Below are positions 1 through 64,000 of a stretch of 64,000 nucleotides of DNA, one piece after another; within the stretch, counting starts at the first letter, position 1, and each line of letters starts with the position of its first letter. Under the pieces are notes generated by a model, which was given only the letters and a program-made list of their open reading frames with translations, was not told the origin of the DNA and made no database searches. A program made the position numbers and the translations under genes. The DNA is from an uncultured Pseudomonadota bacterium (GTDB lineage Bacteria; Pseudomonadota; Gammaproteobacteria; Steroidobacterales; Woeseiaceae), in the NCBI GenBank assembly GCA_913055625.1, contig CAJXJW010000003.1, positions 310,001 to 374,000 on the forward strand. The letters run 5' to 3'.

Positions 1-115
1 ACGGAGATCCCGTAAGCACGCCCGGATGCCGCCGATGAATACCGCGCTGGCCGGTGCCTTGACCCGCCGGGCCGTCCACGGGGGATAATGCCGCGCACCC
101 CGACGAGGAATCGCC

Positions 116-2176
116 ATGCCCAGACTCATTGCCGCCATCGCCGGCATCACCGCCGCGACCGCCGTGCTGGCTGCCGGCGACGTCGACGAAAAGCGCGTCA
201 TCGCGGAGGCGGAGGACGGCCGCAACTGGTTCCTGAAAGGCGGCAGCTTCAACGGCGAGCACTATTCGCCGCTGGCGCAGGTCGACGACCGCAGTGTCGG
301 GGACCTCGGCCTCGCCTGGTCCACCGACCTGCCCGTGCCCGACGGGATCGCGGCAACGCCGATCGTGATCGACGGCGTCATCTATCTTTCAGGCGCCTAC
401 TCCGTGGTGTTCGCGATCGACGCTGCCACCGGCAAGGTTCTCTGGAGCCACGACCCCCGCGTCCGCGAGCGGCAGGCGGCGGACCCGAACATGTCATGGC
501 CCGCCCGCGCGAACCGCGGCGTCGCCGTCTGGCAGGGCAAGGTGTACGTCACGACCGCCGACTGCTGGCTCCTCGCGCTCGATGCGGGCACCGGCGAGGA
601 AGCCTGGTCGATGCAGACCTGCGACCCGGAGGACGACTACGCGATCACGGATTCCCCGTACGTCGGCGGCGACAAGGTCTTCGTCGGCAACGCCGGCTCG
701 GAATCACCGCGGCCGAACCGCGGCTACGTGTCGGCATACCGCGCGAGCGACGGCGAACTCCTGTGGCGCTTCTACATCGTGCCAAGCGCGAATCCCGAAG
801 AAAATGACACGCCGGCGCTGAAGATGGCCGCGAAGACCTGGTCGCAGGACATCCTCGCGAAGCACGGTGGCGGCGGCCAGAGCTGGAACGAGATGACCTA
901 CGACCCGGTGTCGAACCTGCTGTTCTTCGGCACGTCCGGGGCGTACCCCTACATCTACGAGCACCGCAGCCCGGACGGCGGCGACAACCTGTTCCTGTCG
1001 TCGGTGGTCGCCGTGCACGCGGATACCGGCGAGTACGCCTGGCATTACCAGACGGTCCCCGAGGACAGCTGGGACTACAACGCGACGATGAACATCGTGC
1101 TCGCCGATCTCGAGATCGACGGCAAGCGGCGCGAGGCCCTGTTGATTGCACCGAAGAACGGCTTTCACTACACGCTCGACCGCCGCACCGGCGAACTGCT
1201 CGCGGCCGGCAAGTTTGCGAAAGTGAACTGGGCCACGCACATCAACATGGAAACCGGCCGGCCTGTCATGGACCCGGCGGCACGCTATTGGGACGCCGCG
1301 GTCGGCGAGACGACCTGGGTCTGGCCGAACATGTGGGGCTCGCACAGTTGGAACCCGATGGCCTACAGCCCCGCAACCCGGTTGTCGTACATCCCGGTCA
1401 TCGACATTCCGGCGAAGGTCATCATGGACGAGGATGGCGAGTTCAGCGACGACAACGTGCTCGTGACCGAGGTGGACGGCAAACCGCACAGCCCGGGCAA
1501 GCTGGTCGCGTTCGACCCGGCCACCGCGACCATCCGCTGGCAGGTCGATCACCCGCTGCCGTACAACGGCGGCGTCCTGGCAACGGCGGGCAATCTCGTG
1601 TTCCAGGGCAACGCGCTGGGCGAGCTCGTCGCCTACAGCGCGGACGGCGGCACGCCGCTGTGGTCCGTTGCAACAGGATCGGCCATCAGCGCGGCCCCGT
1701 CGAGCTATGCCATTGGTGATACGCAGTACGTCGTCGTGCCCGTGGGCGGCGGCGGGGGCCTGCAGTTCTACTACCCGCAGATGCACACGACGGCGCAATC
1801 CCGCGGTCCGGTGCGGCTGATGGCGTTCACGCTGGATGGGCGCGGCAATCTGCCGGCCGCTTCCGACACCGCGAAGGTCCTTCCGCCACAGCCAGAGCTT
1901 GACGCCTCCGCGGAGACCCTCGCGCTGGGCAAGGCGCTGTACGGCGGCTATTGCAAGGGCTGCCACGGCATCGACGCCGTGGCCCGCGCGCACGGCTCCG
2001 TGCCCGACCTGCGCTACGCCACGACAGAGACACACGCGATGTGGGCCGGCATCGTGGTCGGCGGCGCCAAGCGTGCGAACGGCATGCCGCCGTTCGAGCT
2101 CAGCCTGGACGAGGCCGAGGCGATCCGGGCCTGGGTGCTCTCGCAGTCTGCCGCACTGCGCGAAGCAAGCGACTGA
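116..2176 (+). CDS. PQQ-dependent quinohemoprotein alcohol dehydrogenase
   Basis: Periplasmic quinoprotein that would oxidise alcohols with PQQ and pass electrons to a fused c-type haem. The 686-aa product starts with a cleavable signal peptide (about residues 1-20). It continues as a beta-propeller dehydrogenase with repeated Trp-docking segments such as GKVLWSHDP and GELLWRFY, and the family motif DSWDYNATMN. It ends in a cytochrome c domain with CKGCH near residue 620 and a likely Met ligand in NGMPPF. Length matches type I quinohemoprotein dehydrogenases (~690 aa). A GAGGAA ribosome site precedes the ATG. The substrate cannot be read from sequence. The vicinal Cys-Cys pair seen in many relatives is not evident. 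Confidence 0.93.
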   Translation: MPRLIAAIAGITAATAVLAAGDVDEKRVIAEAEDGRNWFLKGGSFNGEHYSPLAQVDDRSVGDLGLAWSTDLPVPDGIAATPIVIDGVIYLSGAYSVVFAIDAATGKVLWSHDPRVRERQAADPNMSWPARANRGVAVWQGKVYVTTADCWLLALDAGTGEEAWSMQTCDPEDDYAITDSPYVGGDKVFVGNAGSESPRPNRGYVSAYRASDGELLWRFYIVPSANPEENDTPALKMAAKTWSQDILAKHGGGGQSWNEMTYDPVSNLLFFGTSGAYPYIYEHRSPDGGDNLFLSSVVAVHADTGEYAWHYQTVPEDSWDYNATMNIVLADLEIDGKRREALLIAPKNGFHYTLDRRTGELLAAGKFAKVNWATHINMETGRPVMDPAARYWDAAVGETTWVWPNMWGSHSWNPMAYSPATRLSYIPVIDIPAKVIMDEDGEFSDDNVLVTEVDGKPHSPGKLVAFDPATATIRWQVDHPLPYNGGVLATAGNLVFQGNALGELVAYSADGGTPLWSVATGSAISAAPSSYAIGDTQYVVVPVGGGGGLQFYYPQMHTTAQSRGPVRLMAFTLDGRGNLPAASDTAKVLPPQPELDASAETLALGKALYGGYCKGCHGIDAVARAHGSVPDLRYATTETHAMWAGIVVGGAKRANGMPPFELSLDEAEAIRAWVLSQSAALREASD

Positions 2177-2188
2177 CGGAGTACACGC

Positions 2189-2914
2189 ATGAACCGGCAC
2201 TCTGATATTCCCTGGCGGCAGCTGATCGCCGAGGGCATCGCGATCGTCGCCAGCATCCTGCTCGCGTTCGCCATCGACGCCTGGTGGGACGATCGGCAGG
2301 ACCGGCGTGACGAGCAGGTCATGCTGGCGTCGTTGCACGACGAGTTCGCCGTGATCAAGTCCGCGCTGGAAGCCGATATCGAGAGGCACGAGCAGAACGT
2401 CGCATCGCTCAAGACCCTGCTGCAGCGCATGGACGGCGATCGCCGCGGCGATGAGGCAGCCGTCATTGAAGCGGCATTTCTCGAATTGCTTTCGCCACGC
2501 ACCACCGATCTCGGCAGTGGCGCGCTGGAGGCGTTGCTGGGTTCCGGCCGGCTCGAGCTGATCGAAAGCAAGCCGCTGCGCGAAAAGATCGCCGGTTGGC
2601 CCGGGGTCATCTACGAAGTCTGGGACGACCAGGCCAGCAACGCGAAGATGGTCTTCGATACCTATATTCCGTACTTCGTGGCGGCAGACTGGCCAGCCGG
2701 CGTCACGATGCGCGGCTGGTACCCGGACTGGGACATCCCGGAACGCGACCTCGCCGAACGCCCGGAACTCGTGAACGACATACTGCGGGACAGCCGGTTT
2801 CGCACGCTGGTCGAGCTGCGCTACGGCTACAAGTTGCACCTGACCGAGGAGTTCGAGGAGGCCATCGTCGCCGCTGGCGCGATCCTCGCCGACATCGAGG
2901 CGTCGCGACGCTAG
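2189..2914 (+). CDS. Membrane-anchored protein of unknown function (DUF6090-like)
   Basis: A 241-aa protein with one N-terminal membrane segment (about residues 10-30), followed by DAWWDDRQDRR and a soluble alpha-helical domain. The arrangement WRQLIAEGIAIVASILLAF then a Trp-Trp-Asp segment resembles small one-pass proteins of the DUF6090 type; that assignment is by eye. It starts 12 bases after the quinoprotein stop, with GGAG upstream of its ATG, so the two genes are probably co-transcribed. No catalytic motif is visible. Its stop codon overlaps the stop of the convergent permease gene. Confidence 0.75.
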   Translation: MNRHSDIPWRQLIAEGIAIVASILLAFAIDAWWDDRQDRRDEQVMLASLHDEFAVIKSALEADIERHEQNVASLKTLLQRMDGDRRGDEAAVIEAAFLELLSPRTTDLGSGALEALLGSGRLELIESKPLREKIAGWPGVIYEVWDDQASNAKMVFDTYIPYFVAADWPAGVTMRGWYPDWDIPERDLAERPELVNDILRDSRFRTLVELRYGYKLHLTEEFEEAIVAAGAILADIEASRR

Positions 2915-3903
2915 CCGATCAGCGCGATGCCCCCGATCGCGAACAGCGCGAGGAATGCCGTTTGCCCGACCATGACCAGCACCGGCTTCGGCCCGACCTC
3001 GACGAGTGCCGCGAGTGACGTCCGCACGCCGAGCGCCGCGACCGCGGTCAGCAGAAACCAGCTCGACACCGGCGTCAGCGCGGCGCGCACGTCCGGCGGA
3101 ACCCAACCCAGGCTGTTCGCCAGGACGAGTGCCATGAACGCGACGAGGAACAGCGGCAGCAGAGGCTCCCGCGCGTCGCCGGCGGCACGCCGCCGCTGTG
3201 CCAGCAGCGAAATCGCCAGCACGACGGGCACGAGGCAGGCAACCCGGATGAGTTTGACCAGCGTCGAGATCTCGCCGGTCGTCTCCGACACGATATAGCC
3301 GGCGCCGACGACCTGCGCGACGTCGTGAATCGTCGCGCCGAGAAACACGCCGGCCGTCACGTCGTCGTAGCCGAGCACGCCGACCAGTATCGGGTAGAAC
3401 ACCATCGCCACCGTGCTCAGCGCGGTGACGCCGGCGACCGTGAGTATCGTGTTGCGTTCGTGATCCTTGCCGGCCGGGAGGACCGAGGCGATCGCGAGCG
3501 CCGCCGACGCGCCGCAGATGGCGACGGCGCCGGCCGACAGCACCGAGTGCGCCCGGGTGAGGCCGCCGAAGCGGCCGATGAGCAGGCCCGCGAGTATCGT
3601 CGCGACGACGCCCGCGGCGATCAGCGCCAGCACGGGCCAGCCGAGTGCCATGACGTCGTCGGCAGCGATGCGCAGGCCGAGCAGCGCCACGCCGATGCGC
3701 AGCAGGTTGCGGCTCGCGAAGCGGATGCCGGGCGCGAAGCGCACTTCCGCGGCGAGGAAGTTGAAGGCCATGCCGAACAGCAGCGCGTACAGCATGGCCG
3801 GCCCGCCGAGGTGCTCGCTGATGAAACGGACAGCGAGCGCGATCGTCGCGCTCAACAACAGGCCCGGTACGACCCCGCGTGCAAACCCGATTGCCTGGCT
3901 CAA
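2911..3903 (-). CDS. YeiH/UPF0324 family putative permease
   Basis: A 330-aa polytopic inner-membrane protein with about ten hydrophobic segments. It has the family-typical stretches LLRIGVALLGLRI, GAVAICGASAALA and GATIHDVAQVVGAG. Members of this family (YeiH/YidH) are annotated as putative sulfate or organosulfur exporters, mostly by genomic context, so the substrate here is unknown. The start is a TTG at 3903, because no in-frame ATG lies near the first membrane helix. The gene stands alone, convergent with the upstream gene; the two stop codons share the tetranucleotide CTAG. Confidence 0.88.
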   Translation of the reverse strand: MSQAIGFARGVVPGLLLSATIALAVRFISEHLGGPAMLYALLFGMAFNFLAAEVRFAPGIRFASRNLLRIGVALLGLRIAADDVMALGWPVLALIAAGVVATILAGLLIGRFGGLTRAHSVLSAGAVAICGASAALAIASVLPAGKDHERNTILTVAGVTALSTVAMVFYPILVGVLGYDDVTAGVFLGATIHDVAQVVGAGYIVSETTGEISTLVKLIRVACLVPVVLAISLLAQRRRAAGDAREPLLPLFLVAFMALVLANSLGWVPPDVRAALTPVSSWFLLTAVAALGVRTSLAALVEVGPKPVLVMVGQTAFLALFAIGGIALIG

Positions 3904-4017
3904 TGTGTCCCGCTGCTCCGCGCAAACCCGTGCCGCCCGACGGCGGGGCGGCTGATTGCAAGTGTAACAAACGGGGTGGATCGCGGGCGCCGGCTCGCGA
4001 CGCCCGCGACGCCGGGT

Positions 4018-4590
4018 TTATGGCGTGCCGTCCGCCACTCGCTCCGGCGGCGCCACCGGTTCCGGCACCTGGTTCCGGACGGGCGGGAGCGACTGCAGGT
4101 AGGCGAAGATCGCGGCGAGGTCGTCGTCCGTGAAGTTCTTGTAAACCATGACCGGCATCGGCGGAAGGATCGGGCGGCCGCGGCCCTTGTGACGGCCGTT
4201 GCGGATCGCGTCCCTGAACATGCGCTCGGTCCACTGCCCGAGCCCGGTCTCCGGGTCCGGCGTGAGGTTTGCCGTGAAGCTGATGCCCCACGGGCCGCTC
4301 CACGCGGTATTCGTCGGCGATACGGCGGCGATCCACGGCCCGGACAGCGACGCCGGCTCCGGCACGCCGTCGGACTCGGGATGCCCGATCAGCGCACGCG
4401 TCATGTCGGGCTCCGGTCCGGCCGGGCCGTCGATCCAGGGCGTGTGGCAGTCGTGGCAGCCCGTCGTCTGGACGATGTAGCGCCCGCGCTCGACACCGGA
4501 TGCCTTGGCATCCTTGCTCGACGGCTCGGCGCCTGGCGCGCCGCCCGCGACGAGGCTCAGGACGGCGCCGATCAATAAGGTGGTTCTCAT
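4018..4590 (-). CDS. Exported monohaem cytochrome c
   Basis: A 190-aa periplasmic electron carrier. A signal peptide (MRTTLLIGAVLSLVAGGAPG) is followed by a haem attachment site CHDCH near residue 47, within QTTGCHDCHTPWIDG. A candidate axial Met lies in PPMPVM before the closing helix FAYLQSLPP. The ATG at 4590 is preferred over a TTG two codons earlier, since GGAGGGG sits nine bases before it. It starts three bases after the stop of the dihaem gene, so the two are translationally close and probably act as an electron relay. The fold resembles cytochrome subunits of periplasmic dehydrogenases. Confidence 0.88.
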   Translation of the reverse strand: MRTTLLIGAVLSLVAGGAPGAEPSSKDAKASGVERGRYIVQTTGCHDCHTPWIDGPAGPEPDMTRALIGHPESDGVPEPASLSGPWIAAVSPTNTAWSGPWGISFTANLTPDPETGLGQWTERMFRDAIRNGRHKGRGRPILPPMPVMVYKNFTDDDLAAIFAYLQSLPPVRNQVPEPVAPPERVADGTP

Positions 4591-4592
4591 CG

Positions 4593-5531
4593 TCAATTCC
4601 CCTCCGGGGCTGTCAGTTGCTCAATCCACCGCTCGACGAGGGCGACGGCAACGTCGTCCGTGACCCGGGTGCCGAGCGGTGGCATCTGGTGATTCGGGTT
4701 TCGGGATTTCATTCTCGCGACGAGCTGGCTGTCGCCGGGCTTGCCGGGAACGACGCGCACGCGGAGCGACTGCACCGCCGTGTCCGCTTCGCGGTCCACC
4801 AGCGTCTGCAAAATCCGGTCGGCGCCGTCCGCGACGCTCAACGTCAGGTCGATGTCGGACAGCGGGCCGCGGTCGTTGTGGCAATGAGCACAGTTCGCGT
4901 GGAGGTAGCCGAGCGCGTCGCGTGCAAGCGTCTCGTTGCCCGGCATCGGCGTGTCGTCGACGGTGGAAAGCTGGGCCGCGCTGAACCCGAGTACCGGCAC
5001 CGGCCCACCCTCGTGGCACATCCGGCAATCTTCCTCCGACGGGATGTCATAAACGCCGCCGGGTGCACCGCTGACCGGCATGCGCAGAACGCCGTAGGCC
5101 GGCGCGAGCAGCGCTTCGGTTCCCGTGCTGTCCCACACGTAGCTCGCGTAGCGCCAGGTGCCGTCGGCGAGGCGCTCGATCAGCCGCGTTTCCACCGGGC
5201 CTGCGTGGCTGAACTCCTTCCAGAATCGCGTACCCGGCGGAAACTGCCAGGCGGCCGGATCCGAGCGGTCGATGGCCGTCCCGGGCGGCAGGGAGATCCA
5301 GCGCCGTTTCGCGGCGCCGTCGGACCAGAGCGCAAAATTCGGCGTGAACGCCTGTACTGCCGGGGAGAGACGCAGGCTGCCGGGCTCGTAGAGGCCGGTC
5401 TCCGACAACCGGCCCGGCAGCGGCGCCAGATCGGGCGCCGCGTCCGCCGGGCCGGGCAGTTCACTCGCACCGGCGGGCAACAGCAATGCCAGCAAGGCGA
5501 TGGCCGGGTATGGGCTGAACACGTGCGGCAC
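4593..5531 (-). CDS. Exported dihaem cytochrome, HNE_0200/SO2930-like
   Basis: A 312-aa exported protein with two CXXCH sites, CRMCH near residue 183 and CAHCH near residue 227. The body carries LWSDGAAKRRWISLPPGT, FPPGTRFWKEF and ETRLIERLADGTWRYASYVW. These segments match the HNE_0200 (TIGR03806-type) family of uncharacterised proteins often found with cytochrome c. It is the first gene of a two-gene unit with the downstream monohaem cytochrome and is divergent from a LysR regulator across a 140-base gap. Its role is presumably periplasmic electron transfer; the partner enzyme is unknown, although the quinoprotein at the window start is a candidate. Confidence 0.85.
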   Translation of the reverse strand: MPHVFSPYPAIALLALLLPAGASELPGPADAAPDLAPLPGRLSETGLYEPGSLRLSPAVQAFTPNFALWSDGAAKRRWISLPPGTAIDRSDPAAWQFPPGTRFWKEFSHAGPVETRLIERLADGTWRYASYVWDSTGTEALLAPAYGVLRMPVSGAPGGVYDIPSEEDCRMCHEGGPVPVLGFSAAQLSTVDDTPMPGNETLARDALGYLHANCAHCHNDRGPLSDIDLTLSVADGADRILQTLVDREADTAVQSLRVRVVPGKPGDSQLVARMKSRNPNHQMPPLGTRVTDDVAVALVERWIEQLTAPEGN

Positions 5532-5602
5532 CGCTGCCTCCGGGTCCGGGTGGGAAAATGTTTACACTGGTCCTGCCGGGGCAGCCCAGTCGGCCGCAAA
5601 TC

Positions 5603-5616
5603 TATAGGTAGCCTAT
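5603..5616. promoter_or_regulatory. Candidate LysR-type operator
   Basis: The divergent region contains ATAGG-TAG-CCTAT, a perfect 5-bp inverted repeat. With the preceding T it fits the T-N11-A pattern of LysR-family sites (T at 5603, A at 5615). It sits 56 bases before the LysR start and 72 bases before the dihaem cytochrome start, where an autoregulatory activator site is expected. Inferred from pattern only. Confidence 0.4.
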
Positions 5617-5671
5617 TGCCGGAAAAACCGGACAGGCCTAAATTGATCGTTCGGCGGGCCTGAACAATCGT

Positions 5672-6697
5672 ATGGACCAGCTGCACTGCATGAAGGCTTT
5701 CGTCCGCGTGGTGGAGCACGGCGCGTTCGCCCGCGCGGCCGACGACATGGGCATCTCCAGGGCCAGCGTCACGGACGCGGTCGGCAAACTCGAGAAGCGG
5801 CTCGGCGTCCGGCTTCTGAATCGCACGACCCGGCGCGTCAGCCTCACCGACGAAGGCCGCACCTATTACGAGGACTGCCTGCGCCTCCTCGACCAGATCG
5901 CCGAGGCCGAGGATCGCCTGTCGGGCGCCCGGCTGGTGCCGCGCGGCCGCCTGCGGGTCTCGGTGCCGCAATCGTTCAGCGAAAAGATCCTGATGCCACG
6001 ACTCAGTGACTTCATGCGGCAGTACCCGGAGCTCGGGCTGGACCTGATCATCACCGACCGCGCCGTGAACCTGGTCGAGGAAGGCGTGGATTGCGCATTG
6101 CGCGGCGTCGAAATTCCGGACGACTCCGGCCTCGTCGCGCGCAAGCTGGCCACCGCTCACTGGATGACCTGCGCGTCACCCGATTACTTCGCGGCACACG
6201 GTGTCCCGGCAACGATCGACGACCTGCGCCGGCACGAATGCATCCGGTTCGTCTCCCCGTCCACCGGGCGCGGCCGCGACTGGTCCTTCGTCGTGGACGG
6301 TCACCCGGTCAACGTGGACCTGTGCGGCAAGCTCCAGCTGACATCGCTCGAAGGCGCGCTCGATGCGGCGCTCGCGGGCCTCGGCATCGCGCAGATACCC
6401 GATGCCGTCGCGTACCAGTCGCTCGTCGACGGGCGGCTGACCGCCGTGCTGACGGAGTACATCGCGTTGTCGCCGGCACTGATGTTCGTCTACCCGGGCA
6501 ACCGTTACCTGACCGCGAAGGTGCGCGCGTTCGGCCAGTACTTCGCCGGGTCGTTGCCGCCGGACGGCTGGTGGCCGCTGATCGCGGCGCAGCGATCCGC
6601 CGGCCTCACGCCGGAACCCGCCCGCGCGGTCGAGGGCGCGACATTGCTCCTGGCCGGGTCCAGGCCGGCGGGCCCAGCCGACGAGCCGAGGGCCTGA
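5672..6697 (+). CDS. LysR-family transcriptional regulator
   Basis: A 341-aa DNA-binding regulator. Residues 1-60 form the winged helix-turn-helix (FVRVVEHGAFARAADDMGIS, then RLGVRLLNRTTRRVSLT). The rest is a type 2 periplasmic-binding-like effector domain of the CrgA/AaeR-like group, with RLRVSVPQSFSEKILMP and VDCALRG. A Gly/Ala-rich C-terminal tail of about 30 residues is longer than usual. It is divergent from the cytochrome pair and convergent with the sugar-permease-like MFS gene, with stops two bases apart. The regulated target is probably the cytochrome unit; the effector is unknown. Confidence 0.93.
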   Translation: MDQLHCMKAFVRVVEHGAFARAADDMGISRASVTDAVGKLEKRLGVRLLNRTTRRVSLTDEGRTYYEDCLRLLDQIAEAEDRLSGARLVPRGRLRVSVPQSFSEKILMPRLSDFMRQYPELGLDLIITDRAVNLVEEGVDCALRGVEIPDDSGLVARKLATAHWMTCASPDYFAAHGVPATIDDLRRHECIRFVSPSTGRGRDWSFVVDGHPVNVDLCGKLQLTSLEGALDAALAGLGIAQIPDAVAYQSLVDGRLTAVLTEYIALSPALMFVYPGNRYLTAKVRAFGQYFAGSLPPDGWWPLIAAQRSAGLTPEPARAVEGATLLLAGSRPAGPADEPRA

Positions 6698-6698
6698 C

Positions 6699-7940
6699 TC
6701 AGAGCTGCGGCTGTTCCCCGGCCGGCTCCATCTTCTCGGGGTCGTGCCCACGCTTGCGCATGTACAGGTACAGACCCGTGAACAGCACGACGAGCGCCAG
6801 CGGGAACAGCGCGAGGTTGCTGAGCGTGGCCTGGCCGGCGGCGAGATTTGCGGCTTCGGGCGCGAGCCCGCTCGCCAGCGCTTCCTCGCGCGCCGAATCG
6901 ATCCAGCTGCCGATAACCGGGTTCCAGATGCTGACCGAGAACATGCCGAGGCCGCCGATCAGTGACAGGCCCAACGCGCCGGTCTTCGGCTGGTACTCGC
7001 TGATGAAGCCGAGCATCGTCGGCCAGAAATACATGACGCCGACGGCGAACAGGATGGCCGACACGTAGACCATGCCGCCCGACGCGCTGCTCATCACGTA
7101 GATGCCGATGGCGGCGACGACGGCCCCGAACAGCAGCACGCCGGCCGGGTTCAGCGCGTGCACGACGGGGCCGGCGAAAAAACGACCCACGGCCATCAGT
7201 CCCGTGACCATGGCCAGGATCAGCATCGGGTGCGCGCCCGATTCGCCGAGGATGCGCTCGACCCACTGCTGGGTGCCGAGCTCGGTCGTCGCCGTCAGCA
7301 TCATGCAGAACAACATGAAGACATAGAGCGGTGAAAACAGGCTCGCGATGTTCGTCGACGTCGACACCTCGGAATTTGCCATGGCCGGAAACGACTGGGT
7401 CAGAACGAGGTAGCCGTAGATGGCCGTCGGCACCAGCATGACGGCGATCTGCAACTGCCAGCCGAGCCCCATGTTCGTCATCGCGAACGCGATCAGCGCA
7501 CCGACGACGATGCCACCCGGGAACCAGACGTGGAACTTGTTCAGCATCGTCGTCTTGTTGTCGTGGTACATGTCGGCGATCAGCGGATTCGCGCCGGCCT
7601 CGACGGAGCCGTTTGCAAAGCCGATGCAGAACGTGGACACGAGCAAGCCCCAGAAGCCGCCGGAGTAGATCGTGAGCACCAGGCCGAGGACGTGACCGAC
7701 GAAGGCGATCAGCAGCAGGTTCTTCGCGCCGACGTGGTTGTAGATGAGCCCCCCGACCATCGTCGCAACCGGAAAGCCCAGAAAGGCCATCGAGTTGATC
7801 CAGCCGAGCTGCGTATCGGTAAACGTGAACTCCGTGCTCAGCTCGCCGAGTATTCCCGCGCGAATGGCGAACGTCATTGCCGTCACGACGAGTGACAGGC
7901 AGCAGGCGAAGAAGATCCTGCCCTGGTCGGTGCTGCTCAT
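6699..7940 (-). CDS. MFS transporter, FucP-like sugar permease group
   Basis: A 413-aa inner-membrane transporter with about twelve hydrophobic segments. The loop CIGFANGSVEAGANPLIADM followed by LNKFHVWFPGG closely resembles the FucP/FGHS sugar:proton symporter group, which imports fucose and related hexoses. The ATG at 7940 is chosen because a GGGGGAAC ribosome site precedes it; an upstream in-frame extension is Asn-rich and unlikely. No partner gene adjoins it. The fucosidase and rhamnosidase elsewhere in the window make a deoxyhexose substrate plausible, but this is inference. Confidence 0.85.
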   Translation of the reverse strand: MSSTDQGRIFFACCLSLVVTAMTFAIRAGILGELSTEFTFTDTQLGWINSMAFLGFPVATMVGGLIYNHVGAKNLLLIAFVGHVLGLVLTIYSGGFWGLLVSTFCIGFANGSVEAGANPLIADMYHDNKTTMLNKFHVWFPGGIVVGALIAFAMTNMGLGWQLQIAVMLVPTAIYGYLVLTQSFPAMANSEVSTSTNIASLFSPLYVFMLFCMMLTATTELGTQQWVERILGESGAHPMLILAMVTGLMAVGRFFAGPVVHALNPAGVLLFGAVVAAIGIYVMSSASGGMVYVSAILFAVGVMYFWPTMLGFISEYQPKTGALGLSLIGGLGMFSVSIWNPVIGSWIDSAREEALASGLAPEAANLAAGQATLSNLALFPLALVVLFTGLYLYMRKRGHDPEKMEPAGEQPQL

Positions 7941-8126
7941 GATCGGTTCCCCCCGATTATTGTTATTCGAATGGTCGTGCAGGCGCACCCCGTTCGCGCC
8001 GCCCCCAAGTGGCCGGGGCCATCTTACTATTTCCGGGCCGGCCGTTTGAACCGATTACGCGCCAGCGGCCTTTCGCGCCGGCGGCGGAATCCTGGCCGGG
8101 ACGCCGATGCACCGCCCCGCATGGCG

Positions 8127-11100
8127 TCATCGCACGAGCTGCAGTGCTTCGTCAGGGAAGTACGTGGTGCGCTCGGCATCACTCAGGGAAACGAAGTCGC
8201 GTATCGGTTGAAACGCACCCAGCTCCGGCACGTAGTGAAGGTTGTCCGCAGATCCAAGCGCAGCCCGGGTCGCGTCATCCAGTTCGCTGAAGACCTGGTC
8301 CCGAACGTCCGCGCCGGCTTCCCGCGCGATCGCGAAGCGCTGCAGCTCCGTACCTGCCGCGTCCATTTCCGCGGCTCGCGCCGCGTCCGGCGCGGTGATC
8401 ATGCGCTGAACTTCCCTCGCGCGGCCGGCCCGCTCTGCCGCCGTTTCACCGCGAACGCGGACGACTGCGCCGGAATCGATGATATGCATGCGCCACTCGT
8501 CGGCTGTCCCCGCCACCCGCTCGAAGTACAGGTTGTTGCCGTGCGAATCGAGCAGGACGAGCCCCTCCCGGTTCAGCGCATCGAGATTGCGGCGGATCTC
8601 CTGGATCTGCCCATCGGTCAGGTGGCCTGATGCCCAGCCATCGAGATTGCGCGCCATGTTGCCGCGGGCAACCTCGATGTACTCGACCACGTTGCGCCGC
8701 GAAAAAATGCTCATCAGCTCGGACGCCCTGAAGGCGGCGCCGCCTTCGAGCCGATGCCAGGCGTTCAGGTCGTTGGCGAACGCGGTGTAACTGTCATAGC
8801 AATCGCTACTGAGCACCATTCGCCGCCGCGGGCCGCGCAACATCACCCCGCTCTCGGTCCGGTACAAGCCGTTGATGTGATCCCAACCCATGTCGTCCAG
8901 CGCGCGCGACGCAGGCTCCACGTTCACGCGGATCAGAATGCGCGGGTTCGTCGGATGCCGGTAGACCGTGTGGCTCGCGCCCTGGCCAACGAGTTCGCCG
9001 ACGGGAATTTCGATCCGTCGACCGTTCGAATACACGCTGACCTGATTGATCGCCGGGCCCGCGGCATTTTGCCCGGTGACCGTGTCGGCGGCCGCGGATG
9101 AACGCGACCCGGGCGACGATCCCGGCACGAAGCGTGGCGCAAATCGTTCGAGCCACTCCTCCTGGAAGTCGTCGCCGAAGCGCCCCGCGAGCTGGCCCAT
9201 GAAGTCGCCTTCCATGAACGGCTGCAGGTTTCCACCCCAGTGATTGCTGTACCCGCGAAAGAACTCCTCCGCAATGTCTGTGTCGCTGAGGCCCCGCGCA
9301 CGAAAGACCTGCACGAGATCGAGGTCGCTGTTGTTGACCAGCTCCGCGTTCAGGTCAGGCAGCGGCTGCCGACGCGCATCAATTCGCCCGAGTTCGTCTT
9401 CCAGGCGGCGCAGATCCAGTTCGAAAAGGATGTCGCGCCGGGAGTATCCCCGGGTGACGATCTCCTCGATCGTCGTGCCCCCCTCCAGCGCAGCACGAAT
9501 CGCCGCCTGCTGCTCGCTGAGGGTTCCGGCCGAGGGACCGAGCCGCTCCGTCAGCTCGTCGATATGTGCGTCGTGGTAGCCGAGATCCTCGAGCTGCTCC
9601 CGGAGCCCCTCCGGGATCGGTCGAGGATCGAACTCCGGCGTTTCCGTAGCCGGGTCACTGTAGCGACGAAGCTGCTCCAGCGCCTCGTCGACTTCCCGGG
9701 CCGGGACGCCCGCCGCCGCAAGTTCGTCGGCCGAACGGCCGTCGCGCAGTGCGGCCAACGTCGCACCGCCCTCGGTGCCAACGACCTCGGCATCCCGGGC
9801 CGCGGCGCTTTGCAATCGGTTCGCGTCCGCCGGGCCAAGGCCCTGTCGTACGAGTTCGTCATGCGCCCCGCGAAGCCCGGCGTCATCCGGCAGCGGAAGT
9901 GGCCCGCCCGCGCCGGGCAGTGCGTCGCCTGCCATCGCGGCACCAGCCGGCGTCGGGCCGGCGCTCCCGGCATGGACGGCGCCAGGCACACCACGCATGC
10001 CGAAGAGTCTCGCGATGGCGACGTCCAGCTCCGAGTAGTCGCCATTCCGGAGGAGGATCACTTCCATGTGCAGGGCGTCCAGCAGCATCCGGTCGATGGT
10101 GTTCAGGCTGTCCATGCCTTCGAGCGCCGCCTTCTGCACGATCTGCGCCGTCGTTCCGGGCCTGACGAACATGCCCATGCCGTTTTCCATCACGTCGCCC
10201 GCCGACATCGAGAACGTAAGGAATCGCAGTGTCGATGCCGTCGCCAGCCCCCACAGCGCCTGCTTGTCACGCTCGACGGCCTGCACCAGCCGCGCGTCGC
10301 CGACGACGCCGACAATGCCCTGCGAGAATCGGTACTCGGCACCCTGGCTTTCGAAGTAGGCGCTGGCCTGCTGGACGAGCCGCGCGTCATCGATCCTGTC
10401 CAGCGCGAAGCTGCCCAGCCGGGCCACCCGGACCGCATTCAGAGCCTGCAAGCCCTGCGAGCCCAGGTACATCTCGGTGCTGGCGACACCGAGCGTGGCG
10501 AGCGTCAGGACGACGTCGAGCTGCGCGTTCGACAGCGCTTCGATGCCCTCGACGGATTCCTGCCGCGTCCGGACGCCCGTCAGCGCGCGAATGGCATCGC
10601 GATCCGGGACAAAGCGCGGAAACGCGGCCGGGTCTCTGTCCTCGCGGACCAGCTTCGGCCGGATGAGATCGACGAGGCCGTCCATCTTTCGCCCGGTGAC
10701 GACGAGCAGCTCGAGCACGTCGCAATCATCCACTGCCTGCGCCCGCTGCAAGGACGCCGACGCCGTGCTCGCCGCGCGACCGACGGCCTGCGACACGGCG
10801 TAGTGCACGAATTCCTCGTACGCGTCGACATTGCCCTCGAACGTGATCTCCAGCATGCGCCGGCTCAGCAGCATGCCGAGCGGCCACTCGAAGACCTCGT
10901 AGCCGCGCGTGTACGGGTTGTTCCCGGGAACCTCCACTTCTACCTTCAGCAACGGGTGATTGTCCCTGCGAAACCCGGCCGCGATGAGCGCCTGTCGCGC
11001 TCCGTCGGATACGCTGTGCATGGAGTTCAGGTAGCCGATCTGCTGCGTGAGCAGGCTTACGAGCTGGCGCCGCATCAGGAGCGCGGCGGCATGGTCTTCG

Positions 11101-12716
11101 AGCGTGATCTCCTCCCGCAGAACGACGTCCCCCTGCCCGGGTAGCGTGCGCGCAACCGGCACGGGCTTCAGCGCCACGTCCACCAGGGGATTCTGTGCCC
11201 GCACAAGCCGGGTCACCGCGTTGAGATAACCGATGTTCCAGTACTCGGTCTCCGACCTGCCCTCGTCCCGGCAGCGCTGCGCGGTATGCATCGCGTCCGG
11301 CCAGAGCGTCGTGTCCGGTCGAGGCCGCACCGGCACGCTGACCAGGTTTTTGGGATTGCCGTGCGCGACGGGGTCTATTTCCCAGGCGAGGATCTCGTCG
11401 ACGTCCGAGCGGGCCTCGATGGATTCGCCATCGTAGTCGCCGACGTCGACGTACCGGGGCAGGTCCGCCGGGTCGGCCGGGCGAACGAGAATGGGCCCGG
11501 AGCGGTAAAGCGCGGGCTCCTCGGCGCGACGCAGGACGACGTTCTTCCGGCCCGGCGGGTCGTCGGACATCGTTGCGGCGATCGTTTCGGCGTGTTGCGC
11601 AATACCACTGTCCCTCGCCGGACCCGGTGCGCTGCCCGGCGCGTACAGGTCGTCGACCAGGAGCCCGAAGCGCATGCGATTGGGAAACGGGGGCTTCGCA
11701 TACCGGGCTTCCAGGTACACGACGTCACCGGGAACCAGCTCCTGCGCGGCGAAGTACTCCGTTTCGCTGTGCTGGCGAACGAAACGAAGGGACTCCGGTT
11801 CGATGCCCGGCATGACCGGCAGCCATCTGCCCTCGGCGCCATTGACCACGATGCGAACCGGGTCCGGCGGCAAGTCCTCGTCGACGATCACCGCGACCTG
11901 GACGGACGCCGGCTCGTCGGGATGCACACGGGTCGGCCCGAAGAGGGCAATTCCCTTGCCGGGCTCGGGCACGATGACCCGTTTCGGCTGGACGGGCAGC
12001 CCGAACCCGGTCGCCGATAGCCACAGTGGACCCCGGAAGCCGGTTTGCGGCGGCCGTGGCAACGCCGCTACGGTGCTGGCGTCTTCCGCGACGACCATGG
12101 TGACGCGCGGCGAGGGCCGTCGCCAGGTTTCGCGGCCGCTCACTTCGATGCGGATGCCGTCGTCCGAGATGTCGCCGCCACGATTTTCCGGGATCATCGA
12201 AAGCTTGCCCGGCTGGTAGCGCCAGGTGCCGTGCAGCTGCTCGGCCTTCCCGTCCCCCGGGATCGGGAACTCGACGTAGAGATCGACGGGGTCGCCGGCG
12301 ACGACGCGTGCGTTGGTACGCGCATTGCCCCATGCCGCCTGGATCACGTCGTTCTCGCGCGCCGGGATGGTCTCCACGTCCGCCCGGATTCCGGCCGGCA
12401 CGCCAAGGAGGCCGCTCGGCGGGCCGGCGCCCTTCAGGTGCACCTGCACCGCGCCATCGTCCACCCGAAAGTAGTCGATCGACAGCTCGTAGCGTTGCAG
12501 GTCCGGCCCGAAGAGCACGACCCTGCCAAGGTACAGCGACCCCGATGCCACGGTGGCACCGGCGTTGCGGATATCGGCGATCCCGACGATCTTGCCGAGC
12601 GCCGTATCCTGGTACTCGATTTGCCACGGCCCGGTCAGCCAGTCCAGGTCCTGCGCATGGACCGGGCCGGCAAGCACCAGCACCGCGACGGTGAGCGCCG
12701 CCTTTGCCCCGGTCAC
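8127..12716 (-). CDS. Giant exported protein with C-terminal kinase-like domain
   Basis: A 1529-aa protein with a signal peptide ending VHAQ (about residues 1-21). The start is a GTG at 12716 behind GAGGTGA, overlapping the end of the upstream gene. The N-terminal ~150 residues (DWLTGPWQIEYQD onwards) resemble the start of the neighbouring 428-aa protein. The middle is helical with no recognised fold and contains Pro/Gly/Ala-rich linkers. The last ~320 residues look like an atypical kinase: a Gly loop GQGASHTVY near 1244, LLDSHGNNLYF near 1390 (D-x-H-x-x-N, as in lipopolysaccharide and aminoglycoside kinases) and IIDSG near 1414, the DFG equivalent. The usual VAIK lysine appears to be Arg in ILIRVN, so activity is uncertain. 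Secreted effector or cell-envelope enzyme are both possible. Confidence 0.8.
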   Translation of the reverse strand: MTGAKAALTVAVLVLAGPVHAQDLDWLTGPWQIEYQDTALGKIVGIADIRNAGATVASGSLYLGRVVLFGPDLQRYELSIDYFRVDDGAVQVHLKGAGPPSGLLGVPAGIRADVETIPARENDVIQAAWGNARTNARVVAGDPVDLYVEFPIPGDGKAEQLHGTWRYQPGKLSMIPENRGGDISDDGIRIEVSGRETWRRPSPRVTMVVAEDASTVAALPRPPQTGFRGPLWLSATGFGLPVQPKRVIVPEPGKGIALFGPTRVHPDEPASVQVAVIVDEDLPPDPVRIVVNGAEGRWLPVMPGIEPESLRFVRQHSETEYFAAQELVPGDVVYLEARYAKPPFPNRMRFGLLVDDLYAPGSAPGPARDSGIAQHAETIAATMSDDPPGRKNVVLRRAEEPALYRSGPILVRPADPADLPRYVDVGDYDGESIEARSDVDEILAWEIDPVAHGNPKNLVSVPVRPRPDTTLWPDAMHTAQRCRDEGRSETEYWNIGYLNAVTRLVRAQNPLVDVALKPVPVARTLPGQGDVVLREEITLEDHAAALLMRRQLVSLLTQQIGYLNSMHSVSDGARQALIAAGFRRDNHPLLKVEVEVPGNNPYTRGYEVFEWPLGMLLSRRMLEITFEGNVDAYEEFVHYAVSQAVGRAASTASASLQRAQAVDDCDVLELLVVTGRKMDGLVDLIRPKLVREDRDPAAFPRFVPDRDAIRALTGVRTRQESVEGIEALSNAQLDVVLTLATLGVASTEMYLGSQGLQALNAVRVARLGSFALDRIDDARLVQQASAYFESQGAEYRFSQGIVGVVGDARLVQAVERDKQALWGLATASTLRFLTFSMSAGDVMENGMGMFVRPGTTAQIVQKAALEGMDSLNTIDRMLLDALHMEVILLRNGDYSELDVAIARLFGMRGVPGAVHAGSAGPTPAGAAMAGDALPGAGGPLPLPDDAGLRGAHDELVRQGLGPADANRLQSAAARDAEVVGTEGGATLAALRDGRSADELAAAGVPAREVDEALEQLRRYSDPATETPEFDPRPIPEGLREQLEDLGYHDAHIDELTERLGPSAGTLSEQQAAIRAALEGGTTIEEIVTRGYSRRDILFELDLRRLEDELGRIDARRQPLPDLNAELVNNSDLDLVQVFRARGLSDTDIAEEFFRGYSNHWGGNLQPFMEGDFMGQLAGRFGDDFQEEWLERFAPRFVPGSSPGSRSSAAADTVTGQNAAGPAINQVSVYSNGRRIEIPVGELVGQGASHTVYRHPTNPRILIRVNVEPASRALDDMGWDHINGLYRTESGVMLRGPRRRMVLSSDCYDSYTAFANDLNAWHRLEGGAAFRASELMSIFSRRNVVEYIEVARGNMARNLDGWASGHLTDGQIQEIRRNLDALNREGLVLLDSHGNNLYFERVAGTADEWRMHIIDSGAVVRVRGETAAERAGRAREVQRMITAPDAARAAEMDAAGTELQRFAIAREAGADVRDQVFSELDDATRAALGSADNLHYVPELGAFQPIRDFVSLSDAERTTYFPDEALQLVR

Positions 12717-12720
12717 GATG

Positions 12721-14007
12721 TCACCTCGCACCCGGATCACCCTGGTCGCAGGGCTCGCAAGGATCCGCGGGCGGCACGACCGTCGACGGCAACAGGTCGT
12801 CCGACGCATAGAACGGACCAGCGCGGTATTCTCCCTCCGAGATTCTCCGCGGTACCGCGCTGAACTCGACGCCTTTCCACTGCAGCGTCAATGGCTGCGA
12901 GTCGTCGAACCGCTCGGGATTCGTGACGGACGCCCGCACCCAGAAGAGCTGGTTCACCGGCAGACGATCCGTTTCCCGGTCCGTATCGTTGGTCGGGTCG
13001 TACGTGACGAAGCGCAGCGACACGTCCGGGTAGAAGTTGGGTATGTCGAGCTCGAACGGAATCGCCACGTCGTCGACATACAGCGTGTAGAGGCCGGGCT
13101 GAACGCCGAACCAGACGTTGAAGCGAATTCGGATACCGATGATCTCGCCAGGATCGTCCTCGGCGCGGATGTACCGAGGCTGCATCGCCTCGAGACCCGT
13201 ATTCTCGAGATCGAAACCGCTCCAGCGCGTCCCCCAGAAGTCCTCGCCGTACAGCTCGATGGAAAATTGCGGCCGGTTTGCGCGCAGCCGGTTGAACTCG
13301 TCGCTCCACTCGTCGCGGTCGTAGGTCAGTACCGCTTTCGCCGGTTCGGCCGGTGTCAGCAGCCGCGCGCCGCACCAGCCGTCGCCCGGCGCGTCGGCGA
13401 CGGCCACCGGGCTCTCCACCGTGTGTTCGGAGACCACGCGAATCGTCCGGATGTCCGGTCGCACTCGCTGCCACTCCACCGATCCCGTGAAATCGCGGCC
13501 GTCGGGATCCGGGTCCGGAATCTTCCAGGAACCCCGAAGCGTGTCGGGCGACGCACTGTTCGCGACGAGTGTCGAGGGCGGCGCCGAGTAAAAGGACAAG
13601 GACGTGCGAATGCGATTCCCGGAGGGCGATTCGAACGGGATCGTATTGACCTTCGCCGAATCTTCCGGAACCGCTGTCCCGGCCGGGCCGCCGGCTCGGA
13701 ACCAACTCGGCCCGCTGATGGACAGGCCGCCATCATCCTCAGCCACGATGGTCAGGTTCGCCGTATCGAAATACTGTCCCCGGCTGAAGAACTTCTTCTC
13801 GGGAACGCCGCTCCAGACGGCGCTCCAGTTGCCGGCCAGCCAGCGGTCACCGGAACGATCCGGGAGCGCCGGGCACTCGGTGGCTACCCGGGCATCCTGC
13901 GGCAGATCGCCCGCGGCATCCTCCCGACCGCCAGGACGGAGCAGGACGACCGCCGTCAGGCCGGCCAACGTGACGACTGTTGCTATGCTGGCGGTGCTTC
14001 TTTTCAA
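12721..14007 (-). CDS. Exported protein of unknown function, partner of the giant kinase-like protein
   Basis: A 428-aa product with an N-terminal hydrophobic signal or anchor (about residues 5-24). The start is TTG at 14007 behind AAGGTGA; no ATG is near. The mature part opens with WLAGNWSAVWSGVPEK and then a beta-rich region containing SISGPSWF. This parallels WLTGPWQIEYQD at the start of the giant protein, so the two may share a domain. It ends in PADPCEPCDQ, a CxxC pair. The downstream gene starts four bases after its stop, which indicates co-expression. No known family was recognised. Confidence 0.75.
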   Translation of the reverse strand: MKRSTASIATVVTLAGLTAVVLLRPGGREDAAGDLPQDARVATECPALPDRSGDRWLAGNWSAVWSGVPEKKFFSRGQYFDTANLTIVAEDDGGLSISGPSWFRAGGPAGTAVPEDSAKVNTIPFESPSGNRIRTSLSFYSAPPSTLVANSASPDTLRGSWKIPDPDPDGRDFTGSVEWQRVRPDIRTIRVVSEHTVESPVAVADAPGDGWCGARLLTPAEPAKAVLTYDRDEWSDEFNRLRANRPQFSIELYGEDFWGTRWSGFDLENTGLEAMQPRYIRAEDDPGEIIGIRIRFNVWFGVQPGLYTLYVDDVAIPFELDIPNFYPDVSLRFVTYDPTNDTDRETDRLPVNQLFWVRASVTNPERFDDSQPLTLQWKGVEFSAVPRRISEGEYRAGPFYASDDLLPSTVVPPADPCEPCDQGDPGAR

Positions 14008-14081
14008 CGAGTCACCTTGCGCGGACGCCGGCTCGCGCCGGCGTGACGGTCACCGCAGCATAGCGAAATTGCCCGGGGAGA

Positions 14082-14477
14082 TCACGGTGCCGCGCCGCCG
14101 GCGTCCGGCTCCAGCTCGTCATCACGGTACCGAGCCGAGTGCGCCTTGCCGTCGATGGCGAGGTAGTAATCGTATGCCTGGCGCCCGTGGTGCCAGACGA
14201 TGCGGCGAATCCGCCCGGCCCGGGACGAGCGCGGCGCCACCGTGCGTACCGGAGCGTCGTAAGCGAATGCGGCATCGGGCAAGGCTTGCAGCGGGCCCGG
14301 CCGCGCACGCACCAGGCCGGCGCCATAACGCAGGCAGAGGTAATCCGGCGAGTCCGACGGCATCAGTTCGACGACCTCGCCGAAAGGCGGCGCCGAGCGC
14401 GCCAGCGCAATGTCGTCCGGGTGCACCAGGTCGGCGTCGTCCGTCGGCAACCACGGGTAGAGTCCAAAACGTGTCAC
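14082..14477 (-). CDS. Small conserved-looking protein of unknown function
   Basis: A 131-aa soluble protein that I do not recognise. It begins TRFGLYPWLPTDDADLVHPD and ends with AIDGKAHSARYRDDELEP. A ribosome site AGGAGG lies six bases before a GTG start at 14477. It has no signal peptide or membrane segment, and its composition (acidic, aromatic-rich, no repeats) is that of a compact folded protein. It lies 74 bases upstream of the 428-aa exported protein on the same strand and could belong to that operon. Confidence 0.7.
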   Translation of the reverse strand: MTRFGLYPWLPTDDADLVHPDDIALARSAPPFGEVVELMPSDSPDYLCLRYGAGLVRARPGPLQALPDAAFAYDAPVRTVAPRSSRAGRIRRIVWHHGRQAYDYYLAIDGKAHSARYRDDELEPDAGGAAP

Positions 14478-14710
14478 TCACGACCTCCTGTTCCGGGGCA
14501 ACTCGCAACCAACGCAGAGTGCACGACGCGTCCCGTCCGGACAAGAAAGCCGGACGCTCACCCGCGACGCCCGATTGTCGTCTGGCCGCGGATCGCCGCC
14601 GACTTTCCATTGCAGTTGCGTGTCGCCATTCATTTGCGCAGACCGGTCCGCTATGCTGTCCCGCCTGGGCCGGCATCCACCCGGAGCGCCGATAACGATA
14701 GGAAGCCTGG

Positions 14711-15898
14711 ATGAACTGCACGCACGAAAAGAATTGCCGACGGTCGTTGCGCACGCTCGTCCTGGCACTCGGCTCCCCGGCACTGTTGGCCGGCTGCCCG
14801 ACGACGTCGGAGCCGCCCGCGGAGCGTCCCGGCATCGTACTCGAAGAGTTCATCTACGAGTCGGCGTCGTTTCCCTCCGTGCATGCCTCGACGATCCTGG
14901 AGCTCTCGTCCGGCGAGCTGCTGAGCGCGTTTTTCGGTGGTGCCGAAGAGGGCGCCGACGACGTGGAGATCTGGCTGTCCCGAAAGGCGCCCGGCGGCGA
15001 GTGGACCGCACCGGTCAGCGTGGCCGACGGCGTGCAGCCCGACGGAACGCGCGTACCCACCTGGAACCCGGTGCTGTTCCAGCCGGACGGTGGCGACGTG
15101 ATGCTCTTTTATAAGGTGTCGACGGAAATCGCCGACTGGCGGGGCATGGTCAAGACGTCCGGCGACGGTGGTCGTACGTGGAGCGCGGCGGCGCCACTGG
15201 GCGACGGGTTCATCGGGCCGGTCAAGAACAAGCCCGTGGAACTCGACGACGGCACGATCGTCGCGGGCTCCAGCACCGAGCACGACGGTTGGGTCGTGCA
15301 CGTCGAGCGCAGCAAGGACGGCGGCCGGACCTGGGAAGCAACCGGGCCGCTGAACGATCCGGATGTCGTCGGCGCCATCCAGCCGACCCTGATGACCCAC
15401 GCCGACGGGCGCATCCGGATGTACTGCCGCACGCACTCGGAACACGGCTATATCGCCGAGAGCCTGTCCGATGACGGCGGATTGACATGGTCGCCGCTCG
15501 CGCCCGCCGTCCTGCCGAACAACAACTCCGGCCTGGACGCGGTCACGCTTGCGGACGGTCGCCAGCTGCTCGTCTACAACCACTCGACGCGTGAGCAGGA
15601 GGGCATGGGGCACAAGGGCCGCGGCATCCTGAACGTCGCGGTCAGTGACGACGGCATCGAATGGGAAGCCGCGCTCGTGCTCGACTACCTCGACGCGCCG
15701 AACCGGCAGTTCTCCTACCCGGCCGTCATACAGGCGCGCGACGGCCTGGTGCACATCGTCTACACGTGGCACCGCGAGCGCATCAAGCACGTGGTGCTCG
15801 ACCCGGCGAAGCTCGCGACCACGCTGATGCCGGACGGACAGTGGCCGGCCGACGGCCCGGCATCGCTTGCGGCGCTGCTCGAGACCATTGCCGACTGA
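14711..15898 (+). CDS. Sialidase/BNR-repeat family lipoprotein
   Basis: A 395-aa lipoprotein. A signal segment ends in the lipobox LLAGC, so the protein should be lipid-anchored at about residue 28. The rest is a six-bladed propeller of the BNR/sialidase superfamily. Asp-box-like motifs include SGDGGRTWSAA, SKDGGRTWEAT and SDDGGLTWSPL, and an Arg-rich segment MYCRTHSEHGY lies mid-protein. Similar proteins are annotated as exo-alpha-sialidases or neuraminidase-like; many act on other glycans. It is a single-gene unit, with GGAAG upstream of the ATG. The true substrate is unknown. Confidence 0.87.
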   Translation: MNCTHEKNCRRSLRTLVLALGSPALLAGCPTTSEPPAERPGIVLEEFIYESASFPSVHASTILELSSGELLSAFFGGAEEGADDVEIWLSRKAPGGEWTAPVSVADGVQPDGTRVPTWNPVLFQPDGGDVMLFYKVSTEIADWRGMVKTSGDGGRTWSAAAPLGDGFIGPVKNKPVELDDGTIVAGSSTEHDGWVVHVERSKDGGRTWEATGPLNDPDVVGAIQPTLMTHADGRIRMYCRTHSEHGYIAESLSDDGGLTWSPLAPAVLPNNNSGLDAVTLADGRQLLVYNHSTREQEGMGHKGRGILNVAVSDDGIEWEAALVLDYLDAPNRQFSYPAVIQARDGLVHIVYTWHRERIKHVVLDPAKLATTLMPDGQWPADGPASLAALLETIAD

Positions 15899-15982
15899 CC
15901 GACCACGAACGGATTTGCGACGAACCGCCGTTTCATCACATCCTTGCAGGTACGGCTGAAAATACAGGGACGACCGCGGCGC

Positions 15983-16660
15983 GTGCGAATCCTTCTCTTC
16001 ACATTTCTTTACATTCTGCTCTCCGGCTGCGCGCAGAAGCCGGCTGTCAGCGAGGACATGCAGAAGATCGACTCGCCGCCACCGGTCGACTTCTCCGGCA
16101 CCTGGCAGCGCAACTACGCGCGCGACGACGAGGTCGGCCGCGCACTTCAGGCGGCCTACTACGAACTCGCGCGTACCACGCCGGACCGCCAGGGTGCGCC
16201 GGGCGGATACGGCTCGCTATCTCAGCGGGACGCCGACGCCGTCGTGGCGCTCGCGCGCCTCGCCGAGTTGATCACACGCTCCGATGTGCTGACGATCGTG
16301 CAGGACGACCATGAGATTCGCGTCGGCCGCGAGGACGACTTCTCGCCCGTCTGCCGGTTCGGTGACGGCAAGACGGTCCCGGTGTCTAATTCCGCCGGCA
16401 ACGAGATATGCGGCTGGTCCGGTACGGACCTGGTGTCGCAGCTGAGCCTTGCCGACGGACTGCGTGTCGTGCACCGGCTCACGGTGTCGGAGGACGAGGA
16501 GCAGTTGCGGGTGATCACCACGGTCACGTCGCCGACGTCGCGCGTACCCTTCACGCTGCGCCGCTTCTACCGCAAGTTCGACCAGCCGGCGTCAGGCTTT
16601 CACTGCATCGAAACACTGACGATGAAGCGCGTCTGCAGCACACGGGAGATCACGCCATGA
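15983..16660 (+). CDS. Lipoprotein of unknown function
   Basis: About 225 aa. A membrane-targeting segment RILLFTFLYILLSGC ends in a lipobox cysteine. The mature part begins with a linker and then FSGTWQRNYARDDEVG, a lipocalin-like opening also seen in small exported DUF proteins. It has four further cysteines and a closing FTLRRFYRKFD. The start is uncertain: GTG at 15983 gives a normal lipoprotein signal, and a TTG at 15944 would extend it by 13 residues. Its stop overlaps the next gene's start (ATGA), so the two are translationally coupled. Confidence 0.75.
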   Translation: MRILLFTFLYILLSGCAQKPAVSEDMQKIDSPPPVDFSGTWQRNYARDDEVGRALQAAYYELARTTPDRQGAPGGYGSLSQRDADAVVALARLAELITRSDVLTIVQDDHEIRVGREDDFSPVCRFGDGKTVPVSNSAGNEICGWSGTDLVSQLSLADGLRVVHRLTVSEDEEQLRVITTVTSPTSRVPFTLRRFYRKFDQPASGFHCIETLTMKRVCSTREITP

Positions 16661-17679
16661 TTCGCCGTTTGCTGCTTGCGATGCTGCTGCTGCCGGCCTT
16701 CGCGTCCGCGCAGGATGGCGGTGTCGCGCTCAATATCACGATCCCGGTGTTCGGCACCGGCGTCACGGACGACTCCTCGGCCTATGCAGAGTTCGGCGTG
16801 TTCCCGCGCATCCGCGCCATCGAAGCGCAGTTCCTGCCGTTTCCGCTCCGCCGGCAGCTCGCCGCCACCGGCACATGGGGCGCAGTGCGTGTGGCGGACG
16901 ATGTGGACGCGATCGAGGAACTCGTCATTCACGGCGATATCCTGCGCTCCGATGGCCGGGGGCTCGAGGTGCACATACGTGCCGTCGACGCGAGCGGCGA
17001 CACCTGGCTCGACGAACGCTTTTCCGCTGCGCCCGGCTCCGACTCGGCCCGGCCGGCCTACGAGCGATTGTTCGCGGACGTCGTCGCCCGGCTGGAAGCG
17101 GCGCGGCAATCACGCTCGGCGGATGCCCTTGCGCGGCTGCGCGACACGGCGCTGCTACGCTACGGTGCCCGGCTCGCACCGTCGACCTTCAGCCAGTACA
17201 TCGAGACGACCAGGGACGGCCGCACCACCGTGCGGCGCCTGCCCGCGAACAACGACCCGATGCTGGACCGCATTCGGCGCATTCGCGACGCGGAGTACGT
17301 CATCGTCGACGCGACGGACGAGAAGTACGAACTGCTGCACGCCGACGTCACCACCATCTACGGCGTCTGGCGGGAATTCAATCGCCAGTCGCTGCTGTAC
17401 GAAGCGTCGGACGAACGCCGCATCGCGAACGGCACGGTCCCCGGTGAGCGCGGGAGCTACGAAGCGTTGCTGTACGCCTACGAGAACTACAAGTACAGCC
17501 GCATCACCGCGGAGGAGCGTGACGACATGGCGGTGGCGTTCGACAACGAGGTGCGTCCGATCATCGAACGCCTCGACGAACGCCTCGAAGCCTACGACGC
17601 GTGGCGCGAAGCGAAATACAGCGAATGGAACCGGCTGCTGGAAGAGCTGCACGACGTCGAGACACGCTTCGGCGAGTAG
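16657..17679 (+). CDS. Exported protein of unknown function
   Basis: A 340-aa periplasmic or surface protein with signal peptide MIRRLLLAMLLLPAFASAQ. The first half is mixed alpha/beta (NITIPVFGTGVTDDSSAY). The second half is helical and charged, with possible coiled coil near DERLEAYDAWREAKYSEW. The segment VWREFNRQSLLYEASDERR has no motif I recognise. It is coupled to the preceding lipoprotein by an ATGA overlap, which suggests they form a complex or share a pathway. The following two-component genes start 71 bases later and may be co-transcribed or have their own promoter. Confidence 0.72.
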   Translation: MIRRLLLAMLLLPAFASAQDGGVALNITIPVFGTGVTDDSSAYAEFGVFPRIRAIEAQFLPFPLRRQLAATGTWGAVRVADDVDAIEELVIHGDILRSDGRGLEVHIRAVDASGDTWLDERFSAAPGSDSARPAYERLFADVVARLEAARQSRSADALARLRDTALLRYGARLAPSTFSQYIETTRDGRTTVRRLPANNDPMLDRIRRIRDAEYVIVDATDEKYELLHADVTTIYGVWREFNRQSLLYEASDERRIANGTVPGERGSYEALLYAYENYKYSRITAEERDDMAVAFDNEVRPIIERLDERLEAYDAWREAKYSEWNRLLEELHDVETRFGE

Positions 17680-17750
17680 CAGCGCCGGCGGCCAATGCCA
17701 GCGGCGGCCGTTTCCATTATGCTTCGTGACTCGCAAAGAACCGGACAACG

Positions 17751-18407
17751 ATGTACTTGCTCCTGGTCGAAGACGATCTGCCGCTCGGAAATGCGCTGCT
17801 GAAACTGCTGCGCGAGCGCTATCGCGTGCACTGGATCCGCAATCTCACCGCTGCGAGCAGCCACGTCGACACGGCCGAATACGACGCCGTGTTGCTGGAT
17901 ATCGGGCTGCCGGACGGCGATGGCATCGAATGGCTTCGGTCGATGCGAAACCGGGGCTGGCAGACGCCGGTTCTCATTCTCTCGGCCCGCGACTCACTGG
18001 ACGACCGGATTCGGGGCCTGGACACCGGTGCAGACGACTATCTCGTCAAGCCGTTCGAGAAAGAAGAGCTTCTCGCCCGGATTCGGGTACTGTTGCGGCG
18101 CATGGCGGGGTCCGGTCACGGCGTTCTCAGCGTTGGCGACCTCCACTATTCCGTCGACAAGCAGCAGTTCTTCCTGTGTGACGTACCTCTGTCGTTACCC
18201 CAGATGGAATCCCAGATACTCGCCGTGCTGATGCAATCCGGAGAGCGCCCGGTCAGCCGCGAACGACTGACACAGCAACTCTATGGCATTGGCGGCGGCA
18301 CGGACTCGAACACGCTGGACGTGCACATACATACACTGCGGAAGCACATCGGCAAGGATCGGATCCAGACCCTTCGCGGCTTCGGCTACCGGTTGGCCGC
18401 AGTATGA
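17751..18407 (+). CDS. OmpR-family response regulator, QseB/PmrA-like
   Basis: A 218-aa transcription factor. The receiver domain (1-118) has acidic residues in LVEDDLP, the phospho-acceptor Asp in LLDIGLPDGDG, the Thr/Ser position in ILSARD and the Lys in YLVKPFEKEE. Residues ~125-218 are the winged-helix DNA-binding domain, with SNTLDVHIHTLRKHIG and IQTLRGFGYRLA. Length and motif spacing match the QseB/PmrA subgroup. It overlaps the histidine kinase by ATGA. A direct repeat matching this subgroup's operator lies at the end of the kinase gene, so it probably activates the TonB-dependent receptor downstream. Confidence 0.95.
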   Translation: MYLLLVEDDLPLGNALLKLLRERYRVHWIRNLTAASSHVDTAEYDAVLLDIGLPDGDGIEWLRSMRNRGWQTPVLILSARDSLDDRIRGLDTGADDYLVKPFEKEELLARIRVLLRRMAGSGHGVLSVGDLHYSVDKQQFFLCDVPLSLPQMESQILAVLMQSGERPVSRERLTQQLYGIGGGTDSNTLDVHIHTLRKHIGKDRIQTLRGFGYRLAAV

Positions 18408-19708
18408 CAGTCCGCCTGTCTCGCATCGCTGTTCTCCTGGCGCTCGTTCTCGTTCTCACCGCGGTGGGCAGCGCCGTCGCGACGTACGTCGTCGCGAAGC
18501 ATGAGTTCCGTGCCGTTCTGGATCACGACCTGCGCAAGCAGAGCAAGCTCCTGCTCGGCCTCATTCGGAAGGGCCAGTTGTCGCCAGCGGACCCGGATTT
18601 CAACGGCTTGATCGAGAAGGTCTTCCGCTCACAGGACGAAGAGGCCATATGGGTCAACATCTATGACACGGATGCGGAGCAGCACGTCAGCAACTTCGCC
18701 AACGATATTGCATTGGGGCAATCGGACAACGGCAAGATAGAGCTGGAACTGGACGGCAATCGCTGGTACGGCTACCAACGCGCGGACGGCCCGATCGTAG
18801 TTCAACTCCTGCGCAGCGACGACCATCTCGCTGCGGTGCAGGACGAGATTCTCGAGGACATCCAGACGCCCCTCATGATCACGGGCGGACTCAACCTCCT
18901 GATTCTCTTCGCGCTCATCGGCATGACGTTGTGGCCCCTCATACGCCTCGGCCGGGAGATCGAAGAGCGGAGCCCGGAGTCGCTGGCGCCACTCACCGTG
19001 CGCTCTCCGGCGCACGAGGTCATGGTTTTTCGCCAGGCCCTGAACCGGCTCATGAGCGACGTCAACGATGCACTCGGCCGTGAACGGCAGTTCGCCAATG
19101 ACGCCGCCCACGAACTGCGCACACCGCTGACGACGCTGAAGCTCGAGTTGTCCGGCGACCAGCCGGACCTCGGCGTGGTCAAGTCCGAGATCGACCGACT
19201 GGCCGATCTCATCGACCAGCTGCTGACGCTCGCGCGGGTAGACCAGGGGCACTGGCGCCGAAACTTCAAGCCGGTGGATCTCGAAGCCCTGTGTTCAACG
19301 GAACTCGAACGCCTCGAGCCCGGCCTTGTGGACTGCGGCATCACCCTGGAGACGCGGCTCGGGCACGCCCAGGTCCGTGGCGACGAAGTACTGCTTGCCG
19401 TGCTGTTGCAGAATCTCGTCGCCAACGTGCTCAGGCACTGCGGAAGCGGATCCAGGCTGTGCATCGATCTCGCGACCCGGGAAGGCGCCGCCACGCTGCG
19501 CATCGCCGACGACGGACCGGGCATCGATCCCACCCGCCTCGAGAACCTGAATGCCGGTTCGGCGCGCTTCGACAGCCGCGGTGAGGGCCTCGGCCTCGGG
19601 TTGTCGATCTGCCGAAAGATCACGGACCTGCACGGCGCTACCCTGACGTTCAGTCCCAGCCGCGATAGCGAGAGCGGGCTCACGGTCGAGATCCGCTTCC
19701 CGGCTTAA
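18404..19708 (+). CDS. Sensor histidine kinase, QseC/PmrB-like
   Basis: A 434-aa inner-membrane kinase. Two membrane helices (about residues 7-28 and 158-180) flank a periplasmic sensor of ~130 residues. The cytoplasmic part has HisKA with FANDAAHELRTPLTTLKLEL (His near 240), an N box NLVANVLRHC, G1 DDGPGID and G2 GEGLGLGLSICRKI. It is the cognate partner of the upstream response regulator, whose stop it overlaps. The sensor loop holds no obvious acidic metal-binding patch, so the signal is unknown. The QseB-type operator overlaps its own stop codon. Confidence 0.95.
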   Translation: MTVRLSRIAVLLALVLVLTAVGSAVATYVVAKHEFRAVLDHDLRKQSKLLLGLIRKGQLSPADPDFNGLIEKVFRSQDEEAIWVNIYDTDAEQHVSNFANDIALGQSDNGKIELELDGNRWYGYQRADGPIVVQLLRSDDHLAAVQDEILEDIQTPLMITGGLNLLILFALIGMTLWPLIRLGREIEERSPESLAPLTVRSPAHEVMVFRQALNRLMSDVNDALGRERQFANDAAHELRTPLTTLKLELSGDQPDLGVVKSEIDRLADLIDQLLTLARVDQGHWRRNFKPVDLEALCSTELERLEPGLVDCGITLETRLGHAQVRGDEVLLAVLLQNLVANVLRHCGSGSRLCIDLATREGAATLRIADDGPGIDPTRLENLNAGSARFDSRGEGLGLGLSICRKITDLHGATLTFSPSRDSESGLTVEIRFPA

Positions 19709-19720
19709 GCTCGATTTAAG
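19704..19720 (+). promoter_or_regulatory. PmrA/QseB-type operator direct repeat
   Basis: CTTAAG at 19704-19709 and TTTAAG at 19715-19720 form a direct repeat with a 5-base spacer, so the units are 11 bases apart, one helical turn. This fits the known PmrA/QseB-type box. It overlaps the kinase stop codon and precedes a possible -10 (GATACT, 19731-19736) and the TonB-dependent receptor start at 19773. The position overlaps a -35 region, typical for activation by this regulator family. Confidence 0.7.
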
Positions 19721-19772
19721 GTTGGTGCGGGATACTGCGCCCTCGGATCAGGCCCCCTCTCTCAGTCTGCCG

Positions 19773-21857
19773 ATGAAGGAACGACAAATTTCTTGTGAAA
19801 TTATTGTCGCCGTGGCGCGGTGGCGTATTTGGACGCTGCCGCTGCTGCTGTGCGCATTGCCCTTGCAACTCTCCGCCGCGACGCTCGAATCCGGCGGCAC
19901 GCGGGTATTCCCGCTGTCGTGGTTCGAAGCCTCGCAACCGAGAACCGCGCTGGACCTCGTCACTCGCCTGCCCGGCTTCGCGTTCGATAACGGGGACGAC
20001 GACGTTCGCGGCTATGCGGGCAGCGCCGGCAACGTGCTGATCGATGGCAAGCGCCCGGTGTCGAAGTACGGCGATCTCAAGAACGCGCTCAAACGTATTC
20101 CCGCCGACGCCGTCCAGCAGGTGGAGCTGATTCGCGGATCCGCACCGGGCATCGACATGCAGGGCCAGACGGTCATCGCGAACGTGATCCGCCGCGCGGA
20201 AGCATCGGCGACCGTGCGCGCGCTCGTCGCCGCTCGATTCTACGGCGAGGGCGAGGTCCGTCCCGAGGCCCGGATCGAAGGGCTGCGCAGCACGCCGGAC
20301 TATGTGCTGGAAGGCACGCTGCACGCCTACGACGTCGGCAATGACAGCGGCGACGGTTATCGCCGGCGCTACGACACGTCCGGCGCCTTGCTGCGCGATG
20401 CCACGACGCGTACCGACGCCGACACCCAGGGCTTCTCGGCAACGGTCGGCTACGACAGGCCGCTCGGCGGCGGCGACCTGCGCCTCAGCGGCACGCTCGG
20501 CGGCAGCCGCGAGAACGAGGACGAGCGCGTCACCGAGATCTACCCTGCCGCCGAGACAGTCCTGTTCTCAAACCGCGACGAATATTCGAACGCCGAGATC
20601 GGTGTCCAGTACGGGCAAGACGTCGGCACGGCGAGTCGTGCCAATGTCCTGTTCCTGCAACAGCTTCGTCGCTACGACACCGTCGAGACCGAAACGTCGG
20701 ACGGTGGTGTTGCCCGATTCTCGGAGGAAGGGCGCGCCGGCGAGTCGATACTGCGCACCACCGTGCGGACGTCCCTCGCTGGCAGCCGTTCGTTCGAATG
20801 GGGCGGCGAAGCCGCATTCAACTTCCTCGACAGCGATGCCGTCGCAACTGACGACGGCATGCCGGTCGAATTGCCGGTCGCCAGCGTCGACGTCGAAGAG
20901 ACGCGAGGCGAAGTTTTCGGCCGCTACAGCTGGGCGCCGAGCCGAACGCTCACCGCGGAGGTGGGCGCCGCACTCGAAGGCTCGCGCATTCGACAGAGCG
21001 GCGATTCCTCGTCGTCCAAGTCGCTGTCGTACTTCAAGCCGCGCGGGCTGTTCGCATGGCAACCGACCGGCAGCGACCAGGTTCGCGTCTCCGTGCAGCG
21101 CTCCGTCGGCCAGCTGGACTTCGACGACTTCGTCTCTTCGGCAGAGTTGTCCACCGGCACCGTCAATGTCGGCAATGTGGATCTCGAGCCGTCGACCTCG
21201 TGGGATCTGCTTGCGAGCTGGGAACGGCAGATCAGCACCGAAGCGACCTTCATCCTCTCGCTGATGCACTCGCAGATCTCCGACGTTGTGGATATCGCGC
21301 CCGTTTATGCCGACACGGACGGCGACGGCGTGCTCGAAACCTACCAGGGCGTCGGCAACATCGGCGACGGATCGCAAAGCGAGATCGAGCTGGACCTGAA
21401 CCTGCCGCTCGACAACCTCGGCATCCCTGGCGGACTGCTACAGGGCAGTGTCGCCTACGGGGTGTCCTCGGTGACGGACCCGGTCACCGGCGAAGACCGG
21501 CGCATCAGCGGCGTCGAGTACCCCTGGGACGGCAGCATCGCGTTCACGCAGGACCTGCCGGAGCGACGCCTGCGCTGGGGCGTGTCGATGCCCTTCGGCG
21601 ACTCGGAGCCTCAATACCGGGTCAGCGAGGTCCGCGTCGAGGAAAAAAACCTGCGCATGGACATGTTCGCCGAGTACTTCCCGAGCCCCGACTGGGCCTT
21701 CGGCCTCTCGTTCCAGAACCTGGCGAAACGGGAGCGGATGCTGACGCGGGAGTTCTACGACGCGCCGCGCGATACCGGCAACGTCGAGTCCATCGCGGTC
21801 GAACAACTACGGACCGAGCCCCACATCCGGCTGTACGCGCAGCGCGACTTTCGATAG
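19773..21857 (+). CDS. TonB-dependent receptor-like outer membrane protein
   Basis: About 694 aa. A signal segment (WTLPLLLCALPLQLSAA) is followed by a plug domain containing ALDLVTRLPGF, AGNVLIDGKRP and VQQVELIRGSAPGIDMQG. A long beta-barrel of alternating polar and aromatic strands follows, ending in RLYAQRDFR. It would import a ligand across the outer membrane using TonB energy. No clear TonB box is seen at the N-terminus. The ATG at 19773 is preferred; TTG or GTG near 19722 would add a poor leader. It lies directly behind the two-component genes and their operator, so its expression is probably signal-dependent. Its last 51 bases overlap the convergent LamG gene. Confidence 0.88.
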   Translation: MKERQISCEIIVAVARWRIWTLPLLLCALPLQLSAATLESGGTRVFPLSWFEASQPRTALDLVTRLPGFAFDNGDDDVRGYAGSAGNVLIDGKRPVSKYGDLKNALKRIPADAVQQVELIRGSAPGIDMQGQTVIANVIRRAEASATVRALVAARFYGEGEVRPEARIEGLRSTPDYVLEGTLHAYDVGNDSGDGYRRRYDTSGALLRDATTRTDADTQGFSATVGYDRPLGGGDLRLSGTLGGSRENEDERVTEIYPAAETVLFSNRDEYSNAEIGVQYGQDVGTASRANVLFLQQLRRYDTVETETSDGGVARFSEEGRAGESILRTTVRTSLAGSRSFEWGGEAAFNFLDSDAVATDDGMPVELPVASVDVEETRGEVFGRYSWAPSRTLTAEVGAALEGSRIRQSGDSSSSKSLSYFKPRGLFAWQPTGSDQVRVSVQRSVGQLDFDDFVSSAELSTGTVNVGNVDLEPSTSWDLLASWERQISTEATFILSLMHSQISDVVDIAPVYADTDGDGVLETYQGVGNIGDGSQSEIELDLNLPLDNLGIPGGLLQGSVAYGVSSVTDPVTGEDRRISGVEYPWDGSIAFTQDLPERRLRWGVSMPFGDSEPQYRVSEVRVEEKNLRMDMFAEYFPSPDWAFGLSFQNLAKRERMLTREFYDAPRDTGNVESIAVEQLRTEPHIRLYAQRDFR

Positions 21858-22793
21858 TCCGCCCCGGGGCTTCGCACCGTAGCGTGCGTACAGCAGCTCG
21901 ACCTGCTCCGGACCGAGTGAGCGCCCGTAGAACAAGATGTCGTCGAAGCGCCCGTTGAACGGGTTGCGCTCTTGCGTGTTCTGCGGGTAACTGCCGCCGA
22001 TCTTGATGCCGTTCGGCAGGCTCGGCGAACTCATGTCCGGCTCGGGTTCACCACCCACCTGCCAGCGGTCTTCGTCCGAAGTGTACGCCGCCGGCAATGC
22101 CACGCCGTTCCGGTACAGCGCCATCGTGCCGTTGTCGAAGTCGAACGTGGCGGCGATGTGCGTCCACGCGCCGATCGGCAGCAGCGCTTCCCACGGGCCG
22201 TCGGCGACGAGCAGCAGCGATTCGCCATCGTCGAAGCGCCGGCCCAGCGCGACGAGCCGCAACTCGCCGTTTACCGTGATGATCTCCAGCAACGCGCGAA
22301 CCAGGTGGCCTTCCGACGTGCCCGACAGCAGGCCGAACAGGCCGACCGCGCCGAACCGGTCGTCGGGGTCCTCGGTCGTCGAGTTCGGGCTCGGGTGGTG
22401 CCCGGTGGGTTTCACCCACCCGGCCAGCGTGATGCCGTCGACCGCGCTGAATGCTGCCAGCGAGGCCACGCCGTCCGCCTCGAAAACGCCGGCCTTCCAG
22501 TCATCGTTGCCGGCCCTGCCCGGGTTGACCTGGCGGGTTTCGAGCGCCATTCCCGCGCCGGGATAGGCTTCGTCGGCAACGCGCATCGCGCCGCCGCCGT
22601 TGACGAGCCACAGTGGCGTGCCCGAACTTCCCTGGTCACGCTCCGTCGACACATCGTTCTCATCGGGGTGATCGAAGTCGTAGTGCGCGACCGGCCCGGC
22701 CGGGTTGTCGCAGTCGCAAACCGCCGCCGGGGCCACACCCGGGCCGGCGAGACAGAGAAGCGCAGTGACGCACCTGGCGTAGCTCCCGATCAT
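21807..22793 (-). CDS. Exported LamG/concanavalin A-like domain protein
   Basis: A 328-aa exported protein with signal peptide ending GVAPAA. The mature part begins CDCDNPAGPVAHYDFDHPD and forms one LamG-type jelly-roll domain. Typical elements are FSAVDGITLAGWVKP, GAWTHIAATFDFDNGTMALY and GRFDDILFYGRSLGPEQVELLY. Such domains bind or act on glycans at the cell surface. It may simply be a carbohydrate-binding protein, since no enzyme domain is attached. It reads toward the TonB-dependent receptor gene and overlaps it by 51 bases at the 3' ends. Confidence 0.86.
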   Translation of the reverse strand: MIGSYARCVTALLCLAGPGVAPAAVCDCDNPAGPVAHYDFDHPDENDVSTERDQGSSGTPLWLVNGGGAMRVADEAYPGAGMALETRQVNPGRAGNDDWKAGVFEADGVASLAAFSAVDGITLAGWVKPTGHHPSPNSTTEDPDDRFGAVGLFGLLSGTSEGHLVRALLEIITVNGELRLVALGRRFDDGESLLLVADGPWEALLPIGAWTHIAATFDFDNGTMALYRNGVALPAAYTSDEDRWQVGGEPEPDMSSPSLPNGIKIGGSYPQNTQERNPFNGRFDDILFYGRSLGPEQVELLYARYGAKPRGGLSKVALRVQPDVGLGP

Positions 22794-22989
22794 CCGGCAA
22801 GGCTGAGCTACGCGGGGACCCGCGTCAACCGGTCAGCGGCGGCAATCCATGCGCCGCAGGGAGGCACTTGTCCTGTTCGAAAAACCTGCGCGATTCCGCG
22901 CCGGAGCACGGTGCCTGGCAAACGCTCTCGACCGGCGAAGCGGCCGGCGACGATGAGGAACCGCGCGCATTTCGTTATCATGGTCCACG

Positions 22990-24042
22990 ATGGCTGCGAC
23001 TCGACGCTCCTCTTCCGCGCGGCAGGCCCTGCCCCGATACCGCTGGGCCGACTACGACGACGACGCGCTCCTCGACCTGCGCTTCAGCAGCCTTCGGCTC
23101 CGGCTGCGCAACAGCCTGTTCTGGCCGGACATCGAACGCCTGAACGGCGAGCTCGAACGCCGCGGCCTGCGCTTTCGGCCGCACGTGTGGATGTCCACCG
23201 AATGGTTCTCGCCGGACGGCGTGCCGGGATTCGCCGTGCCGTTCTACCTCGCCCACCCGCGCCTGAAACAGCTCGAGCGCAACATGATGGGCGACGTCGA
23301 AGGCGGCAGCCGCAAATGGCGCATGCGCATCCTCCGTCACGAAACCGGCCACGCGATCGACAACGCGTACGCGCTGCGCCGGCGCGCGGACTGGCGCCGC
23401 GTGTTCGGGCGAGCGTCCGCGCCCTATCCCGACGATTACTCGCCGCGCCCCAGCAGCCGCCGCCACGTGCTGCACCTCGGCCACTGGTACGCACAGAGCC
23501 ACCCCACCGAGGATTTCGCGGAGACCTTCGCCGTGTGGATGCAGCCCAAGGCCCGCTGGCGCCGCGACTACGCCGACTGGCCGGCGCTGCGCAAGCTGGA
23601 ATACGTCGACGAGTTGATGGAAGGCGTCTCGGCGGGGATACCTCGGAGGCGCAATCGCAACGTCGTGGAGCCGCTCTCCCGGGTCGACCAGACGCTGCGT
23701 GAACATTACGACCAGAAGAAGGAACGCTACGGCGGCGCGGAGCGACGCTACGACCGTTGGATGGCGCGCGTCTTCGTGGCGCGGGCCCGGAAACCGCGCG
23801 GACTCGCCGCCAGCCGCTTCGTGCGCGAGATCGAACCGCAACTCCGGCGCCTGCTCGAACGGAGGGCGCGACTGCACCCATATTTCGTCGACCACGCGAT
23901 CCGCACGGTACGCCAGCGGAGCCGCGCACTCGATCTCGTCCTGCGCGGACCGCGGCGCGATGCGAAGCGGCCCGTCGTGCGCCTGCACGAGCGGATCGTC
24001 CTCGACGTACTGCAACGGAACCGGGAGAACTACGCGCTATGA
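22990..24042 (+). CDS. Putative zinc-binding metallopeptidase
   Basis: A 350-aa cytoplasmic protein with no signal peptide. The zincin motif is HETGHAID near residue 118, and the segment HPTEDFAETFAVWM near 172 supplies a plausible third ligand and the conserved Glu. The protein is very Arg-rich, especially its C-terminal half. It matches a family of putative zinc-binding metallopeptidases that sit next to D-Ala-D-Ala ligase-like ATP-grasp genes, and such a gene follows here with an ATGA overlap. The substrate is unknown. The pairing suggests modification and processing of a peptide or cell-wall fragment. Confidence 0.8.
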   Translation: MAATRRSSSARQALPRYRWADYDDDALLDLRFSSLRLRLRNSLFWPDIERLNGELERRGLRFRPHVWMSTEWFSPDGVPGFAVPFYLAHPRLKQLERNMMGDVEGGSRKWRMRILRHETGHAIDNAYALRRRADWRRVFGRASAPYPDDYSPRPSSRRHVLHLGHWYAQSHPTEDFAETFAVWMQPKARWRRDYADWPALRKLEYVDELMEGVSAGIPRRRNRNVVEPLSRVDQTLREHYDQKKERYGGAERRYDRWMARVFVARARKPRGLAASRFVREIEPQLRRLLERRARLHPYFVDHAIRTVRQRSRALDLVLRGPRRDAKRPVVRLHERIVLDVLQRNRENYAL

Positions 24043-25070
24043 AACGTCGTCGCATCGTGCTGCTGACGCACGAGTCGCTCGTTCCGCCGGAAACGACGGA
24101 AGGGCTGACCGAGGCCCAGATCGACCCGTTCCGCACGGAGTACAACGTGTACTCGACACTGTGCAATCTCGGCCACCACGTCCGCGTGCTCGGTATCGGC
24201 GACCGGCTCTCCACGCTTCGCGAGACGATTCGTGAGTGGAAGCCGCACGTCGTCTTCAACCTGCTGGAGGAGTTCTCGGGCATCGCCTCCTACGATCAGC
24301 ACGTCGTCGCGTACCTGGAGATGATCCGGCAGCGCTACACCGGCTGCAATCCGCGCGGCCTGATGCTGTCGCGTGACAAGGTACTGACGAAGCAGGTGCT
24401 GGCCTGGCACCGCATCGCGACGCCGGCGTTCCACCTGTTCCCGTTCGGCAAGCGCTTCATCGAGCCGAAGAAGCTCATGTTCCCGCTGTTCGTGAAGTCG
24501 GCGACCGAGGACGCCTCGTTCGGCATCGCACAGGCCTCCATCGTCGACGACATGAAGAGTCTCCGCGAGCGCGTCGAGTTCATTCACGACCACGTGCAGA
24601 GCGACGCACTCGTCGAGGAGTACATCGACGGCCGGGAGCTGTACGTCGGCGTGCTCGGCAACACGCGCCTCACCACGTTCCCGGTGTGGGAGATCGACTT
24701 CGGCACGTCGAACAAGGGGCGCGCCGGTATCGCGACGCGACGCGTCAAGTGGGACCGCAAGTACCAGGTGAAACACGGCATCAAGACCGGGCCGGCGCCG
24801 GGGCTCTCGGACGCCGACCAGCAGCGCCTGGTCCGGCTCGCCAAGCGCATCTACCGGGCGCTGCACATCAGCGGCTATGCACGCATCGACCTGCGCATGC
24901 GCGAGGACGGCAGCGTCATGCTGCTCGAGGCCAATGCCAACCCCGACCTCACGTTCGGGGAGGACTTCGCCGAGTCCGCGGAGTCAACGGGCGTGAGCTA
25001 CGACTCGCTGATCCAGCGCATCGTCAACCTCGGAATGTCGTACCTGCCGGAGTGGCGCATGTACGAATAG
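24039..25070 (+). CDS. ATP-grasp ligase, D-alanine-D-alanine ligase-like
   Basis: A 343-aa ATP-dependent ligase. The N-terminal ~120 residues are Rossmann-like (RIVLLTHESLVPPE, then HVVFNLLEEFSGIASYDQHV). The ATP-grasp core has FVKSATEDASFGIAQAS, LVEEYIDGRELYVGVLGN and the metal-binding end VMLLEANANPDLTFGEDFA. The fold is that of D-Ala-D-Ala ligases but the sequence is clearly divergent, so the substrate is probably another amino acid or peptide. It is translationally coupled to the metallopeptidase. A dedicated peptide-tailoring pathway is a reasonable inference. Confidence 0.85.
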   Translation: MKRRRIVLLTHESLVPPETTEGLTEAQIDPFRTEYNVYSTLCNLGHHVRVLGIGDRLSTLRETIREWKPHVVFNLLEEFSGIASYDQHVVAYLEMIRQRYTGCNPRGLMLSRDKVLTKQVLAWHRIATPAFHLFPFGKRFIEPKKLMFPLFVKSATEDASFGIAQASIVDDMKSLRERVEFIHDHVQSDALVEEYIDGRELYVGVLGNTRLTTFPVWEIDFGTSNKGRAGIATRRVKWDRKYQVKHGIKTGPAPGLSDADQQRLVRLAKRIYRALHISGYARIDLRMREDGSVMLLEANANPDLTFGEDFAESAESTGVSYDSLIQRIVNLGMSYLPEWRMYE

Positions 25071-25133
25071 TGCCGAGCGCTTGCCCGCAAAAGCGCCTAT
25101 AGTCGGCGTGGATCGATCAAACGGACCCCGACC

Positions 25134-25805
25134 TTGCTGCCGACACTCTCCGCCGACGAAGCGCGCGTCATCGGCTCGCTCATCGAAAAGTCCCTCGTCA
25201 CACCCGACCAGTACCCGCTGACGCTGAATGCGCTGGTCAATGCCTGCAACCAGAAATCCAGCCGTAGCCCGGTGACGTCCTACACGAAGGGCGAGGTCCA
25301 GCGCTTCGTGCGGCAACTGAGTGATCGCAGCCTGGTGCGTATCAACGAAAATTTCCGCAGCGGCATCGAGAAATACCAACAGACGTTCTGCAACACGCGC
25401 TACGGCGATCTCAGGTTCGACGGCGCGGAACTCGCGCTCGTATGCGTACTCCTGCTCCGCGGGCCACAGACGCCGGGCGAGTTGCGCACGAACTGCCGCA
25501 GGCTGCACGACTTCGCCGACAATGACGCCGTCGTCGAGGCGCTGGACCGGCTCGCCGGGCACGCCGCCGGGCCGGTCATCGCCCGGCTGCCACGGACACC
25601 CGGCCGTCGCGATTCGGAATACATGCACCGCTTCAGCGGTGACGACCTGCCCGTGGACAATGAGCCCGCCGCGCCGGCACCGACCCCCGCTCCAGCGCAG
25701 GAACGGCGCTCGGCGCCGGATCTCGAAGCCCGGGTATCACGCCTCGAAGTCGAGGTGGCGGAACTGCGCCGTCTGCTGGACGAGAGACAGGCCGGAGAGA
25801 CCTGA
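25134..25805 (+). CDS. yceH: YceH-like protein (DUF480, UPF0502)
   Basis: A 223-aa protein of the YceH family, which has two winged-helix domains and no settled function. The hallmark N-terminal segments are LSADEARVIGSLIEKSLVTP, DQYPLTLNALVNACNQKSSR and a later RGPQTPGELRTN. The C-terminal part is a Pro/Ala linker followed by a short coiled coil (LEARVSRLEVEVAELRRLL). The start is TTG at 25134, needed to keep the family's usual N-terminus. A TATAGT element at 25099 could be its -10. It is an isolated gene, conserved mainly in Gammaproteobacteria. Confidence 0.9.
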   Translation: MLPTLSADEARVIGSLIEKSLVTPDQYPLTLNALVNACNQKSSRSPVTSYTKGEVQRFVRQLSDRSLVRINENFRSGIEKYQQTFCNTRYGDLRFDGAELALVCVLLLRGPQTPGELRTNCRRLHDFADNDAVVEALDRLAGHAAGPVIARLPRTPGRRDSEYMHRFSGDDLPVDNEPAAPAPTPAPAQERRSAPDLEARVSRLEVEVAELRRLLDERQAGET

Positions 25806-25822
25806 AACTCTCCCGACCAGCC

Positions 25823-26002
25823 CTAGTGGTCGTCGAGCTCGCCCTTGTCGTAGCGCTTGAGAAAGCGCTTGATGAACCGCCGCACCTCGCGTGCCGCGGA
25901 TGAGTCGAGGTCCTGGCACGCGTCGATGAAGCGGTCGCGCTGGTCCTTCGGAAGGCGCAACACCAGCTGGGCGTCTTTTTTCTTCTTATCCTTCCGGGAC
26001 AT
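25823..26002 (-). CDS. Small ribbon-helix-helix-like protein
   Basis: A 59-aa basic protein. After a Lys-rich N-terminus (MSRKDKKKKDA) comes QLVLRLPKDQRDRFIDACQD, a beta strand then helix pattern typical of ribbon-helix-helix (Arc/CopG/ParD-like) DNA-binding proteins. A second helix with REVRRFIKRFLKRYDKG follows. No toxin gene accompanies it, so it is more likely a stand-alone regulator than an antitoxin. It is divergent from an exported protein across an unusually AT-rich region holding several TATAC inverted repeats, which could be its operator. Confidence 0.7.
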   Translation of the reverse strand: MSRKDKKKKDAQLVLRLPKDQRDRFIDACQDLDSSAAREVRRFIKRFLKRYDKGELDDH

Positions 26003-26056
26003 GCGTTGTCGGCTTCCTGTGAGTCGGGCGGCTGACAGACCGAGTCGTCGAGCCAT

Positions 26057-26190
26057 TGTATATACGAATGATAGGCGATGCGTGGCCGCACGTGGCAAGC
26101 CCGTTAACAAATCCGTGACGTTGCGCACAGCACGTCGCCCGCCGCAGGTAGTATACATAGACATTACAAATGATGTACTATGTATATACA
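26057..26190. promoter_or_regulatory. AT-rich inverted-repeat operator region
   Basis: TGTATATAC occurs twice, at 26057-26065 and 26181-26189. GTATACATAG (26151-26160) faces CTATGTATA (26178-26186) as inverted copies around a short spacer. The stretch is far more AT-rich than its surroundings and lies between the divergent small RHH-like gene and the exported protein gene. Repeated short palindromes are typical operators for RHH regulators. That they bind this protein is inference. Confidence 0.45.
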
Positions 26191-26211
26191 TTCTCTGGCA
26201 GGAGTACAGTC

Positions 26212-26808
26212 ATGCGCAATCTCATGCTCTCGGTCGCTCTGGTGCTGGTCACTGGACTCGCCGATATCTCTACGCGCGCCGTCGCCGCCGGGCCGGACGA
26301 GGAAGGCGAAACGGCCCGCCAGGCCCAGCGCGGCTTCGAGCGAGTCACCGTGTTCGGCCAGTTCCGGCTCCTGAAGAACGGCAACGAGGTCAAGCTCGGC
26401 GAAGGCTTCTTCAGCAACGTCGCCGCGCTCCGGCTCTACCGACCGGAAGACCAGGAGGATTTCACCGGCAGGGTGGAAGAAGACGGTGAGTTCGCGTTCA
26501 AGCTGGCGCCGGGCGAGTACTACCTGATGAGCATCACGTTCAAGCACCAGGGTGAGACGATCGAGCCGGAAACGAACTATGTCATCAACGTGTCACCCGG
26601 GATCGAAGCCGCGTACATCGGCACGATCACGCTGGAGACCACGTTCGGCGGCGGTTACCACGGCATGAAGGGCAGTTTCGACCGGTTCATCGTCAGCAAC
26701 GAGTGCGCCGCGGACTGCAACCGGCGAATGGCGGACCTCGGCATCGCCGGGGCGCCGATGGAAGTCGCCCTGCCGCAATGGCAGGAGCAGGTCGCGCTGC
26801 ACGACTGA
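26212..26808 (+). CDS. Exported protein of unknown function
   Basis: A 198-aa exported protein. The ATG at 26212 follows GGAG at the usual distance and gives a normal signal peptide (residues 1-25, ending RAVAA). The mature part looks like a beta-sandwich: RVEEDGEFAFKLAPGEYYLM resembles the carboxypeptidase-regulatory or transthyretin-like fold. Two cysteines sit near the C-terminus (NECAADCNRR). It is divergent from the RHH-like gene and likely controlled from the shared AT-rich region. No enzyme motif is visible. Confidence 0.75.
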   Translation: MRNLMLSVALVLVTGLADISTRAVAAGPDEEGETARQAQRGFERVTVFGQFRLLKNGNEVKLGEGFFSNVAALRLYRPEDQEDFTGRVEEDGEFAFKLAPGEYYLMSITFKHQGETIEPETNYVINVSPGIEAAYIGTITLETTFGGGYHGMKGSFDRFIVSNECAADCNRRMADLGIAGAPMEVALPQWQEQVALHD

Positions 26809-26822
26809 CTTGGCGGTTGCGG

Positions 26823-27785
26823 CTAGAGGGCCTCGGCGCTGAGGTTCAGCAGCGCCGGCACGTCTTCCGGCTTGTACAGCGCAAGCTGCGACATCCGGAT
26901 CGGCGTCGTCGGCTCCGCCTTGAACACGATCGTCGACTTGCCGCCCAGGAATTCGACGTACGGATCAACGACGTATTCGTCGAAGACGACGCCGTAGTCG
27001 GCACCGAGGGAATTCAGCGTGTCGAGTTGTGCCTGGAGGACGTCGTCGTCGGAGAGCCCCAGCGAACGGCAGTATTCGCTCACCCGGCTGTTCAGCGACA
27101 GGTCGCTGTACCGGAGCTGCATGCGGCGGATGGCCGGCTGATAGCCCACTCCCTGCGAGAGCCCGGACACGAGGCTGCCGTCGAAATCGATGTCCATGGC
27201 GAAGTGCCTCATGTCGCGCGTCTCGCCGTCGACTTCCACGGTGAAGTAGTTGTCGGCATTGCGGAAGCGGAACGACACCGAGGCGACCTGCTCCAGGTAG
27301 CCCATGGCCGTGAGCGCCGCCGGCGAGAAGCCATACTTGCCGACGCACTCCGCCGCCGGCTCGGCAGCGTCCGCAGCACCCAGCGCGGAAAGCCGGAACT
27401 GGTGCACCGTGCTGTACACGTCGGAGTCGGTGGCCACGCGCAGGCCGTCAACGAGGAAGGCGAGTTCGTCGGGCACGTCCGGCGTGCCCGAGCTGTTGCG
27501 TTTCTGCAGGTCGGTCAGCGACAACAGGCTCAGGAAGCTCGGCGTGTCGATGCCGATGCGGTCGATCGTAACCGGGTCGCTGAAGCCCTTCACCATGACA
27601 CGAACGCCATCCACGGTTAGCTCGCCGGACATCGTGGAGCTGATGCCGTCGTACTCGACGGCCGCGTAAGGCGACATCATGACGATCGCCTGGTCGACGC
27701 TCTCACCGACTTCGTGGTGCAGGTAGGCCTTCGAGCCGAAATACCCCACGACCGCGAGGACCAGGATGCCGAGAAACAGTTTCAC
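26823..27785 (-). CDS. Membrane-anchored periplasmic protein of unknown function
   Basis: A 320-aa protein with one N-terminal membrane segment (KLFLGILVLAVVGYFGSKAY) and a large periplasmic beta-rich domain. The pattern VDGVRVMVKGFSDPVTIDRIGI is reminiscent of AsmA/DUF945-like envelope proteins, but I cannot assign a family. The start is GTG at 27785 with GAGGG upstream. It follows a 107-base gap after the next minus-strand gene, which ends in a terminator, so it has its own promoter. Confidence 0.7.
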   Translation of the reverse strand: MKLFLGILVLAVVGYFGSKAYLHHEVGESVDQAIVMMSPYAAVEYDGISSTMSGELTVDGVRVMVKGFSDPVTIDRIGIDTPSFLSLLSLTDLQKRNSSGTPDVPDELAFLVDGLRVATDSDVYSTVHQFRLSALGAADAAEPAAECVGKYGFSPAALTAMGYLEQVASVSFRFRNADNYFTVEVDGETRDMRHFAMDIDFDGSLVSGLSQGVGYQPAIRRMQLRYSDLSLNSRVSEYCRSLGLSDDDVLQAQLDTLNSLGADYGVVFDEYVVDPYVEFLGGKSTIVFKAEPTTPIRMSQLALYKPEDVPALLNLSAEAL

Positions 27786-27866
27786 GTTGTGCGACCCTCT
27801 TGGCGCCAGTATGCGTAGAGCGGTCCATTGTCGCGAAGTGGCTCACGGACAGATACGGCGGGGTTC

Positions 27867-27891
27867 ACAAAAAGGGGCACCGGGGTGCCGG
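27867..27891 (-). terminator. Rho-independent terminator
   Basis: On the minus strand GGCACC and GGTGCC form a short stem (plus-strand 27876-27881 and 27884-27889) followed by CC and a run of five T (27873-27869). It lies just past the stop of the 232-aa membrane protein gene. The loop is only two bases by strict pairing, so the real stem is probably shorter. Confidence 0.6.
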
Positions 27892-27892
27892 G

Positions 27893-28591
27893 TCAGCGTG
27901 GCAGTACCTGGAGCGTCTCCCGGACGCGATCGAGATGTGCGGCCAGCACCTCGTCGCGCAGGTTCGCCTTGGCGCCGCCCTCGAGCAGCTCGGAGGCCGT
28001 GTGTCCGTGGGGCTCGAGGTCGTCGATGAAGATGATCATGAGCTCCCTGCGGCGAGACTCGTCGGTCAGGTGCACGAGGCGAGCGTAGGCGAAGTTGGCC
28101 GGAAACGTATAGCCGTGCGAGGCCAGCAGCTCGCGCGCCATGGCACCGTCGGTGCCGCGCCGGCGCTTCCGGTTCGGGTCGGACTCCACGATCTCGGCGT
28201 CCGTGAAGAACGCCGTATCGCCCAGCGTGACCCGCAGCGGGGAGTCGTCGTAGTCGTAGGTGTAGTCGTTATCCGGGAGATAGCCCTCGTACTGCACCCA
28301 GTAGACACTCTTGAGCTTGTCGTCCGCCGTCGTCTCGACGAAGAAGTGCTGCTCCGTGTCGGCGACGCCGTAGAGAATGAACTTCTGGCCGCCGACATGG
28401 CGGTACGTGGAATCAAACCGGAGAATGACCGACGGGTCGTGATCGGAGACGAGATCGTTGCCGGTTACGGTTCGCGCCAGCCCGGTGAATTCGGGCGCGG
28501 TCGTGAAGCGCCCGCGATCGCTGTAGTACCAATGCGCACCGGCGACGCCAGCCACGACGATGACGATGATGACGAGCACGGCCTTCTTCAC
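27893..28591 (-). CDS. Membrane-anchored protein of unknown function
   Basis: A 232-aa protein with a hydrophobic anchor (KKAVLVIIVIVVAGVAGAHW) and a soluble periplasmic domain. That domain contains VYWVQYEGYLPDNDYTYDYD and RLVHLTDESRRRELMIIFID. GTG at 28591 is chosen because GGGGGAG stands six bases before it; the alternative upstream start lacks this. It is followed by a terminator and lies 57 bases beyond the sigma-factor stop, so it could be read through from that operon. No family recognised. Confidence 0.7.
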   Translation of the reverse strand: MKKAVLVIIVIVVAGVAGAHWYYSDRGRFTTAPEFTGLARTVTGNDLVSDHDPSVILRFDSTYRHVGGQKFILYGVADTEQHFFVETTADDKLKSVYWVQYEGYLPDNDYTYDYDDSPLRVTLGDTAFFTDAEIVESDPNRKRRRGTDGAMARELLASHGYTFPANFAYARLVHLTDESRRRELMIIFIDDLEPHGHTASELLEGGAKANLRDEVLAAHLDRVRETLQVLPR

Positions 28592-28648
28592 GATTGCTCC
28601 CCCAATCGAGTGGAACATGGGGATGCACTATACACCGGTGCCTGTTGA

Positions 28649-29347
28649 TCAGCCGTCCTTGCCAGGAGACAAACGCCTGACCTCCGCCAGCACATTGCGG
28701 ACAATTGAATCGCAGCGTTCGCCAGCGAACTCGTGAATGCCGATTCGCGAAGCATCACCGACTTCAAGGAGCCTTTCCTGGAGCAAGACCCGGGCGCGGT
28801 GGAAGCGGGTCTTCACGGTCGCCTCCTTGATGTCCAGCATCTCGGCGACCGCATTGACGCTGCACTGCTCGACGGCACGCAGCATGAAGACCGTGCGGAA
28901 ATTGTCCGGCAGTTCGTCGATACAGTCCTCCAGCACCTGGCGCAGCTGAGCGTTGGCAAGCTCGCCGTCCGGGCGCATCTGCTGGTGCACGGGCTTCGCC
29001 AGGTGAAGCACGTTCTCGAACTCGGTGTCTTCCATATTCTGATACCGGCGGGCTTTCCGTAGTTGCAGAAGCGCAGCATTGCGGACGATCCGCGCAAGCC
29101 ATCCACCCAGTGCTTCCGGTTGGCGCAGGTCGGCGAGATGTTCGTAGGCCTTGACGTAAGACTCCTGCACTACATCCATCGCCTCGGCATCGCTGCTAAC
29201 GATGCTGCGTGCCAGGCGAAACAGGCGCTGGTTGTAGCGCCGCATGATGCCTTCGTACGCCTCGATGTCGCCGTCGAGGACGCGCCGGATCAATGTCCCG
29301 TCGGAGTCCTCGTCCGGCAGCATGTGCCGCTGTGTCGTCTCTGTCAT
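28649..29347 (-). CDS. ECF-type RNA polymerase sigma factor
   Basis: A 232-aa alternative sigma factor. Region 2 contains YNQRLFRLARSIVSSDAEAMD then VVQESYVKAYEHL; region 4 contains LPDNFRTVFMLRAVEQCSV and IKEATVKTRFHRARVLLQE. A C-terminal extension of ~35 residues carries HEFAGERCDSIVRNVL, seen in one RpoE-like subgroup. No anti-sigma gene is adjacent. It is the last gene of a ferritin-like/cytochrome c/sigma operon, and its probable target motif precedes that operon, so it should amplify its own synthesis. The same motif stands before two more redox operons. Confidence 0.93.
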   Translation of the reverse strand: MTETTQRHMLPDEDSDGTLIRRVLDGDIEAYEGIMRRYNQRLFRLARSIVSSDAEAMDVVQESYVKAYEHLADLRQPEALGGWLARIVRNAALLQLRKARRYQNMEDTEFENVLHLAKPVHQQMRPDGELANAQLRQVLEDCIDELPDNFRTVFMLRAVEQCSVNAVAEMLDIKEATVKTRFHRARVLLQERLLEVGDASRIGIHEFAGERCDSIVRNVLAEVRRLSPGKDG

Positions 29348-29369
29348 GATGCCCTCTTGTTGTCCGGTG

Positions 29370-29804
29370 TTACCGGACGCCCTCGCACAGTGGCGAGTCC
29401 TCCACCAGGGTCTCCAGCCACTCGATCAGCTGCGTTCGACGGGCGTCATCCCGGATGCCCGCAAAGCCCATTGTAGTACCGGGAATCGCGTCGAGCGGCG
29501 ACCGAAGAAACCAGTCGAGCGACTCGGCGTCCCAGGTAACCCGCGCCTCGCGCATCGCCGGCGAATACTCGAACCCCTGCACCGTCCCGGAGACCCGCCC
29601 GAAAAGCCCGCAATGCAGCGGCCCGGTTCGGTTCCGGTCCGGCGAATGGCAGCCGATGCACTGGCCATAGATATCCTGCCCGGCCGCGCCGGTATCCGTC
29701 CCCCCCACAACTCCGCCGAAAAGTGACGGCGCCGCCGCAATGCACCCAACCAGCAACAGGAGAAGAGCTTTTGCCAGACGACACATTGCGACGGCCGCCG
29801 TCAT
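29370..29804 (-). CDS. Class I cytochrome c, exported
   Basis: A 144-aa monohaem cytochrome with a signal peptide (about residues 1-27). Haem site CIGCH occurs in GQCIGCHSPDRNRTGP. Conserved mitochondrial-type elements follow: GLFGRVSGTVQGFEYSPA, WFLRSPLDAIPGTTMGFAGI with the Met ligand, and a closing helix LIEWLETLV. An unusual Cys replaces the common Asn in GPLHCGLFGR. The ATG shares one base with the ferritin-like gene's stop (TGATG), and the sigma-factor gene starts 22 bases after its stop. The three genes form one operon. Confidence 0.9.
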   Translation of the reverse strand: MTAAVAMCRLAKALLLLLVGCIAAAPSLFGGVVGGTDTGAAGQDIYGQCIGCHSPDRNRTGPLHCGLFGRVSGTVQGFEYSPAMREARVTWDAESLDWFLRSPLDAIPGTTMGFAGIRDDARRTQLIEWLETLVEDSPLCEGVR

Positions 29805-30409
29805 CAAGAGAAGAAGGCGCCGGGAACCGGATCGAGCCCGAGGGCATGACGCAGGACCGCCCAGTGCATCGCCTCATCGGCCAGGATACTGGCGGCGGCG
29901 CTCGACAGTTCGCGATTGTCGAACGCGGGAATTGCGCCAGCGTACGCACTGACCGCACCGCGCTCCAGCCCTGCCGCGAAGTTCAGGACGTCGGCCTGGT
30001 TCTTGAGCTTTTCCACCGGAAAGTCGTACTGCTTCAGCGCGTCCGGTGCATCGCCACCCAGCTTGCGAATCGCGGCCGCAAGCGCCTCGACGTGTTCTTT
30101 GTGATGCCCCTGGAATTTCACGGCCACCTTGAGAACGGCCGGTTCGAGCAGCCCGCTTTCCGCGCCGAGCTGGTACGCGGCAACCGCCTCGTGCTCCGCC
30201 GCCACGGCGGTCCGCAGGATGCGCACGTCCTGTGCCGCGGCCGCGTCGCCGATCCCGGCCGCAATTGCCGTCGATTGCCCGCCGAGCATCGCCACCGCGA
30301 CGCCGGAAAACGTCAGCGCTCCAGCCTCGGCGATGAATTTCCGGCGGCTCCTGCGCGCCGTCTCGACGAGGAGCTCTGCCGGCGCATTCTTCAGATCTTC
30401 GTTGTGCAT
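29804..30409 (-). CDS. Tat-exported ferritin-like four-helix protein
   Basis: A 201-aa protein with a twin-arginine signal (SRRKFIAEAGAL near residues 21-32), so it is exported folded, probably with cofactor. The mature part is a helical bundle with carboxylate/His pairs AAEHEAVAAYQLG, FQGHHKEHVEAL, LERGAVSAYAGAI and ILADEAMHWAVLRHALG. This is the pattern of a ferritin-like diiron domain. It may store, oxidise or detoxify metal or peroxide in the periplasm. First gene of the operon with cytochrome c and the ECF sigma factor, with GAGG before the ATG. A sigma-type motif lies 70-98 bases upstream. Confidence 0.88.
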   Translation of the reverse strand: MHNEDLKNAPAELLVETARRSRRKFIAEAGALTFSGVAVAMLGGQSTAIAAGIGDAAAAQDVRILRTAVAAEHEAVAAYQLGAESGLLEPAVLKVAVKFQGHHKEHVEALAAAIRKLGGDAPDALKQYDFPVEKLKNQADVLNFAAGLERGAVSAYAGAIPAFDNRELSSAAASILADEAMHWAVLRHALGLDPVPGAFFS

Positions 30410-30479
30410 ATCACTAACCTCTTGAAATCGTTTGTGTTGGCGGTGCCCGGCGGGCGGTGCACCGCGTATCTAATGCGGG

Positions 30480-30507
30480 AGATGCAAATGGAGGCCCAAA
30501 GGTTCCC
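30480..30507 (-). promoter_or_regulatory. Candidate ECF sigma promoter, ferritin-like operon
   Basis: On the minus strand GGGAACCTTT (30507-30498), twelve bases, then GCATCT (30485-30480). The same two elements with identical spacing precede two other operons nearby. The arrangement resembles known ECF -35 (GGAAC-type) and -10 boxes. A start site near 30473 would give a leader of ~64 bases to the ferritin-like gene. Confidence 0.75.
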
Positions 30508-30528
30508 ACGACCTCCGGGCCCGGGCGC

Positions 30529-31692
30529 CTACAGCGACTTCAGGTACTCGACGAGGTCGGACTTCTCGTCATCCAGCAGCCCGAGATTCAGGACCAGGTC
30601 GTAGTGATCCACGACGGCATCCAGGGTCTCGAAGGCGCCGTTGTGGTAGTACGGGGCGTGATGCCAGAGCGCGCGCAACGGCGTGGTCCGGTACATGCGC
30701 GTGATCGTCCGCGTGGCGTACAGCGGATCCGCGCCGACCTCGTGTGCCTCGTGCAGGGTCGTCCCGGCATCCGTCAGCGCCGGGCCGCTGTGACAGCCCG
30801 AGCATTCGGCCTTGCCCTCGAAGAGCTGCTGCCCGCGATCGGCTGCCACGGCGTCAAAACTGCCGTCCGGAGGAAGCGGCGGTTCAAGCGTTTCCTGGTA
30901 CTCGAGCAACGCCGGCAACTTCGGGGTCACGAGGTCCGGGTCCGCCTGCACGCTGATACCGAGGTGCGGCTCCTCGAAGTTTCCCTGCCCGCCCATCTGC
31001 GTGATCGCGACGTAGGCGTTCCAGTACGAGACCGGGCCCTCGCCGGTGTAGGTCTCCAGCGCGACGTCCTTGAGGCCATAAGCGGGTGCGATCACGACCG
31101 GGTCACTGATGCCGTCGATGTTCCAGTACGGGTCGTACATACCGGGACCCCACGACCGGAGCTGCGCTCTCTCCACCGGCTTGTCGTCGAAGAAGGGCGA
31201 CAGCGAGATGATCAGCCCCGGGTCGAGGTCCCGCGCGGGCCAGCCGTCCTGGCGTTTTCCAACGCCGTCGACGACCGAGTCGTCGACGTCCGAGTGGCAC
31301 AACGCGCAGGTGATGCCGAAGGACGTGACGCGGCCGTCCTCGCTCACCTCCGCTTTCACACCCACGACGGCGTCCAGCCGCAACAGCTCCACCGTGGTTG
31401 CCGGGTCGCTGAGGTCGGCACTGGCCAGCAGCCCGTCGGGCAGTACTTCCGAGTCCACCTTCAGGCCGACGCCGAGCGCGACCTCGGGGCTTATCGTTTC
31501 CACGACCTCGTGGAATCGCAGAACATCTGTCCACAAGGCTTCGTCGCCGTAAGTGTCGTAGCGAAACGTCTCCTGCGGATCGAACGACGCCGGCGGCGGC
31601 TCCTCGACAGGCAGCGTGAGGTCGTTGTCCGAGCATCCCGCCGACAGGAAGGCGGCGAGTACGGTGATTGCGTATGTCGCAGGTCTGATCAT
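30529..31692 (-). CDS. Dihaem cytochrome c lipoprotein, peroxidase/MauG-like
   Basis: A 387-aa lipoprotein (lipobox LSAGC near residue 20) with two haem sites, CALCH near residue 130 and CSGCH near 299. The closing segment TPLRALWHHAPYYHNGAFET then LDAVVDHYDL is typical of di-haem peroxidase/MauG relatives, with haem ligands around it. It probably reduces peroxide or carries out an oxidation at the membrane, receiving electrons from a small cytochrome such as the one in the adjacent operon. The candidate ECF promoter 36-63 bases upstream of its ATG puts it in the same regulon. Confidence 0.88.
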   Translation of the reverse strand: MIRPATYAITVLAAFLSAGCSDNDLTLPVEEPPPASFDPQETFRYDTYGDEALWTDVLRFHEVVETISPEVALGVGLKVDSEVLPDGLLASADLSDPATTVELLRLDAVVGVKAEVSEDGRVTSFGITCALCHSDVDDSVVDGVGKRQDGWPARDLDPGLIISLSPFFDDKPVERAQLRSWGPGMYDPYWNIDGISDPVVIAPAYGLKDVALETYTGEGPVSYWNAYVAITQMGGQGNFEEPHLGISVQADPDLVTPKLPALLEYQETLEPPLPPDGSFDAVAADRGQQLFEGKAECSGCHSGPALTDAGTTLHEAHEVGADPLYATRTITRMYRTTPLRALWHHAPYYHNGAFETLDAVVDHYDLVLNLGLLDDEKSDLVEYLKSL

Positions 31693-31727
31693 GGCATCTC
31701 TCGCAGAACAGGTTGAACGTCACCGCC

Positions 31728-31755
31728 AGATGCAGCCCACCGCGGAAAGGTTCCC
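31728..31755 (-). promoter_or_regulatory. Candidate ECF sigma promoter, dihaem cytochrome gene
   Basis: Minus-strand GGGAACCTTT (31755-31746), twelve bases, then GCATCT (31733-31728), identical in both boxes and spacing to the motifs at 30480 and 32843. The predicted start near 31721 leaves a ~29-base leader before the dihaem lipoprotein ATG at 31692. Confidence 0.75.
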
Positions 31756-31795
31756 GACTGCGATTCGCGCATCCGGATACGGCCCCGGTCCGTGC

Positions 31796-32596
31796 CTACT
31801 CACCACCGTTGATCAGCGCGAACGCCTGGTGGTTATGAATGGACTCCAGGCTCTCGACGTGAATCCGGATGCCTGCGTCTCCGCATCGCCGCCGCAGCGC
31901 GAGATAGACGTCTCGCGCAACATCCTCGACGAACTTCGGCGACTCGTAGGCCGTCTCGGTGACGATCTTCTCGTCAACGCGCTTGAGTACGCCGTACACG
32001 TCGCACGAAGCACATGCTTCGACCAGCATGACCAACTCATCGATCGGAACGGGCTCCCCGGGCTCGAGATCGATGGATACAACGGTGCGCTGGTTGTGGG
32101 CACCGTAGCGGGAGATCGCCTTCGAGCAGGGGCACAGCGTCGTTACGGGAATGGCGACATTCTGTGTGACGACCGGGCGCCTGCGGGCACCCGCCACGGT
32201 GAAACCCGCGCGGATGTCGAGCGTGGAGCGAATTCCGGAGACGGGCGCGATCTTCTGGACAAACCAGGGAAATCGAAGCTCGACGTTCGCATGGCTTGCA
32301 TCCACGTCCCGGCAGATCGCCTCGAACTGTGCAGCCAGCTCGCTCACGGACAGGCGCCCGTCCAGGTTCTCGAAGGCTTCCACGAGCCTCGACATGTGTG
32401 TGCCGCGCTGGTCTTTCCGCACGGCGACGGCAGCGGCAATCTCGACAACCGTCTGCTGGCGAACGCCGTCCGTATCAACGATCTCAAAAGGGAGGTGCAG
32501 GCCGCGTATACCCGCCTCGTCGATCGCGATACCACGCCGGTCCTCCAGCGACTGGATATCCGGCAACGGCATGAAGGAGTTTCGCGTCGACGTCAT
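31796..32596 (-). CDS. folE2: GTP cyclohydrolase FolE2 (type IB)
   Basis: A 266-aa enzyme that converts GTP to 7,8-dihydroneopterin triphosphate, the first step of folate and related pterin synthesis. Diagnostic segments are KDQRGTHMSRLVEAF, then VTTLCPCSKAISRYGAHNQR with the metal-binding Cys, and CASCDVYGVLKRVDE. Unlike zinc-dependent FolE, this type tolerates other metals and is often induced when zinc is scarce or enzymes are oxidised. GGAG precedes the ATG. It follows rubredoxin by 46 bases in one operon behind a candidate ECF promoter, which suggests a stress-time backup of folate synthesis. Confidence 0.95.
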   Translation of the reverse strand: MTSTRNSFMPLPDIQSLEDRRGIAIDEAGIRGLHLPFEIVDTDGVRQQTVVEIAAAVAVRKDQRGTHMSRLVEAFENLDGRLSVSELAAQFEAICRDVDASHANVELRFPWFVQKIAPVSGIRSTLDIRAGFTVAGARRRPVVTQNVAIPVTTLCPCSKAISRYGAHNQRTVVSIDLEPGEPVPIDELVMLVEACASCDVYGVLKRVDEKIVTETAYESPKFVEDVARDVYLALRRRCGDAGIRIHVESLESIHNHQAFALINGGE

Positions 32597-32642
32597 GAGC
32601 GACTCCGCACGGCCACCGAAGAGCCGGGGTTATCCTCGTTGC

Positions 32643-32810
32643 TCATTGCATCAGCTCCATTTCGAACGAGGCCTTTGATGCGCCACAGTCCGGACAGAAC
32701 CAGTCGTCCGGGACGTCAGCCCAGGGTGTGCCGGCCGGAATGCCCTCCTCGGGCATGCCGGCCGCCTCGTCGTAGACGAAGCCGCAAACGCTGCAGATCC
32801 ACTCGTTCAT
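32643..32810 (-). CDS. Rubredoxin
   Basis: A 55-aa electron carrier with one Fe(Cys)4 centre. The ligands are C6 and C9 in [11 protein letters not shown], and C39 and C42 in [10 protein letters not shown]. The central [15 protein letters not shown] is canonical. It is a standard single-domain length. First gene of the operon with folE2, preceded by the candidate ECF motif 33-60 bases upstream. It may support reduction of oxygen or peroxide by a diiron or flavin partner. In this window the ferritin-like protein is Tat-exported, so the rubredoxin's partner must lie elsewhere. Confidence 0.96.
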
Positions 32811-32842
32811 TGCCTTGGTCCTGAATTGCCACAAGACCCCGG

Positions 32843-32870
32843 AGATGCGGACACCCGCCCAAAGGTTCCC
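32843..32870 (-). promoter_or_regulatory. Candidate ECF sigma promoter, rubredoxin-folE2 operon
   Basis: Minus-strand GGGAACCTTT (32870-32861), twelve bases, then GCATCT (32848-32843). Both boxes and the spacing are identical to those at 30480 and 31728. It sits between the upstream terminator and the rubredoxin start; the predicted transcript begins near 32836. Confidence 0.75.
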
Positions 32871-32875
32871 GGCAC

Positions 32876-32911
32876 AAAAAAAAGGCCCCGGTCAGTAATC
32901 CCGACCGGGGC
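32876..32911 (-). terminator. Rho-independent terminator
   Basis: A perfect 9-bp stem, GCCCCGGTC (32885-32893) with GACCGGGGC (32903-32911), has a 9-base loop. On the minus strand it is followed by C and eight T (32883-32876). It ends transcription from the SDR gene before the rubredoxin promoter. Confidence 0.9.
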
Positions 32912-32997
32912 TCCATTTCTCCGGGAGGCTCAAATCACTTTGAGCATCCCGGCTCATGTGCGGGAAGGCTGGCTCAGCGCCGCCCCGGAACACGCAT

Positions 32998-33759
32998 TCA
33001 GTACGCCCACGGCGCGCGCGCGAACAGGCCGCCGTCGACCCAGAGCGTCTGGCCGGAGACGAAACGTGACGCATCGCTGACGAAGAACATCAATGCGTCC
33101 GCCACGTCCGACGGCGTTCCGACGCGGCCGAGCGGCGTCAGCGGCGACCATTTCGCTTCGTAGTCCGGGTCCTCGACGAGCGTACGCTCCGAGACGATCG
33201 AACCCGGCGCGATGCAATTGACGCGGATGCCGAAAGGCCCGAGCTCGACGGCCGATACCTTCGTGAACTGCTCGATACCGCCCTTCGATGCCGTGTAGTC
33301 GACGAGCTTCGGAAAGCCGAGCTTGTTGCAGCCGGATCCCAGGTTGACGATCGAACCGCCTGCGCCGCGCTCTTTCATCTGGCGCCCGACAGCCTGCGTC
33401 ATCAGGAAGCAACCCTTCAGGTTCGTGCGAATGACCCGGTCCCAATCGGCCTCGTCGAGGTCGAGCAGCGAAGCCCAGGTCTGGATGCCGGCGTTGTTCA
33501 CGAGTGCGTCCGGCGCATGGCCGTGCCACGCGCACGCGTCGGCAACGAAGCGATCGACCTGTGTCTTATCGCCGACGTCGCCTTCGGCGCTGTACACCGG
33601 CTGCCCCTTGGCGTCGAGTTCTGCAGCGACGGCACGCGCTTCGTCGTGGGTGCCGACGTAGTTGAACGCGACCGCGAACCCGGCGTCCGCCATCGTGCGC
33701 ACGATCTGTCGGCCGATCCCGGCGCTGCCGCCGGTGACGATGGCAAACTGTTTGCTCAT
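32998..33759 (-). CDS. SDR-family oxidoreductase, FabG-like
   Basis: A 253-aa NAD(P)-dependent dehydrogenase of the classical short-chain type. Cofactor site TGGSAGIGRQI, NNAG at residue ~90, catalytic Ser in NLGSG and Tyr-Lys in DYTASKGG are all present. The closing GRVGTPSDVADALMFFVSD and TLWVDGG match glucose-1-dehydrogenase/FabG-like members. Substrate not predictable. The start at 33759 excludes a 16-residue upstream extension that lacks family similarity. It is divergent from the pectate lyase-like gene, so a role in pectin-derived sugar oxidation is possible but speculative. Confidence 0.88.
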   Translation of the reverse strand: MSKQFAIVTGGSAGIGRQIVRTMADAGFAVAFNYVGTHDEARAVAAELDAKGQPVYSAEGDVGDKTQVDRFVADACAWHGHAPDALVNNAGIQTWASLLDLDEADWDRVIRTNLKGCFLMTQAVGRQMKERGAGGSIVNLGSGCNKLGFPKLVDYTASKGGIEQFTKVSAVELGPFGIRVNCIAPGSIVSERTLVEDPDYEAKWSPLTPLGRVGTPSDVADALMFFVSDASRFVSGQTLWVDGGLFARAPWAY

Positions 33760-33840
33760 GTAGACTCCACCCCTTTGCGAATCTCTTACGCCGGCGCGCA
33801 GGAACACCCGACGTCGGTTCGGTACCTGGGGAAGTGTATA

Positions 33841-35385
33841 GTGATTTCATCGGAATCCCGACTCGGGGCGACACTGTGGATGGTGGCGTGGCTCGCGGCC
33901 TGCAATGGCAATGACGGCGAGTCAGCCACGACGTCCGCACCGGTCCCCGACTCGACCGTCACGCTGCAGGAACTCGAGGCAGGCACCTGCAACCCGGTGA
34001 TGTTCGAGCGTCAGAATCCGGGATTCACTGGCCCTGGCTACATCAACACGCCGAACACCATCGTGGCACGCGCGTCGTGGAGCATCGATTCGCCCCTCGG
34101 CGGGCCGCACGTGCTTGCTCTTCGTTTCGCGAATGGCGGCGCGACGGCTCGCTCGGGCGAACTGTCCGTGAACGAGCGCACTGTCCAGGTACCCCTGCCG
34201 CCGACCGGCGACTGGGCAAACTGGGACACGGTATCCCTCGATGTCGTACTGGCGCCGGGCCGGAACAGCCTCGAACTGCGCGCTTCGACCGGCGATGGCC
34301 TGGCCAACATCGACTCGCTCACGGTCACCGGTCCCGGCCCTTTGCCGGGAGCGTGTGGCGAGGAGGCGCCGGCAGACCCATCCGCGACGGTCGACGTCAG
34401 ATTCCTGTCGGACGAACCGGCCGGATGGGTCACGCAGGGCAATGGCGTATCGGGTGGCGGCGACCAGGCACCCGTCGTCGTGACCCGCATGGACGAGCTG
34501 CAGAAGCTGGCCTCGGGCAGCGAACCGGCCGTCATCCACGTGAGTGGCGAACTCAACGGTACGCTGACCGTCGGTTCGAACAAGACGATCATCGGCTTGC
34601 CGGGTGCCAGGATTCGCAGCGACGCGGGCGTGCTGCAGGTGTCCGATGCGCGCAACGTGATCATCCGGAATCTCGAGCTCGTCGGGGTGAACGCACGGGG
34701 GCAGGTCAACACGGTGCTGCACAATGCCGAGAACGTCTGGCTGGATCACAACACTTTCATCGACGGCAGCCCCGACATACTGCTGCTCAGCGGAACGACG
34801 GACCTCGTCACCATCTCCTGGAACGTGTTCCGGCACAGCTACTTCGGCCACGAACACATGGGCGTAAACATCGGCGCCGCGGACGACGACCTGGAGAGCC
34901 GCGGCCGGCTGCGCACCACGTTGCACCACAACTTCTATGCCGGGCTGGTCAACGAGCGCATGCCCCGGGTCCGCTTCGGCAAGGTTCACACGTTCAACAA
35001 CCTGTGCCTGGCCGGCACTGACGAGCTGACCCGCTCGTACTACGCCGTGCGTGCCGGCGTCGACGCGAACGTGCGCTCGGAGCGCAATATCTACCGCGAC
35101 TTCCACGGCCCGTCATGGTGGTGGACGTCTGAGAAGCTGGGTGCGGAGAACGCGACGGTTTTCAACTATGCGCGCAGCAACGACAACGCGGTACTGGAGT
35201 CGATCGAGGACGTCTGTGTTCCCGATTGCGTTCGCGGCCCCGTCGACATCGCGGAGCACGAGGGCGTGACGGGAAAGGCGGGCTTCTACGGCACCGGCAG
35301 TGCGTTCGAGCCGCCGTACGCGTACAGCGCCGAACCGACGGACGGCCTGGAAGCCAGGATTCGTGAGGGCGCCGGCGCCCGATGA
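33841..35385 (+). CDS. Pectate lyase-like lipoprotein (PL1 type) with N-terminal CBM-like domain
   Basis: A 514-aa surface lipoprotein. GTG at 33841 follows GGGGAAG, and the lipobox LAAC lies near residue 20. Residues ~40-170 form a CBM6/35-like jelly roll (VLALRFANGG, GDWANWDTVSLDVVL). The C-terminal part is a right-handed beta-helix of PL1 type: NKTIIGLPGARI, NVIIRNLEL, NVWLDHNTFIDG, DLVTISWNVF and MPRVRFGKVHTFNN. These are classic pectate lyase features, including the conserved Arg in the RVRFG segment. It should cleave polygalacturonate or a similar uronate polymer by beta-elimination outside the cell. Confidence 0.9.
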   Translation: MISSESRLGATLWMVAWLAACNGNDGESATTSAPVPDSTVTLQELEAGTCNPVMFERQNPGFTGPGYINTPNTIVARASWSIDSPLGGPHVLALRFANGGATARSGELSVNERTVQVPLPPTGDWANWDTVSLDVVLAPGRNSLELRASTGDGLANIDSLTVTGPGPLPGACGEEAPADPSATVDVRFLSDEPAGWVTQGNGVSGGGDQAPVVVTRMDELQKLASGSEPAVIHVSGELNGTLTVGSNKTIIGLPGARIRSDAGVLQVSDARNVIIRNLELVGVNARGQVNTVLHNAENVWLDHNTFIDGSPDILLLSGTTDLVTISWNVFRHSYFGHEHMGVNIGAADDDLESRGRLRTTLHHNFYAGLVNERMPRVRFGKVHTFNNLCLAGTDELTRSYYAVRAGVDANVRSERNIYRDFHGPSWWWTSEKLGAENATVFNYARSNDNAVLESIEDVCVPDCVRGPVDIAEHEGVTGKAGFYGTGSAFEPPYAYSAEPTDGLEARIREGAGAR

Positions 35386-35479
35386 TCCGGCCTACGAACT
35401 CAGTCGTTGATCGTGAGCACGCCCTGCGCGCCGTAGCGATTGCGCGCCGCGGCAAGTCCGTGGCCGGTGACGCGCCCGG

Positions 35480-35857
35480 CTATCGCGCGCACCCGGCAAT
35501 CGTGCGCGTGAGCTCCTTCGGCGTCATGTCGTCCGGAATCAGGGCCTCGCACGCGGCGAGGATTTCTTCGTCGCGGGTCGTCGTACGCAGGCAGTAGCAC
35601 AGGTCCGGCCCGCCGTCCGGCACCGGCAGGGCCTCCCGGCATTCGATGGCTTTCGTGGCATTCTGCTCCGGCGTCAGGGTGCTCATCAGATCGTTGCAGG
35701 CTTTCAGCCTGGCGTCCGTGTTCAGGGGTTCGTTGACGCAGGTGCAGAAGTCGATGCCGCCGGCCGAACTCTCGTCGGCGGCAACATCCTGGTTGGTCCC
35801 CGGGTCACCGCAAGCGATGACGAACAGGGCCACGAGGACGGGTACGAGAACTCTCAC
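35480..35857 (-). CDS. Small cysteine-rich lipoprotein
   Basis: About 125 aa. Signal segment RVLVPVLVALFVIAC ends in a lipobox. The mature part carries paired cysteines in DFCTCVNE, KACNDLM and LCYCLRTTT, which suggests disulfides. GTG at 35857 is preferred, since GGAG stands six bases before it; an ATG two codons earlier abuts that ribosome site. Function unknown. It is the last gene of the long sigma/kinase locus, ten bases after the DUF3592-like gene. Confidence 0.72.
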   Translation of the reverse strand: MRVLVPVLVALFVIACGDPGTNQDVAADESSAGGIDFCTCVNEPLNTDARLKACNDLMSTLTPEQNATKAIECREALPVPDGGPDLCYCLRTTTRDEEILAACEALIPDDMTPKELTRTIAGCAR

Positions 35858-35867
35858 GGGCATCTCC

Positions 35868-36242
35868 TCAGTTCTGTGCGTGAATATTGCGGCGCGCATC
35901 ACGGGCATCTTGCACGGCACTCTTCAGCATGCTCGATTCCGGGTTGGACAGGTCGTACACGACCTCAACAGCCTGGCCCTCGCTGTACCGCGCGAACTCT
36001 TTCGGCAGGACTTCGATCTCGCGTTCATACTCCGCGCCGTCACGCGCCGTGAACGCGTAGCGCACCCGGCACGCCTTGTGCGTGCGTGAGCGCCGAACCC
36101 GCTCGGCCATCACGATCGTCCCGGTCACCGTTTCGCCGTGGGACAACAGCGCGGCCATGGCCGTGGCGCGCGTCCTGATCCAGCGGAGCACGGCATAGCC
36201 GGCCACAGCGAGCAGGAGGATGGTCAATGCAAGTTCTGCCAT
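35868..36242 (-). CDS. DUF3592-like membrane protein
   Basis: A 124-aa protein with one N-terminal membrane helix (ALTILLLAVAGYAVLRWI), followed by a small beta-rich domain. That domain has the strand pair GETVTGTIV then CRVRYAFTARDG, ending EVVYDLSNPESS. The closing V-x-Y-x-P/L-x-P pattern is typical of DUF3592. It is related to the next gene upstream, so the two are probably duplicates. Role unknown, presumably at the inner membrane. Gap of 25 bases from the preceding gene. Confidence 0.75.
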   Translation of the reverse strand: MAELALTILLLAVAGYAVLRWIRTRATAMAALLSHGETVTGTIVMAERVRRSRTHKACRVRYAFTARDGAEYEREIEVLPKEFARYSEGQAVEVVYDLSNPESSMLKSAVQDARDARRNIHAQN

Positions 36243-36267
36243 GGGGCACGATTCTCCGGTTGTCGGT

Positions 36268-36675
36268 CTATGGGTATGAGCCACGTACCAGGACGGACTC
36301 CGCCGGATCGGACGGGTTGTAGAAGACCTCCACCTGCCGGCCGACGGGGTGCGCGCTGACGAGCCGTTCCTTGTCCTTTCGTGACAGGTTGTTCTGGTTG
36401 AACCGAACCACGTCGTTCTCGTAGCGCCGCCCATCGACCACGTACTCGTACTCGACGTCGACCCGGTGCCGGAGCTTGTTCGATTGCGCGCCAACGTTGC
36501 TGCGGTGCACTTCGAGGTTCGAGTGCGTCACCAGGCCCGCAACCGACGGCCACTCGAGGCTTTCCCGGGACACTGCCGTCATGTGCTTGTCGTAACGACC
36601 GTAGAGGTATGCACCCCCGACGGTCAGAACGACGACCGCAATGACGACGATGAAGTTCTTCGCGGAGTTGCTCAC
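36268..36675 (-). CDS. DUF3592-like membrane protein
   Basis: A 135-aa paralogue of the downstream protein. It has one membrane helix (NFIVVIAVVVLTVGGAYLYG) and the DUF3592-type domain VEYEYVVDGRRYENDVVRFN, closing with QVEVFYNPSDPAESVL. It follows the giant repeat lipoprotein by nine bases. The pair may chaperone or regulate envelope assembly of that protein, but only the co-location supports this. Confidence 0.78.
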   Translation of the reverse strand: MSNSAKNFIVVIAVVVLTVGGAYLYGRYDKHMTAVSRESLEWPSVAGLVTHSNLEVHRSNVGAQSNKLRHRVDVEYEYVVDGRRYENDVVRFNQNNLSRKDKERLVSAHPVGRQVEVFYNPSDPAESVLVRGSYP

Positions 36676-36684
36676 GTTGCAGGC

Positions 36685-39600
36685 TCAGTTGTCGATGCTC
36701 AGTTGCACGCGCCGGTTCAGCGCCTTCCCGGATTCCGTGTCGTTCGGCGCCGCGGGACGCGTCTCACCGAAGCCGGTACCCTGGATACGGCCCGCGTCGA
36801 TCCCGTTGTCGACGAGCCAACCGATCACGGTCCTGGCGCGGCGCTCGGAGAGGTCCTGGTTCGACGCGTCGCTGCCGTCCGAATCCGTGTGGCCGGCAAT
36901 CCGGAAGCGGGTGTCCGGTGCGCGCTTCATGACCTCGAGGACTGCTCGCAGCGTCGGCAGCGACGACGGCTTGAACTGATCCCTGCCGGAGTCGAAGTAG
37001 ATGCCGTACAGGTCGATCGTGCCGCTCTTCGCCAGCTCCGCCTCCAGGTTGGTCACGTCTTCGCGCCGCAGGTCGAGCCTGATCACGATATCCACGGTTT
37101 CGGCGGGCGCTACAACGGCCGTTGCCGAGCCGTTTGCGTAGTCCGGGTGCTGCGCGCCAACGACGGTATTGCCGGTCGAGACGGATTCGAAACCGAAGCC
37201 GCCGGACGTATCCGTTTCCGCGGAAAGTCGGCCCGCGGTCACGCGCGCCCGCGCGATCGGCTCGCCGGTCCTGGCGTCCAGCACCGTGCCGCGAATGTCG
37301 CCGATCCGGATCGGCACGAGTGCGAGCGCGACCTCTTGCTCTGCATCCGCGTCGAGCTCCGCCGTCACCGATCCCGGCTCGTAGGCCGGTACCTTGCCGG
37401 CGACGCGCAACGACCCGGCGGGAACTTTCTCGGCCCGGAACCGGCCGTCGCTGTCGCTTCGGACTGCCTGCGTACCGACGACGACCTCGGCATTTGCGAG
37501 CGGCTTACCGGTTTCCGCGTCGGTGACGACACCGGTGACGGTGCCCCAGGTGATCGGCTGAAGCCGAAGGGTCACGGTTTCGCCGGCGCCGGCCGCCAGG
37601 GTGATCGACACGGAATCGTCGATGTGTACGGCCCGCGAGGCGAGCACGCTGACATCGCCCGCAGCGACACGCAGCAACTCGAATTCGCCCGCCGCATTCG
37701 TTCGGGTGCTCTGCTGCCCCGCGCTGACGGCAGCGTTTTCCAGCGGCACACCGGTCTCCGCGTTCACGACCGTGCCGCTCACGCTGCCCCAGGTAATGGG
37801 CACCAGGCGGATCTCGGCATCGACGACGCCGGCCGCCTCGACGGTGACCGTTGCATCGCCCGGTTCGTAAAGCGCGAGGCTTGCGCGGACGGACCCGTCG
37901 CCGGCCGGTACCTGCTCGATCTCAAAGCGGCCTTCGGCGTCGCTGCGGACAGAGAGATTGCCGATCGTGATCGTCGCGCCGCTCACCGGCTCGCTGTTCG
38001 TCGCGTTGCGGACGATGCCGCGCACGGTGCCGGTCGTAATCGGTTCGAGCGCGAGTCTCACGACTTCTTCCGCACCACGTTCGAGCTCGATGGACTGCTG
38101 GCCATCGCGATATCGAAACAGCTCTGCGTTGACGCTGACGCTGCCAGCCGGCACACGTTCCGCCCGGAACGAGCCCGCGGCATCGGTTCGCAGCTCCAGT
38201 TTAGCGAACCGTACGGTGGCGTCGGCGAGCGGCGCGCCGCTCACGCTGTCGACGACCGTGCCGACGATGGTGCCGTAAGTGACCGGTACGAGTTCGATCG
38301 CGACAGCTGCCTCGCCCGCCGCTTCGAGGACGGCGTCGGCCGATGCGGGCTCGTACAGCCGGGCGCTGGCGTTGACAACAATGTCGCCGGCAGGAACTTC
38401 CTCCGCCGTAACCCTGCCCGCCGCGTCCGCCGTTTCACGGCGTTGCGCGATCATGAGGTCGGCGCCCTCGACCGGCTCGCCGGACACGGCGTCGACAACA
38501 GTGATGACCAGCGTGCCGGTCGTGATCGGCCCGAGCTCGAGCGCTTGTTCGTGCTCCGCGTCGCGCGCCAGCTCGAACGTTGCACGGGCATCGTGGTAGC
38601 GCGCAAGACCCGCGGACACCGTGACCGTCCCGGCGGGCACACGCTCGGCAACGTAGGCACCCCGGGCGTCGGTCATGACTTCGACGGAACCGAGGCGCAC
38701 CGTGGCGTTTGGCAGCGGCTGCCCCGTGGCACTGTCAGTCACCGTGCCGCGCACCGTGCCCCAGGTGATTGGCGCCAGGCGGATTTCCGTGTCAATGGAG
38801 GCCATGGCCTCGAGCACGACGTCGGACGATCCGGGAACGTACAGCCGCATTGACGCCGAGACCTCGATGGCCCCGGCTTCGACTTCCTCCAGCGTGAAGC
38901 GGCCGTCGGCGTCGGTCGTTGCGGCGACGTCGCCGGCGCGGACCGATACGCCTGCCAGCGGCGCGCCGTCGGCATCATCGAGAACGACGCCGGCAATCGT
39001 CCCGGTCGTGATCGGCTCGAGTTCGAGCGTGGCTTCCGCGGTTTGCAGGGCTTCGAGCAACAGCGACTCGCTGTCCGCGCGGTACCCCGACTGGGCGCCG
39101 CTGACCTGTACCTCGCCGGACTCGATCTCCTCCGCGCGAAAGCGGCCCTGGTTGTCGGTCCGAACCTTCTGGCCCGCAATCTCGATGACCGCGTTGGCGA
39201 TCGGCTCCCCGGTGACGGCGTTGATCGCGGTACCCAGGATCGTGCCGGTCGTGATCGGGTCGAGCAGGAATTCGGCTTCGATGGTCCGTGGTTCGGCGGA
39301 AGCGAACGGCTGCGGGAGGCTCTGGCGATAGGCTTCGTGACTGGCGGTGAGTTGCCAGTCCGCGCCGGTCTCGAGCTGCATCATGAAGCGCCCGTTCTGG
39401 TCGGTACGCTCCGTCTTCCAGCCACCGGCCGACACACTCGCGTTCCGGACGGGTTGCCCGGTCACGCTGTCCCTCACCGTTCCGACGACCACCAGCGGAA
39501 CCTCGAGCCGCGCCTCGCGGGGCGCGATCGGAAACACTCGCTCGACGCCGTCCTCGAAGCCCAGGTTTTCCTGCTGCAGCAGGTACATCTGGCCGTCGAC

Positions 39601-40593
39601 AACGGTCTGTGCCATGAGGTGTACTTCCTGCACCGGAAGCCCCGTGATCTCGAAACGGCCGTCCGCGTCAGTTTCGCGCCCGAACCCGCCCATGGCCTGC
39701 TGAAGGTTCAGCTCCGTGGCGCCATCGATCGGGTCGAAACCCGCGACGACGGCCACGCCGGCCAGCGGTTCGCCCGTTGCCGCGTCGACGATGCGGCCGC
39801 GAAAAGTCAGCTTCGGATAGCCGGTGCCGAGCGGGATCTCCAGCGTCCGTCCTGCGAGCGACTCCGGCGAGATCGGTGCGCCGTCCTCGGTGTTGTAGAT
39901 GCGCTTCACGTCGTAGTCCGGGTGTTCGACGACGACCGCGGACGGCATGCCGGACGGCAGCAGCATGCGGAACCCGCCCTCGGCATTCGTTCGCGCGACC
40001 TGCTGCCAAGACTGTTCCACGAACGAGACCGACGCGCCGGGAACGGGCGCACCGGTGCCCTTGACGGACACGCGCCCGTTCACATAGTCACTGTCAAGTA
40101 TCCACAGCGCATTGGTCTCGATATTCCAGTAACGATGCAGGGCGTAGGCGCGCGCGTAGTCACGGCGTTTGTAGGCGTCCCTGCCGAGGTCGTCGGCCGC
40201 GTTCTCCACCTCGTAGCGCCAGTCCGCCGGTATCGACGCATAGATGCGATCGGCTTCCTCGAAGTCGCCATCGTCGAGGGCCTCGACCAGCGCTTCGCCC
40301 GCCTCCTCGACGTCGTCGAAGTCGAGACGGTCTTCCGGGTCGAGCCTGGGTACGACGCGACGCGGCACTTCGTCGTTGTCCAGCGCATCGCGCAGGCGGT
40401 TGTATTCCGCGAGGCCCATGGACGACGGCAGGTCCTGAAGCGCAGAAGTTGACGGCTGCCCGCCGGTACCGTCGGAAGCCGGCGACGCGGAATCGCTGCG
40501 CGCACTGTCGTCGCCGCCGCACGCCGACAGGCATGTCGTGACGAGCAGGAACGCAAGTGTGCAGCGGAGCGTGTGCATCGTCATCGTGCTCAC
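36685..40593 (-). CDS. Giant repeat lipoprotein with carboxypeptidase-regulatory repeats and OmpA domain
   Basis: A 1302-aa lipoprotein (lipobox LSAC near residue 25). After a helical N-terminal part come about twelve beta-sandwich units of the carboxypeptidase-regulatory (CarboxypepD/CnaB-like) type. The last nine are close tandem copies beginning PITTGT or PITWGT. Residues from ~1190 are an OmpA domain: DLYGIYFDSGRDQFKPSS, RIAGHTDSDG and LSERRARTVIGWLVDNGI. That domain would hold peptidoglycan while the repeats extend like a stalk. The GTG at 40593 overlaps the previous stop (GTGA); ATGs at 40584 or 40578 are alternatives. It belongs to the sigma/kinase locus. Confidence 0.88.
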   Translation of the reverse strand: MSTMTMHTLRCTLAFLLVTTCLSACGGDDSARSDSASPASDGTGGQPSTSALQDLPSSMGLAEYNRLRDALDNDEVPRRVVPRLDPEDRLDFDDVEEAGEALVEALDDGDFEEADRIYASIPADWRYEVENAADDLGRDAYKRRDYARAYALHRYWNIETNALWILDSDYVNGRVSVKGTGAPVPGASVSFVEQSWQQVARTNAEGGFRMLLPSGMPSAVVVEHPDYDVKRIYNTEDGAPISPESLAGRTLEIPLGTGYPKLTFRGRIVDAATGEPLAGVAVVAGFDPIDGATELNLQQAMGGFGRETDADGRFEITGLPVQEVHLMAQTVVDGQMYLLQQENLGFEDGVERVFPIAPREARLEVPLVVVGTVRDSVTGQPVRNASVSAGGWKTERTDQNGRFMMQLETGADWQLTASHEAYRQSLPQPFASAEPRTIEAEFLLDPITTGTILGTAINAVTGEPIANAVIEIAGQKVRTDNQGRFRAEEIESGEVQVSGAQSGYRADSESLLLEALQTAEATLELEPITTGTIAGVVLDDADGAPLAGVSVRAGDVAATTDADGRFTLEEVEAGAIEVSASMRLYVPGSSDVVLEAMASIDTEIRLAPITWGTVRGTVTDSATGQPLPNATVRLGSVEVMTDARGAYVAERVPAGTVTVSAGLARYHDARATFELARDAEHEQALELGPITTGTLVITVVDAVSGEPVEGADLMIAQRRETADAAGRVTAEEVPAGDIVVNASARLYEPASADAVLEAAGEAAVAIELVPVTYGTIVGTVVDSVSGAPLADATVRFAKLELRTDAAGSFRAERVPAGSVSVNAELFRYRDGQQSIELERGAEEVVRLALEPITTGTVRGIVRNATNSEPVSGATITIGNLSVRSDAEGRFEIEQVPAGDGSVRASLALYEPGDATVTVEAAGVVDAEIRLVPITWGSVSGTVVNAETGVPLENAAVSAGQQSTRTNAAGEFELLRVAAGDVSVLASRAVHIDDSVSITLAAGAGETVTLRLQPITWGTVTGVVTDAETGKPLANAEVVVGTQAVRSDSDGRFRAEKVPAGSLRVAGKVPAYEPGSVTAELDADAEQEVALALVPIRIGDIRGTVLDARTGEPIARARVTAGRLSAETDTSGGFGFESVSTGNTVVGAQHPDYANGSATAVVAPAETVDIVIRLDLRREDVTNLEAELAKSGTIDLYGIYFDSGRDQFKPSSLPTLRAVLEVMKRAPDTRFRIAGHTDSDGSDASNQDLSERRARTVIGWLVDNGIDAGRIQGTGFGETRPAAPNDTESGKALNRRVQLSIDN
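37072..39261 (-). repeat. Nine tandem ~243-bp units coding for beta-sandwich repeats
   Basis: Each unit encodes ~80 residues starting PIT(T/W)GT and containing TG-x-P-L, a TD-A-x-G-x-F core and VPAG. Neighbouring units alternate between two forms. Units 2, 4, 6 and 8 have a Y-(E/V)-P-(G/A) motif; units 3, 5, 7 and 9 have other residues there, such as RYHD or RYRD. The pattern suggests that a two-unit block was duplicated. Confidence 0.8.
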
Positions 40594-42347
40594 TGGTCGC
40601 GGGCGTACTTGGCTTTGACGTAATTTTCGAACAGCACCGACTCGCGGCTGAATACCGGGTCACCGTCGACGGAGTTGCAGGCGGACAACGTCCTCAGCGA
40701 ATTGCTCAGGCGAACCTTGTACTCGTCGAATTTCGCGTCGTACGCGCCTTGCAGGTTGACGGTCGCCTGTTCGATCTGGAGCTTGACCCGGTACCAGGCG
40801 GCCTGTTCGAGTTGATGGAACCCGCTGATCGAGTCGCCGAGACCAACCATGTAGTCGCGGTAGCGCATGTAGCTCGAGTAGATGATGCGCAGCTTGTCGA
40901 GGTTCACGAGCAGGTCCGACAGTTCCTCGTTGGCACGCGCGAGGCAGGCCTGGCAGGCCGGGTCGTCGTCACAGGATACGGTCATCGGCGGCGCACCGTC
41001 GCCGGGTGCCGGAACGGCTTCACGGTCCTGGTTGATCAGGAACTCCAGGTTCCTGATGCGTGCCGAGTTCGACGCAACTTCGTCGCGTAGCTGGCGAATC
41101 TGCTCGTAGGCGTTCTCGAGTCGTTCGTCGAAACTCCGGTCCGAACCCGCACCGGTGTCGCCGGAGGATGTCGAGTCGCCGTCATCCATGGAGCCGGACC
41201 TGACGTCGTCGGACGGGCTGCCGTCTTCGCCGGGTTTGAGCTTCGAATCGCCGTCGGCCGGCTTGTCCTTGTCGGGGTCGGGCTTCGGTTTCGCGTCCCC
41301 GTCCGTCGGCTTGTCCGGGTCCGGCTTCAGCTTCGAACCGGAATCCCCGGGTTTGTCCGCATCCGGGTCGGGCTTGAGTTTCGACCCCGGATCCCCCGGC
41401 TTGTCTGCGACCGGGTCCGGCTTCAGCTTCGATCCCGTATCGCCGGGCTTGTCCGCGTCGGGGTCCGGCTTTGGCGGCGAGGCCGGTTCCGCGGGCTTGT
41501 CCGGGTCGGGCTTTGGTGCCGAAGTGGGTTCCGCCGGCTTGTCCGGGTCGGGCTTCGGCGGCGAGTCGCCGGAAGGCCCATCGTCTTCCGGCTTCGGACC
41601 GAGGTCCTCCGGCTGGAAGTCCTTGCCGGGATCTTCGTCCTTGGAGAACGGGTTTGACGGCGGGTCCTGGCTCGACTGTGCGAAGGCCTCGCCGTTTGCG
41701 CCGAGGAGCGCCATGGACCACGCGACGAGAATCATTGCCGCGGCGCCCGGCCGCCGGCGGAAGAGTTGCCAGGCAAGTAGCAGCGCGATCACAGCCAGCA
41801 GCCCGATGACCACCAGCATCAGCACGTTGCCGCCGCCTGCTGCCTCGGCCTTTCCACTGTCACGGGCCGAGTCCGTGATTACCAGCGGCGCCGGTGCGGC
41901 AGGGACAGCCGGCCCCTGCCACATCAGCACGTAAACAGGAGTGGGCGACGGCGTCTTCAGTGCAATGCCGACTTCATCGTGCGCTCGGCCCTGGAATGCC
42001 CATTCGCCACTCGATCCCGTGGACCCTTCCGCGTCCGGCTTGCCCCAGAAGTAGCGGTGCAGGCTGACGTCGACCGGCATCCCCGAGTCTTTGGCGAAAA
42101 CCTGGACAACGAGTGGGCTCATGATGTCGAGCCCGGTCAGCACCAGGCGCTGCCCGCTTTCGGTGACCACGCCGTCGAATCGTGCGCTCTTTCCGCCAAG
42201 GTCGCTGTCGTCGACAAGTTCCGCGGCGCGGGTGGGCACCTCGTTATCGCCGAAATCGACGATCTCCCCGCGGGCGTCGGCCGCGAGCCAGGTGAGCGCC
42301 ACCGCGCAGGCAAGAATGGCGACGGGGTTCGCATTCGTTGGATTCAT
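40590..42347 (-). CDS. Acidic repeat membrane protein of unknown function
   Basis: A 585-aa protein in three parts. A signal peptide and ~140-residue beta-rich periplasmic domain come first. A membrane helix near residue 180 (VLMLVVIGLLAVIALLLAW) is followed, after RRR, by a second hydrophobic stretch ending ANGEAFAQ. Then comes a ~150-residue acidic, Pro/Lys-rich tract of PKPDPDKP-type repeats. The C-terminal ~170 residues are coiled coil plus a helical domain with CDDDPACQACLARANEELS. GGAAAG precedes the ATG at 42347. It sits between the kinase and the repeat lipoprotein and could be a kinase target or linker through the periplasm. Confidence 0.78.
   Translation of the reverse strand: MNPTNANPVAILACAVALTWLAADARGEIVDFGDNEVPTRAAELVDDSDLGGKSARFDGVVTESGQRLVLTGLDIMSPLVVQVFAKDSGMPVDVSLHRYFWGKPDAEGSTGSSGEWAFQGRAHDEVGIALKTPSPTPVYVLMWQGPAVPAAPAPLVITDSARDSGKAEAAGGGNVLMLVVIGLLAVIALLLAWQLFRRRPGAAAMILVAWSMALLGANGEAFAQSSQDPPSNPFSKDEDPGKDFQPEDLGPKPEDDGPSGDSPPKPDPDKPAEPTSAPKPDPDKPAEPASPPKPDPDADKPGDTGSKLKPDPVADKPGDPGSKLKPDPDADKPGDSGSKLKPDPDKPTDGDAKPKPDPDKDKPADGDSKLKPGEDGSPSDDVRSGSMDDGDSTSSGDTGAGSDRSFDERLENAYEQIRQLRDEVASNSARIRNLEFLINQDREAVPAPGDGAPPMTVSCDDDPACQACLARANEELSDLLVNLDKLRIIYSSYMRYRDYMVGLGDSISGFHQLEQAAWYRVKLQIEQATVNLQGAYDAKFDEYKVRLSNSLRTLSACNSVDGDPVFSRESVLFENYVKAKYARDQ
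41235..41575 (-). repeat. PKPDPDKP low-complexity coding repeat
   Basis: Imperfect repeats of 11-22 codons encode KPDPDKP and SKLKPDPDADKPGD variants, about eight copies. The tract gives a highly charged, Pro-rich, extended segment that could span the periplasm or cell wall. Confidence 0.8.
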
Positions 42348-42506
42348 CGCGCTTTCCATCCAGGTCGTATGGATCAGGGCCCCGGCCGGATCTCGGGCCG
42401 GTTGGGCGGATGACGGCACGGATTCCGGGCCGTCAGTGATCAGTACGCAAATGAGTGGAAAACCGGACAGTCTCCGGCGCGGGCTACGAGGCCCGGGCGG
42501 AACTCG

Positions 42507-45368
42507 CTAGCGGCAGGTGTCGACGGCCTCGACGGCCAGGTTCACGTCGCCGTCATCGTCGCGGCCGGCAGACTCGAGTATGGGCAGGTACCGTTCTTTG
42601 AGTTCACGGGCTTCGGCGCAGCGATGCGAACCGGCAGCGACACGGGCGAGGCCGATCTGTACGACGGCCAGGTTCGGATGATCGGGGGGCAGCACGGCGA
42701 TCCCGGTCTCCACGGCGCGCCGGTAGTAGGTTTCGGCCTCGTCGACACGCCCGGCCTCCAGGAGTACGGACGCGAGCCCGCCCAGGATGGCAACACTGTG
42801 CGGATGGTTGGCGCCTGCCGTCGCGTCGAAGATCGCGAGCGCCTTGCGATAGTTGACTTCCGCCCCCGCAAGGTCGCCCTGCTCCTGCTGGACGCCGGCG
42901 AGCGCGTTGTAGGCGACCCCGGAGAGATGGTGGTCGTCGCCGAGCGCCCCGGTGAGAATCGACAGTCCCGTGGATACGGATTCGTAAGCGATGTCGAGAT
43001 CACCCGACATCCGTTGCATCGAGCCGACGTTGACGGTCATCAGTCCCACGGTCGGGTGCCGGTTTCCGTAGGCGCGGGTTGCGCCGTCGAGCGCACGTTC
43101 GGCATAGCCAAGCGCGAGTTCGTTCCGCCCGAGGCCGCGGTAGAAGACGGCCAGCGAGTTCAGGTTGTTCGACGTCTCGGGGTGATCGCTGCCGAGCATC
43201 GCTTCGTTAATGGCCAGCGCCTGGAGGTAGAGCGATTCCGCTTCGTCGTTCCTGCCCTGCTGTCTCGCGATGCCAGCCAGTTCCTTGAGCGTAACGGCGA
43301 GGTCGGGATGCGCATCGCCGAGAAGTTTCGCCCGTGCGGCGCGCACGTCGTCCAGTACCTCGCGGGCACCGTCCAGGTCACCGCGCTGGATCAGCATGAC
43401 GCCGATGTCGTGGCGGATCGACGCGAGTTGTGTCGAGGCCGGCGCACCGCTCGACGACAACAGGTCGGCTGCTTCGACGAGGAGGTCCAGCGCCAGCTCA
43501 CTGTCACCGGTGCTGAATTTCAATGTGCCGAGGCGATAGAGGTCCCTCGCGATGTCCGGCGGCGGCGCCAGCCGCGCACGGTCGAGTGCGAGTGCCTGGT
43601 CGAACGCAGCCTCGGCTGGCTCGAACTGCGCCTGTTCGCGCAAGAGCTCGCCGCGTTCGACCAGCAGTTCGGCCCGTAGCGCATCGTCGCCGGCGCCGGT
43701 GAGCGACGTTGCTTCGTCCAGCAGCGCCGCGGCGTGGTCGAACTCGCCTTTTTGCCGGGCGAGACGGGCGCGCACCAGCATCGCGTTGAGCCGCGACGGC
43801 AGGACCGCTATCGCCGCGTACAGTTCGTCGGCCTGCCGGGCCAACGGTTCGGCTTCGTCGTACAGGCCCAGCTGGCCGTAGGTGTTGGCCAGCAGCAATA
43901 ACATCTCGGCACGGGTGCGCGGCTGACCCGCCAGTTCCTCGTTGACGCGATTGGCACCGAGGTCGAGTAGCTGCCGCGCCGTCAGCCGTTCGCCGAGGCT
44001 CTTGTCCGGGTCCGCGAACTCGAAGAGGCTGGTGGCGAAATCCCGGGTCTCGTTCGCTCTCGCCGCTTCGAGGCGGGCAAGCGCCGCCGCCGTCTGCGCC
44101 TGCTCCGTCTGATGCAGCGCCAGGCCGGTGCTGACCAGGAGCCCAATCACCGCGAACGCACTGAGAGGCACGCCGACGGGATGTCGCGTGATGAATTTTC
44201 GGACGCGATAGCCGGTGGTATCCGCACGCGCGAGCACCGGCAAACCGTTCAGGTAGCGCCGAAGGTCCGCCGCGAGTGCGTCGGCCGTCGCGTAGCGGCG
44301 CTCCGGCTCGGCGCGCAGCGCTTTCAACGCGATGTTTTCCAGGTCGCCGGTGATCGTTCGCTGGAGGCGGCCCGGCCCAAGGCTACGCGCCGCCGCTATG
44401 CGCTCCCTGTCGGCTGCATCCAGTCGCGTTGCCAGGCTCGAGAAGGTCGGCGCGCCGCGCTCGCGAATACTTCGCTCGATATCGAGCGCCGAGCCCCTGA
44501 CGTCACCGAACGGCCGGCGGCCCGCCAGCAACTCGTAGAGAAGGCCTCCCAGTGCATAGACGTCGACGGCCGTGGTTATCTGCGCGCCGGCAAACTGCTC
44601 CGGTGCGGCGTAATCCGGCGTGAGGGCGCGCAGGCTCGTTTGCGTGCGATCCGTTTTCTCGTCCGAGAGGAGCTTGGCAATACCGAAGTCGAGCAATTTC
44701 GGAACACCCTGCGTGTCGACGAGTATGTTGCTCGGCTTCAGGTCACGGTGCACGATGAGATTGCCGTGCGCGTAGTTCACGGCATCGCACACCGAAAGAA
44801 ACAGGCGGATGCGCCGGTTGATTGACAGGCGATGATCATCGCAATACGCGGTGATCGGCAGTCCGTCGACGAACTCCATGGCGAAGTACGGCTCGCCCTT
44901 GTCCGTCACCCCTCCGTCGATCAGCGCCGCAATGTTTGGGTGCTGCAGCGAGGCGAGGATCTGCCGTTCCTGGAGGAATCGTGTTTCCCAGTGCTGTGCC
45001 CGGCGCGACGGCAGGATCAGCTTCAGCGCAACGGTTTGCTCGAAGTCCCCGCCGGCGCGCTCCGCCTTGTAGACTGTTGCCATGCCACCCTGGCCGATCC
45101 GATCGACGATGCGATAGGCACCGACGCGTTCGGGCGCGACAGGCTTGGGCGCGTGGTCCGGGCTGAGATCGGCGAGTTGCCCGTCCGCATTTCCGTCGAG
45201 CAGGCCGGTCCCCTGGTCGTCAGCGCGGAGCATCGTCAGCACCTTGTGCCGTACGGCGTTGTTGTCGCAGTGTTTGTCCAGATGCGCGTCGCGTTCTTCG
45301 GCGGGCATGTCCAGCATCTGCTCGAACAGGTCCATCGCGCGCCGGTCTGTCCCGTCCGACTCAGCCAT
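42507..45368 (-). CDS. Serine/threonine protein kinase with C-terminal TPR repeats
   Basis: A 953-aa Hanks-type kinase. The kinase domain spans about 84-360, with GQGGMATVY (92-100), Lys116 in VALKLIL, HRDLKPSN (207-214), DFG (227-229) and APEQF. A membrane helix near residue 410 (VPLSAFAVIGLLVSTGLAL) is followed by ~500 residues of tetratricopeptide repeats of the NB-ARC/TPR_12 type. The TPR part is therefore probably periplasmic and may sense a partner. The ATG at 45368 overlaps the sigma-factor stop by eight bases. This kinase-plus-sigma pairing is well known in soil and marine Proteobacteria and Planctomycetes, though functions are mostly unknown. Confidence 0.95.
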   Translation of the reverse strand: MAESDGTDRRAMDLFEQMLDMPAEERDAHLDKHCDNNAVRHKVLTMLRADDQGTGLLDGNADGQLADLSPDHAPKPVAPERVGAYRIVDRIGQGGMATVYKAERAGGDFEQTVALKLILPSRRAQHWETRFLQERQILASLQHPNIAALIDGGVTDKGEPYFAMEFVDGLPITAYCDDHRLSINRRIRLFLSVCDAVNYAHGNLIVHRDLKPSNILVDTQGVPKLLDFGIAKLLSDEKTDRTQTSLRALTPDYAAPEQFAGAQITTAVDVYALGGLLYELLAGRRPFGDVRGSALDIERSIRERGAPTFSSLATRLDAADRERIAAARSLGPGRLQRTITGDLENIALKALRAEPERRYATADALAADLRRYLNGLPVLARADTTGYRVRKFITRHPVGVPLSAFAVIGLLVSTGLALHQTEQAQTAAALARLEAARANETRDFATSLFEFADPDKSLGERLTARQLLDLGANRVNEELAGQPRTRAEMLLLLANTYGQLGLYDEAEPLARQADELYAAIAVLPSRLNAMLVRARLARQKGEFDHAAALLDEATSLTGAGDDALRAELLVERGELLREQAQFEPAEAAFDQALALDRARLAPPPDIARDLYRLGTLKFSTGDSELALDLLVEAADLLSSSGAPASTQLASIRHDIGVMLIQRGDLDGAREVLDDVRAARAKLLGDAHPDLAVTLKELAGIARQQGRNDEAESLYLQALAINEAMLGSDHPETSNNLNSLAVFYRGLGRNELALGYAERALDGATRAYGNRHPTVGLMTVNVGSMQRMSGDLDIAYESVSTGLSILTGALGDDHHLSGVAYNALAGVQQEQGDLAGAEVNYRKALAIFDATAGANHPHSVAILGGLASVLLEAGRVDEAETYYRRAVETGIAVLPPDHPNLAVVQIGLARVAAGSHRCAEARELKERYLPILESAGRDDDGDVNLAVEAVDTCR

Positions 45369-45930
45369 CGGTTCCCATTTCGGAATAGAGAAATGCACGA
45401 GCCTTGCGCCACGCGGCCTTGACCGTGCCTTCGGACAACCCGAGGACATCCGCAATCTCAGAGATCGTGCAGCCCCCGAAGAACTTGAGCTCCACGACCT
45501 GGTGACCGCGCCGATCCAGCACATGAAGCCGTTGCATCGCGTCTTCGAGGCCGAGCACCTGCTCGGACAATCGCTGCGCCGAGAGCTCGCCTTCGTCGAG
45601 ATCCATCCGCACCCAGTCGCCACCGCGTTTCTGCGCGTTTCGCTTGCGCGCGTGGTCGACCAGGATGTGGCGCATCGCCTGCGCGGCGGTGGCAACGAGA
45701 TGCTTTCGGTTCTCGAGACCGCCGAGATGGTCCGCGCCGATGAGCTTCAGGGAGGCTTCGTTGACGAGCTCCGTCGTGCAAATCGTTCCGCGGCGGTTCG
45801 CTCGGAGCTGCGAGCGGGCCAGTTTCTTTAGCACCGGGTAGATTTTTTCGAACAGGTCGGCGTTCGCGGCGGCATCGCCCGCAGCGGCGCGTTCGAGCAG
45901 CACGGTCAGGGAGTTGGCCGACTCCGTCAT
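45361..45930 (-). CDS. ECF-like sigma factor (TIGR02999 type)
   Basis: A 189-aa sigma factor. Region 2 has LFEKIYPVLKKLARSQLRANR then TELVNEASLKL. Region 4 has DRRGHQVVELKFFGGCTISE and LGLSEGTVKAAWRKARAFLY. The segment MRHILVDHARKRNAQKRGG is diagnostic for the TIGR02999 group, which is usually encoded beside Hanks-type kinases with TPRs, as here. The overlap with the kinase gene suggests strict co-expression, and the kinase may control the sigma factor. It begins the ~10-kb same-strand locus ending at 35480. Confidence 0.93.
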   Translation of the reverse strand: MTESANSLTVLLERAAAGDAAANADLFEKIYPVLKKLARSQLRANRRGTICTTELVNEASLKLIGADHLGGLENRKHLVATAAQAMRHILVDHARKRNAQKRGGDWVRMDLDEGELSAQRLSEQVLGLEDAMQRLHVLDRRGHQVVELKFFGGCTISEIADVLGLSEGTVKAAWRKARAFLYSEMGTDG

Positions 45931-46017
45931 GCGCGCATTATACGAGTTTGAAACTCTGCCGCGCTTGCCCGATCCCTTTACCGCGGTGTCGATGACACCA
46001 TTGTCGGACGTCGCGCG

Positions 46018-47001
46018 TTACCCGTTGATCGTTGTCATGCCGTACTCGTCGTAGCGGTTGCCCGTCACGCGGTCGGCGAGCCGATCGAGTGTTGCTGTTT
46101 CCTCGTCGGCGAGTGCGATGCCGTATGCGCCGAGATTGGTCTCGAGGTTCGCGAGCTTTGTCGTGCCGGGAATCGTCAGTACGTGCTCCCCCCGGCCAAG
46201 CACCCAGGCCAGTGCCACCTGCGCGGCCGAGCATGCGTGTGCCGCGGCCAGCGACTGGATCTCGTCGACGAGTGCGATGTTCGCGCTGTACGCATCGCCC
46301 TGGTAGCGGGGCACCGCGTTGCGGCGGTCGTCGCCGGACAACGCGTCCTTCGTGAAGCGGCCGGACAGCATGCCGCGGCCGAGCGGCGAGTACGCCACCA
46401 GCGACGCGCCGACGTCGAGGCAGGCAGGGATGACCGAGGCTTCGATGTCGCGACTGAAGATCGAGTATTCCGACTGCACGGCCGCGACGGGATGAATCGC
46501 TGCCGCGCGCCGGATCGTGTCGGCCGAGGCTTCCGACAGGCCGATCGCCCGCACCTTGCCCTCGGCGACAAGTGCCGCCATCGCTTCGACGGTGTGTTCG
46601 ATCGGCGTCTTCGGGTCCACGCGGTGCAGGTAGTACAGGTCGATCACGTCCGTTCGCAGCCGCCTGAGCGAGCCCTCGACCGCGCGCCGGCAGTTCTTGG
46701 CGGAACCGTCGATGCCGAGCGACTCGCCCGTCGCCGGATCGCGCAGCGGGCCGAACTTCGTCGCGATGAATACCTTGTCCCGCCGGTCCCCGAACGCCTC
46801 GCCGAGCAAGGCCTCGTTCGTGCTGCCGATGCCGTAGATCTCGGCCGTGTCGAAGTGCGTGACGCCGAGGTCGATGGCCTGGTGCAACAGCCGGATCGCC
46901 GCCCGGCGCTCCGTCGGCGGGCCGTAAAAGTCGGACAGCCCCATGCAGCCGAGCCCGATCGCGGGCAGTGCGACACCCGTGTTTCCCAGGGCGCGCCGCA
47001 T
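46018..47001 (-). CDS. Aldo/keto reductase
   Basis: A 327-aa NADPH-dependent TIM-barrel reductase. The catalytic tetrad is visible: Asp and Tyr in FDTAEIYG, Lys in FIATKFG and His in YYLHRVDPKTP. The C-terminal cofactor loop is IPGTTKLANLETNLGAY. The best match is the AKR13/YajO-like group often called pyridoxal or general aldehyde reductases. The start at 47001 lies four bases after the SDR stop, so the two form an operon. Substrate unknown. Confidence 0.92.
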   Translation of the reverse strand: MRRALGNTGVALPAIGLGCMGLSDFYGPPTERRAAIRLLHQAIDLGVTHFDTAEIYGIGSTNEALLGEAFGDRRDKVFIATKFGPLRDPATGESLGIDGSAKNCRRAVEGSLRRLRTDVIDLYYLHRVDPKTPIEHTVEAMAALVAEGKVRAIGLSEASADTIRRAAAIHPVAAVQSEYSIFSRDIEASVIPACLDVGASLVAYSPLGRGMLSGRFTKDALSGDDRRNAVPRYQGDAYSANIALVDEIQSLAAAHACSAAQVALAWVLGRGEHVLTIPGTTKLANLETNLGAYGIALADEETATLDRLADRVTGNRYDEYGMTTING

Positions 47002-47005
47002 GCGC

Positions 47006-47821
47006 CTACTTCCCCTTCGCCAGCAGCGTGCGGATATCGAACTCGTCGTCACCGTCGTAGCGCGGGGCGTATTTGTCGAACGCGCGCAGCAGCTCGTCAT
47101 ACCGCTGCCGGATGCGCACCTTGTTGTACGCGTGCGAGACGATGAAGAAGCGGCCGTCGCCGATCTGCCGTAGCGCAAGGGCCACGAACCTGTCCGTGTC
47201 CATCGGGGTCTCGCTCGAGTCTTCCGTCAGGCCGGACATGACGAAGCCGGGCAGGATCAGCCCGACGTGAATGAAGTCAGGCACCTGTTCGCGCAGGTTC
47301 TCCGTGAGACCCAGCACGGCGTGCTTGCTCGCGATATAGGCGGCGAAGTCCGGCACGGCGTTGAACACCGAGTTCTCGGAACCGGTGTTGTAGATGCCGG
47401 CCGGCGTCCCCTGCTCGATCAGCCGCGGGGTGAACACCTTGCAGCCGTGCCACACACCGAAGAAATTCACGTCGAAGACCCGGTGCAGGTCTTCCATAGC
47501 CGTGTTGGCGAGTGTCGCCTGCGGGATGCCGATGCCGGCGTTATTGAACACCATGTCGACGCCGCCGAGCACACTCCATGCACGATCGGCCAGTGCGTCG
47601 ACCTGCGCGAGATCCGTGACGTCGCAGGGCGTGTACGTCGCATCGACGCCGAGTTCTTCCAGCGCCCGCACGGCGGACCTCAATCGCTGCTCGTCCGGCT
47701 CGGCAATCAGCACCCGGCCGCCGCGGCGTCCCAGCGCCTTCGCCAGCCCGAAGCCGATGCCCGAGGCGCCGCCGGTGACGACGACGCGCCGGCCGTCCAG
47801 GTCGAAGTTCCCTTTCCACAT
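47006..47821 (-). CDS. SDR-family oxidoreductase
   Basis: A 271-aa short-chain dehydrogenase. Cofactor motif TGGASGIGFGL, NNAG, and catalytic Ser-Tyr-Lys in NTGSENSVF and YIASKHA. The C-terminal tail RYDELLRAFDKYAPRYDGDD is longer than usual and specific to a subgroup seen near lipid or steroid catabolism genes. It is co-oriented with two further oxidoreductase genes (gaps of 4 and 32 bases), so the three form a small operon. Which alcohol or ketone it acts on is not predictable. Confidence 0.88.
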   Translation of the reverse strand: MWKGNFDLDGRRVVVTGGASGIGFGLAKALGRRGGRVLIAEPDEQRLRSAVRALEELGVDATYTPCDVTDLAQVDALADRAWSVLGGVDMVFNNAGIGIPQATLANTAMEDLHRVFDVNFFGVWHGCKVFTPRLIEQGTPAGIYNTGSENSVFNAVPDFAAYIASKHAVLGLTENLREQVPDFIHVGLILPGFVMSGLTEDSSETPMDTDRFVALALRQIGDGRFFIVSHAYNKVRIRQRYDELLRAFDKYAPRYDGDDEFDIRTLLAKGK

Positions 47822-47853
47822 GCTACCGGTTCCTTTGAGTATCGCCAGCGACG

Positions 47854-48597
47854 CTAGCCGCGGCCGACGTACGGCATGTTCGTCGCCAGGATCGTCAGCG
47901 TCTGGATGTTCGACCCTGGCGGCTGCTGCGCCATGTGCACTACGGCATCGGCCACCTGCTCCGCCCGGATGAACGGCTCGCTACTCGCATCGCCGCCGCC
48001 TTTCTTCTCGAAGAACGTCGCCGTCATCTCCGTGACCGCGTTGCCCACGTCGATCTGGCCGCAGGCGATGTTGAACGGCCGCCCGTCTAGCGAGATGGAC
48101 TTCGTCAGGCCGGAGATGCCGTGCTTTGTCGCCGTGTACGCGCTGAACCCGGGTCGCGGCACGTGGGCGGCGAGCGAACCGTTGTTGATGATGCGCCCGC
48201 CCTGCGGGTCCTGCTCGCGCATCATGCGGAATGCCATTCGCGCGCACAAAAACGAGCCGGTGAGATTGACGTCGACCAGGCGCTGCCAGTCCTTGAACGT
48301 CACCTCGTCGATCGACGCCTCGGGCGCGGCAACGCCGGCGTTGTTGAACAGCAGGTCGATACGGCCCGCCTCGTCGCGGACCCGGTCGAACGCACTCTCG
48401 ACGTCGTCGGGATTGGACACGTCGCAGACGAGCGGCTGTGCGACATTGGTTGGAAACCCGGAATCGGCGATCGCGGCGACGAGCCTGGCCTCGCGTCGAC
48501 CGAGGAAGAACACACGATAGTCGGCACGCAGCAAGGCATGTGCCGTAGCCTTGCCGATGCCCGATCCTGCGCCGGTTACGACTGCAACCTTGGACAT
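47854..48597 (-). CDS. SDR-family oxidoreductase
   Basis: A 247-aa short-chain dehydrogenase with TGAGSGIGKAT, NNAGVAAPE, catalytic Ser in NNGSLAAHV and YTATKHG. The C-terminal region LTILATNMPYVGRG is family typical. It is the first gene of the three-gene oxidoreductase operon and is divergent from a Gfo/Idh/MocA gene. Together they suggest a sugar or polyol conversion route, although no transporter or regulator adjoins them. Confidence 0.88.
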   Translation of the reverse strand: MSKVAVVTGAGSGIGKATAHALLRADYRVFFLGRREARLVAAIADSGFPTNVAQPLVCDVSNPDDVESAFDRVRDEAGRIDLLFNNAGVAAPEASIDEVTFKDWQRLVDVNLTGSFLCARMAFRMMREQDPQGGRIINNGSLAAHVPRPGFSAYTATKHGISGLTKSISLDGRPFNIACGQIDVGNAVTEMTATFFEKKGGGDASSEPFIRAEQVADAVVHMAQQPPGSNIQTLTILATNMPYVGRG

Positions 48598-48713
48598 TCG
48601 CGACTCCTGTCGTACTTCATTCTGCGCTAATGCGGACTCGCTATCATACCGCCTCAGCATGAGGAAAAGATGAAGCCCTCGAACCTGAGCGAGGGCACAC
48701 CGAGGGCACCAAG

Positions 48714-49796
48714 GTGACACGCGATAAACTGAACCGAAGAGAGCTGTTGATATCTGCAGGCGGCATGGCGCTGGCATCGGCAACCGGGCCGACCGCGCTG
48801 GCCGGCAGTCCGACACCTGCATTGCGCTGGGGCTTCGTCGGTACTGGCGCGATTTCCAATCACATGGCGAAGCATATCGCGACGACTCCATTGGCCCGGC
48901 TTGCGGCTGTGAGCAGCCGCAGGATGCCGAGCGCCAGGGCATTTGCGGAACGTCACGGCATCATGCTCGCTTTCGACGACTGGAAGCACATGTGCGAGTC
49001 GCCCGAGGTCGACGCCATCTACGTGGCCACCCCGACTGGTGTACGGGAGGCGATTGCCGTTTACGCCGCACAATCGGGCAAGCACGTTCTCGCCGAGAAG
49101 CCATTCGCGAGCGCGGCCTCGGTCAGGCGCATCGTGCAGGCATGCCGCGAGAACGACGTCGCGTTCATGGACGGCACTCGCTTCGTGCACCACCCGCGCA
49201 CGTACGCCCTGAAGCGCGAGATGCAGATCAACACCGGCCATCCCCTGTCGATCACGACGGCTTTTCAGTTCGCCTTGCTTGACCGAAGCGGCATTCGCTA
49301 CGACGCCGCACTGGAACCCATGGGTGCGATCGGCGATGCAGGCTGGTACAACATGCGAGCGACCGTGGAGTATCTCGCGCCCGATGCGAAACCCAGGTCC
49401 GCCAGCGCGGTACGGCGGCTCGACGAGACGACCGGTACCGTGATCGCCGGCGCCGGCGTGATCCAGATGCACGACGGCTCGACCTCGACCTGGGACTGCG
49501 CCTACGACATCGGTGGCCCGGTCATGGACTGCGTCATCACCGGCCGCGAGGGCACCGTTCGTGTTGAAAACTTTCTGCGACAGGACGCCGACAACTCGGC
49601 GTCATACCGCGTGGGCAAGGGCGGGCCGGACGCCGTGAACGAGGTCCGGCGCATTGCTTCGGAGCAACTGGACGGCGCCAGAATGTTCGAGACGTTTGCC
49701 GCCATTGCGGCGGACCCGTCACGTAGAGATGCGTGGGCCCAGGCCACGCTGCGCACCCAGATGCTACTGGACGCGAGCTGGGCGGCCCTCGACTAG
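48714..49796 (+). CDS. Gfo/Idh/MocA-family oxidoreductase with Tat-like leader
   Basis: A 360-aa NAD(P)-dependent sugar oxidoreductase. An N-terminal [17 protein letters not shown] looks like a twin-arginine signal, so it may act in the periplasm with bound cofactor, as glucose-fructose oxidoreductase does. The nucleotide site is [12 protein letters not shown], followed by [14 protein letters not shown] and the catalytic Lys in LAEKPFAS. Start GTG at 48714. It is divergent from the SDR operon across 116 bases. Substrate unknown. Confidence 0.88.
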
Positions 49797-49943
49797 CGCG
49801 ACGCACAGGGAGCCCGGGCAAACGTCAGACGCATCGCTTGCGACTGTCAACGGTCGCGGACTGGCCGTCGTGACGTTCCTTAATGAGCACGTCGCGCCCT
49901 GCCTCATCGGCCGCGACGCGCACGCGATCAACATGACATTGGC

Positions 49944-50486
49944 CTAGTCGGCTGGCCCCGGGTACTCCACCCAGAACACTCCGCGGAGCTCACCCACTTT
50001 GAAACCAGTCGCTTCATCGGCCGGGTACGCATGCTCGATGGCCTTGCGCAATTCCGGCGCGATCGAAGTGCCGTGGCAGGTAGCGCACATGGGCTGCAGG
50101 AATATGGGTTCAATGTAGCCTTCTCTGCCACCGTCCAGCTCCACGGCCCGCGGCTGACGATCGTCTTCGGTGGCCAGCCATTCAGCCAGGATCAGCGTCA
50201 CCCAGTCTGGCGCGGTATTTGCCGGATTGCGCAGACGGTGGCTCGTCCGGCCGACCTTGACACCATTCGTCGACAGTGACCGGGCAATCTCGGGTGCCCG
50301 TATACGGCAGGCATCGATCGCCGCCGCGGGCCCTTCGGACAGTCCATCGAGCAATGCCGACTTGAGGTTCTTCTTGAATGGCTCGATCAACGCGGCGCCG
50401 TATTCCGGCGCAGGCCCGTCGGTTGCGTCGCCGACGTTGCCGAAGGTGACGAGCAGCAGGCCAATTATCAGAATGCCTCGCCTCAT
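49944..50486 (-). CDS. Exported haem-binding protein, DUF3365/Tll0287-like
   Basis: A 180-aa exported protein with a signal peptide (about residues 1-22). A PAS-like helical domain carries [15 protein letters not shown] and [18 protein letters not shown], and the C-terminal part has one haem site CATCH in [12 protein letters not shown], followed by [11 protein letters not shown]. This is the pattern of DUF3365, seen in haem-based sensors and in stand-alone periplasmic cytochromes. It may be a redox or gas sensor or an electron carrier. No partner gene adjoins it. Confidence 0.85.
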
Positions 50487-50502
50487 CCAGGCAATGATAG
50501 CG

Positions 50503-50784
50503 TCAATTGAACCTTCTGGTACGGGAGACCGGCATTTGATGCGCCGGCGTCGAGGGCTTAGGCAAGGCGGCGGGCTCCTGGGCGACGTAGGTCTCGCCGT
50601 CGATGTCGACCAGCGGCATCAGAAGTTCCGCAGGCCGTCGCTGAAGACGCAGCTCGGCGGAACGCCCGAAGTCGCCGAGGAAATAATGCGCCTGCCCGAG
50701 GAACTCGTCGTGGACGTAGGACAGCGGATTCAGGGCCCGGACGTAAGCGTTGCGCGCGTCCGGACCGCCACGACGACCGCCATC
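50503..50784 (-). pseudogene. Coding-like fragment without a clear start
   Basis: Downstream of the fucosidase, a minus-strand frame open for about 93 codons has no ATG near its 5' end. It reads as coding-like, with high GC in third positions, and contains LNPLSYVHDEF, then LGQAHYFLGDF and LMPLVDIDGETYVAQEP. The frame begins right after a stop inside the fucosidase's 3' end and is one base out of register with that gene. It could be the remnant of a lost gene, or a frameshifted C-terminus of the fucosidase. Confidence 0.35.
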
Positions 50785-52304
50785 TCACGCGGCAGGTCGT
50801 CCGGCAACCCGACCTCCAGACCCTCCGGGGCGAGCGACCATTCGAGGCCCCTGCCCGAGGCCTGCAGGGCGACGTCCACGACGTCCGGCGCGCTGTCGTC
50901 GGCGAACGCGGTCAGCGTGACCGTCGAACCGCCGTCGGGCTGCCCCATCAGGATGGCGTAGACCGTCTCGCCCTTCGTCGTGTAGCGCACGTCCTCGGCC
51001 GTGTAGTGCAACTCGTGGTAGGCGGGTTTCTTCTCGCCCTCGGCCGGCTCCACCTGCTCCGCGTCCTTGCGCGGTCCTTCGCCGTAGGTGTACCAGGGCC
51101 GTGTGCCATAGATGGCCTCGCCGTTTCGGCCCAGCCAGTCGCCGATGGCCAGCAGGATGTCGCGCTGCTCGTCCGGGATGATGCCGTCGGCCCGCGGCCC
51201 GATGTTCAGCAGGTAGATGCCGTTCTTGCTGACGACGTCGATCATGGCGTGCAGGATGTCCGCAGCGGGCCGGAGTTCCATGCCCTCGTAGTAGTTCCAC
51301 GCGAACGTCGTGATCGGCTCCTCGGTCTGCCAGACCCGGTCGGCGATGCGGTTCATGCGTGCCTTCTCGAAGTTCAGCACGCCGCTGTAGTCCGGCAGGT
51401 CCAGGTGCTTGTAGAGAATGACGCCTTCGCGATCACCCTCTTCCAGGCTCTCGACGAAGCGCGTGACGATCTCCTTGCGGTAGTCGATACCGATGTGCCC
51501 GAAGCGCGAATCGAAATAGATCATGTCCGGGTGATAGCCGTCGATGACTTCGAGCACCTTGTCGGTGAACCGGCGGTTGAACCTATCGTCCGGTCGCGCG
51601 GCGCCCTTGCGATGCCGCCAGGCGTCCTCGGAGACCACCGGGCCATAGAGCTCGGCGTACGCCGGGTCGCCCGCGTCAGCTTCCGACGGGTCCTTGAACG
51701 TCGGGTACCAGCCCCAGAGCCACATGTGGTGGAACGTCGCCAGGAACTTGAGATCCCGCGCGCGCGCAGCGCGTCCCATCTCGGCGACGACGTCGATGCC
51801 GGGCCCGCGGTCCATCGCATTCCACGTATTCACGTCACTGTCCCACATGGAAAAGCCGTCCGCGTGTTCGGCCACGGGGCCAGTGAAGCGGGCGCCGGCC
51901 TTCACGAACAGGTCGACCCATTCGTCCGCGTCGAAATTCTCCGCGCGGAACATCGGCACGAAGTCCTTGTAGCCGAACTCGCTCAGCGGCCCGTAGGTCT
52001 CGACGTGGTGCGTGTAAATGGTCGTGTCCGGGTTGTACATGTTCCGCGAGTACCACTCGCTGTGATGCGCCGGCACCGAGTACACGCCCCAGTGGAAGTA
52101 GATGCCGAACTTCGCGTCCTCGTACCAGGCGGGCACGTCGCGTGCGAGATGCTCCCAGCCGGTGTAGTCGTCGACGTGCTCGGACGCCTGTTCGATGATC
52201 GGTCCTTCCACTGGCTTGCCGGCCTGTTCGTCAGCGCACGAAGCGATGACAGCCAGCGAAACGAGAAGAAGGAAGAGACGCCAGGTCACGGAATTCTGTT
52301 TCAA
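50730..52304 (-). CDS. Alpha-L-fucosidase, GH29, lipoprotein
   Basis: A 524-aa glycoside hydrolase removing terminal alpha-L-fucose. The lipobox is VIASC near residue 23, so it is surface or periplasmic. GH29 landmarks are KFGIYFHWGVYSVPAHHSEW, AEHADGFSMWDS, ATFHHMWLWGWYP and the likely nucleophile Asp in DMIYFDSRFGHIG. A C-terminal beta-sandwich ends soon after EMAVVVAVRT. TTG at 52304 is the start, with AGGAAG upstream; no ATG is near. It is divergent from the next lipoprotein gene across the window's longest gene-free region. It fits with the FucP-like permease as a fucose use pathway, though the genes are distant. Confidence 0.92.
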   Translation of the reverse strand: MKQNSVTWRLFLLLVSLAVIASCADEQAGKPVEGPIIEQASEHVDDYTGWEHLARDVPAWYEDAKFGIYFHWGVYSVPAHHSEWYSRNMYNPDTTIYTHHVETYGPLSEFGYKDFVPMFRAENFDADEWVDLFVKAGARFTGPVAEHADGFSMWDSDVNTWNAMDRGPGIDVVAEMGRAARARDLKFLATFHHMWLWGWYPTFKDPSEADAGDPAYAELYGPVVSEDAWRHRKGAARPDDRFNRRFTDKVLEVIDGYHPDMIYFDSRFGHIGIDYRKEIVTRFVESLEEGDREGVILYKHLDLPDYSGVLNFEKARMNRIADRVWQTEEPITTFAWNYYEGMELRPAADILHAMIDVVSKNGIYLLNIGPRADGIIPDEQRDILLAIGDWLGRNGEAIYGTRPWYTYGEGPRKDAEQVEPAEGEKKPAYHELHYTAEDVRYTTKGETVYAILMGQPDGGSTVTLTAFADDSAPDVVDVALQASGRGLEWSLAPEGLEVGLPDDLPREMAVVVAVRTRATLTSGP

Positions 52305-52503
52305 CGGTTACTTCCTTGCGAGATATCGGGGTGAGCTCGGCCGAGCATCATACCGAACCCGCAGAAGCAACGAACTCAGACTTTGAGCTGCTCCCCGATC
52401 GGCATAAGGAATGTGGTCGGCGGGTCTGTGGACCCGATCGATCGGCCCACGGGATCCCGCTACCCGCAAGATCCGGCTGGCGCCGTTCGAATCACCGTCT
52501 TTC

Positions 52504-52516
52504 CTGTGCTATACAT
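52504..52516 (+). promoter_or_regulatory. Candidate promoter -10 region
   Basis: CTGTGCTATACAT holds an extended -10 type sequence (TG-C-TATACA), 40 bases upstream of the lipoprotein ATG at 52557. A nearly identical 13-mer (CTGTGTTATACAT) stands before the rhamnosidase at 62095-62107. No good -35 is seen. The rest of the ~250-base divergent gap 52305-52556 shows no gene or further motif I can support. Confidence 0.4.
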
Positions 52517-52556
52517 CGGGTCAACCTCGAAGCACGCACAAGAAGAACCAACAATA

Positions 52557-53486
52557 ATGATGCTGATCCGGATTCGCCGCGCCGTGCACGGCGCAGAACC
52601 GGGTGCGGTCGTGAAAAGGCCTCTTGCACCCATCCTTTTCCTGCTCCTGGCGCTGTGCGCATCCGGCTGCAGCCGCGATGCGGAACCGGTGGCGGCCTAC
52701 TCCGGCCCGCTGTACCCCGGCGCCGGCCTGTACTACGAATTCGACGATGGCAACGCCGACAACCCGTTCGTGCTCGCCGCGGAGTTCGGTGACATCTACA
52801 GGGACGGTGGCCGTATCTGGTACAACGCGCCGCTGAGCCCGCAGGCGGACACCTACTCGATTTCGGATGCCGCGTCCGGCAAGACGCTCGCCACCGGCGA
52901 GATCACCGTCGACATGCTGCCGGTTGCCGATCTCGAGTTGCTCGAGGCCGGTGCCAACGAGGTCAGCGGCCGTTACGGAGACGTCGCGTTCGAGGCCACC
53001 GGCTACGATTCGAGCCGCGGCACCGCCGCGTTCACGATGCCGGGGTCCGGCGAGACGCTGACCGTCACGATAGACGGCAGTACGGCCGCGCTGGCGTGGA
53101 ACGGCACCAGTATCGACGGCTACGGCGCGCTCTCCGGCGCGGAGCGCGACGCATTGCGCTCGCTCAGCACACACCCGATGGCCCGCGCGCTCACGATGGT
53201 CGCGCTCGACCTCGGGTGCCGCGACGAAGCGGCGTCACTGGACGACGCTGCTTCCGCGGCGCTGCTGTTCCCGTGGCAGGTCATCCTCAAGTACGAAGTG
53301 GCCGATCGAGGCCGCGCGATTCCACACTTCCTGGCCGAGTCGGGCTGCAGTTTCTCGGGTTTCCGGGAAGACGGCGCCGACGAGCCGATCAACGTGGCCG
53401 TCCTCTGGGGCAACAGCAACCCGATACCGGCGACCCTGTTCCTGTTTCCGTTCGACGGCGAAGGGCAAGCGGAGGCACGCCCATGA
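52557..53486 (+). CDS. Lipoprotein of unknown function
   Basis: About 309 aa. A basic N-terminus precedes the signal RPLAPILFLLLALCASGC with lipobox ASGC. ATG at 52557 is used here; GTG at 52611 would give a shorter, more usual leader. The mature part has an N-terminal beta-rich domain (GPLYPGAGLYYEFDDGN) and a C-terminal part with LGCRDEAASLDDA and ESGCSFSGFREDG. The family is not recognised. Its stop overlaps the start of the D-domain protein (ATGA), so the two probably act together on the cell surface. Confidence 0.75.
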   Translation: MMLIRIRRAVHGAEPGAVVKRPLAPILFLLLALCASGCSRDAEPVAAYSGPLYPGAGLYYEFDDGNADNPFVLAAEFGDIYRDGGRIWYNAPLSPQADTYSISDAASGKTLATGEITVDMLPVADLELLEAGANEVSGRYGDVAFEATGYDSSRGTAAFTMPGSGETLTVTIDGSTAALAWNGTSIDGYGALSGAERDALRSLSTHPMARALTMVALDLGCRDEAASLDDAASAALLFPWQVILKYEVADRGRAIPHFLAESGCSFSGFREDGADEPINVAVLWGNSNPIPATLFLFPFDGEGQAEARP

Positions 53487-56080
53487 CTCTCTTCAGCAGG
53501 CGCGGCTCGCGCGGGCGCTCTGCCCGGTCCCGGACAGTCCTGCCGCTCGCGGCAGCGTTCGTGATGGGCGTGTTGCTGCCAGGAACGTCCGGCGCGCCGG
53601 TGATACCGATCCCGGAGCACCCGGTACCCGGTGCGACCCAGGTCTTTTTCAACGAGTTCGGCGAGGACGGCAGCATGTGCCCGGGCGCGTGCGGCGAGGG
53701 CTGTCCCGACAATTGCACGGTGGAACCGTTCAAGCGCTGCCACACCGAAGACCCGAGGTTCGTCGTCGCCGGCGATGCGTACACCTGCGGCATCCACTCC
53801 GCCTGCACGGCGCTCGAGGACTGCAAGAACGCATGCAACAACGCGCCGCTCTCGGCCAACGACTTCCTGGGCATCGTGTTCGGCATCACGCCCGCGCATG
53901 CGCCCGTCGTGCCTGTCCCGCCCGGCGAGCAACCGACCTTCGAGAACGGTGAATGCCTGCTGGCATGCACGCGAGCTGCGCGGCAGGCCGCGGGCCCCGG
54001 CCTCGCGGGCATGACCGACGTATCCGGGTGGTCGCTGGGCCTCGGCCCCTACGACGATGCAGCCACCTGGGAGTACACGACCGAAGAGCCCGGCGGCGAG
54101 GTCTACGAGACCTGCGGCCAGTGTGAGAAGTGCGAGAACGGCGGCTGCGTGCGGGACCCGGAGGCGTGTCCCGAAGGCGATCCGCCGCCCCAGTTGCCGC
54201 CGATACCGCCGCCCCTGACCACGGGCGACGTGCACGTCACCACGCTCGACGGATTGCGATTCGACTTCCAGGCGGTCGGCGAGTTTGTCGCGTTCGAAGA
54301 CGCGGCACGCGACATCGTCCTGCAACTTCGCACGAAGGCCTGGGGCCGCTGGGTGAGCCTGACGTCCGCGGCCGCGATGCGGGTCGACGGCGACGTCGTG
54401 GGTTTCTACATCGATCCGTCGTTCAGGCTGCTCGTCAACGGGGAAGCCGCCGAGCTCGAGGACGGCGCCACGCTGTCGCTCGACCAGGGCGGGGAGATCC
54501 TGCGCGCCGCGCACCGCTACTTCGTGACCTGGCCGGACGGTACCGTAGTCGTCGTGCGGAATGACGCGAACAACTTCGGTATCTTCGTTGAAACGGCACC
54601 GGCCTGGCGCGGCAAGCTGCGCGGTATCGGCGGCAATGCCAACGGCGATCGCGCCGACGACTTCGTCACGAGGAACGGGGACGCGATGCCGTCCATGCCG
54701 AGCCATGATCAGCTTTACGGCGAGTTCGCCGACAGCTGGCGCATCGCCCAGGACGAATCCCTGTTCGCGTACGGGCCGGGGGAATCGACGGCGACGTTCA
54801 CGCTGCCGGATTTCCCGGAGAAGCGGGTCACGCTCGCCGACCTGGACCCGGATGCGGTTGCCGCCGCCGAAGTGGCCTGCTCGGTCATCGCGCACCCGCG
54901 AAGCTACCGTGACTGCGTTTTCGACGTCGCGGTGACCGGCGACACGGGTTTCGTTGCCGCACACCTCGGCAATCGGTCGCCCGCCGCGGAGCTGCCGGCG
55001 AGCTACCTCGACGGTAGCGCGGCAGACGGCATCGAGCTCGAGGTTGCGGCCACGGCATCGGCCGGCAGCGACATCGCCGTGACGTGGTCGGGCAACCGGG
55101 TGGCCGGCGATTTTGTCGCGACCGCGGCGGAAAGCGACGAAGCGCTGCAATACCGGACCTACCGTACCGTGACGGCGCCCGGCGAAGTGGCCTTGCCGGC
55201 ACCGTCCGCGCCGGGCAAGTACGTCGTGCGCTACGTCAGCGGCAACGCCGTCGTCGCGGAAGCGCCCGTAGTCGTGACCGAGGCGCAGGCCACCGTCGCG
55301 GCGGCGAGCGAGGCCGGCTCCGGCGGCGCGCTGGAGGTGGCATGGACCGGGCCGGGCAACGACCGTGACTTCATTGCGATCGCGACGCCCGACCAGCCCG
55401 GTCACGCCCAGAAGAGCTACGCCTACACGTCGACCGGCAACCCCGTCACCGTGCACGTACCGGATGAGCCCGGCGAGTACGAGGTGCGCTACGTGCTGGA
55501 CCGGTCTCGAACGGTGGTCGCGAGGCACACGCTGACCGTGTTGCCTGCAACAGCGACGCTCCGGGCCGCCGGCGAAGCCGACTCCGGCAGCACGCTGGAA
55601 GTGGCGTGGACGGGGCCGAACAACCCGCGCGACTACATCGCCATCGCCACGCCGGACCAGCCCGGCAATACCCAGAAGGCGTACGCGTACACGGCTGAGG
55701 GCAGCCCGGCGACGCTGACCGTGCCGGACGAGCCGGGCCAGTACGAACTGCGCTACATCCAGAACCAGTCACGGACCATACTCGCGAGCCGCACGCTGAC
55801 CGTATTGCCGGCCGAGGCCAGTCTCGACGCGGCGTCGGAGGCCGTTGCCGGCGGCTCGCTCGAGGTGACGTGGACCGGGCCGGACAATCACCGGGACTAC
55901 ATTGCGATCGCAACCCCTGACCAGCCCGGCCACGCGGAGAAGACCTATGCCTACACGTCCCGGGGCAATCCGGCGACCGTGCGCGTGCCGAACGAGCCGG
56001 GCGAGTACGAGCTGCGCTACGTGCAGGGGCAATCGCGGACGATCCTGACGCGGCAGCGGCTGACGGTTCGGGCCGAGTAG
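53483..56080 (+). CDS. Secreted von Willebrand factor D-domain protein with C-terminal repeats
   Basis: An 865-aa secreted protein with a long signal peptide (PLAAAFVMGVLLPGTSGA). Residues ~50-230 are Cys-rich (CPGACGEGC, CGIHSACTALEDC, ENGECLLACTR). This part resembles secreted phospholipase-like or toxin-like disulfide domains, but I cannot assign it. Residues ~250-490 form a VWD domain: GDVHVTTLDGLRFDFQAVGEF then GIGGNANGDRADDF and a Cys-containing tail. Four ~88-residue beta repeats follow, the last three nearly identical at period 264 bp. GGAGG precedes the ATG. It probably forms a surface filament or adhesin with the coupled lipoprotein. Confidence 0.85.
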   Translation: MTLFSRRGSRGRSARSRTVLPLAAAFVMGVLLPGTSGAPVIPIPEHPVPGATQVFFNEFGEDGSMCPGACGEGCPDNCTVEPFKRCHTEDPRFVVAGDAYTCGIHSACTALEDCKNACNNAPLSANDFLGIVFGITPAHAPVVPVPPGEQPTFENGECLLACTRAARQAAGPGLAGMTDVSGWSLGLGPYDDAATWEYTTEEPGGEVYETCGQCEKCENGGCVRDPEACPEGDPPPQLPPIPPPLTTGDVHVTTLDGLRFDFQAVGEFVAFEDAARDIVLQLRTKAWGRWVSLTSAAAMRVDGDVVGFYIDPSFRLLVNGEAAELEDGATLSLDQGGEILRAAHRYFVTWPDGTVVVVRNDANNFGIFVETAPAWRGKLRGIGGNANGDRADDFVTRNGDAMPSMPSHDQLYGEFADSWRIAQDESLFAYGPGESTATFTLPDFPEKRVTLADLDPDAVAAAEVACSVIAHPRSYRDCVFDVAVTGDTGFVAAHLGNRSPAAELPASYLDGSAADGIELEVAATASAGSDIAVTWSGNRVAGDFVATAAESDEALQYRTYRTVTAPGEVALPAPSAPGKYVVRYVSGNAVVAEAPVVVTEAQATVAAASEAGSGGALEVAWTGPGNDRDFIAIATPDQPGHAQKSYAYTSTGNPVTVHVPDEPGEYEVRYVLDRSRTVVARHTLTVLPATATLRAAGEADSGSTLEVAWTGPNNPRDYIAIATPDQPGNTQKAYAYTAEGSPATLTVPDEPGQYELRYIQNQSRTILASRTLTVLPAEASLDAASEAVAGGSLEVTWTGPDNHRDYIAIATPDQPGHAEKTYAYTSRGNPATVRVPNEPGEYELRYVQGQSRTILTRQRLTVRAE
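55289..56080 (+). repeat. Three tandem 264-bp coding repeats
   Basis: Units start at 55289, 55553 and 55817, exactly 264 bases (88 codons) apart, and end at the stop codon at 56080. Each contains LEV-(A/T)-WTGP, IAIATPDQPG and (Y/V)-E-(V/L)-RY. A more diverged, shorter copy precedes them from about 55030. The exact spacing and high similarity point to recent duplication or gene conversion. Confidence 0.85.
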
Positions 56081-56110
56081 CCGGCGGCCCGGGCCGGGCT
56101 CCGCGCCGGC

Positions 56111-57340
56111 TTACGCGAGATTGGCCAGGTCCGAGCCGGCCGGCTTCTGGTACAGGCGCAGCCCGAACTCCGGCACGATGGCGAGCAGGTGGTCGAAGAT
56201 GTCCGACTGGATATCCTCGTACGCCGCCCACGCCGTCGTGTTCGTGAAGCAGTAGATCTCGATCGGCAGGCCTTCGGGACCCGGCGCAAGCTGGCGGACC
56301 AGCAGCGTCATGTCCTTGCGGATCTTCGGGTGGTTCTTCAGGTAGTTGTACGCGTACGCGCGGAACGTGCCGACGTTCGTGAGCTTGCGGCAGTTCACGT
56401 CGGAGTCCACCTCGACGTCCAGGCTGGCATTGTAGTCCGCCAGCTCCTGCTTCTTGTCCCGGAGGTAATCCCGAAGCAGCGCGAAGCGCGTGAACCGTTC
56501 GACCTCGTCCGGTGTTTGCATCCGGATCGTCGACACGTCCAGGTAGATCGAACGCTTGATCCGGCGGCCACCCGATTGCGACATGCCGCGCCAGTTCCTG
56601 AACGATTCGGAGATCAGGCGGTGTGTCGGGATCGTCGTGATGGTCTTGTCCCAGTTCTGCACCTTGATCGTGTGCAGTTGAACGTCGACGACGTCACCAT
56701 CCGCGCCAAACTGCGGCATCTCGATCCAGTCGCCGACACGGACCATGTCCTGCGCAGTGAGCTGGACGCTCGCGACCAGGGACAGGATCGTGTCCTTGAA
56801 CACCAGCAGCACGATGGCCGTCATCGCGCCGAAGCCGCTGAGCAGCAGCAGCGGCGAGCGATCGAGCAATACGGCCACGACCAGGACGCCGCCGATCACC
56901 CAGACGACGATCTGCACGAGCTGTATGAAGCCCTTCAGTGGCCGATGGCGCGCGACCGGCAGCGTCGAGTAGATGGTGTTCGCCGCGCTGAGCATCGCCG
57001 TCAGCGCCAGCGTCAGCATGAGCACCATGTAGCCCACCACGACGTTGCGGATGAGCAGCTCGACGTTGTCCGGCAGGCCGGCGACGAATGGCAGGCCCAC
57101 GAAGATGATCAGCGCGGGCACGACCTGCACGAGACGGCCGAACACGTTGTGCTCCACCAGCGCATCGTCCCAGGTCACACTGGACCGCTTCGCGAACGCG
57201 CGGACCGAGCCCAGCAGGATGCGCTTCGCAACCAGGTAGACGACGACGGCGCCCGTGAACAGGGCCAGCACGCCGGCGACAGCCGGAAGCAAGGGATGAA
57301 TCGTGTCGAGTCGTTCGAACATGAAGCCTTGATCCTTCAT
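56111..57340 (-). CDS. Mechanosensitive ion channel, MscS/YbdG type
   Basis: A 409-aa inner-membrane channel that would open under membrane tension to release solutes. About five N-terminal helices precede the pore helix GFGAMTAIVLLVFKDTILSL and the MscS beta domain VRVGDWIEMPQFGADGDVVD with TIPTHRLISESFRNWRG. Length and motif order match the YbdG/MscM group (~415 aa). An insertion in the cytoplasmic part (IYLDVSTIRM onward) is typical of that group. It is a single-gene unit, convergent with the D-domain protein gene. Confidence 0.9.
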   Translation of the reverse strand: MKDQGFMFERLDTIHPLLPAVAGVLALFTGAVVVYLVAKRILLGSVRAFAKRSSVTWDDALVEHNVFGRLVQVVPALIIFVGLPFVAGLPDNVELLIRNVVVGYMVLMLTLALTAMLSAANTIYSTLPVARHRPLKGFIQLVQIVVWVIGGVLVVAVLLDRSPLLLLSGFGAMTAIVLLVFKDTILSLVASVQLTAQDMVRVGDWIEMPQFGADGDVVDVQLHTIKVQNWDKTITTIPTHRLISESFRNWRGMSQSGGRRIKRSIYLDVSTIRMQTPDEVERFTRFALLRDYLRDKKQELADYNASLDVEVDSDVNCRKLTNVGTFRAYAYNYLKNHPKIRKDMTLLVRQLAPGPEGLPIEIYCFTNTTAWAAYEDIQSDIFDHLLAIVPEFGLRLYQKPAGSDLANLA

Positions 57341-57399
57341 TCAGGTGCGCACGCGTTCGTTGACGATCGCGAGAGTGAATACTAACGTCGTTCGACGAC

Positions 57400-59220
<1,821 letters not shown>

Positions 59221-59235
59221 GGTCGCCACCTCAGT

Positions 59236-59272
59236 TTTTTGTGGACTACACCACAAAAACCTGTGAATCACA
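59236..59272. promoter_or_regulatory. Palindromic upstream activator sites
   Basis: TTTTTGTGG (59236-59244), six bases, then CCACAAAAA (59251-59259) is a perfect 9-bp inverted repeat. Next to it TGTGA-A-TCACA (59262-59272) is a second one. They lie ~55-90 bases upstream of the -24/-12 promoter and just ahead of the activator gene, as expected for enhancer sites of a sigma-54 activator. Confidence 0.6.
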
Positions 59273-59326
59273 AATTTTTGCGGTCGCGAAGGCCAGTAAG
59301 TCACTGATTTTATTGGGCTCGCGAGT

Positions 59327-59342
59327 TGGCACGCTCCCTGCA
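59327..59342 (+). promoter_or_regulatory. Sigma-54 (-24/-12) promoter
   Basis: TGGCACG (59327-59333), four bases, then CTGCA (59338-59342) matches the sigma-54 consensus TGGCACG-N4-TTGCW at all but one position (C for T). The invariant GG and GC are ten bases apart, as required. Transcription should start near 59353, giving a ~47-base leader to the PagL-like gene. Confidence 0.85.
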
Positions 59343-59399
59343 ATGGCTATCGCGTGAATTTTCGAGGCCGCGACGGCCGACACCCGGAGGAGCGGAGCC

Positions 59400-59969
59400 A
59401 TGAATCCCGCAACACGAACGCCCACGGCGAAGAACCGACAGAAGCGCTGGCCCCTCGGGCTGGTGTGCACGCTGGTACTGGCGTCGGTGTTCCTCGGCGG
59501 CCATGACGCACGCGCCGCGGAGGCCGTGTTCTCCGGTGTCCGCGTGGCGAAATCCTTCGACAAGTTCAACGACGTCTGGCAGATCAGCGCGGTCGCCAGG
59601 CTGCGTCCGCCGCGCCGGCTTCGCGCCGAGCATCTCGAGTTCGCGGCCGGTGCGTTCTCGTCGCCCACGAAGACGCGGCCGTTCGCGTCGCTCGGCCCCG
59701 TGTGGAAATTCCGGAACCGTTCGCAACGCCTGTCACTGGCGCTCGGCTTCAGCGCGACGCTGCTCGGCGGCTCGACGCTCGCCGACCGCGACCTCGGCGG
59801 CAACCTGCACTTCACGTCATCCGTCACGCTCGGCGCGCACTTCGGCCGCCAGCGGGAGTACGAGCTGGCCCTGCGCGTCCAGCACACGTCGAACGGCGGA
59901 TTGAACAGCACGAACCCCGGCCTCGACGCCGTCGCGCTCACGTTTTCCATCGACTCCCCGACTCGATAA
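59400..59969 (+). CDS. PagL-like lipid A 3-O-deacylase
   Basis: A 189-aa outer-membrane beta-barrel with a signal segment (GLVCTLVLASVFLGGHDARAA). The C-terminal motif VQHTSNGGLNSTNPGLD carries the His-x-Ser pair and the Asn-Pro-Gly turn that define the PagL active site. Enzymes of this family remove an acyl chain from lipid A, or act on related lipids. GGAGGAG lies upstream of the ATG. First gene behind the sigma-54 promoter, so outer-membrane remodelling would be inducible. Confidence 0.82.
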   Translation: MNPATRTPTAKNRQKRWPLGLVCTLVLASVFLGGHDARAAEAVFSGVRVAKSFDKFNDVWQISAVARLRPPRRLRAEHLEFAAGAFSSPTKTRPFASLGPVWKFRNRSQRLSLALGFSATLLGGSTLADRDLGGNLHFTSSVTLGAHFGRQREYELALRVQHTSNGGLNSTNPGLDAVALTFSIDSPTR

Positions 59970-59991
59970 CCCCGACCCCAGGAGGATCGCC

Positions 59992-60204
59992 ATGACGCAC
60001 CTGCACGAAGACCTGCTTTTGGACAGCGCCGAGCTGCGCCTTGCGCTCAGCGAAGCCTACCCGCACGCCACCTACGGCTCGGTCCCGGTGGCCGACCAAC
60101 TCGACGCGCTCGAAGCGTACCGCGCCTACGACGACGGGACGCTGGCGGAGGCACCGCACGCATTCGCCGCGTACCTGGACCACCAACGTTCCAACGCATT
60201 CTGA
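59992..60204 (+). CDS. Small protein of unknown function
   Basis: A 70-aa acidic protein beginning THLHEDLLLDSAELRLALSE, with no signal peptide or membrane helix. AGGAGG lies six bases before the ATG. It is spaced 22 bases after the PagL-like gene and 11 before the DUF1348 gene, so it is a genuine operon member. Several His and Asp residues could bind metal, but I recognise no family. Confidence 0.75.
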   Translation: MTHLHEDLLLDSAELRLALSEAYPHATYGSVPVADQLDALEAYRAYDDGTLAEAPHAFAAYLDHQRSNAF

Positions 60205-60215
60205 GGAGACCCCGC

Positions 60216-60638
60216 ATGCAACGACCGCCCACACCCCCGTTCACGTTCCAAACCGCGCGGCAGAAAGTGCAGGCCGCCGAGGACGCCTGGAACACGCGCA
60301 ACCCGCAGACGGTGGCGTGCGCCTACTCGGAAGACTCCACCTGGCGCAACCGGGACGAGTTCTTCACGGGCCGTGACGCGATACGGGCATTCCTCGAGCG
60401 CAAGTGGTCGGTCGAGCTGCACTACCGCCTGAAGAAGGAACTCTGGGCCTACACCGACAACCGCATTGCCGTGCACTTCGAGTATGAGTGGCAGCACGCC
60501 GGGACCGGGCAGTGGTACCGGACCTACGGCAACGAGCTGTGGGAGTTCGACAGGGACGGCTACATGACGCGGCGTGACATGAGCGCCAACGACACCCCCA
60601 TCGCCGCGGCGGACCGCCGCATCGATGCCGACGACTAG
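60216..60638 (+). CDS. DUF1348 family, NTF2/SnoaL-like protein
   Basis: A 140-aa cytoplasmic protein of the DUF1348 group, with a cone-shaped NTF2/SnoaL-like fold. The family fingerprint is nearly complete: PPTPPFTFQTARQKVQAAED, STWRNRDEFF, KKELWAYTDNRIAVHFEYEW and RTYGNELWEF. It binds or converts a small molecule of unknown identity. It is co-transcribed with the isochorismatase-like and YHS genes in the sigma-54 operon. In other bacteria these families also occur with small-molecule catabolism genes. Confidence 0.93.
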   Translation: MQRPPTPPFTFQTARQKVQAAEDAWNTRNPQTVACAYSEDSTWRNRDEFFTGRDAIRAFLERKWSVELHYRLKKELWAYTDNRIAVHFEYEWQHAGTGQWYRTYGNELWEFDRDGYMTRRDMSANDTPIAAADRRIDADD

Positions 60639-60677
60639 GCACGCCAAGCGACGAATTACCGACCCGAGGAGAGACCC

Positions 60678-61454
60678 ATGCGATACACGAGATACAAGCT
60701 CATCACCGACATTGCGCTGACGGTGGCCGGCGCCATCATCATCGTCGGCCTGTTCGTCGGCTCGGCACTGGCCGACGGCCTGCCCGACCCCGGCATGCAG
60801 ATCGTGCCCGGAAAGACCGCGCTCGTCGTGACCGACCCGCAGAACGACTTCCTGAGCCCCGATGGGGTGACCTGGGGTGTCGTCGGCAAGAACGTGGAAG
60901 CGAACCGCACTGTGCAGAACATCGACACGCTGTTCGCCACCGCGAAGGCCGTCGACATGCCGGTGTTCATCTCGCCGCACTACTACTACCCGCACGACCA
61001 TCGCTGGCAGTTCGAAGGTGCGCTCGAAGCGCTGATGCACTCGATCGGCATGTTCGACCGCAAGGACGCACTGAACCTCGATGGCTTCGAAGACTCCGGC
61101 GCCGACTGGCTGCCGCAGTACAAGAAGTACATCCACGACGGGAAGACCGTCGTCACCAGCCCGCACAAGGTGTACGGCCCGGAGACGAACGACCTCGTGC
61201 TGCAGCTGCGCAAGGCCGGCATCAGCAAGGTCGTCCTCGCCGGCATGTCCGCGAACCTGTGCACCGAATCGCACATGCGCGAACTCATCGAGCAGGGCTT
61301 CGAGGTGCTGGTCGTCACCGACGGCACCGCCGCCGCGCAGGTTCCGGGCTGGGACGGCTACGCGGCCGCGCTTACCAACTTTCGCATGATCGCGAACCAC
61401 ATCGCGCCGACGACCGATGCCGTGCAGGCCATCGAGGCCGCCTACGGCCGGTAG
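60678..61454 (+). CDS. Isochorismatase-like cysteine hydrolase, membrane-anchored or exported
   Basis: A 258-aa enzyme of the isochorismatase-like fold. An N-terminal hydrophobic segment (ITDIALTVAGAIIIVGLFVG) is unusual for this mostly cytoplasmic family and points to periplasmic location. Active-site residues are Asp in LVVTDPQNDFL and the nucleophile Cys in GMSANLCTESHM; a Lys in HKVYGPETND region may complete the triad. Relatives hydrolyse amides such as nicotinamide or ureidoacrylate, or carbamates. GAGGAGA precedes the ATG. Fourth gene of the sigma-54 operon. Confidence 0.9.
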   Translation: MRYTRYKLITDIALTVAGAIIIVGLFVGSALADGLPDPGMQIVPGKTALVVTDPQNDFLSPDGVTWGVVGKNVEANRTVQNIDTLFATAKAVDMPVFISPHYYYPHDHRWQFEGALEALMHSIGMFDRKDALNLDGFEDSGADWLPQYKKYIHDGKTVVTSPHKVYGPETNDLVLQLRKAGISKVVLAGMSANLCTESHMRELIEQGFEVLVVTDGTAAAQVPGWDGYAAALTNFRMIANHIAPTTDAVQAIEAAYGR

Positions 61455-61561
61455 CCGGCGTACCGAGCAAGACGGCGCACGGCGCGTGCGCCACACCGAT
61501 TCCGGATTGATTCGGAAAATGCACGACAGCAACGCAACCCACCACTGACAGGAGAACCACC

Positions 61562-62047
61562 ATGATCAAGAACCTCAAGGCAGTACTCGTCATCTCAGCC
61601 GCCACGCTGCTCATCCAGGGCCCGGCATTCGCCGCGGACGAACACAACGTGTCGACCGGCGTCACTACGGCCGGCGTCCCGCTCGGCCTGCACGGCGTCG
61701 ACGCCGTCGCGCTGACGTCGCTGGGCGCCGTCGCCGAAGGCACGGCCACGTACACGGTCGTGCACGAAGACGTGGCTTACTACTTCGCATCGCAGAAGTC
61801 CGCGGACCTGTTCTCGGCGAACCCGGGCAAGTACGCGCCGCAGTACGGCGGCTTCTGCGCCTACGCCGTCGCCAAGGGCAAGAAGTTCGACGGCGACCCG
61901 CGCTTCGCGGACATCGTTGACGGCAAGCTGTACCTGTTCGTCAACGGGGACATCTTCAAGCTGTACAAGGCCGACTCGGAGAACATCCTCCGCAAGGCCG
62001 AGAAGACCTGGCCGAGCATCAAGAGCGTAGCCGTCGGGGACCTGTAA
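61562..62047 (+). CDS. Exported YHS-domain protein
   Basis: A 161-aa exported protein (signal peptide ending GPAFAA). The YHS domain has GLHGVDAVALTSLGAV, YTVVHEDVAYYFASQKSADL and PGKYAPQYGGFCAYAVAKG with the conserved Cys. YHS domains are thought to bind metals. AGGAGA precedes the ATG. Last gene of the sigma-54 operon, followed by a strong terminator. The set of PagL-like, isochorismatase-like and YHS proteins suggests an inducible envelope or metal response. Confidence 0.9.
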   Translation: MIKNLKAVLVISAATLLIQGPAFAADEHNVSTGVTTAGVPLGLHGVDAVALTSLGAVAEGTATYTVVHEDVAYYFASQKSADLFSANPGKYAPQYGGFCAYAVAKGKKFDGDPRFADIVDGKLYLFVNGDIFKLYKADSENILRKAEKTWPSIKSVAVGDL

Positions 62048-62056
62048 GCCCGAAAC

Positions 62057-62094
62057 GCGGCCGGGAGGGAAACCTCCCGGCCGCCGCCTGTTTT
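62057..62094 (+). terminator. Intrinsic terminator with GAAA tetraloop
   Basis: A perfect 12-bp stem GCGGCCGGGAGG / CCTCCCGGCCGC (62057-62068 and 62073-62084) closes on the tetraloop GAAA. A short T run (62091-62094) follows after six bases. It ends the sigma-54 operon ten bases after the YHS stop. The next gene's promoter-like element starts immediately after. Confidence 0.82.
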
Positions 62095-62107
62095 CTGTGT
62101 TATACAT
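62095..62107 (+). promoter_or_regulatory. Candidate -10 promoter element of the rhamnosidase gene
   Basis: CTGTGTTATACAT contains an extended -10-like TG-T-TATACA. It lies 51 bases upstream of the rhamnosidase ATG, and 12 of its 13 bases match the element at 52504-52516. The -35 position falls in the terminator stem, so an activator may be needed. Confidence 0.4.
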
Positions 62108-62157
62108 GCGGCCTGCCGCGCTGGCCCCGACACGAAACAGGAAACCCTTGTTCGAAC

Positions 62158-64000
62158 ATGTTGCCCCCGAAAGACCTGATTGCGAACGAGGGATTCGAGA
62201 ACCCTCTCGGCTTCTACGACGCGAAGCCGGTCTTCTCCTGGAAACTGCCGGTCGCCGACGACGTCTCCTCGCAAAGCGCGTACCGCATCGTCGTCGCCAG
62301 TGACCCCGAACTGCTGCCGGACCGGGCCGACACCTGGGATTCCGGCAAGGTGGAGACAGACCAGTCGGCCTGGGTGGCCTTCGGTGGCGCGCCGCTGCAA
62401 TCAAGGCAGGCGATCTACTGGCAGGTGATGTTCTGGAACCAGGACGGCGCGGCGTCTGCGTGGAGCGACGTGGCCCGCCTGGAGACCGGGCTCCTCGCGA
62501 ACGACGACTGGCAGGCCGAGTGGATCAGCGTCGCGGAGTCCAACGTGCCGGACGCGTCCGAGCGCGGCTTCCAGTACCACCGGCCGCAGTACCTGCGGAA
62601 GGACTTCGACATGGCAGGCGCCGTGGAGAAGGCGCGCCTGTACGTCACCGCGAAAGGCCTGTTCGAGGTGCAGCTGAACGGCCAACAGGTCGGCCGCGAC
62701 CGGATGACGCCCGGCTGGACGACCTACCGCAAACGCATTGAGATCCTGACCTACGACGTGACCGATGCCTTGGCACACGGCGCGAACGCGCTCGGCATCG
62801 CCGTCGGCGAGGGCTGGTACAGCGGTCGGATCAGCCTCGACCGGAGTTACACGGGGCCGCGGCCGGTACCGGAGGCACTGGTGCAGCTCGAAGTGCTGTA
62901 CACGAACGGCGAGCGAGCGGTGATCTGCTCGGACGCGTCCTGGCGCGGCACGGCGAACGGGCCCATCCGCTACTCCGACATTTACGAGGGCGAGGACTAC
63001 GACGCGAACCTCGAGATGCCGGACTGGAGCGAAGCGGGTTTCGACGCAACCGGCTGGGCGCCCGTGGATGCTTCGGCAATCGACGCCGATGTACGACTGG
63101 TGCCCAAACGGCATGCCGCGGTAACCGACAAGGCGCGCGTCGGCGCGGTGACGATCACGCACCCGGCGCCCGGCGTTGCCGTATTCGACCTCGGCCAGAA
63201 CATCGTGGGCCATGCCGAAGTGAACGTTCCCGTGAAGAAGCACCAGCGCGTGCGGATTCGCTTCGCCGAGATGCTGGAGGACGACGGGACGCTGTACCTT
63301 GGCAACTACCGCTCTGCGCGGTCGACGGACTTCTACATCCCGAAGGCCGACGGCGTCATCCGCTGGCGGCCGACGTTCACGTTCCACGGTTTTCGCTACG
63401 TCGAGCTCTCCGGGTTCGACGATGCCGTCCCCGAAAGCACCGACTGGGTGACCGGCGTCGTGCTGCACTCCGACTTCGACAAGGCCGGCACGTTCTCGTC
63501 GTCGCACGCGAAGCTCAACCAGCTCCAGAGCAACATCAACTGGGGCCTGCGCGGGAACTTCGTCGACATCCCGACCGACTGCCCCCAGCGCGACGAGCGG
63601 CTGGGCTGGACCGGCGACGCGCAGATCTTCGCGGCGACGTCACTGCTGAACGCGGACGTGCACGCGTTCTGGGCGAGTTGGCTGCAATCGTGCCGGGATG
63701 CGCAGTTCGCCGGCGGCGGCATCCCGAACATCGTGCCGAACATTCGCGGTGCCGACGCCAGCTCCGGCTGGGCCGACGCGATCACGGTCATCCCGTGGGA
63801 GTTGTACTGGCGGACGGGCGACGTCCGCCTGCTGGAAGACAACTACGATGCGATGAAGAAGCTGGTGGCGTACTACCGGATGGCCCCGCAGGATCGCGTC
63901 AGTACGTTTCGCTCGTACGGCGACTGGCTGCAGCCGTTCACCGGCAACACGGAAGATGCCCGGCGTGGCGACACGCCGGACGAGCTCACCGACGCCGCGT
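62158..64000 (+). CDS. Alpha-L-rhamnosidase, GH78 (3' end beyond window)
   Basis: At least 614 codons, running off the window end. It removes terminal alpha-L-rhamnose from glycans or glycosides. The N-terminal Ig-like segment (PVFSWKLPVADD, then YRIVVASDPEL) and the beta domain (LYVTAKGLFEVQLNGQQVG, YDVTDALAHGANALGI) precede the (alpha/alpha)6 catalytic domain. That domain starts near 63490 and carries the hallmark DCPQRDERLGWTGDAQIF, with the catalytic acid among its Asp/Glu residues. ATG at 62158 is the first in-frame start and gives no signal peptide, so the enzyme is probably cytoplasmic and acts on imported oligosaccharides. Confidence 0.95.
   Translation, partial: MLPPKDLIANEGFENPLGFYDAKPVFSWKLPVADDVSSQSAYRIVVASDPELLPDRADTWDSGKVETDQSAWVAFGGAPLQSRQAIYWQVMFWNQDGAASAWSDVARLETGLLANDDWQAEWISVAESNVPDASERGFQYHRPQYLRKDFDMAGAVEKARLYVTAKGLFEVQLNGQQVGRDRMTPGWTTYRKRIEILTYDVTDALAHGANALGIAVGEGWYSGRISLDRSYTGPRPVPEALVQLEVLYTNGERAVICSDASWRGTANGPIRYSDIYEGEDYDANLEMPDWSEAGFDATGWAPVDASAIDADVRLVPKRHAAVTDKARVGAVTITHPAPGVAVFDLGQNIVGHAEVNVPVKKHQRVRIRFAEMLEDDGTLYLGNYRSARSTDFYIPKADGVIRWRPTFTFHGFRYVELSGFDDAVPESTDWVTGVVLHSDFDKAGTFSSSHAKLNQLQSNINWGLRGNFVDIPTDCPQRDERLGWTGDAQIFAATSLLNADVHAFWASWLQSCRDAQFAGGGIPNIVPNIRGADASSGWADAITVIPWELYWRTGDVRLLEDNYDAMKKLVAYYRMAPQDRVSTFRSYGDWLQPFTGNTEDARRGDTPDELTDAA

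Follow-up and report, generated by a model that had tools for sequence, protein, structure and literature searches.

A compact ECF29-type sigma factor cluster with three identical promoters, probably a self-amplifying regulon of redox or metal stress

Genes and promoters of the cluster

The window, a 64,000-nucleotide stretch of DNA from an uncultured bacterium of the family Woeseiaceae, contains a 4.2-kb cluster of minus-strand genes. They code for an ECF sigma factor, a small cytochrome c, a ferritin-like protein, a di-haem lipoprotein, a GTP cyclohydrolase and a rubredoxin, and are preceded by three copies of one promoter motif (Table 1).

Table 1. Coordinates of genes, promoters and neighbouring features of the cluster
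Feature	Position	Strand	Basis or remark
Gene with N-terminal membrane anchor	27893-28618	same as sigma	begins 30 bases past sigma stop
ECF29-type sigma, 232 aa	28649..29347	-	NF008888; Pfam Sigma70_r2 and r4_2
Small cytochrome c, 145 aa, one CXXCH	29370..29807	-	sub-threshold NF043008; CXXCH
Ferritin_2 protein, 201 aa, RR-containing signal-like N-terminus	29804..30409	-	PF13668
Promoter 1	30480..30507	-	upstream of ferritin-like/cytochrome c/sigma operon; exact motif, kept in G007
Di-haem lipoprotein, cytochrome c peroxidase/MauG-like, 387 aa	30529..31692	-	two CXXCH; weak family matches
Promoter 2	31728..31755	-	upstream of di-haem gene; exact motif
GTP cyclohydrolase FolE2 (GCYH-IB), 266 aa	31796..32596	-	PF02649 and NF010200
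Rubredoxin, 55 aa	32643..32810	-	PF00301
Promoter 3	32843..32870	-	upstream of rubredoxin-folE2; exact motif, kept in G007
Terminator-like hairpin	32885..32911	-	11 pairs, 9 G-C, run of T

Among the gene names given in the first-pass annotation, those of the sigma factor (245.5 bits against NF008888, cut-off 204), the Ferritin_2 protein (115.2 bits, cut-off 24.7) and FolE2 (PF02649, 240.4 bits, cut-off 25; NF010200, 229, cut-off 215) agree with profile searches. The rubredoxin exceeds its Pfam cut-off (78.1 bits, cut-off 23) but remains under that of NCBIfam (68.7, cut-off 90), and both cytochromes are weak matches. For the small cytochrome c, Pfam gave no match and NCBIfam one below threshold (63.9 bits, cut-off 240); the di-haem lipoprotein reaches 22.5 bits against PF00034 (cut-off 21.3), with all NCBIfam matches below cut-off. 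Homologues of the small cytochrome c adjoin the sigma gene in relatives, both CXXCH motifs of the di-haem lipoprotein are invariant in 7 sequences, and so are E72, E149, E179, H182 and other residues of the Ferritin_2 protein in 9.

An exact scan confirmed three minus-strand copies of GGGAACCTTT-N12-GCATCT, identical in boxes and spacing, at the positions given in the first-pass annotation; allowing up to three mismatches, these are the only matches in the window. In 100 dinucleotide shuffles of the window the mean was 0.17 matches and the maximum 2, never three or more. The distances to the start codon had been given as 33-98 bases. Both figures are correct, but they mix two measures, because 33 counts from the second box end and 98 from the first box start: promoters 1, 2 and 3 lie 71, 36 and 33 bases from the start codon by the former and 98, 63 and 60 bases by the latter. 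In the whole genome (3,626,003 bases, 20 contigs), 13 matches with up to three mismatches were found, 3 of them with none and 10 with exactly three, against 16 for the reversed-pattern control. The relaxed pattern GGGAACNTTTN{10,14}GCATC returned the same 3 sites, its control 0. The proposed enrichment of the motif elsewhere in this genome is thus absent, the only sites being those of the cluster; enrichment appears across genomes instead.

The published ECF29 promoter consensus, GGGAAC / GCATCCAA, is that of Sinorhizobium meliloti RpoE8 (PMC6180224). GGGAAC and GCATC are exact in all three window promoters and are followed by TCC, TCC and TGG; the trailing CAA of the published -10 element, which ends in CCAA in the RpoE8 promoter, is absent from all three. 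Judged by sequence agreement with this consensus, the window motif is already known. A literature search for GGGAACCTT together with sigma gave none related by title among the matches listed. The strong terminator-like hairpin, 14 bases ahead of promoter 3, would end the upstream SDR gene; it is the longest of 4 such hairpins in the stretch, a class that is not enriched (3.8 in shuffles).

The sigma factor and its closest known relatives

The Pfam domains of the sigma factor over cut-off are Sigma70_r2, Sigma70_r4_2 and the overlapping Sigma70_ECF and Sigma70_r4, and nothing else. They are followed by a C-terminal tail (residues about 203-232, motif HEFAGxRCDxIV), in which F207, G209, C212 and V219 are invariant among 20 aligned sigmas. 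In the predicted structure (mean pLDDT 72.4, pTM 0.42), the tail has low confidence, and residues 203-213 fall below 50. ECF29 is named among the ECF groups with extensions (PMC8999054), and by its promoter consensus and tail the window sigma is assigned to the ECF29 type. The SnoaL-like C-terminal domain that marks ECF41 and ECF56 has no Pfam match in it. An ECF26 identity was rejected because mapped promoters and anti-sigma partners differ (PMC6180224, PMC3511301).

A ChrR-type zinc anti-sigma, the mark of ECF11 RpoE/ChrR pairs, was found adjoining the window sigma neither by Pfam nor by a zinc-motif scan: between 23001 and 38000, HxxxCxxC occurs in no believable gene, its sole match lying on the strand opposite sigma. 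The sigma gene had been described as the last of its operon, which is uncertain given the same-strand gene that begins just past its stop. The two genes downstream of sigma have no Pfam or NCBIfam match, and a tblastn comparison of the membrane-anchored one with 207 other loci gave no match; this gene could be a private regulator of the sigma.

RpoE8 (SMb20592), classed as ECF29, is the closest described counterpart. It is 36% identical to the window sigma, its GGGAAC...GCATC promoter belongs to the same spacing class (PMC6180224), and it shares the C-terminal FxGxRC tail; no anti-sigma is known for it, and none was recognised near the window sigma. A ferritin-superfamily-type DUF4142 gene and an electron-carrier gene adjoin it, with the motif upstream of each of the first two genes. 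The families differ, DUF4142 and cupredoxin standing where the window has Ferritin_2 and cytochrome c, and the di-haem, rubredoxin and GTP cyclohydrolase genes, all present in the window, were not detected at the RpoE8 locus by the comparison made. The sulfite regulons of S. meliloti RpoE1/RpoE4 (ECF26) are likewise small, autoregulated and equipped with cytochrome c and pseudoazurin (PMC3511301, PMC6180224), but differ in their membrane anti-sigma, sulfite oxidase target and promoters of GGAAT / GTC type. Detailed studies of any ECF29 sigma were still lacking in 2018, according to a paper of that year (PMC6180224). For this little-studied group, the locus offers three identical promoters, a target list that spans species and a candidate sensor residue.

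Conservation within the order and across ECF29-type loci

Upstream regions of the same operons were compared, as had been suggested, in a second species of the genus (G007), whose sigma is 70% identical to that of the window. All three promoters are kept, in the same order and before the same genes. Identical positions number 47/48 in the boxes, 13/36 in the spacers and 36/120 in the 20-base flanks; the box identity is partly due to selection, because the G007 sites were found with the pattern. That they precede those three genes in both species owes nothing to this selection.

Across the order, the exact motif occurs at 17 sites in 8/396 genomes (control, 5 matches), and 16 of these sites fall in 7 genomes that carry the sigma. 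The other match, in G176, sits inside ruvA and was dismissed as chance. The exact motif lies upstream of di-haem homologues in G007, G015, G211 and, before a 41%-identical one, G300; in G015 that gene is on a different contig from the sigma. The rubredoxin-folE2 unit was seen in only 2 genomes, and G058 has a sigma (158.8 bits) without the motif and without core genes nearby.

A wider sample, drawn from three genome surveys, comprised 42 ECF29-type loci, one per genome, with G779 covered only to 1.5 kb around sigma. Genomes were counted singly, several sharing a genus, with relatedness uncorrected. Ferritin, carrier and FolE counts come from tblastn, with profile checks on 10 and 10 proteins. 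Within 2 kb of the sigma, a ferritin-like gene (Ferritin_2 or DUF4142) is present in 34/42 loci and an electron-carrier gene (cytochrome c or cupredoxin) in 32/42, so each of these roles is drawn from unrelated families. The exact motif core lies within the same distance in 28/42 loci, with 3 exact occurrences in the 367,883 bases further away. One mismatch raises the count to 38 of the 42, a figure partly due to chance, since 15 such cores occur outside; the exact count is safer. The remaining loci thus comprise 14 without an exact core, 4 of which lack it even at one mismatch. Among 25 ECF29-type genomes the motif matched 15 times, against none for the control, and 14 of the matches lay no more than 1.1 kb from sigma; this stricter pattern was absent from 13 of the 25. 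L014, L015, L016, L017, L018 and L019 are apparently, judging by their equal lengths, the same contigs as the G300, G211, G015, G273, G007 and G915 loci and were therefore not counted twice. Promoter-scoring counts are conservative, because the background held ends of short contigs with genuine sites. Motif and sigma thus co-occur across Proteobacteria.

Proposed regulon, rival explanations and pterin supply

Co-occurrence, the motif before the sigma operon and conservation in G007 all point strongly to the window sigma as the reader of the motif, as the first-pass annotation had supposed; since it would read the motif, it would also raise its own operon. We consider it probable that these genes form a compact ECF29-type regulon of redox or metal stress, in which the sigma amplifies its own expression. 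With no recognised anti-sigma nearby, the Cys-bearing tail may hold the sigma inactive until it meets a thiol-reactive stress, redox or metal. Once active, the sigma would provide, outside the membrane, the ferritin-like protein, the cytochrome c and the di-haem peroxidase-like lipoprotein. Promoter 3 would add rubredoxin and a further GTP cyclohydrolase, one flexible in its metal, which would sustain pterin and folate synthesis once zinc-dependent FolE1 fails. The composition, described earlier as unreported, does appear new; the motif and the sigma type have their precedent in ECF29 (PMC6180224).

A singlet-oxygen response had also been suggested, and the sigma could govern these promoters under a photo-oxidative trigger, as a counterpart of Rhodobacter RpoE-ChrR. 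The analogy has precedent, because that autoregulated ECF regulon shares folE2 and cytochrome c with the window; in two Rhodobacter species folE2 depends on RpoE, and singlet oxygen induces it (PMC7074977). Pseudomonas FolE is light-induced (PMC9758184). We nevertheless regard this trigger as unlikely. The Rhodobacter regulon has the zinc anti-sigma ChrR and counts photolyase and RpoHII among its members; photolyase, cyclopropane-synthase-like and ChrR-like genes were not recognised in the annotation tables of relatives, and the zinc-motif scan revealed no ChrR-like protein nearby. The Rhodobacter RpoE promoter differs from the window motif, and so does the sigma group. RpoE belongs to ECF11 (PMC8999054). 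Nitric oxide or another respiratory poison, removed by the carriers and rubredoxin, is a still less probable trigger: L102 and L155 have NnrS next to sigma, L109 has a truncated globin with the motif upstream and L104 and L105 contain hemerythrin genes, but such neighbours are scattered (NnrS in 1/42 survey loci) and none of the three is present in the window cluster.

The boxes might instead belong to an activator or another ECF sigma, the genome having 17 sigma-like matches at E <= 0.001, with the sigma gene as an operon passenger. Overexpression of S. meliloti RpoE8 (126-fold) gave no induction and no detected target (PMC6180224), which favours this view and counts against our own; activation may be required, or the motif may require more than this sigma. 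Across many families the motif is concentrated around the sigma gene, and all motif-bearing genomes of the order bar the ruvA case carry this sigma type, which makes a passenger role very improbable. That the three copies reflect chance or recent duplication is hardly credible: one genome holds only three copies, but the shuffles never produced as many, and spacers and flanks vary, both among the three and from one species to the other, whereas the boxes stay the same.

Besides the regulon of the window, we propose, tentatively and with slightly more doubt than conviction, that ECF29 represents a Proteobacteria-wide stress response with fixed slots, taken by unrelated proteins, for a ferritin-like protein, a carrier and, recurrently, a spare FolE1 or FolE2, its sigma being gated by the Cys tail and not by an anti-sigma. 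If so, pterin supply would be a recurrent part of the cell-envelope redox response. In 5/41 other loci FolE1 is encoded no more than 2 kb from sigma, against 0.06 expected (P 5e-9), and these five cases belong to five different families; the cyclohydrolase of the window cluster is FolE2. Recurrent pairing with two cyclohydrolase families makes it directly testable why redox stress needs extra pterin synthesis. The FolE2 proteins of G549 and G679 are 26 and 29% identical to that of the window, and no rubredoxin partner was seen in the neighbourhood of their genes.

The backup role ascribed to FolE2 is borne out by the genome, which has one FolE1 elsewhere. Cupriavidus metallidurans similarly keeps several GTP cyclohydrolases per cell for different metal and oxidative stresses; its FolE_IB2 is under Zur, and the excerpted text reports no ECF29 link (PMC10882993). 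FolE_IA guards Cupriavidus against cadmium, peroxide and paraquat and is itself less sensitive to peroxide than the FolE_IB enzymes of that bacterium (PMC10882993), so that metal shortage would suit the window FolE2 better than peroxide.

The ECF29-type sigma factor and its partners

The cluster joins a sigma factor of an already described type to what appears to be a new set of genes. Its sigma protein scores above the NF008888 cut-off and is accompanied by FolE2, rubredoxin, a Ferritin_2 protein and two haem proteins with weak family matches, namely the small cytochrome c and the di-haem lipoprotein. In the ferritin-like protein, Glu and His invariant in an alignment of 9 sequences could be ligands of a di-metal site, and both CXXCH motifs of the di-haem protein are invariant in 7 aligned sequences. 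A same-strand gene without family match starts 30 bases past the sigma gene and could be co-transcribed with it. tblastn at E 1e-3 found no match to the two genes downstream of sigma in 207 other loci; the contig of G007, a genome of the same genus, ends there.

The sigma is provisionally filed as ECF29-type. RpoE8 of S. meliloti is classed as ECF29, with the group consensus GGGAAC / GCATCCAA (PMC6180224), and ECF29 is listed among ECF groups with extensions and without anti-sigma factors (PMC8999054). The RpoE8 locus, located via its published 39-base promoter, has the order sigma, DUF4142, cupredoxin, and the motif precedes both the sigma and the DUF4142 gene. The C-terminal end of RpoE8 is FAFAGKRCE; tail residues F207, G209, C212 and V219 are invariant in 20 aligned sigmas. 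Against the sigma reading the motif counts the 126-fold overexpression of RpoE8, which induced no detected target (PMC6180224); the weakness of the structure model of the sigma tail also counts on the negative side.

The promoter motif in the genome and its relatives

All three copies of the two-box motif reported by the first-pass annotation are present and exact in the window. The whole-genome search bore out these cluster sites and returned no further exact site. With up to 3 mismatches there were 13 matches (3 exact, 10 with 3 mismatches) and 16 for the reversed-pattern control; a relaxed pattern gave the same 3 sites, its control 0. Promoter 3 (rubredoxin-folE2) is preceded, at a distance of 14 bases, by a terminator-like hairpin. 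A scan of 28000-34000 for sigma-70-like promoters returned none, against 0.9 in shuffled sequence. The three units share one orientation and little separates them (40 bases between folE2 and promoter 2, 21 between the di-haem gene and promoter 1), so transcriptional read-through from unit to unit is possible.

G007, whose sigma is 70% identical, keeps the order motif-rubredoxin-folE2, motif-di-haem, motif-ferritin-like-cytochrome c-sigma. The boxes agree at 47/48 positions, a figure partly due to selection since the motif pattern itself served to locate the sites in G007, the spacers at 13/36 and the 20-base flanks at 36/120. There are two ECF29-type sigma genes in G007, at L090 (G007:C30) and L091 (G007:C163), with 70% and 56% identity to the sigma of the window. 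Both have ferritin-like and cytochrome c genes of their own, and rubredoxin-folE2 accompanies only one; the second promoter has ACATC in place of GCATC. In G015 the motif precedes a di-haem gene on a contig other than that of sigma, and a regulon target therefore need not be sigma-linked. Sigma presence is patchy, with matches above 150 bits in 4 of 60 relatives (the own genome, G007 with two, G015 and G058).

Across 396 genomes of the order, GGGAACCTTTN{11,12}GCATC matched 17 sites in 8 genomes (control 5), 16 of them in 7 sigma-carrying genomes; the 17th sits inside ruvA and was taken for a chance match. The phylum survey covered 398 genomes; 26 of them, among these the own one, reached at least 234 bits with the sigma profile, the next score being 152. 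GGGAACNTTTN{11,12}GCATC gave 15 matches in 12 of the 25 others (control 0) and none in the remaining 13; 14 of the 15 lay within 1.1 kb of sigma and one on another small contig.

Gene neighbourhood of sigma loci

Two class surveys added 7 new loci (10 sigma matches in 369 genomes) and 9 (11 in 385; three of the new ones at 200-215 bits), bringing the set from three surveys to 42. Within 2 kb of sigma, a ferritin-like gene occurs in 34 loci (Ferritin_2 12, DUF4142 22), an electron-carrier gene in 32 (cytochrome c 9, cupredoxin 23) and both together in 30. The motif core is exact in 28/42 and has at most one mismatch in 38/42; beyond 2 kb, 367,883 scanned bases held 3 exact and 15 one-mismatch cores. 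The G058 locus has no ferritin-like gene, carrier or core within 2 kb. DUF2231, with the small membrane-type ORF, is a possible extra regulon member.

Features observed around the window cluster and at other loci
Locus	Coordinates	Observation
Window	26823-28618	gene pair following sigma on the same strand, N-terminal membrane anchors, no family match
L103	4311-5064	small membrane-type ORF without known family and DUF2231 gene next to ECF29 sigma
L164	8067-8881	same pair next to ECF29 sigma
L172	6848-7671	same pair next to ECF29 sigma
L098	5169-6023	DUF2231 ORF after exact motif, distant from sigma locus
L155 (G733)	4895-9895	ECF29-type sigma adjoining SoxB-like 5'-nucleotidase-family gene, SirB2-like gene and NnrS; no ferritin-like gene near sigma
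L109 (Methylocystis heyeri)	5852-7689	three exact motifs around sigma gene, directed at truncated globin/2Fe-2S pair, DUF6522 gene and DUF4142 gene
L094 (G273)	5116-5366	exact motif ending 34 bases before start of lipoprotein ORF interrupted by contig end; may be a di-haem gene

GTP cyclohydrolase beside sigma

Stress control of GTP cyclohydrolase is already known, even through an ECF sigma of another group. Cupriavidus requires three FolE enzymes. Its FolE_IA, not under RpoD, confers protection from cadmium, peroxide and paraquat; its FolE_IB enzymes function with several metals, yet are more peroxide-sensitive (PMC10882993), which speaks against a plain peroxide response. Pseudomonas FolE is induced by light (PMC9758184). 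Rhodobacter folE2 is singlet-oxygen-induced and depends on RpoE (PMC7074977), an ECF sigma outside ECF29. No published link of GTP cyclohydrolase to ECF29 was found in searches of the open-licence literature. The tie of ECF29-type sigmas to pterin synthesis is a repeated one.

The own genome encodes one FolE1 and one FolE2, that of the cluster; as the discovery case it was excluded from the FolE1 count. Sigma has a FolE1 gene (always PF01227) no more than 2 kb away in 5 of 41 genomes (G688, G549, G915, G1115, G1197) against 0.059 expected (Poisson P 5e-9); it is an extra copy in four and the sole FolE1 in G915. Promoter scoring found none resembling the motif before FolE1 of G1115 and G915. 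Such a promoter directly precedes folE1 in G1197 (1/1440 background windows as high), G549 (3/1440) and G688 (4/1440), and another precedes a Roseibium plasmid operon with folE1 just upstream of sigma (4/1440). In G007 and the own genome it is FolE2 that stands near sigma; one slot is filled by two enzyme families, FolE1 and FolE2.
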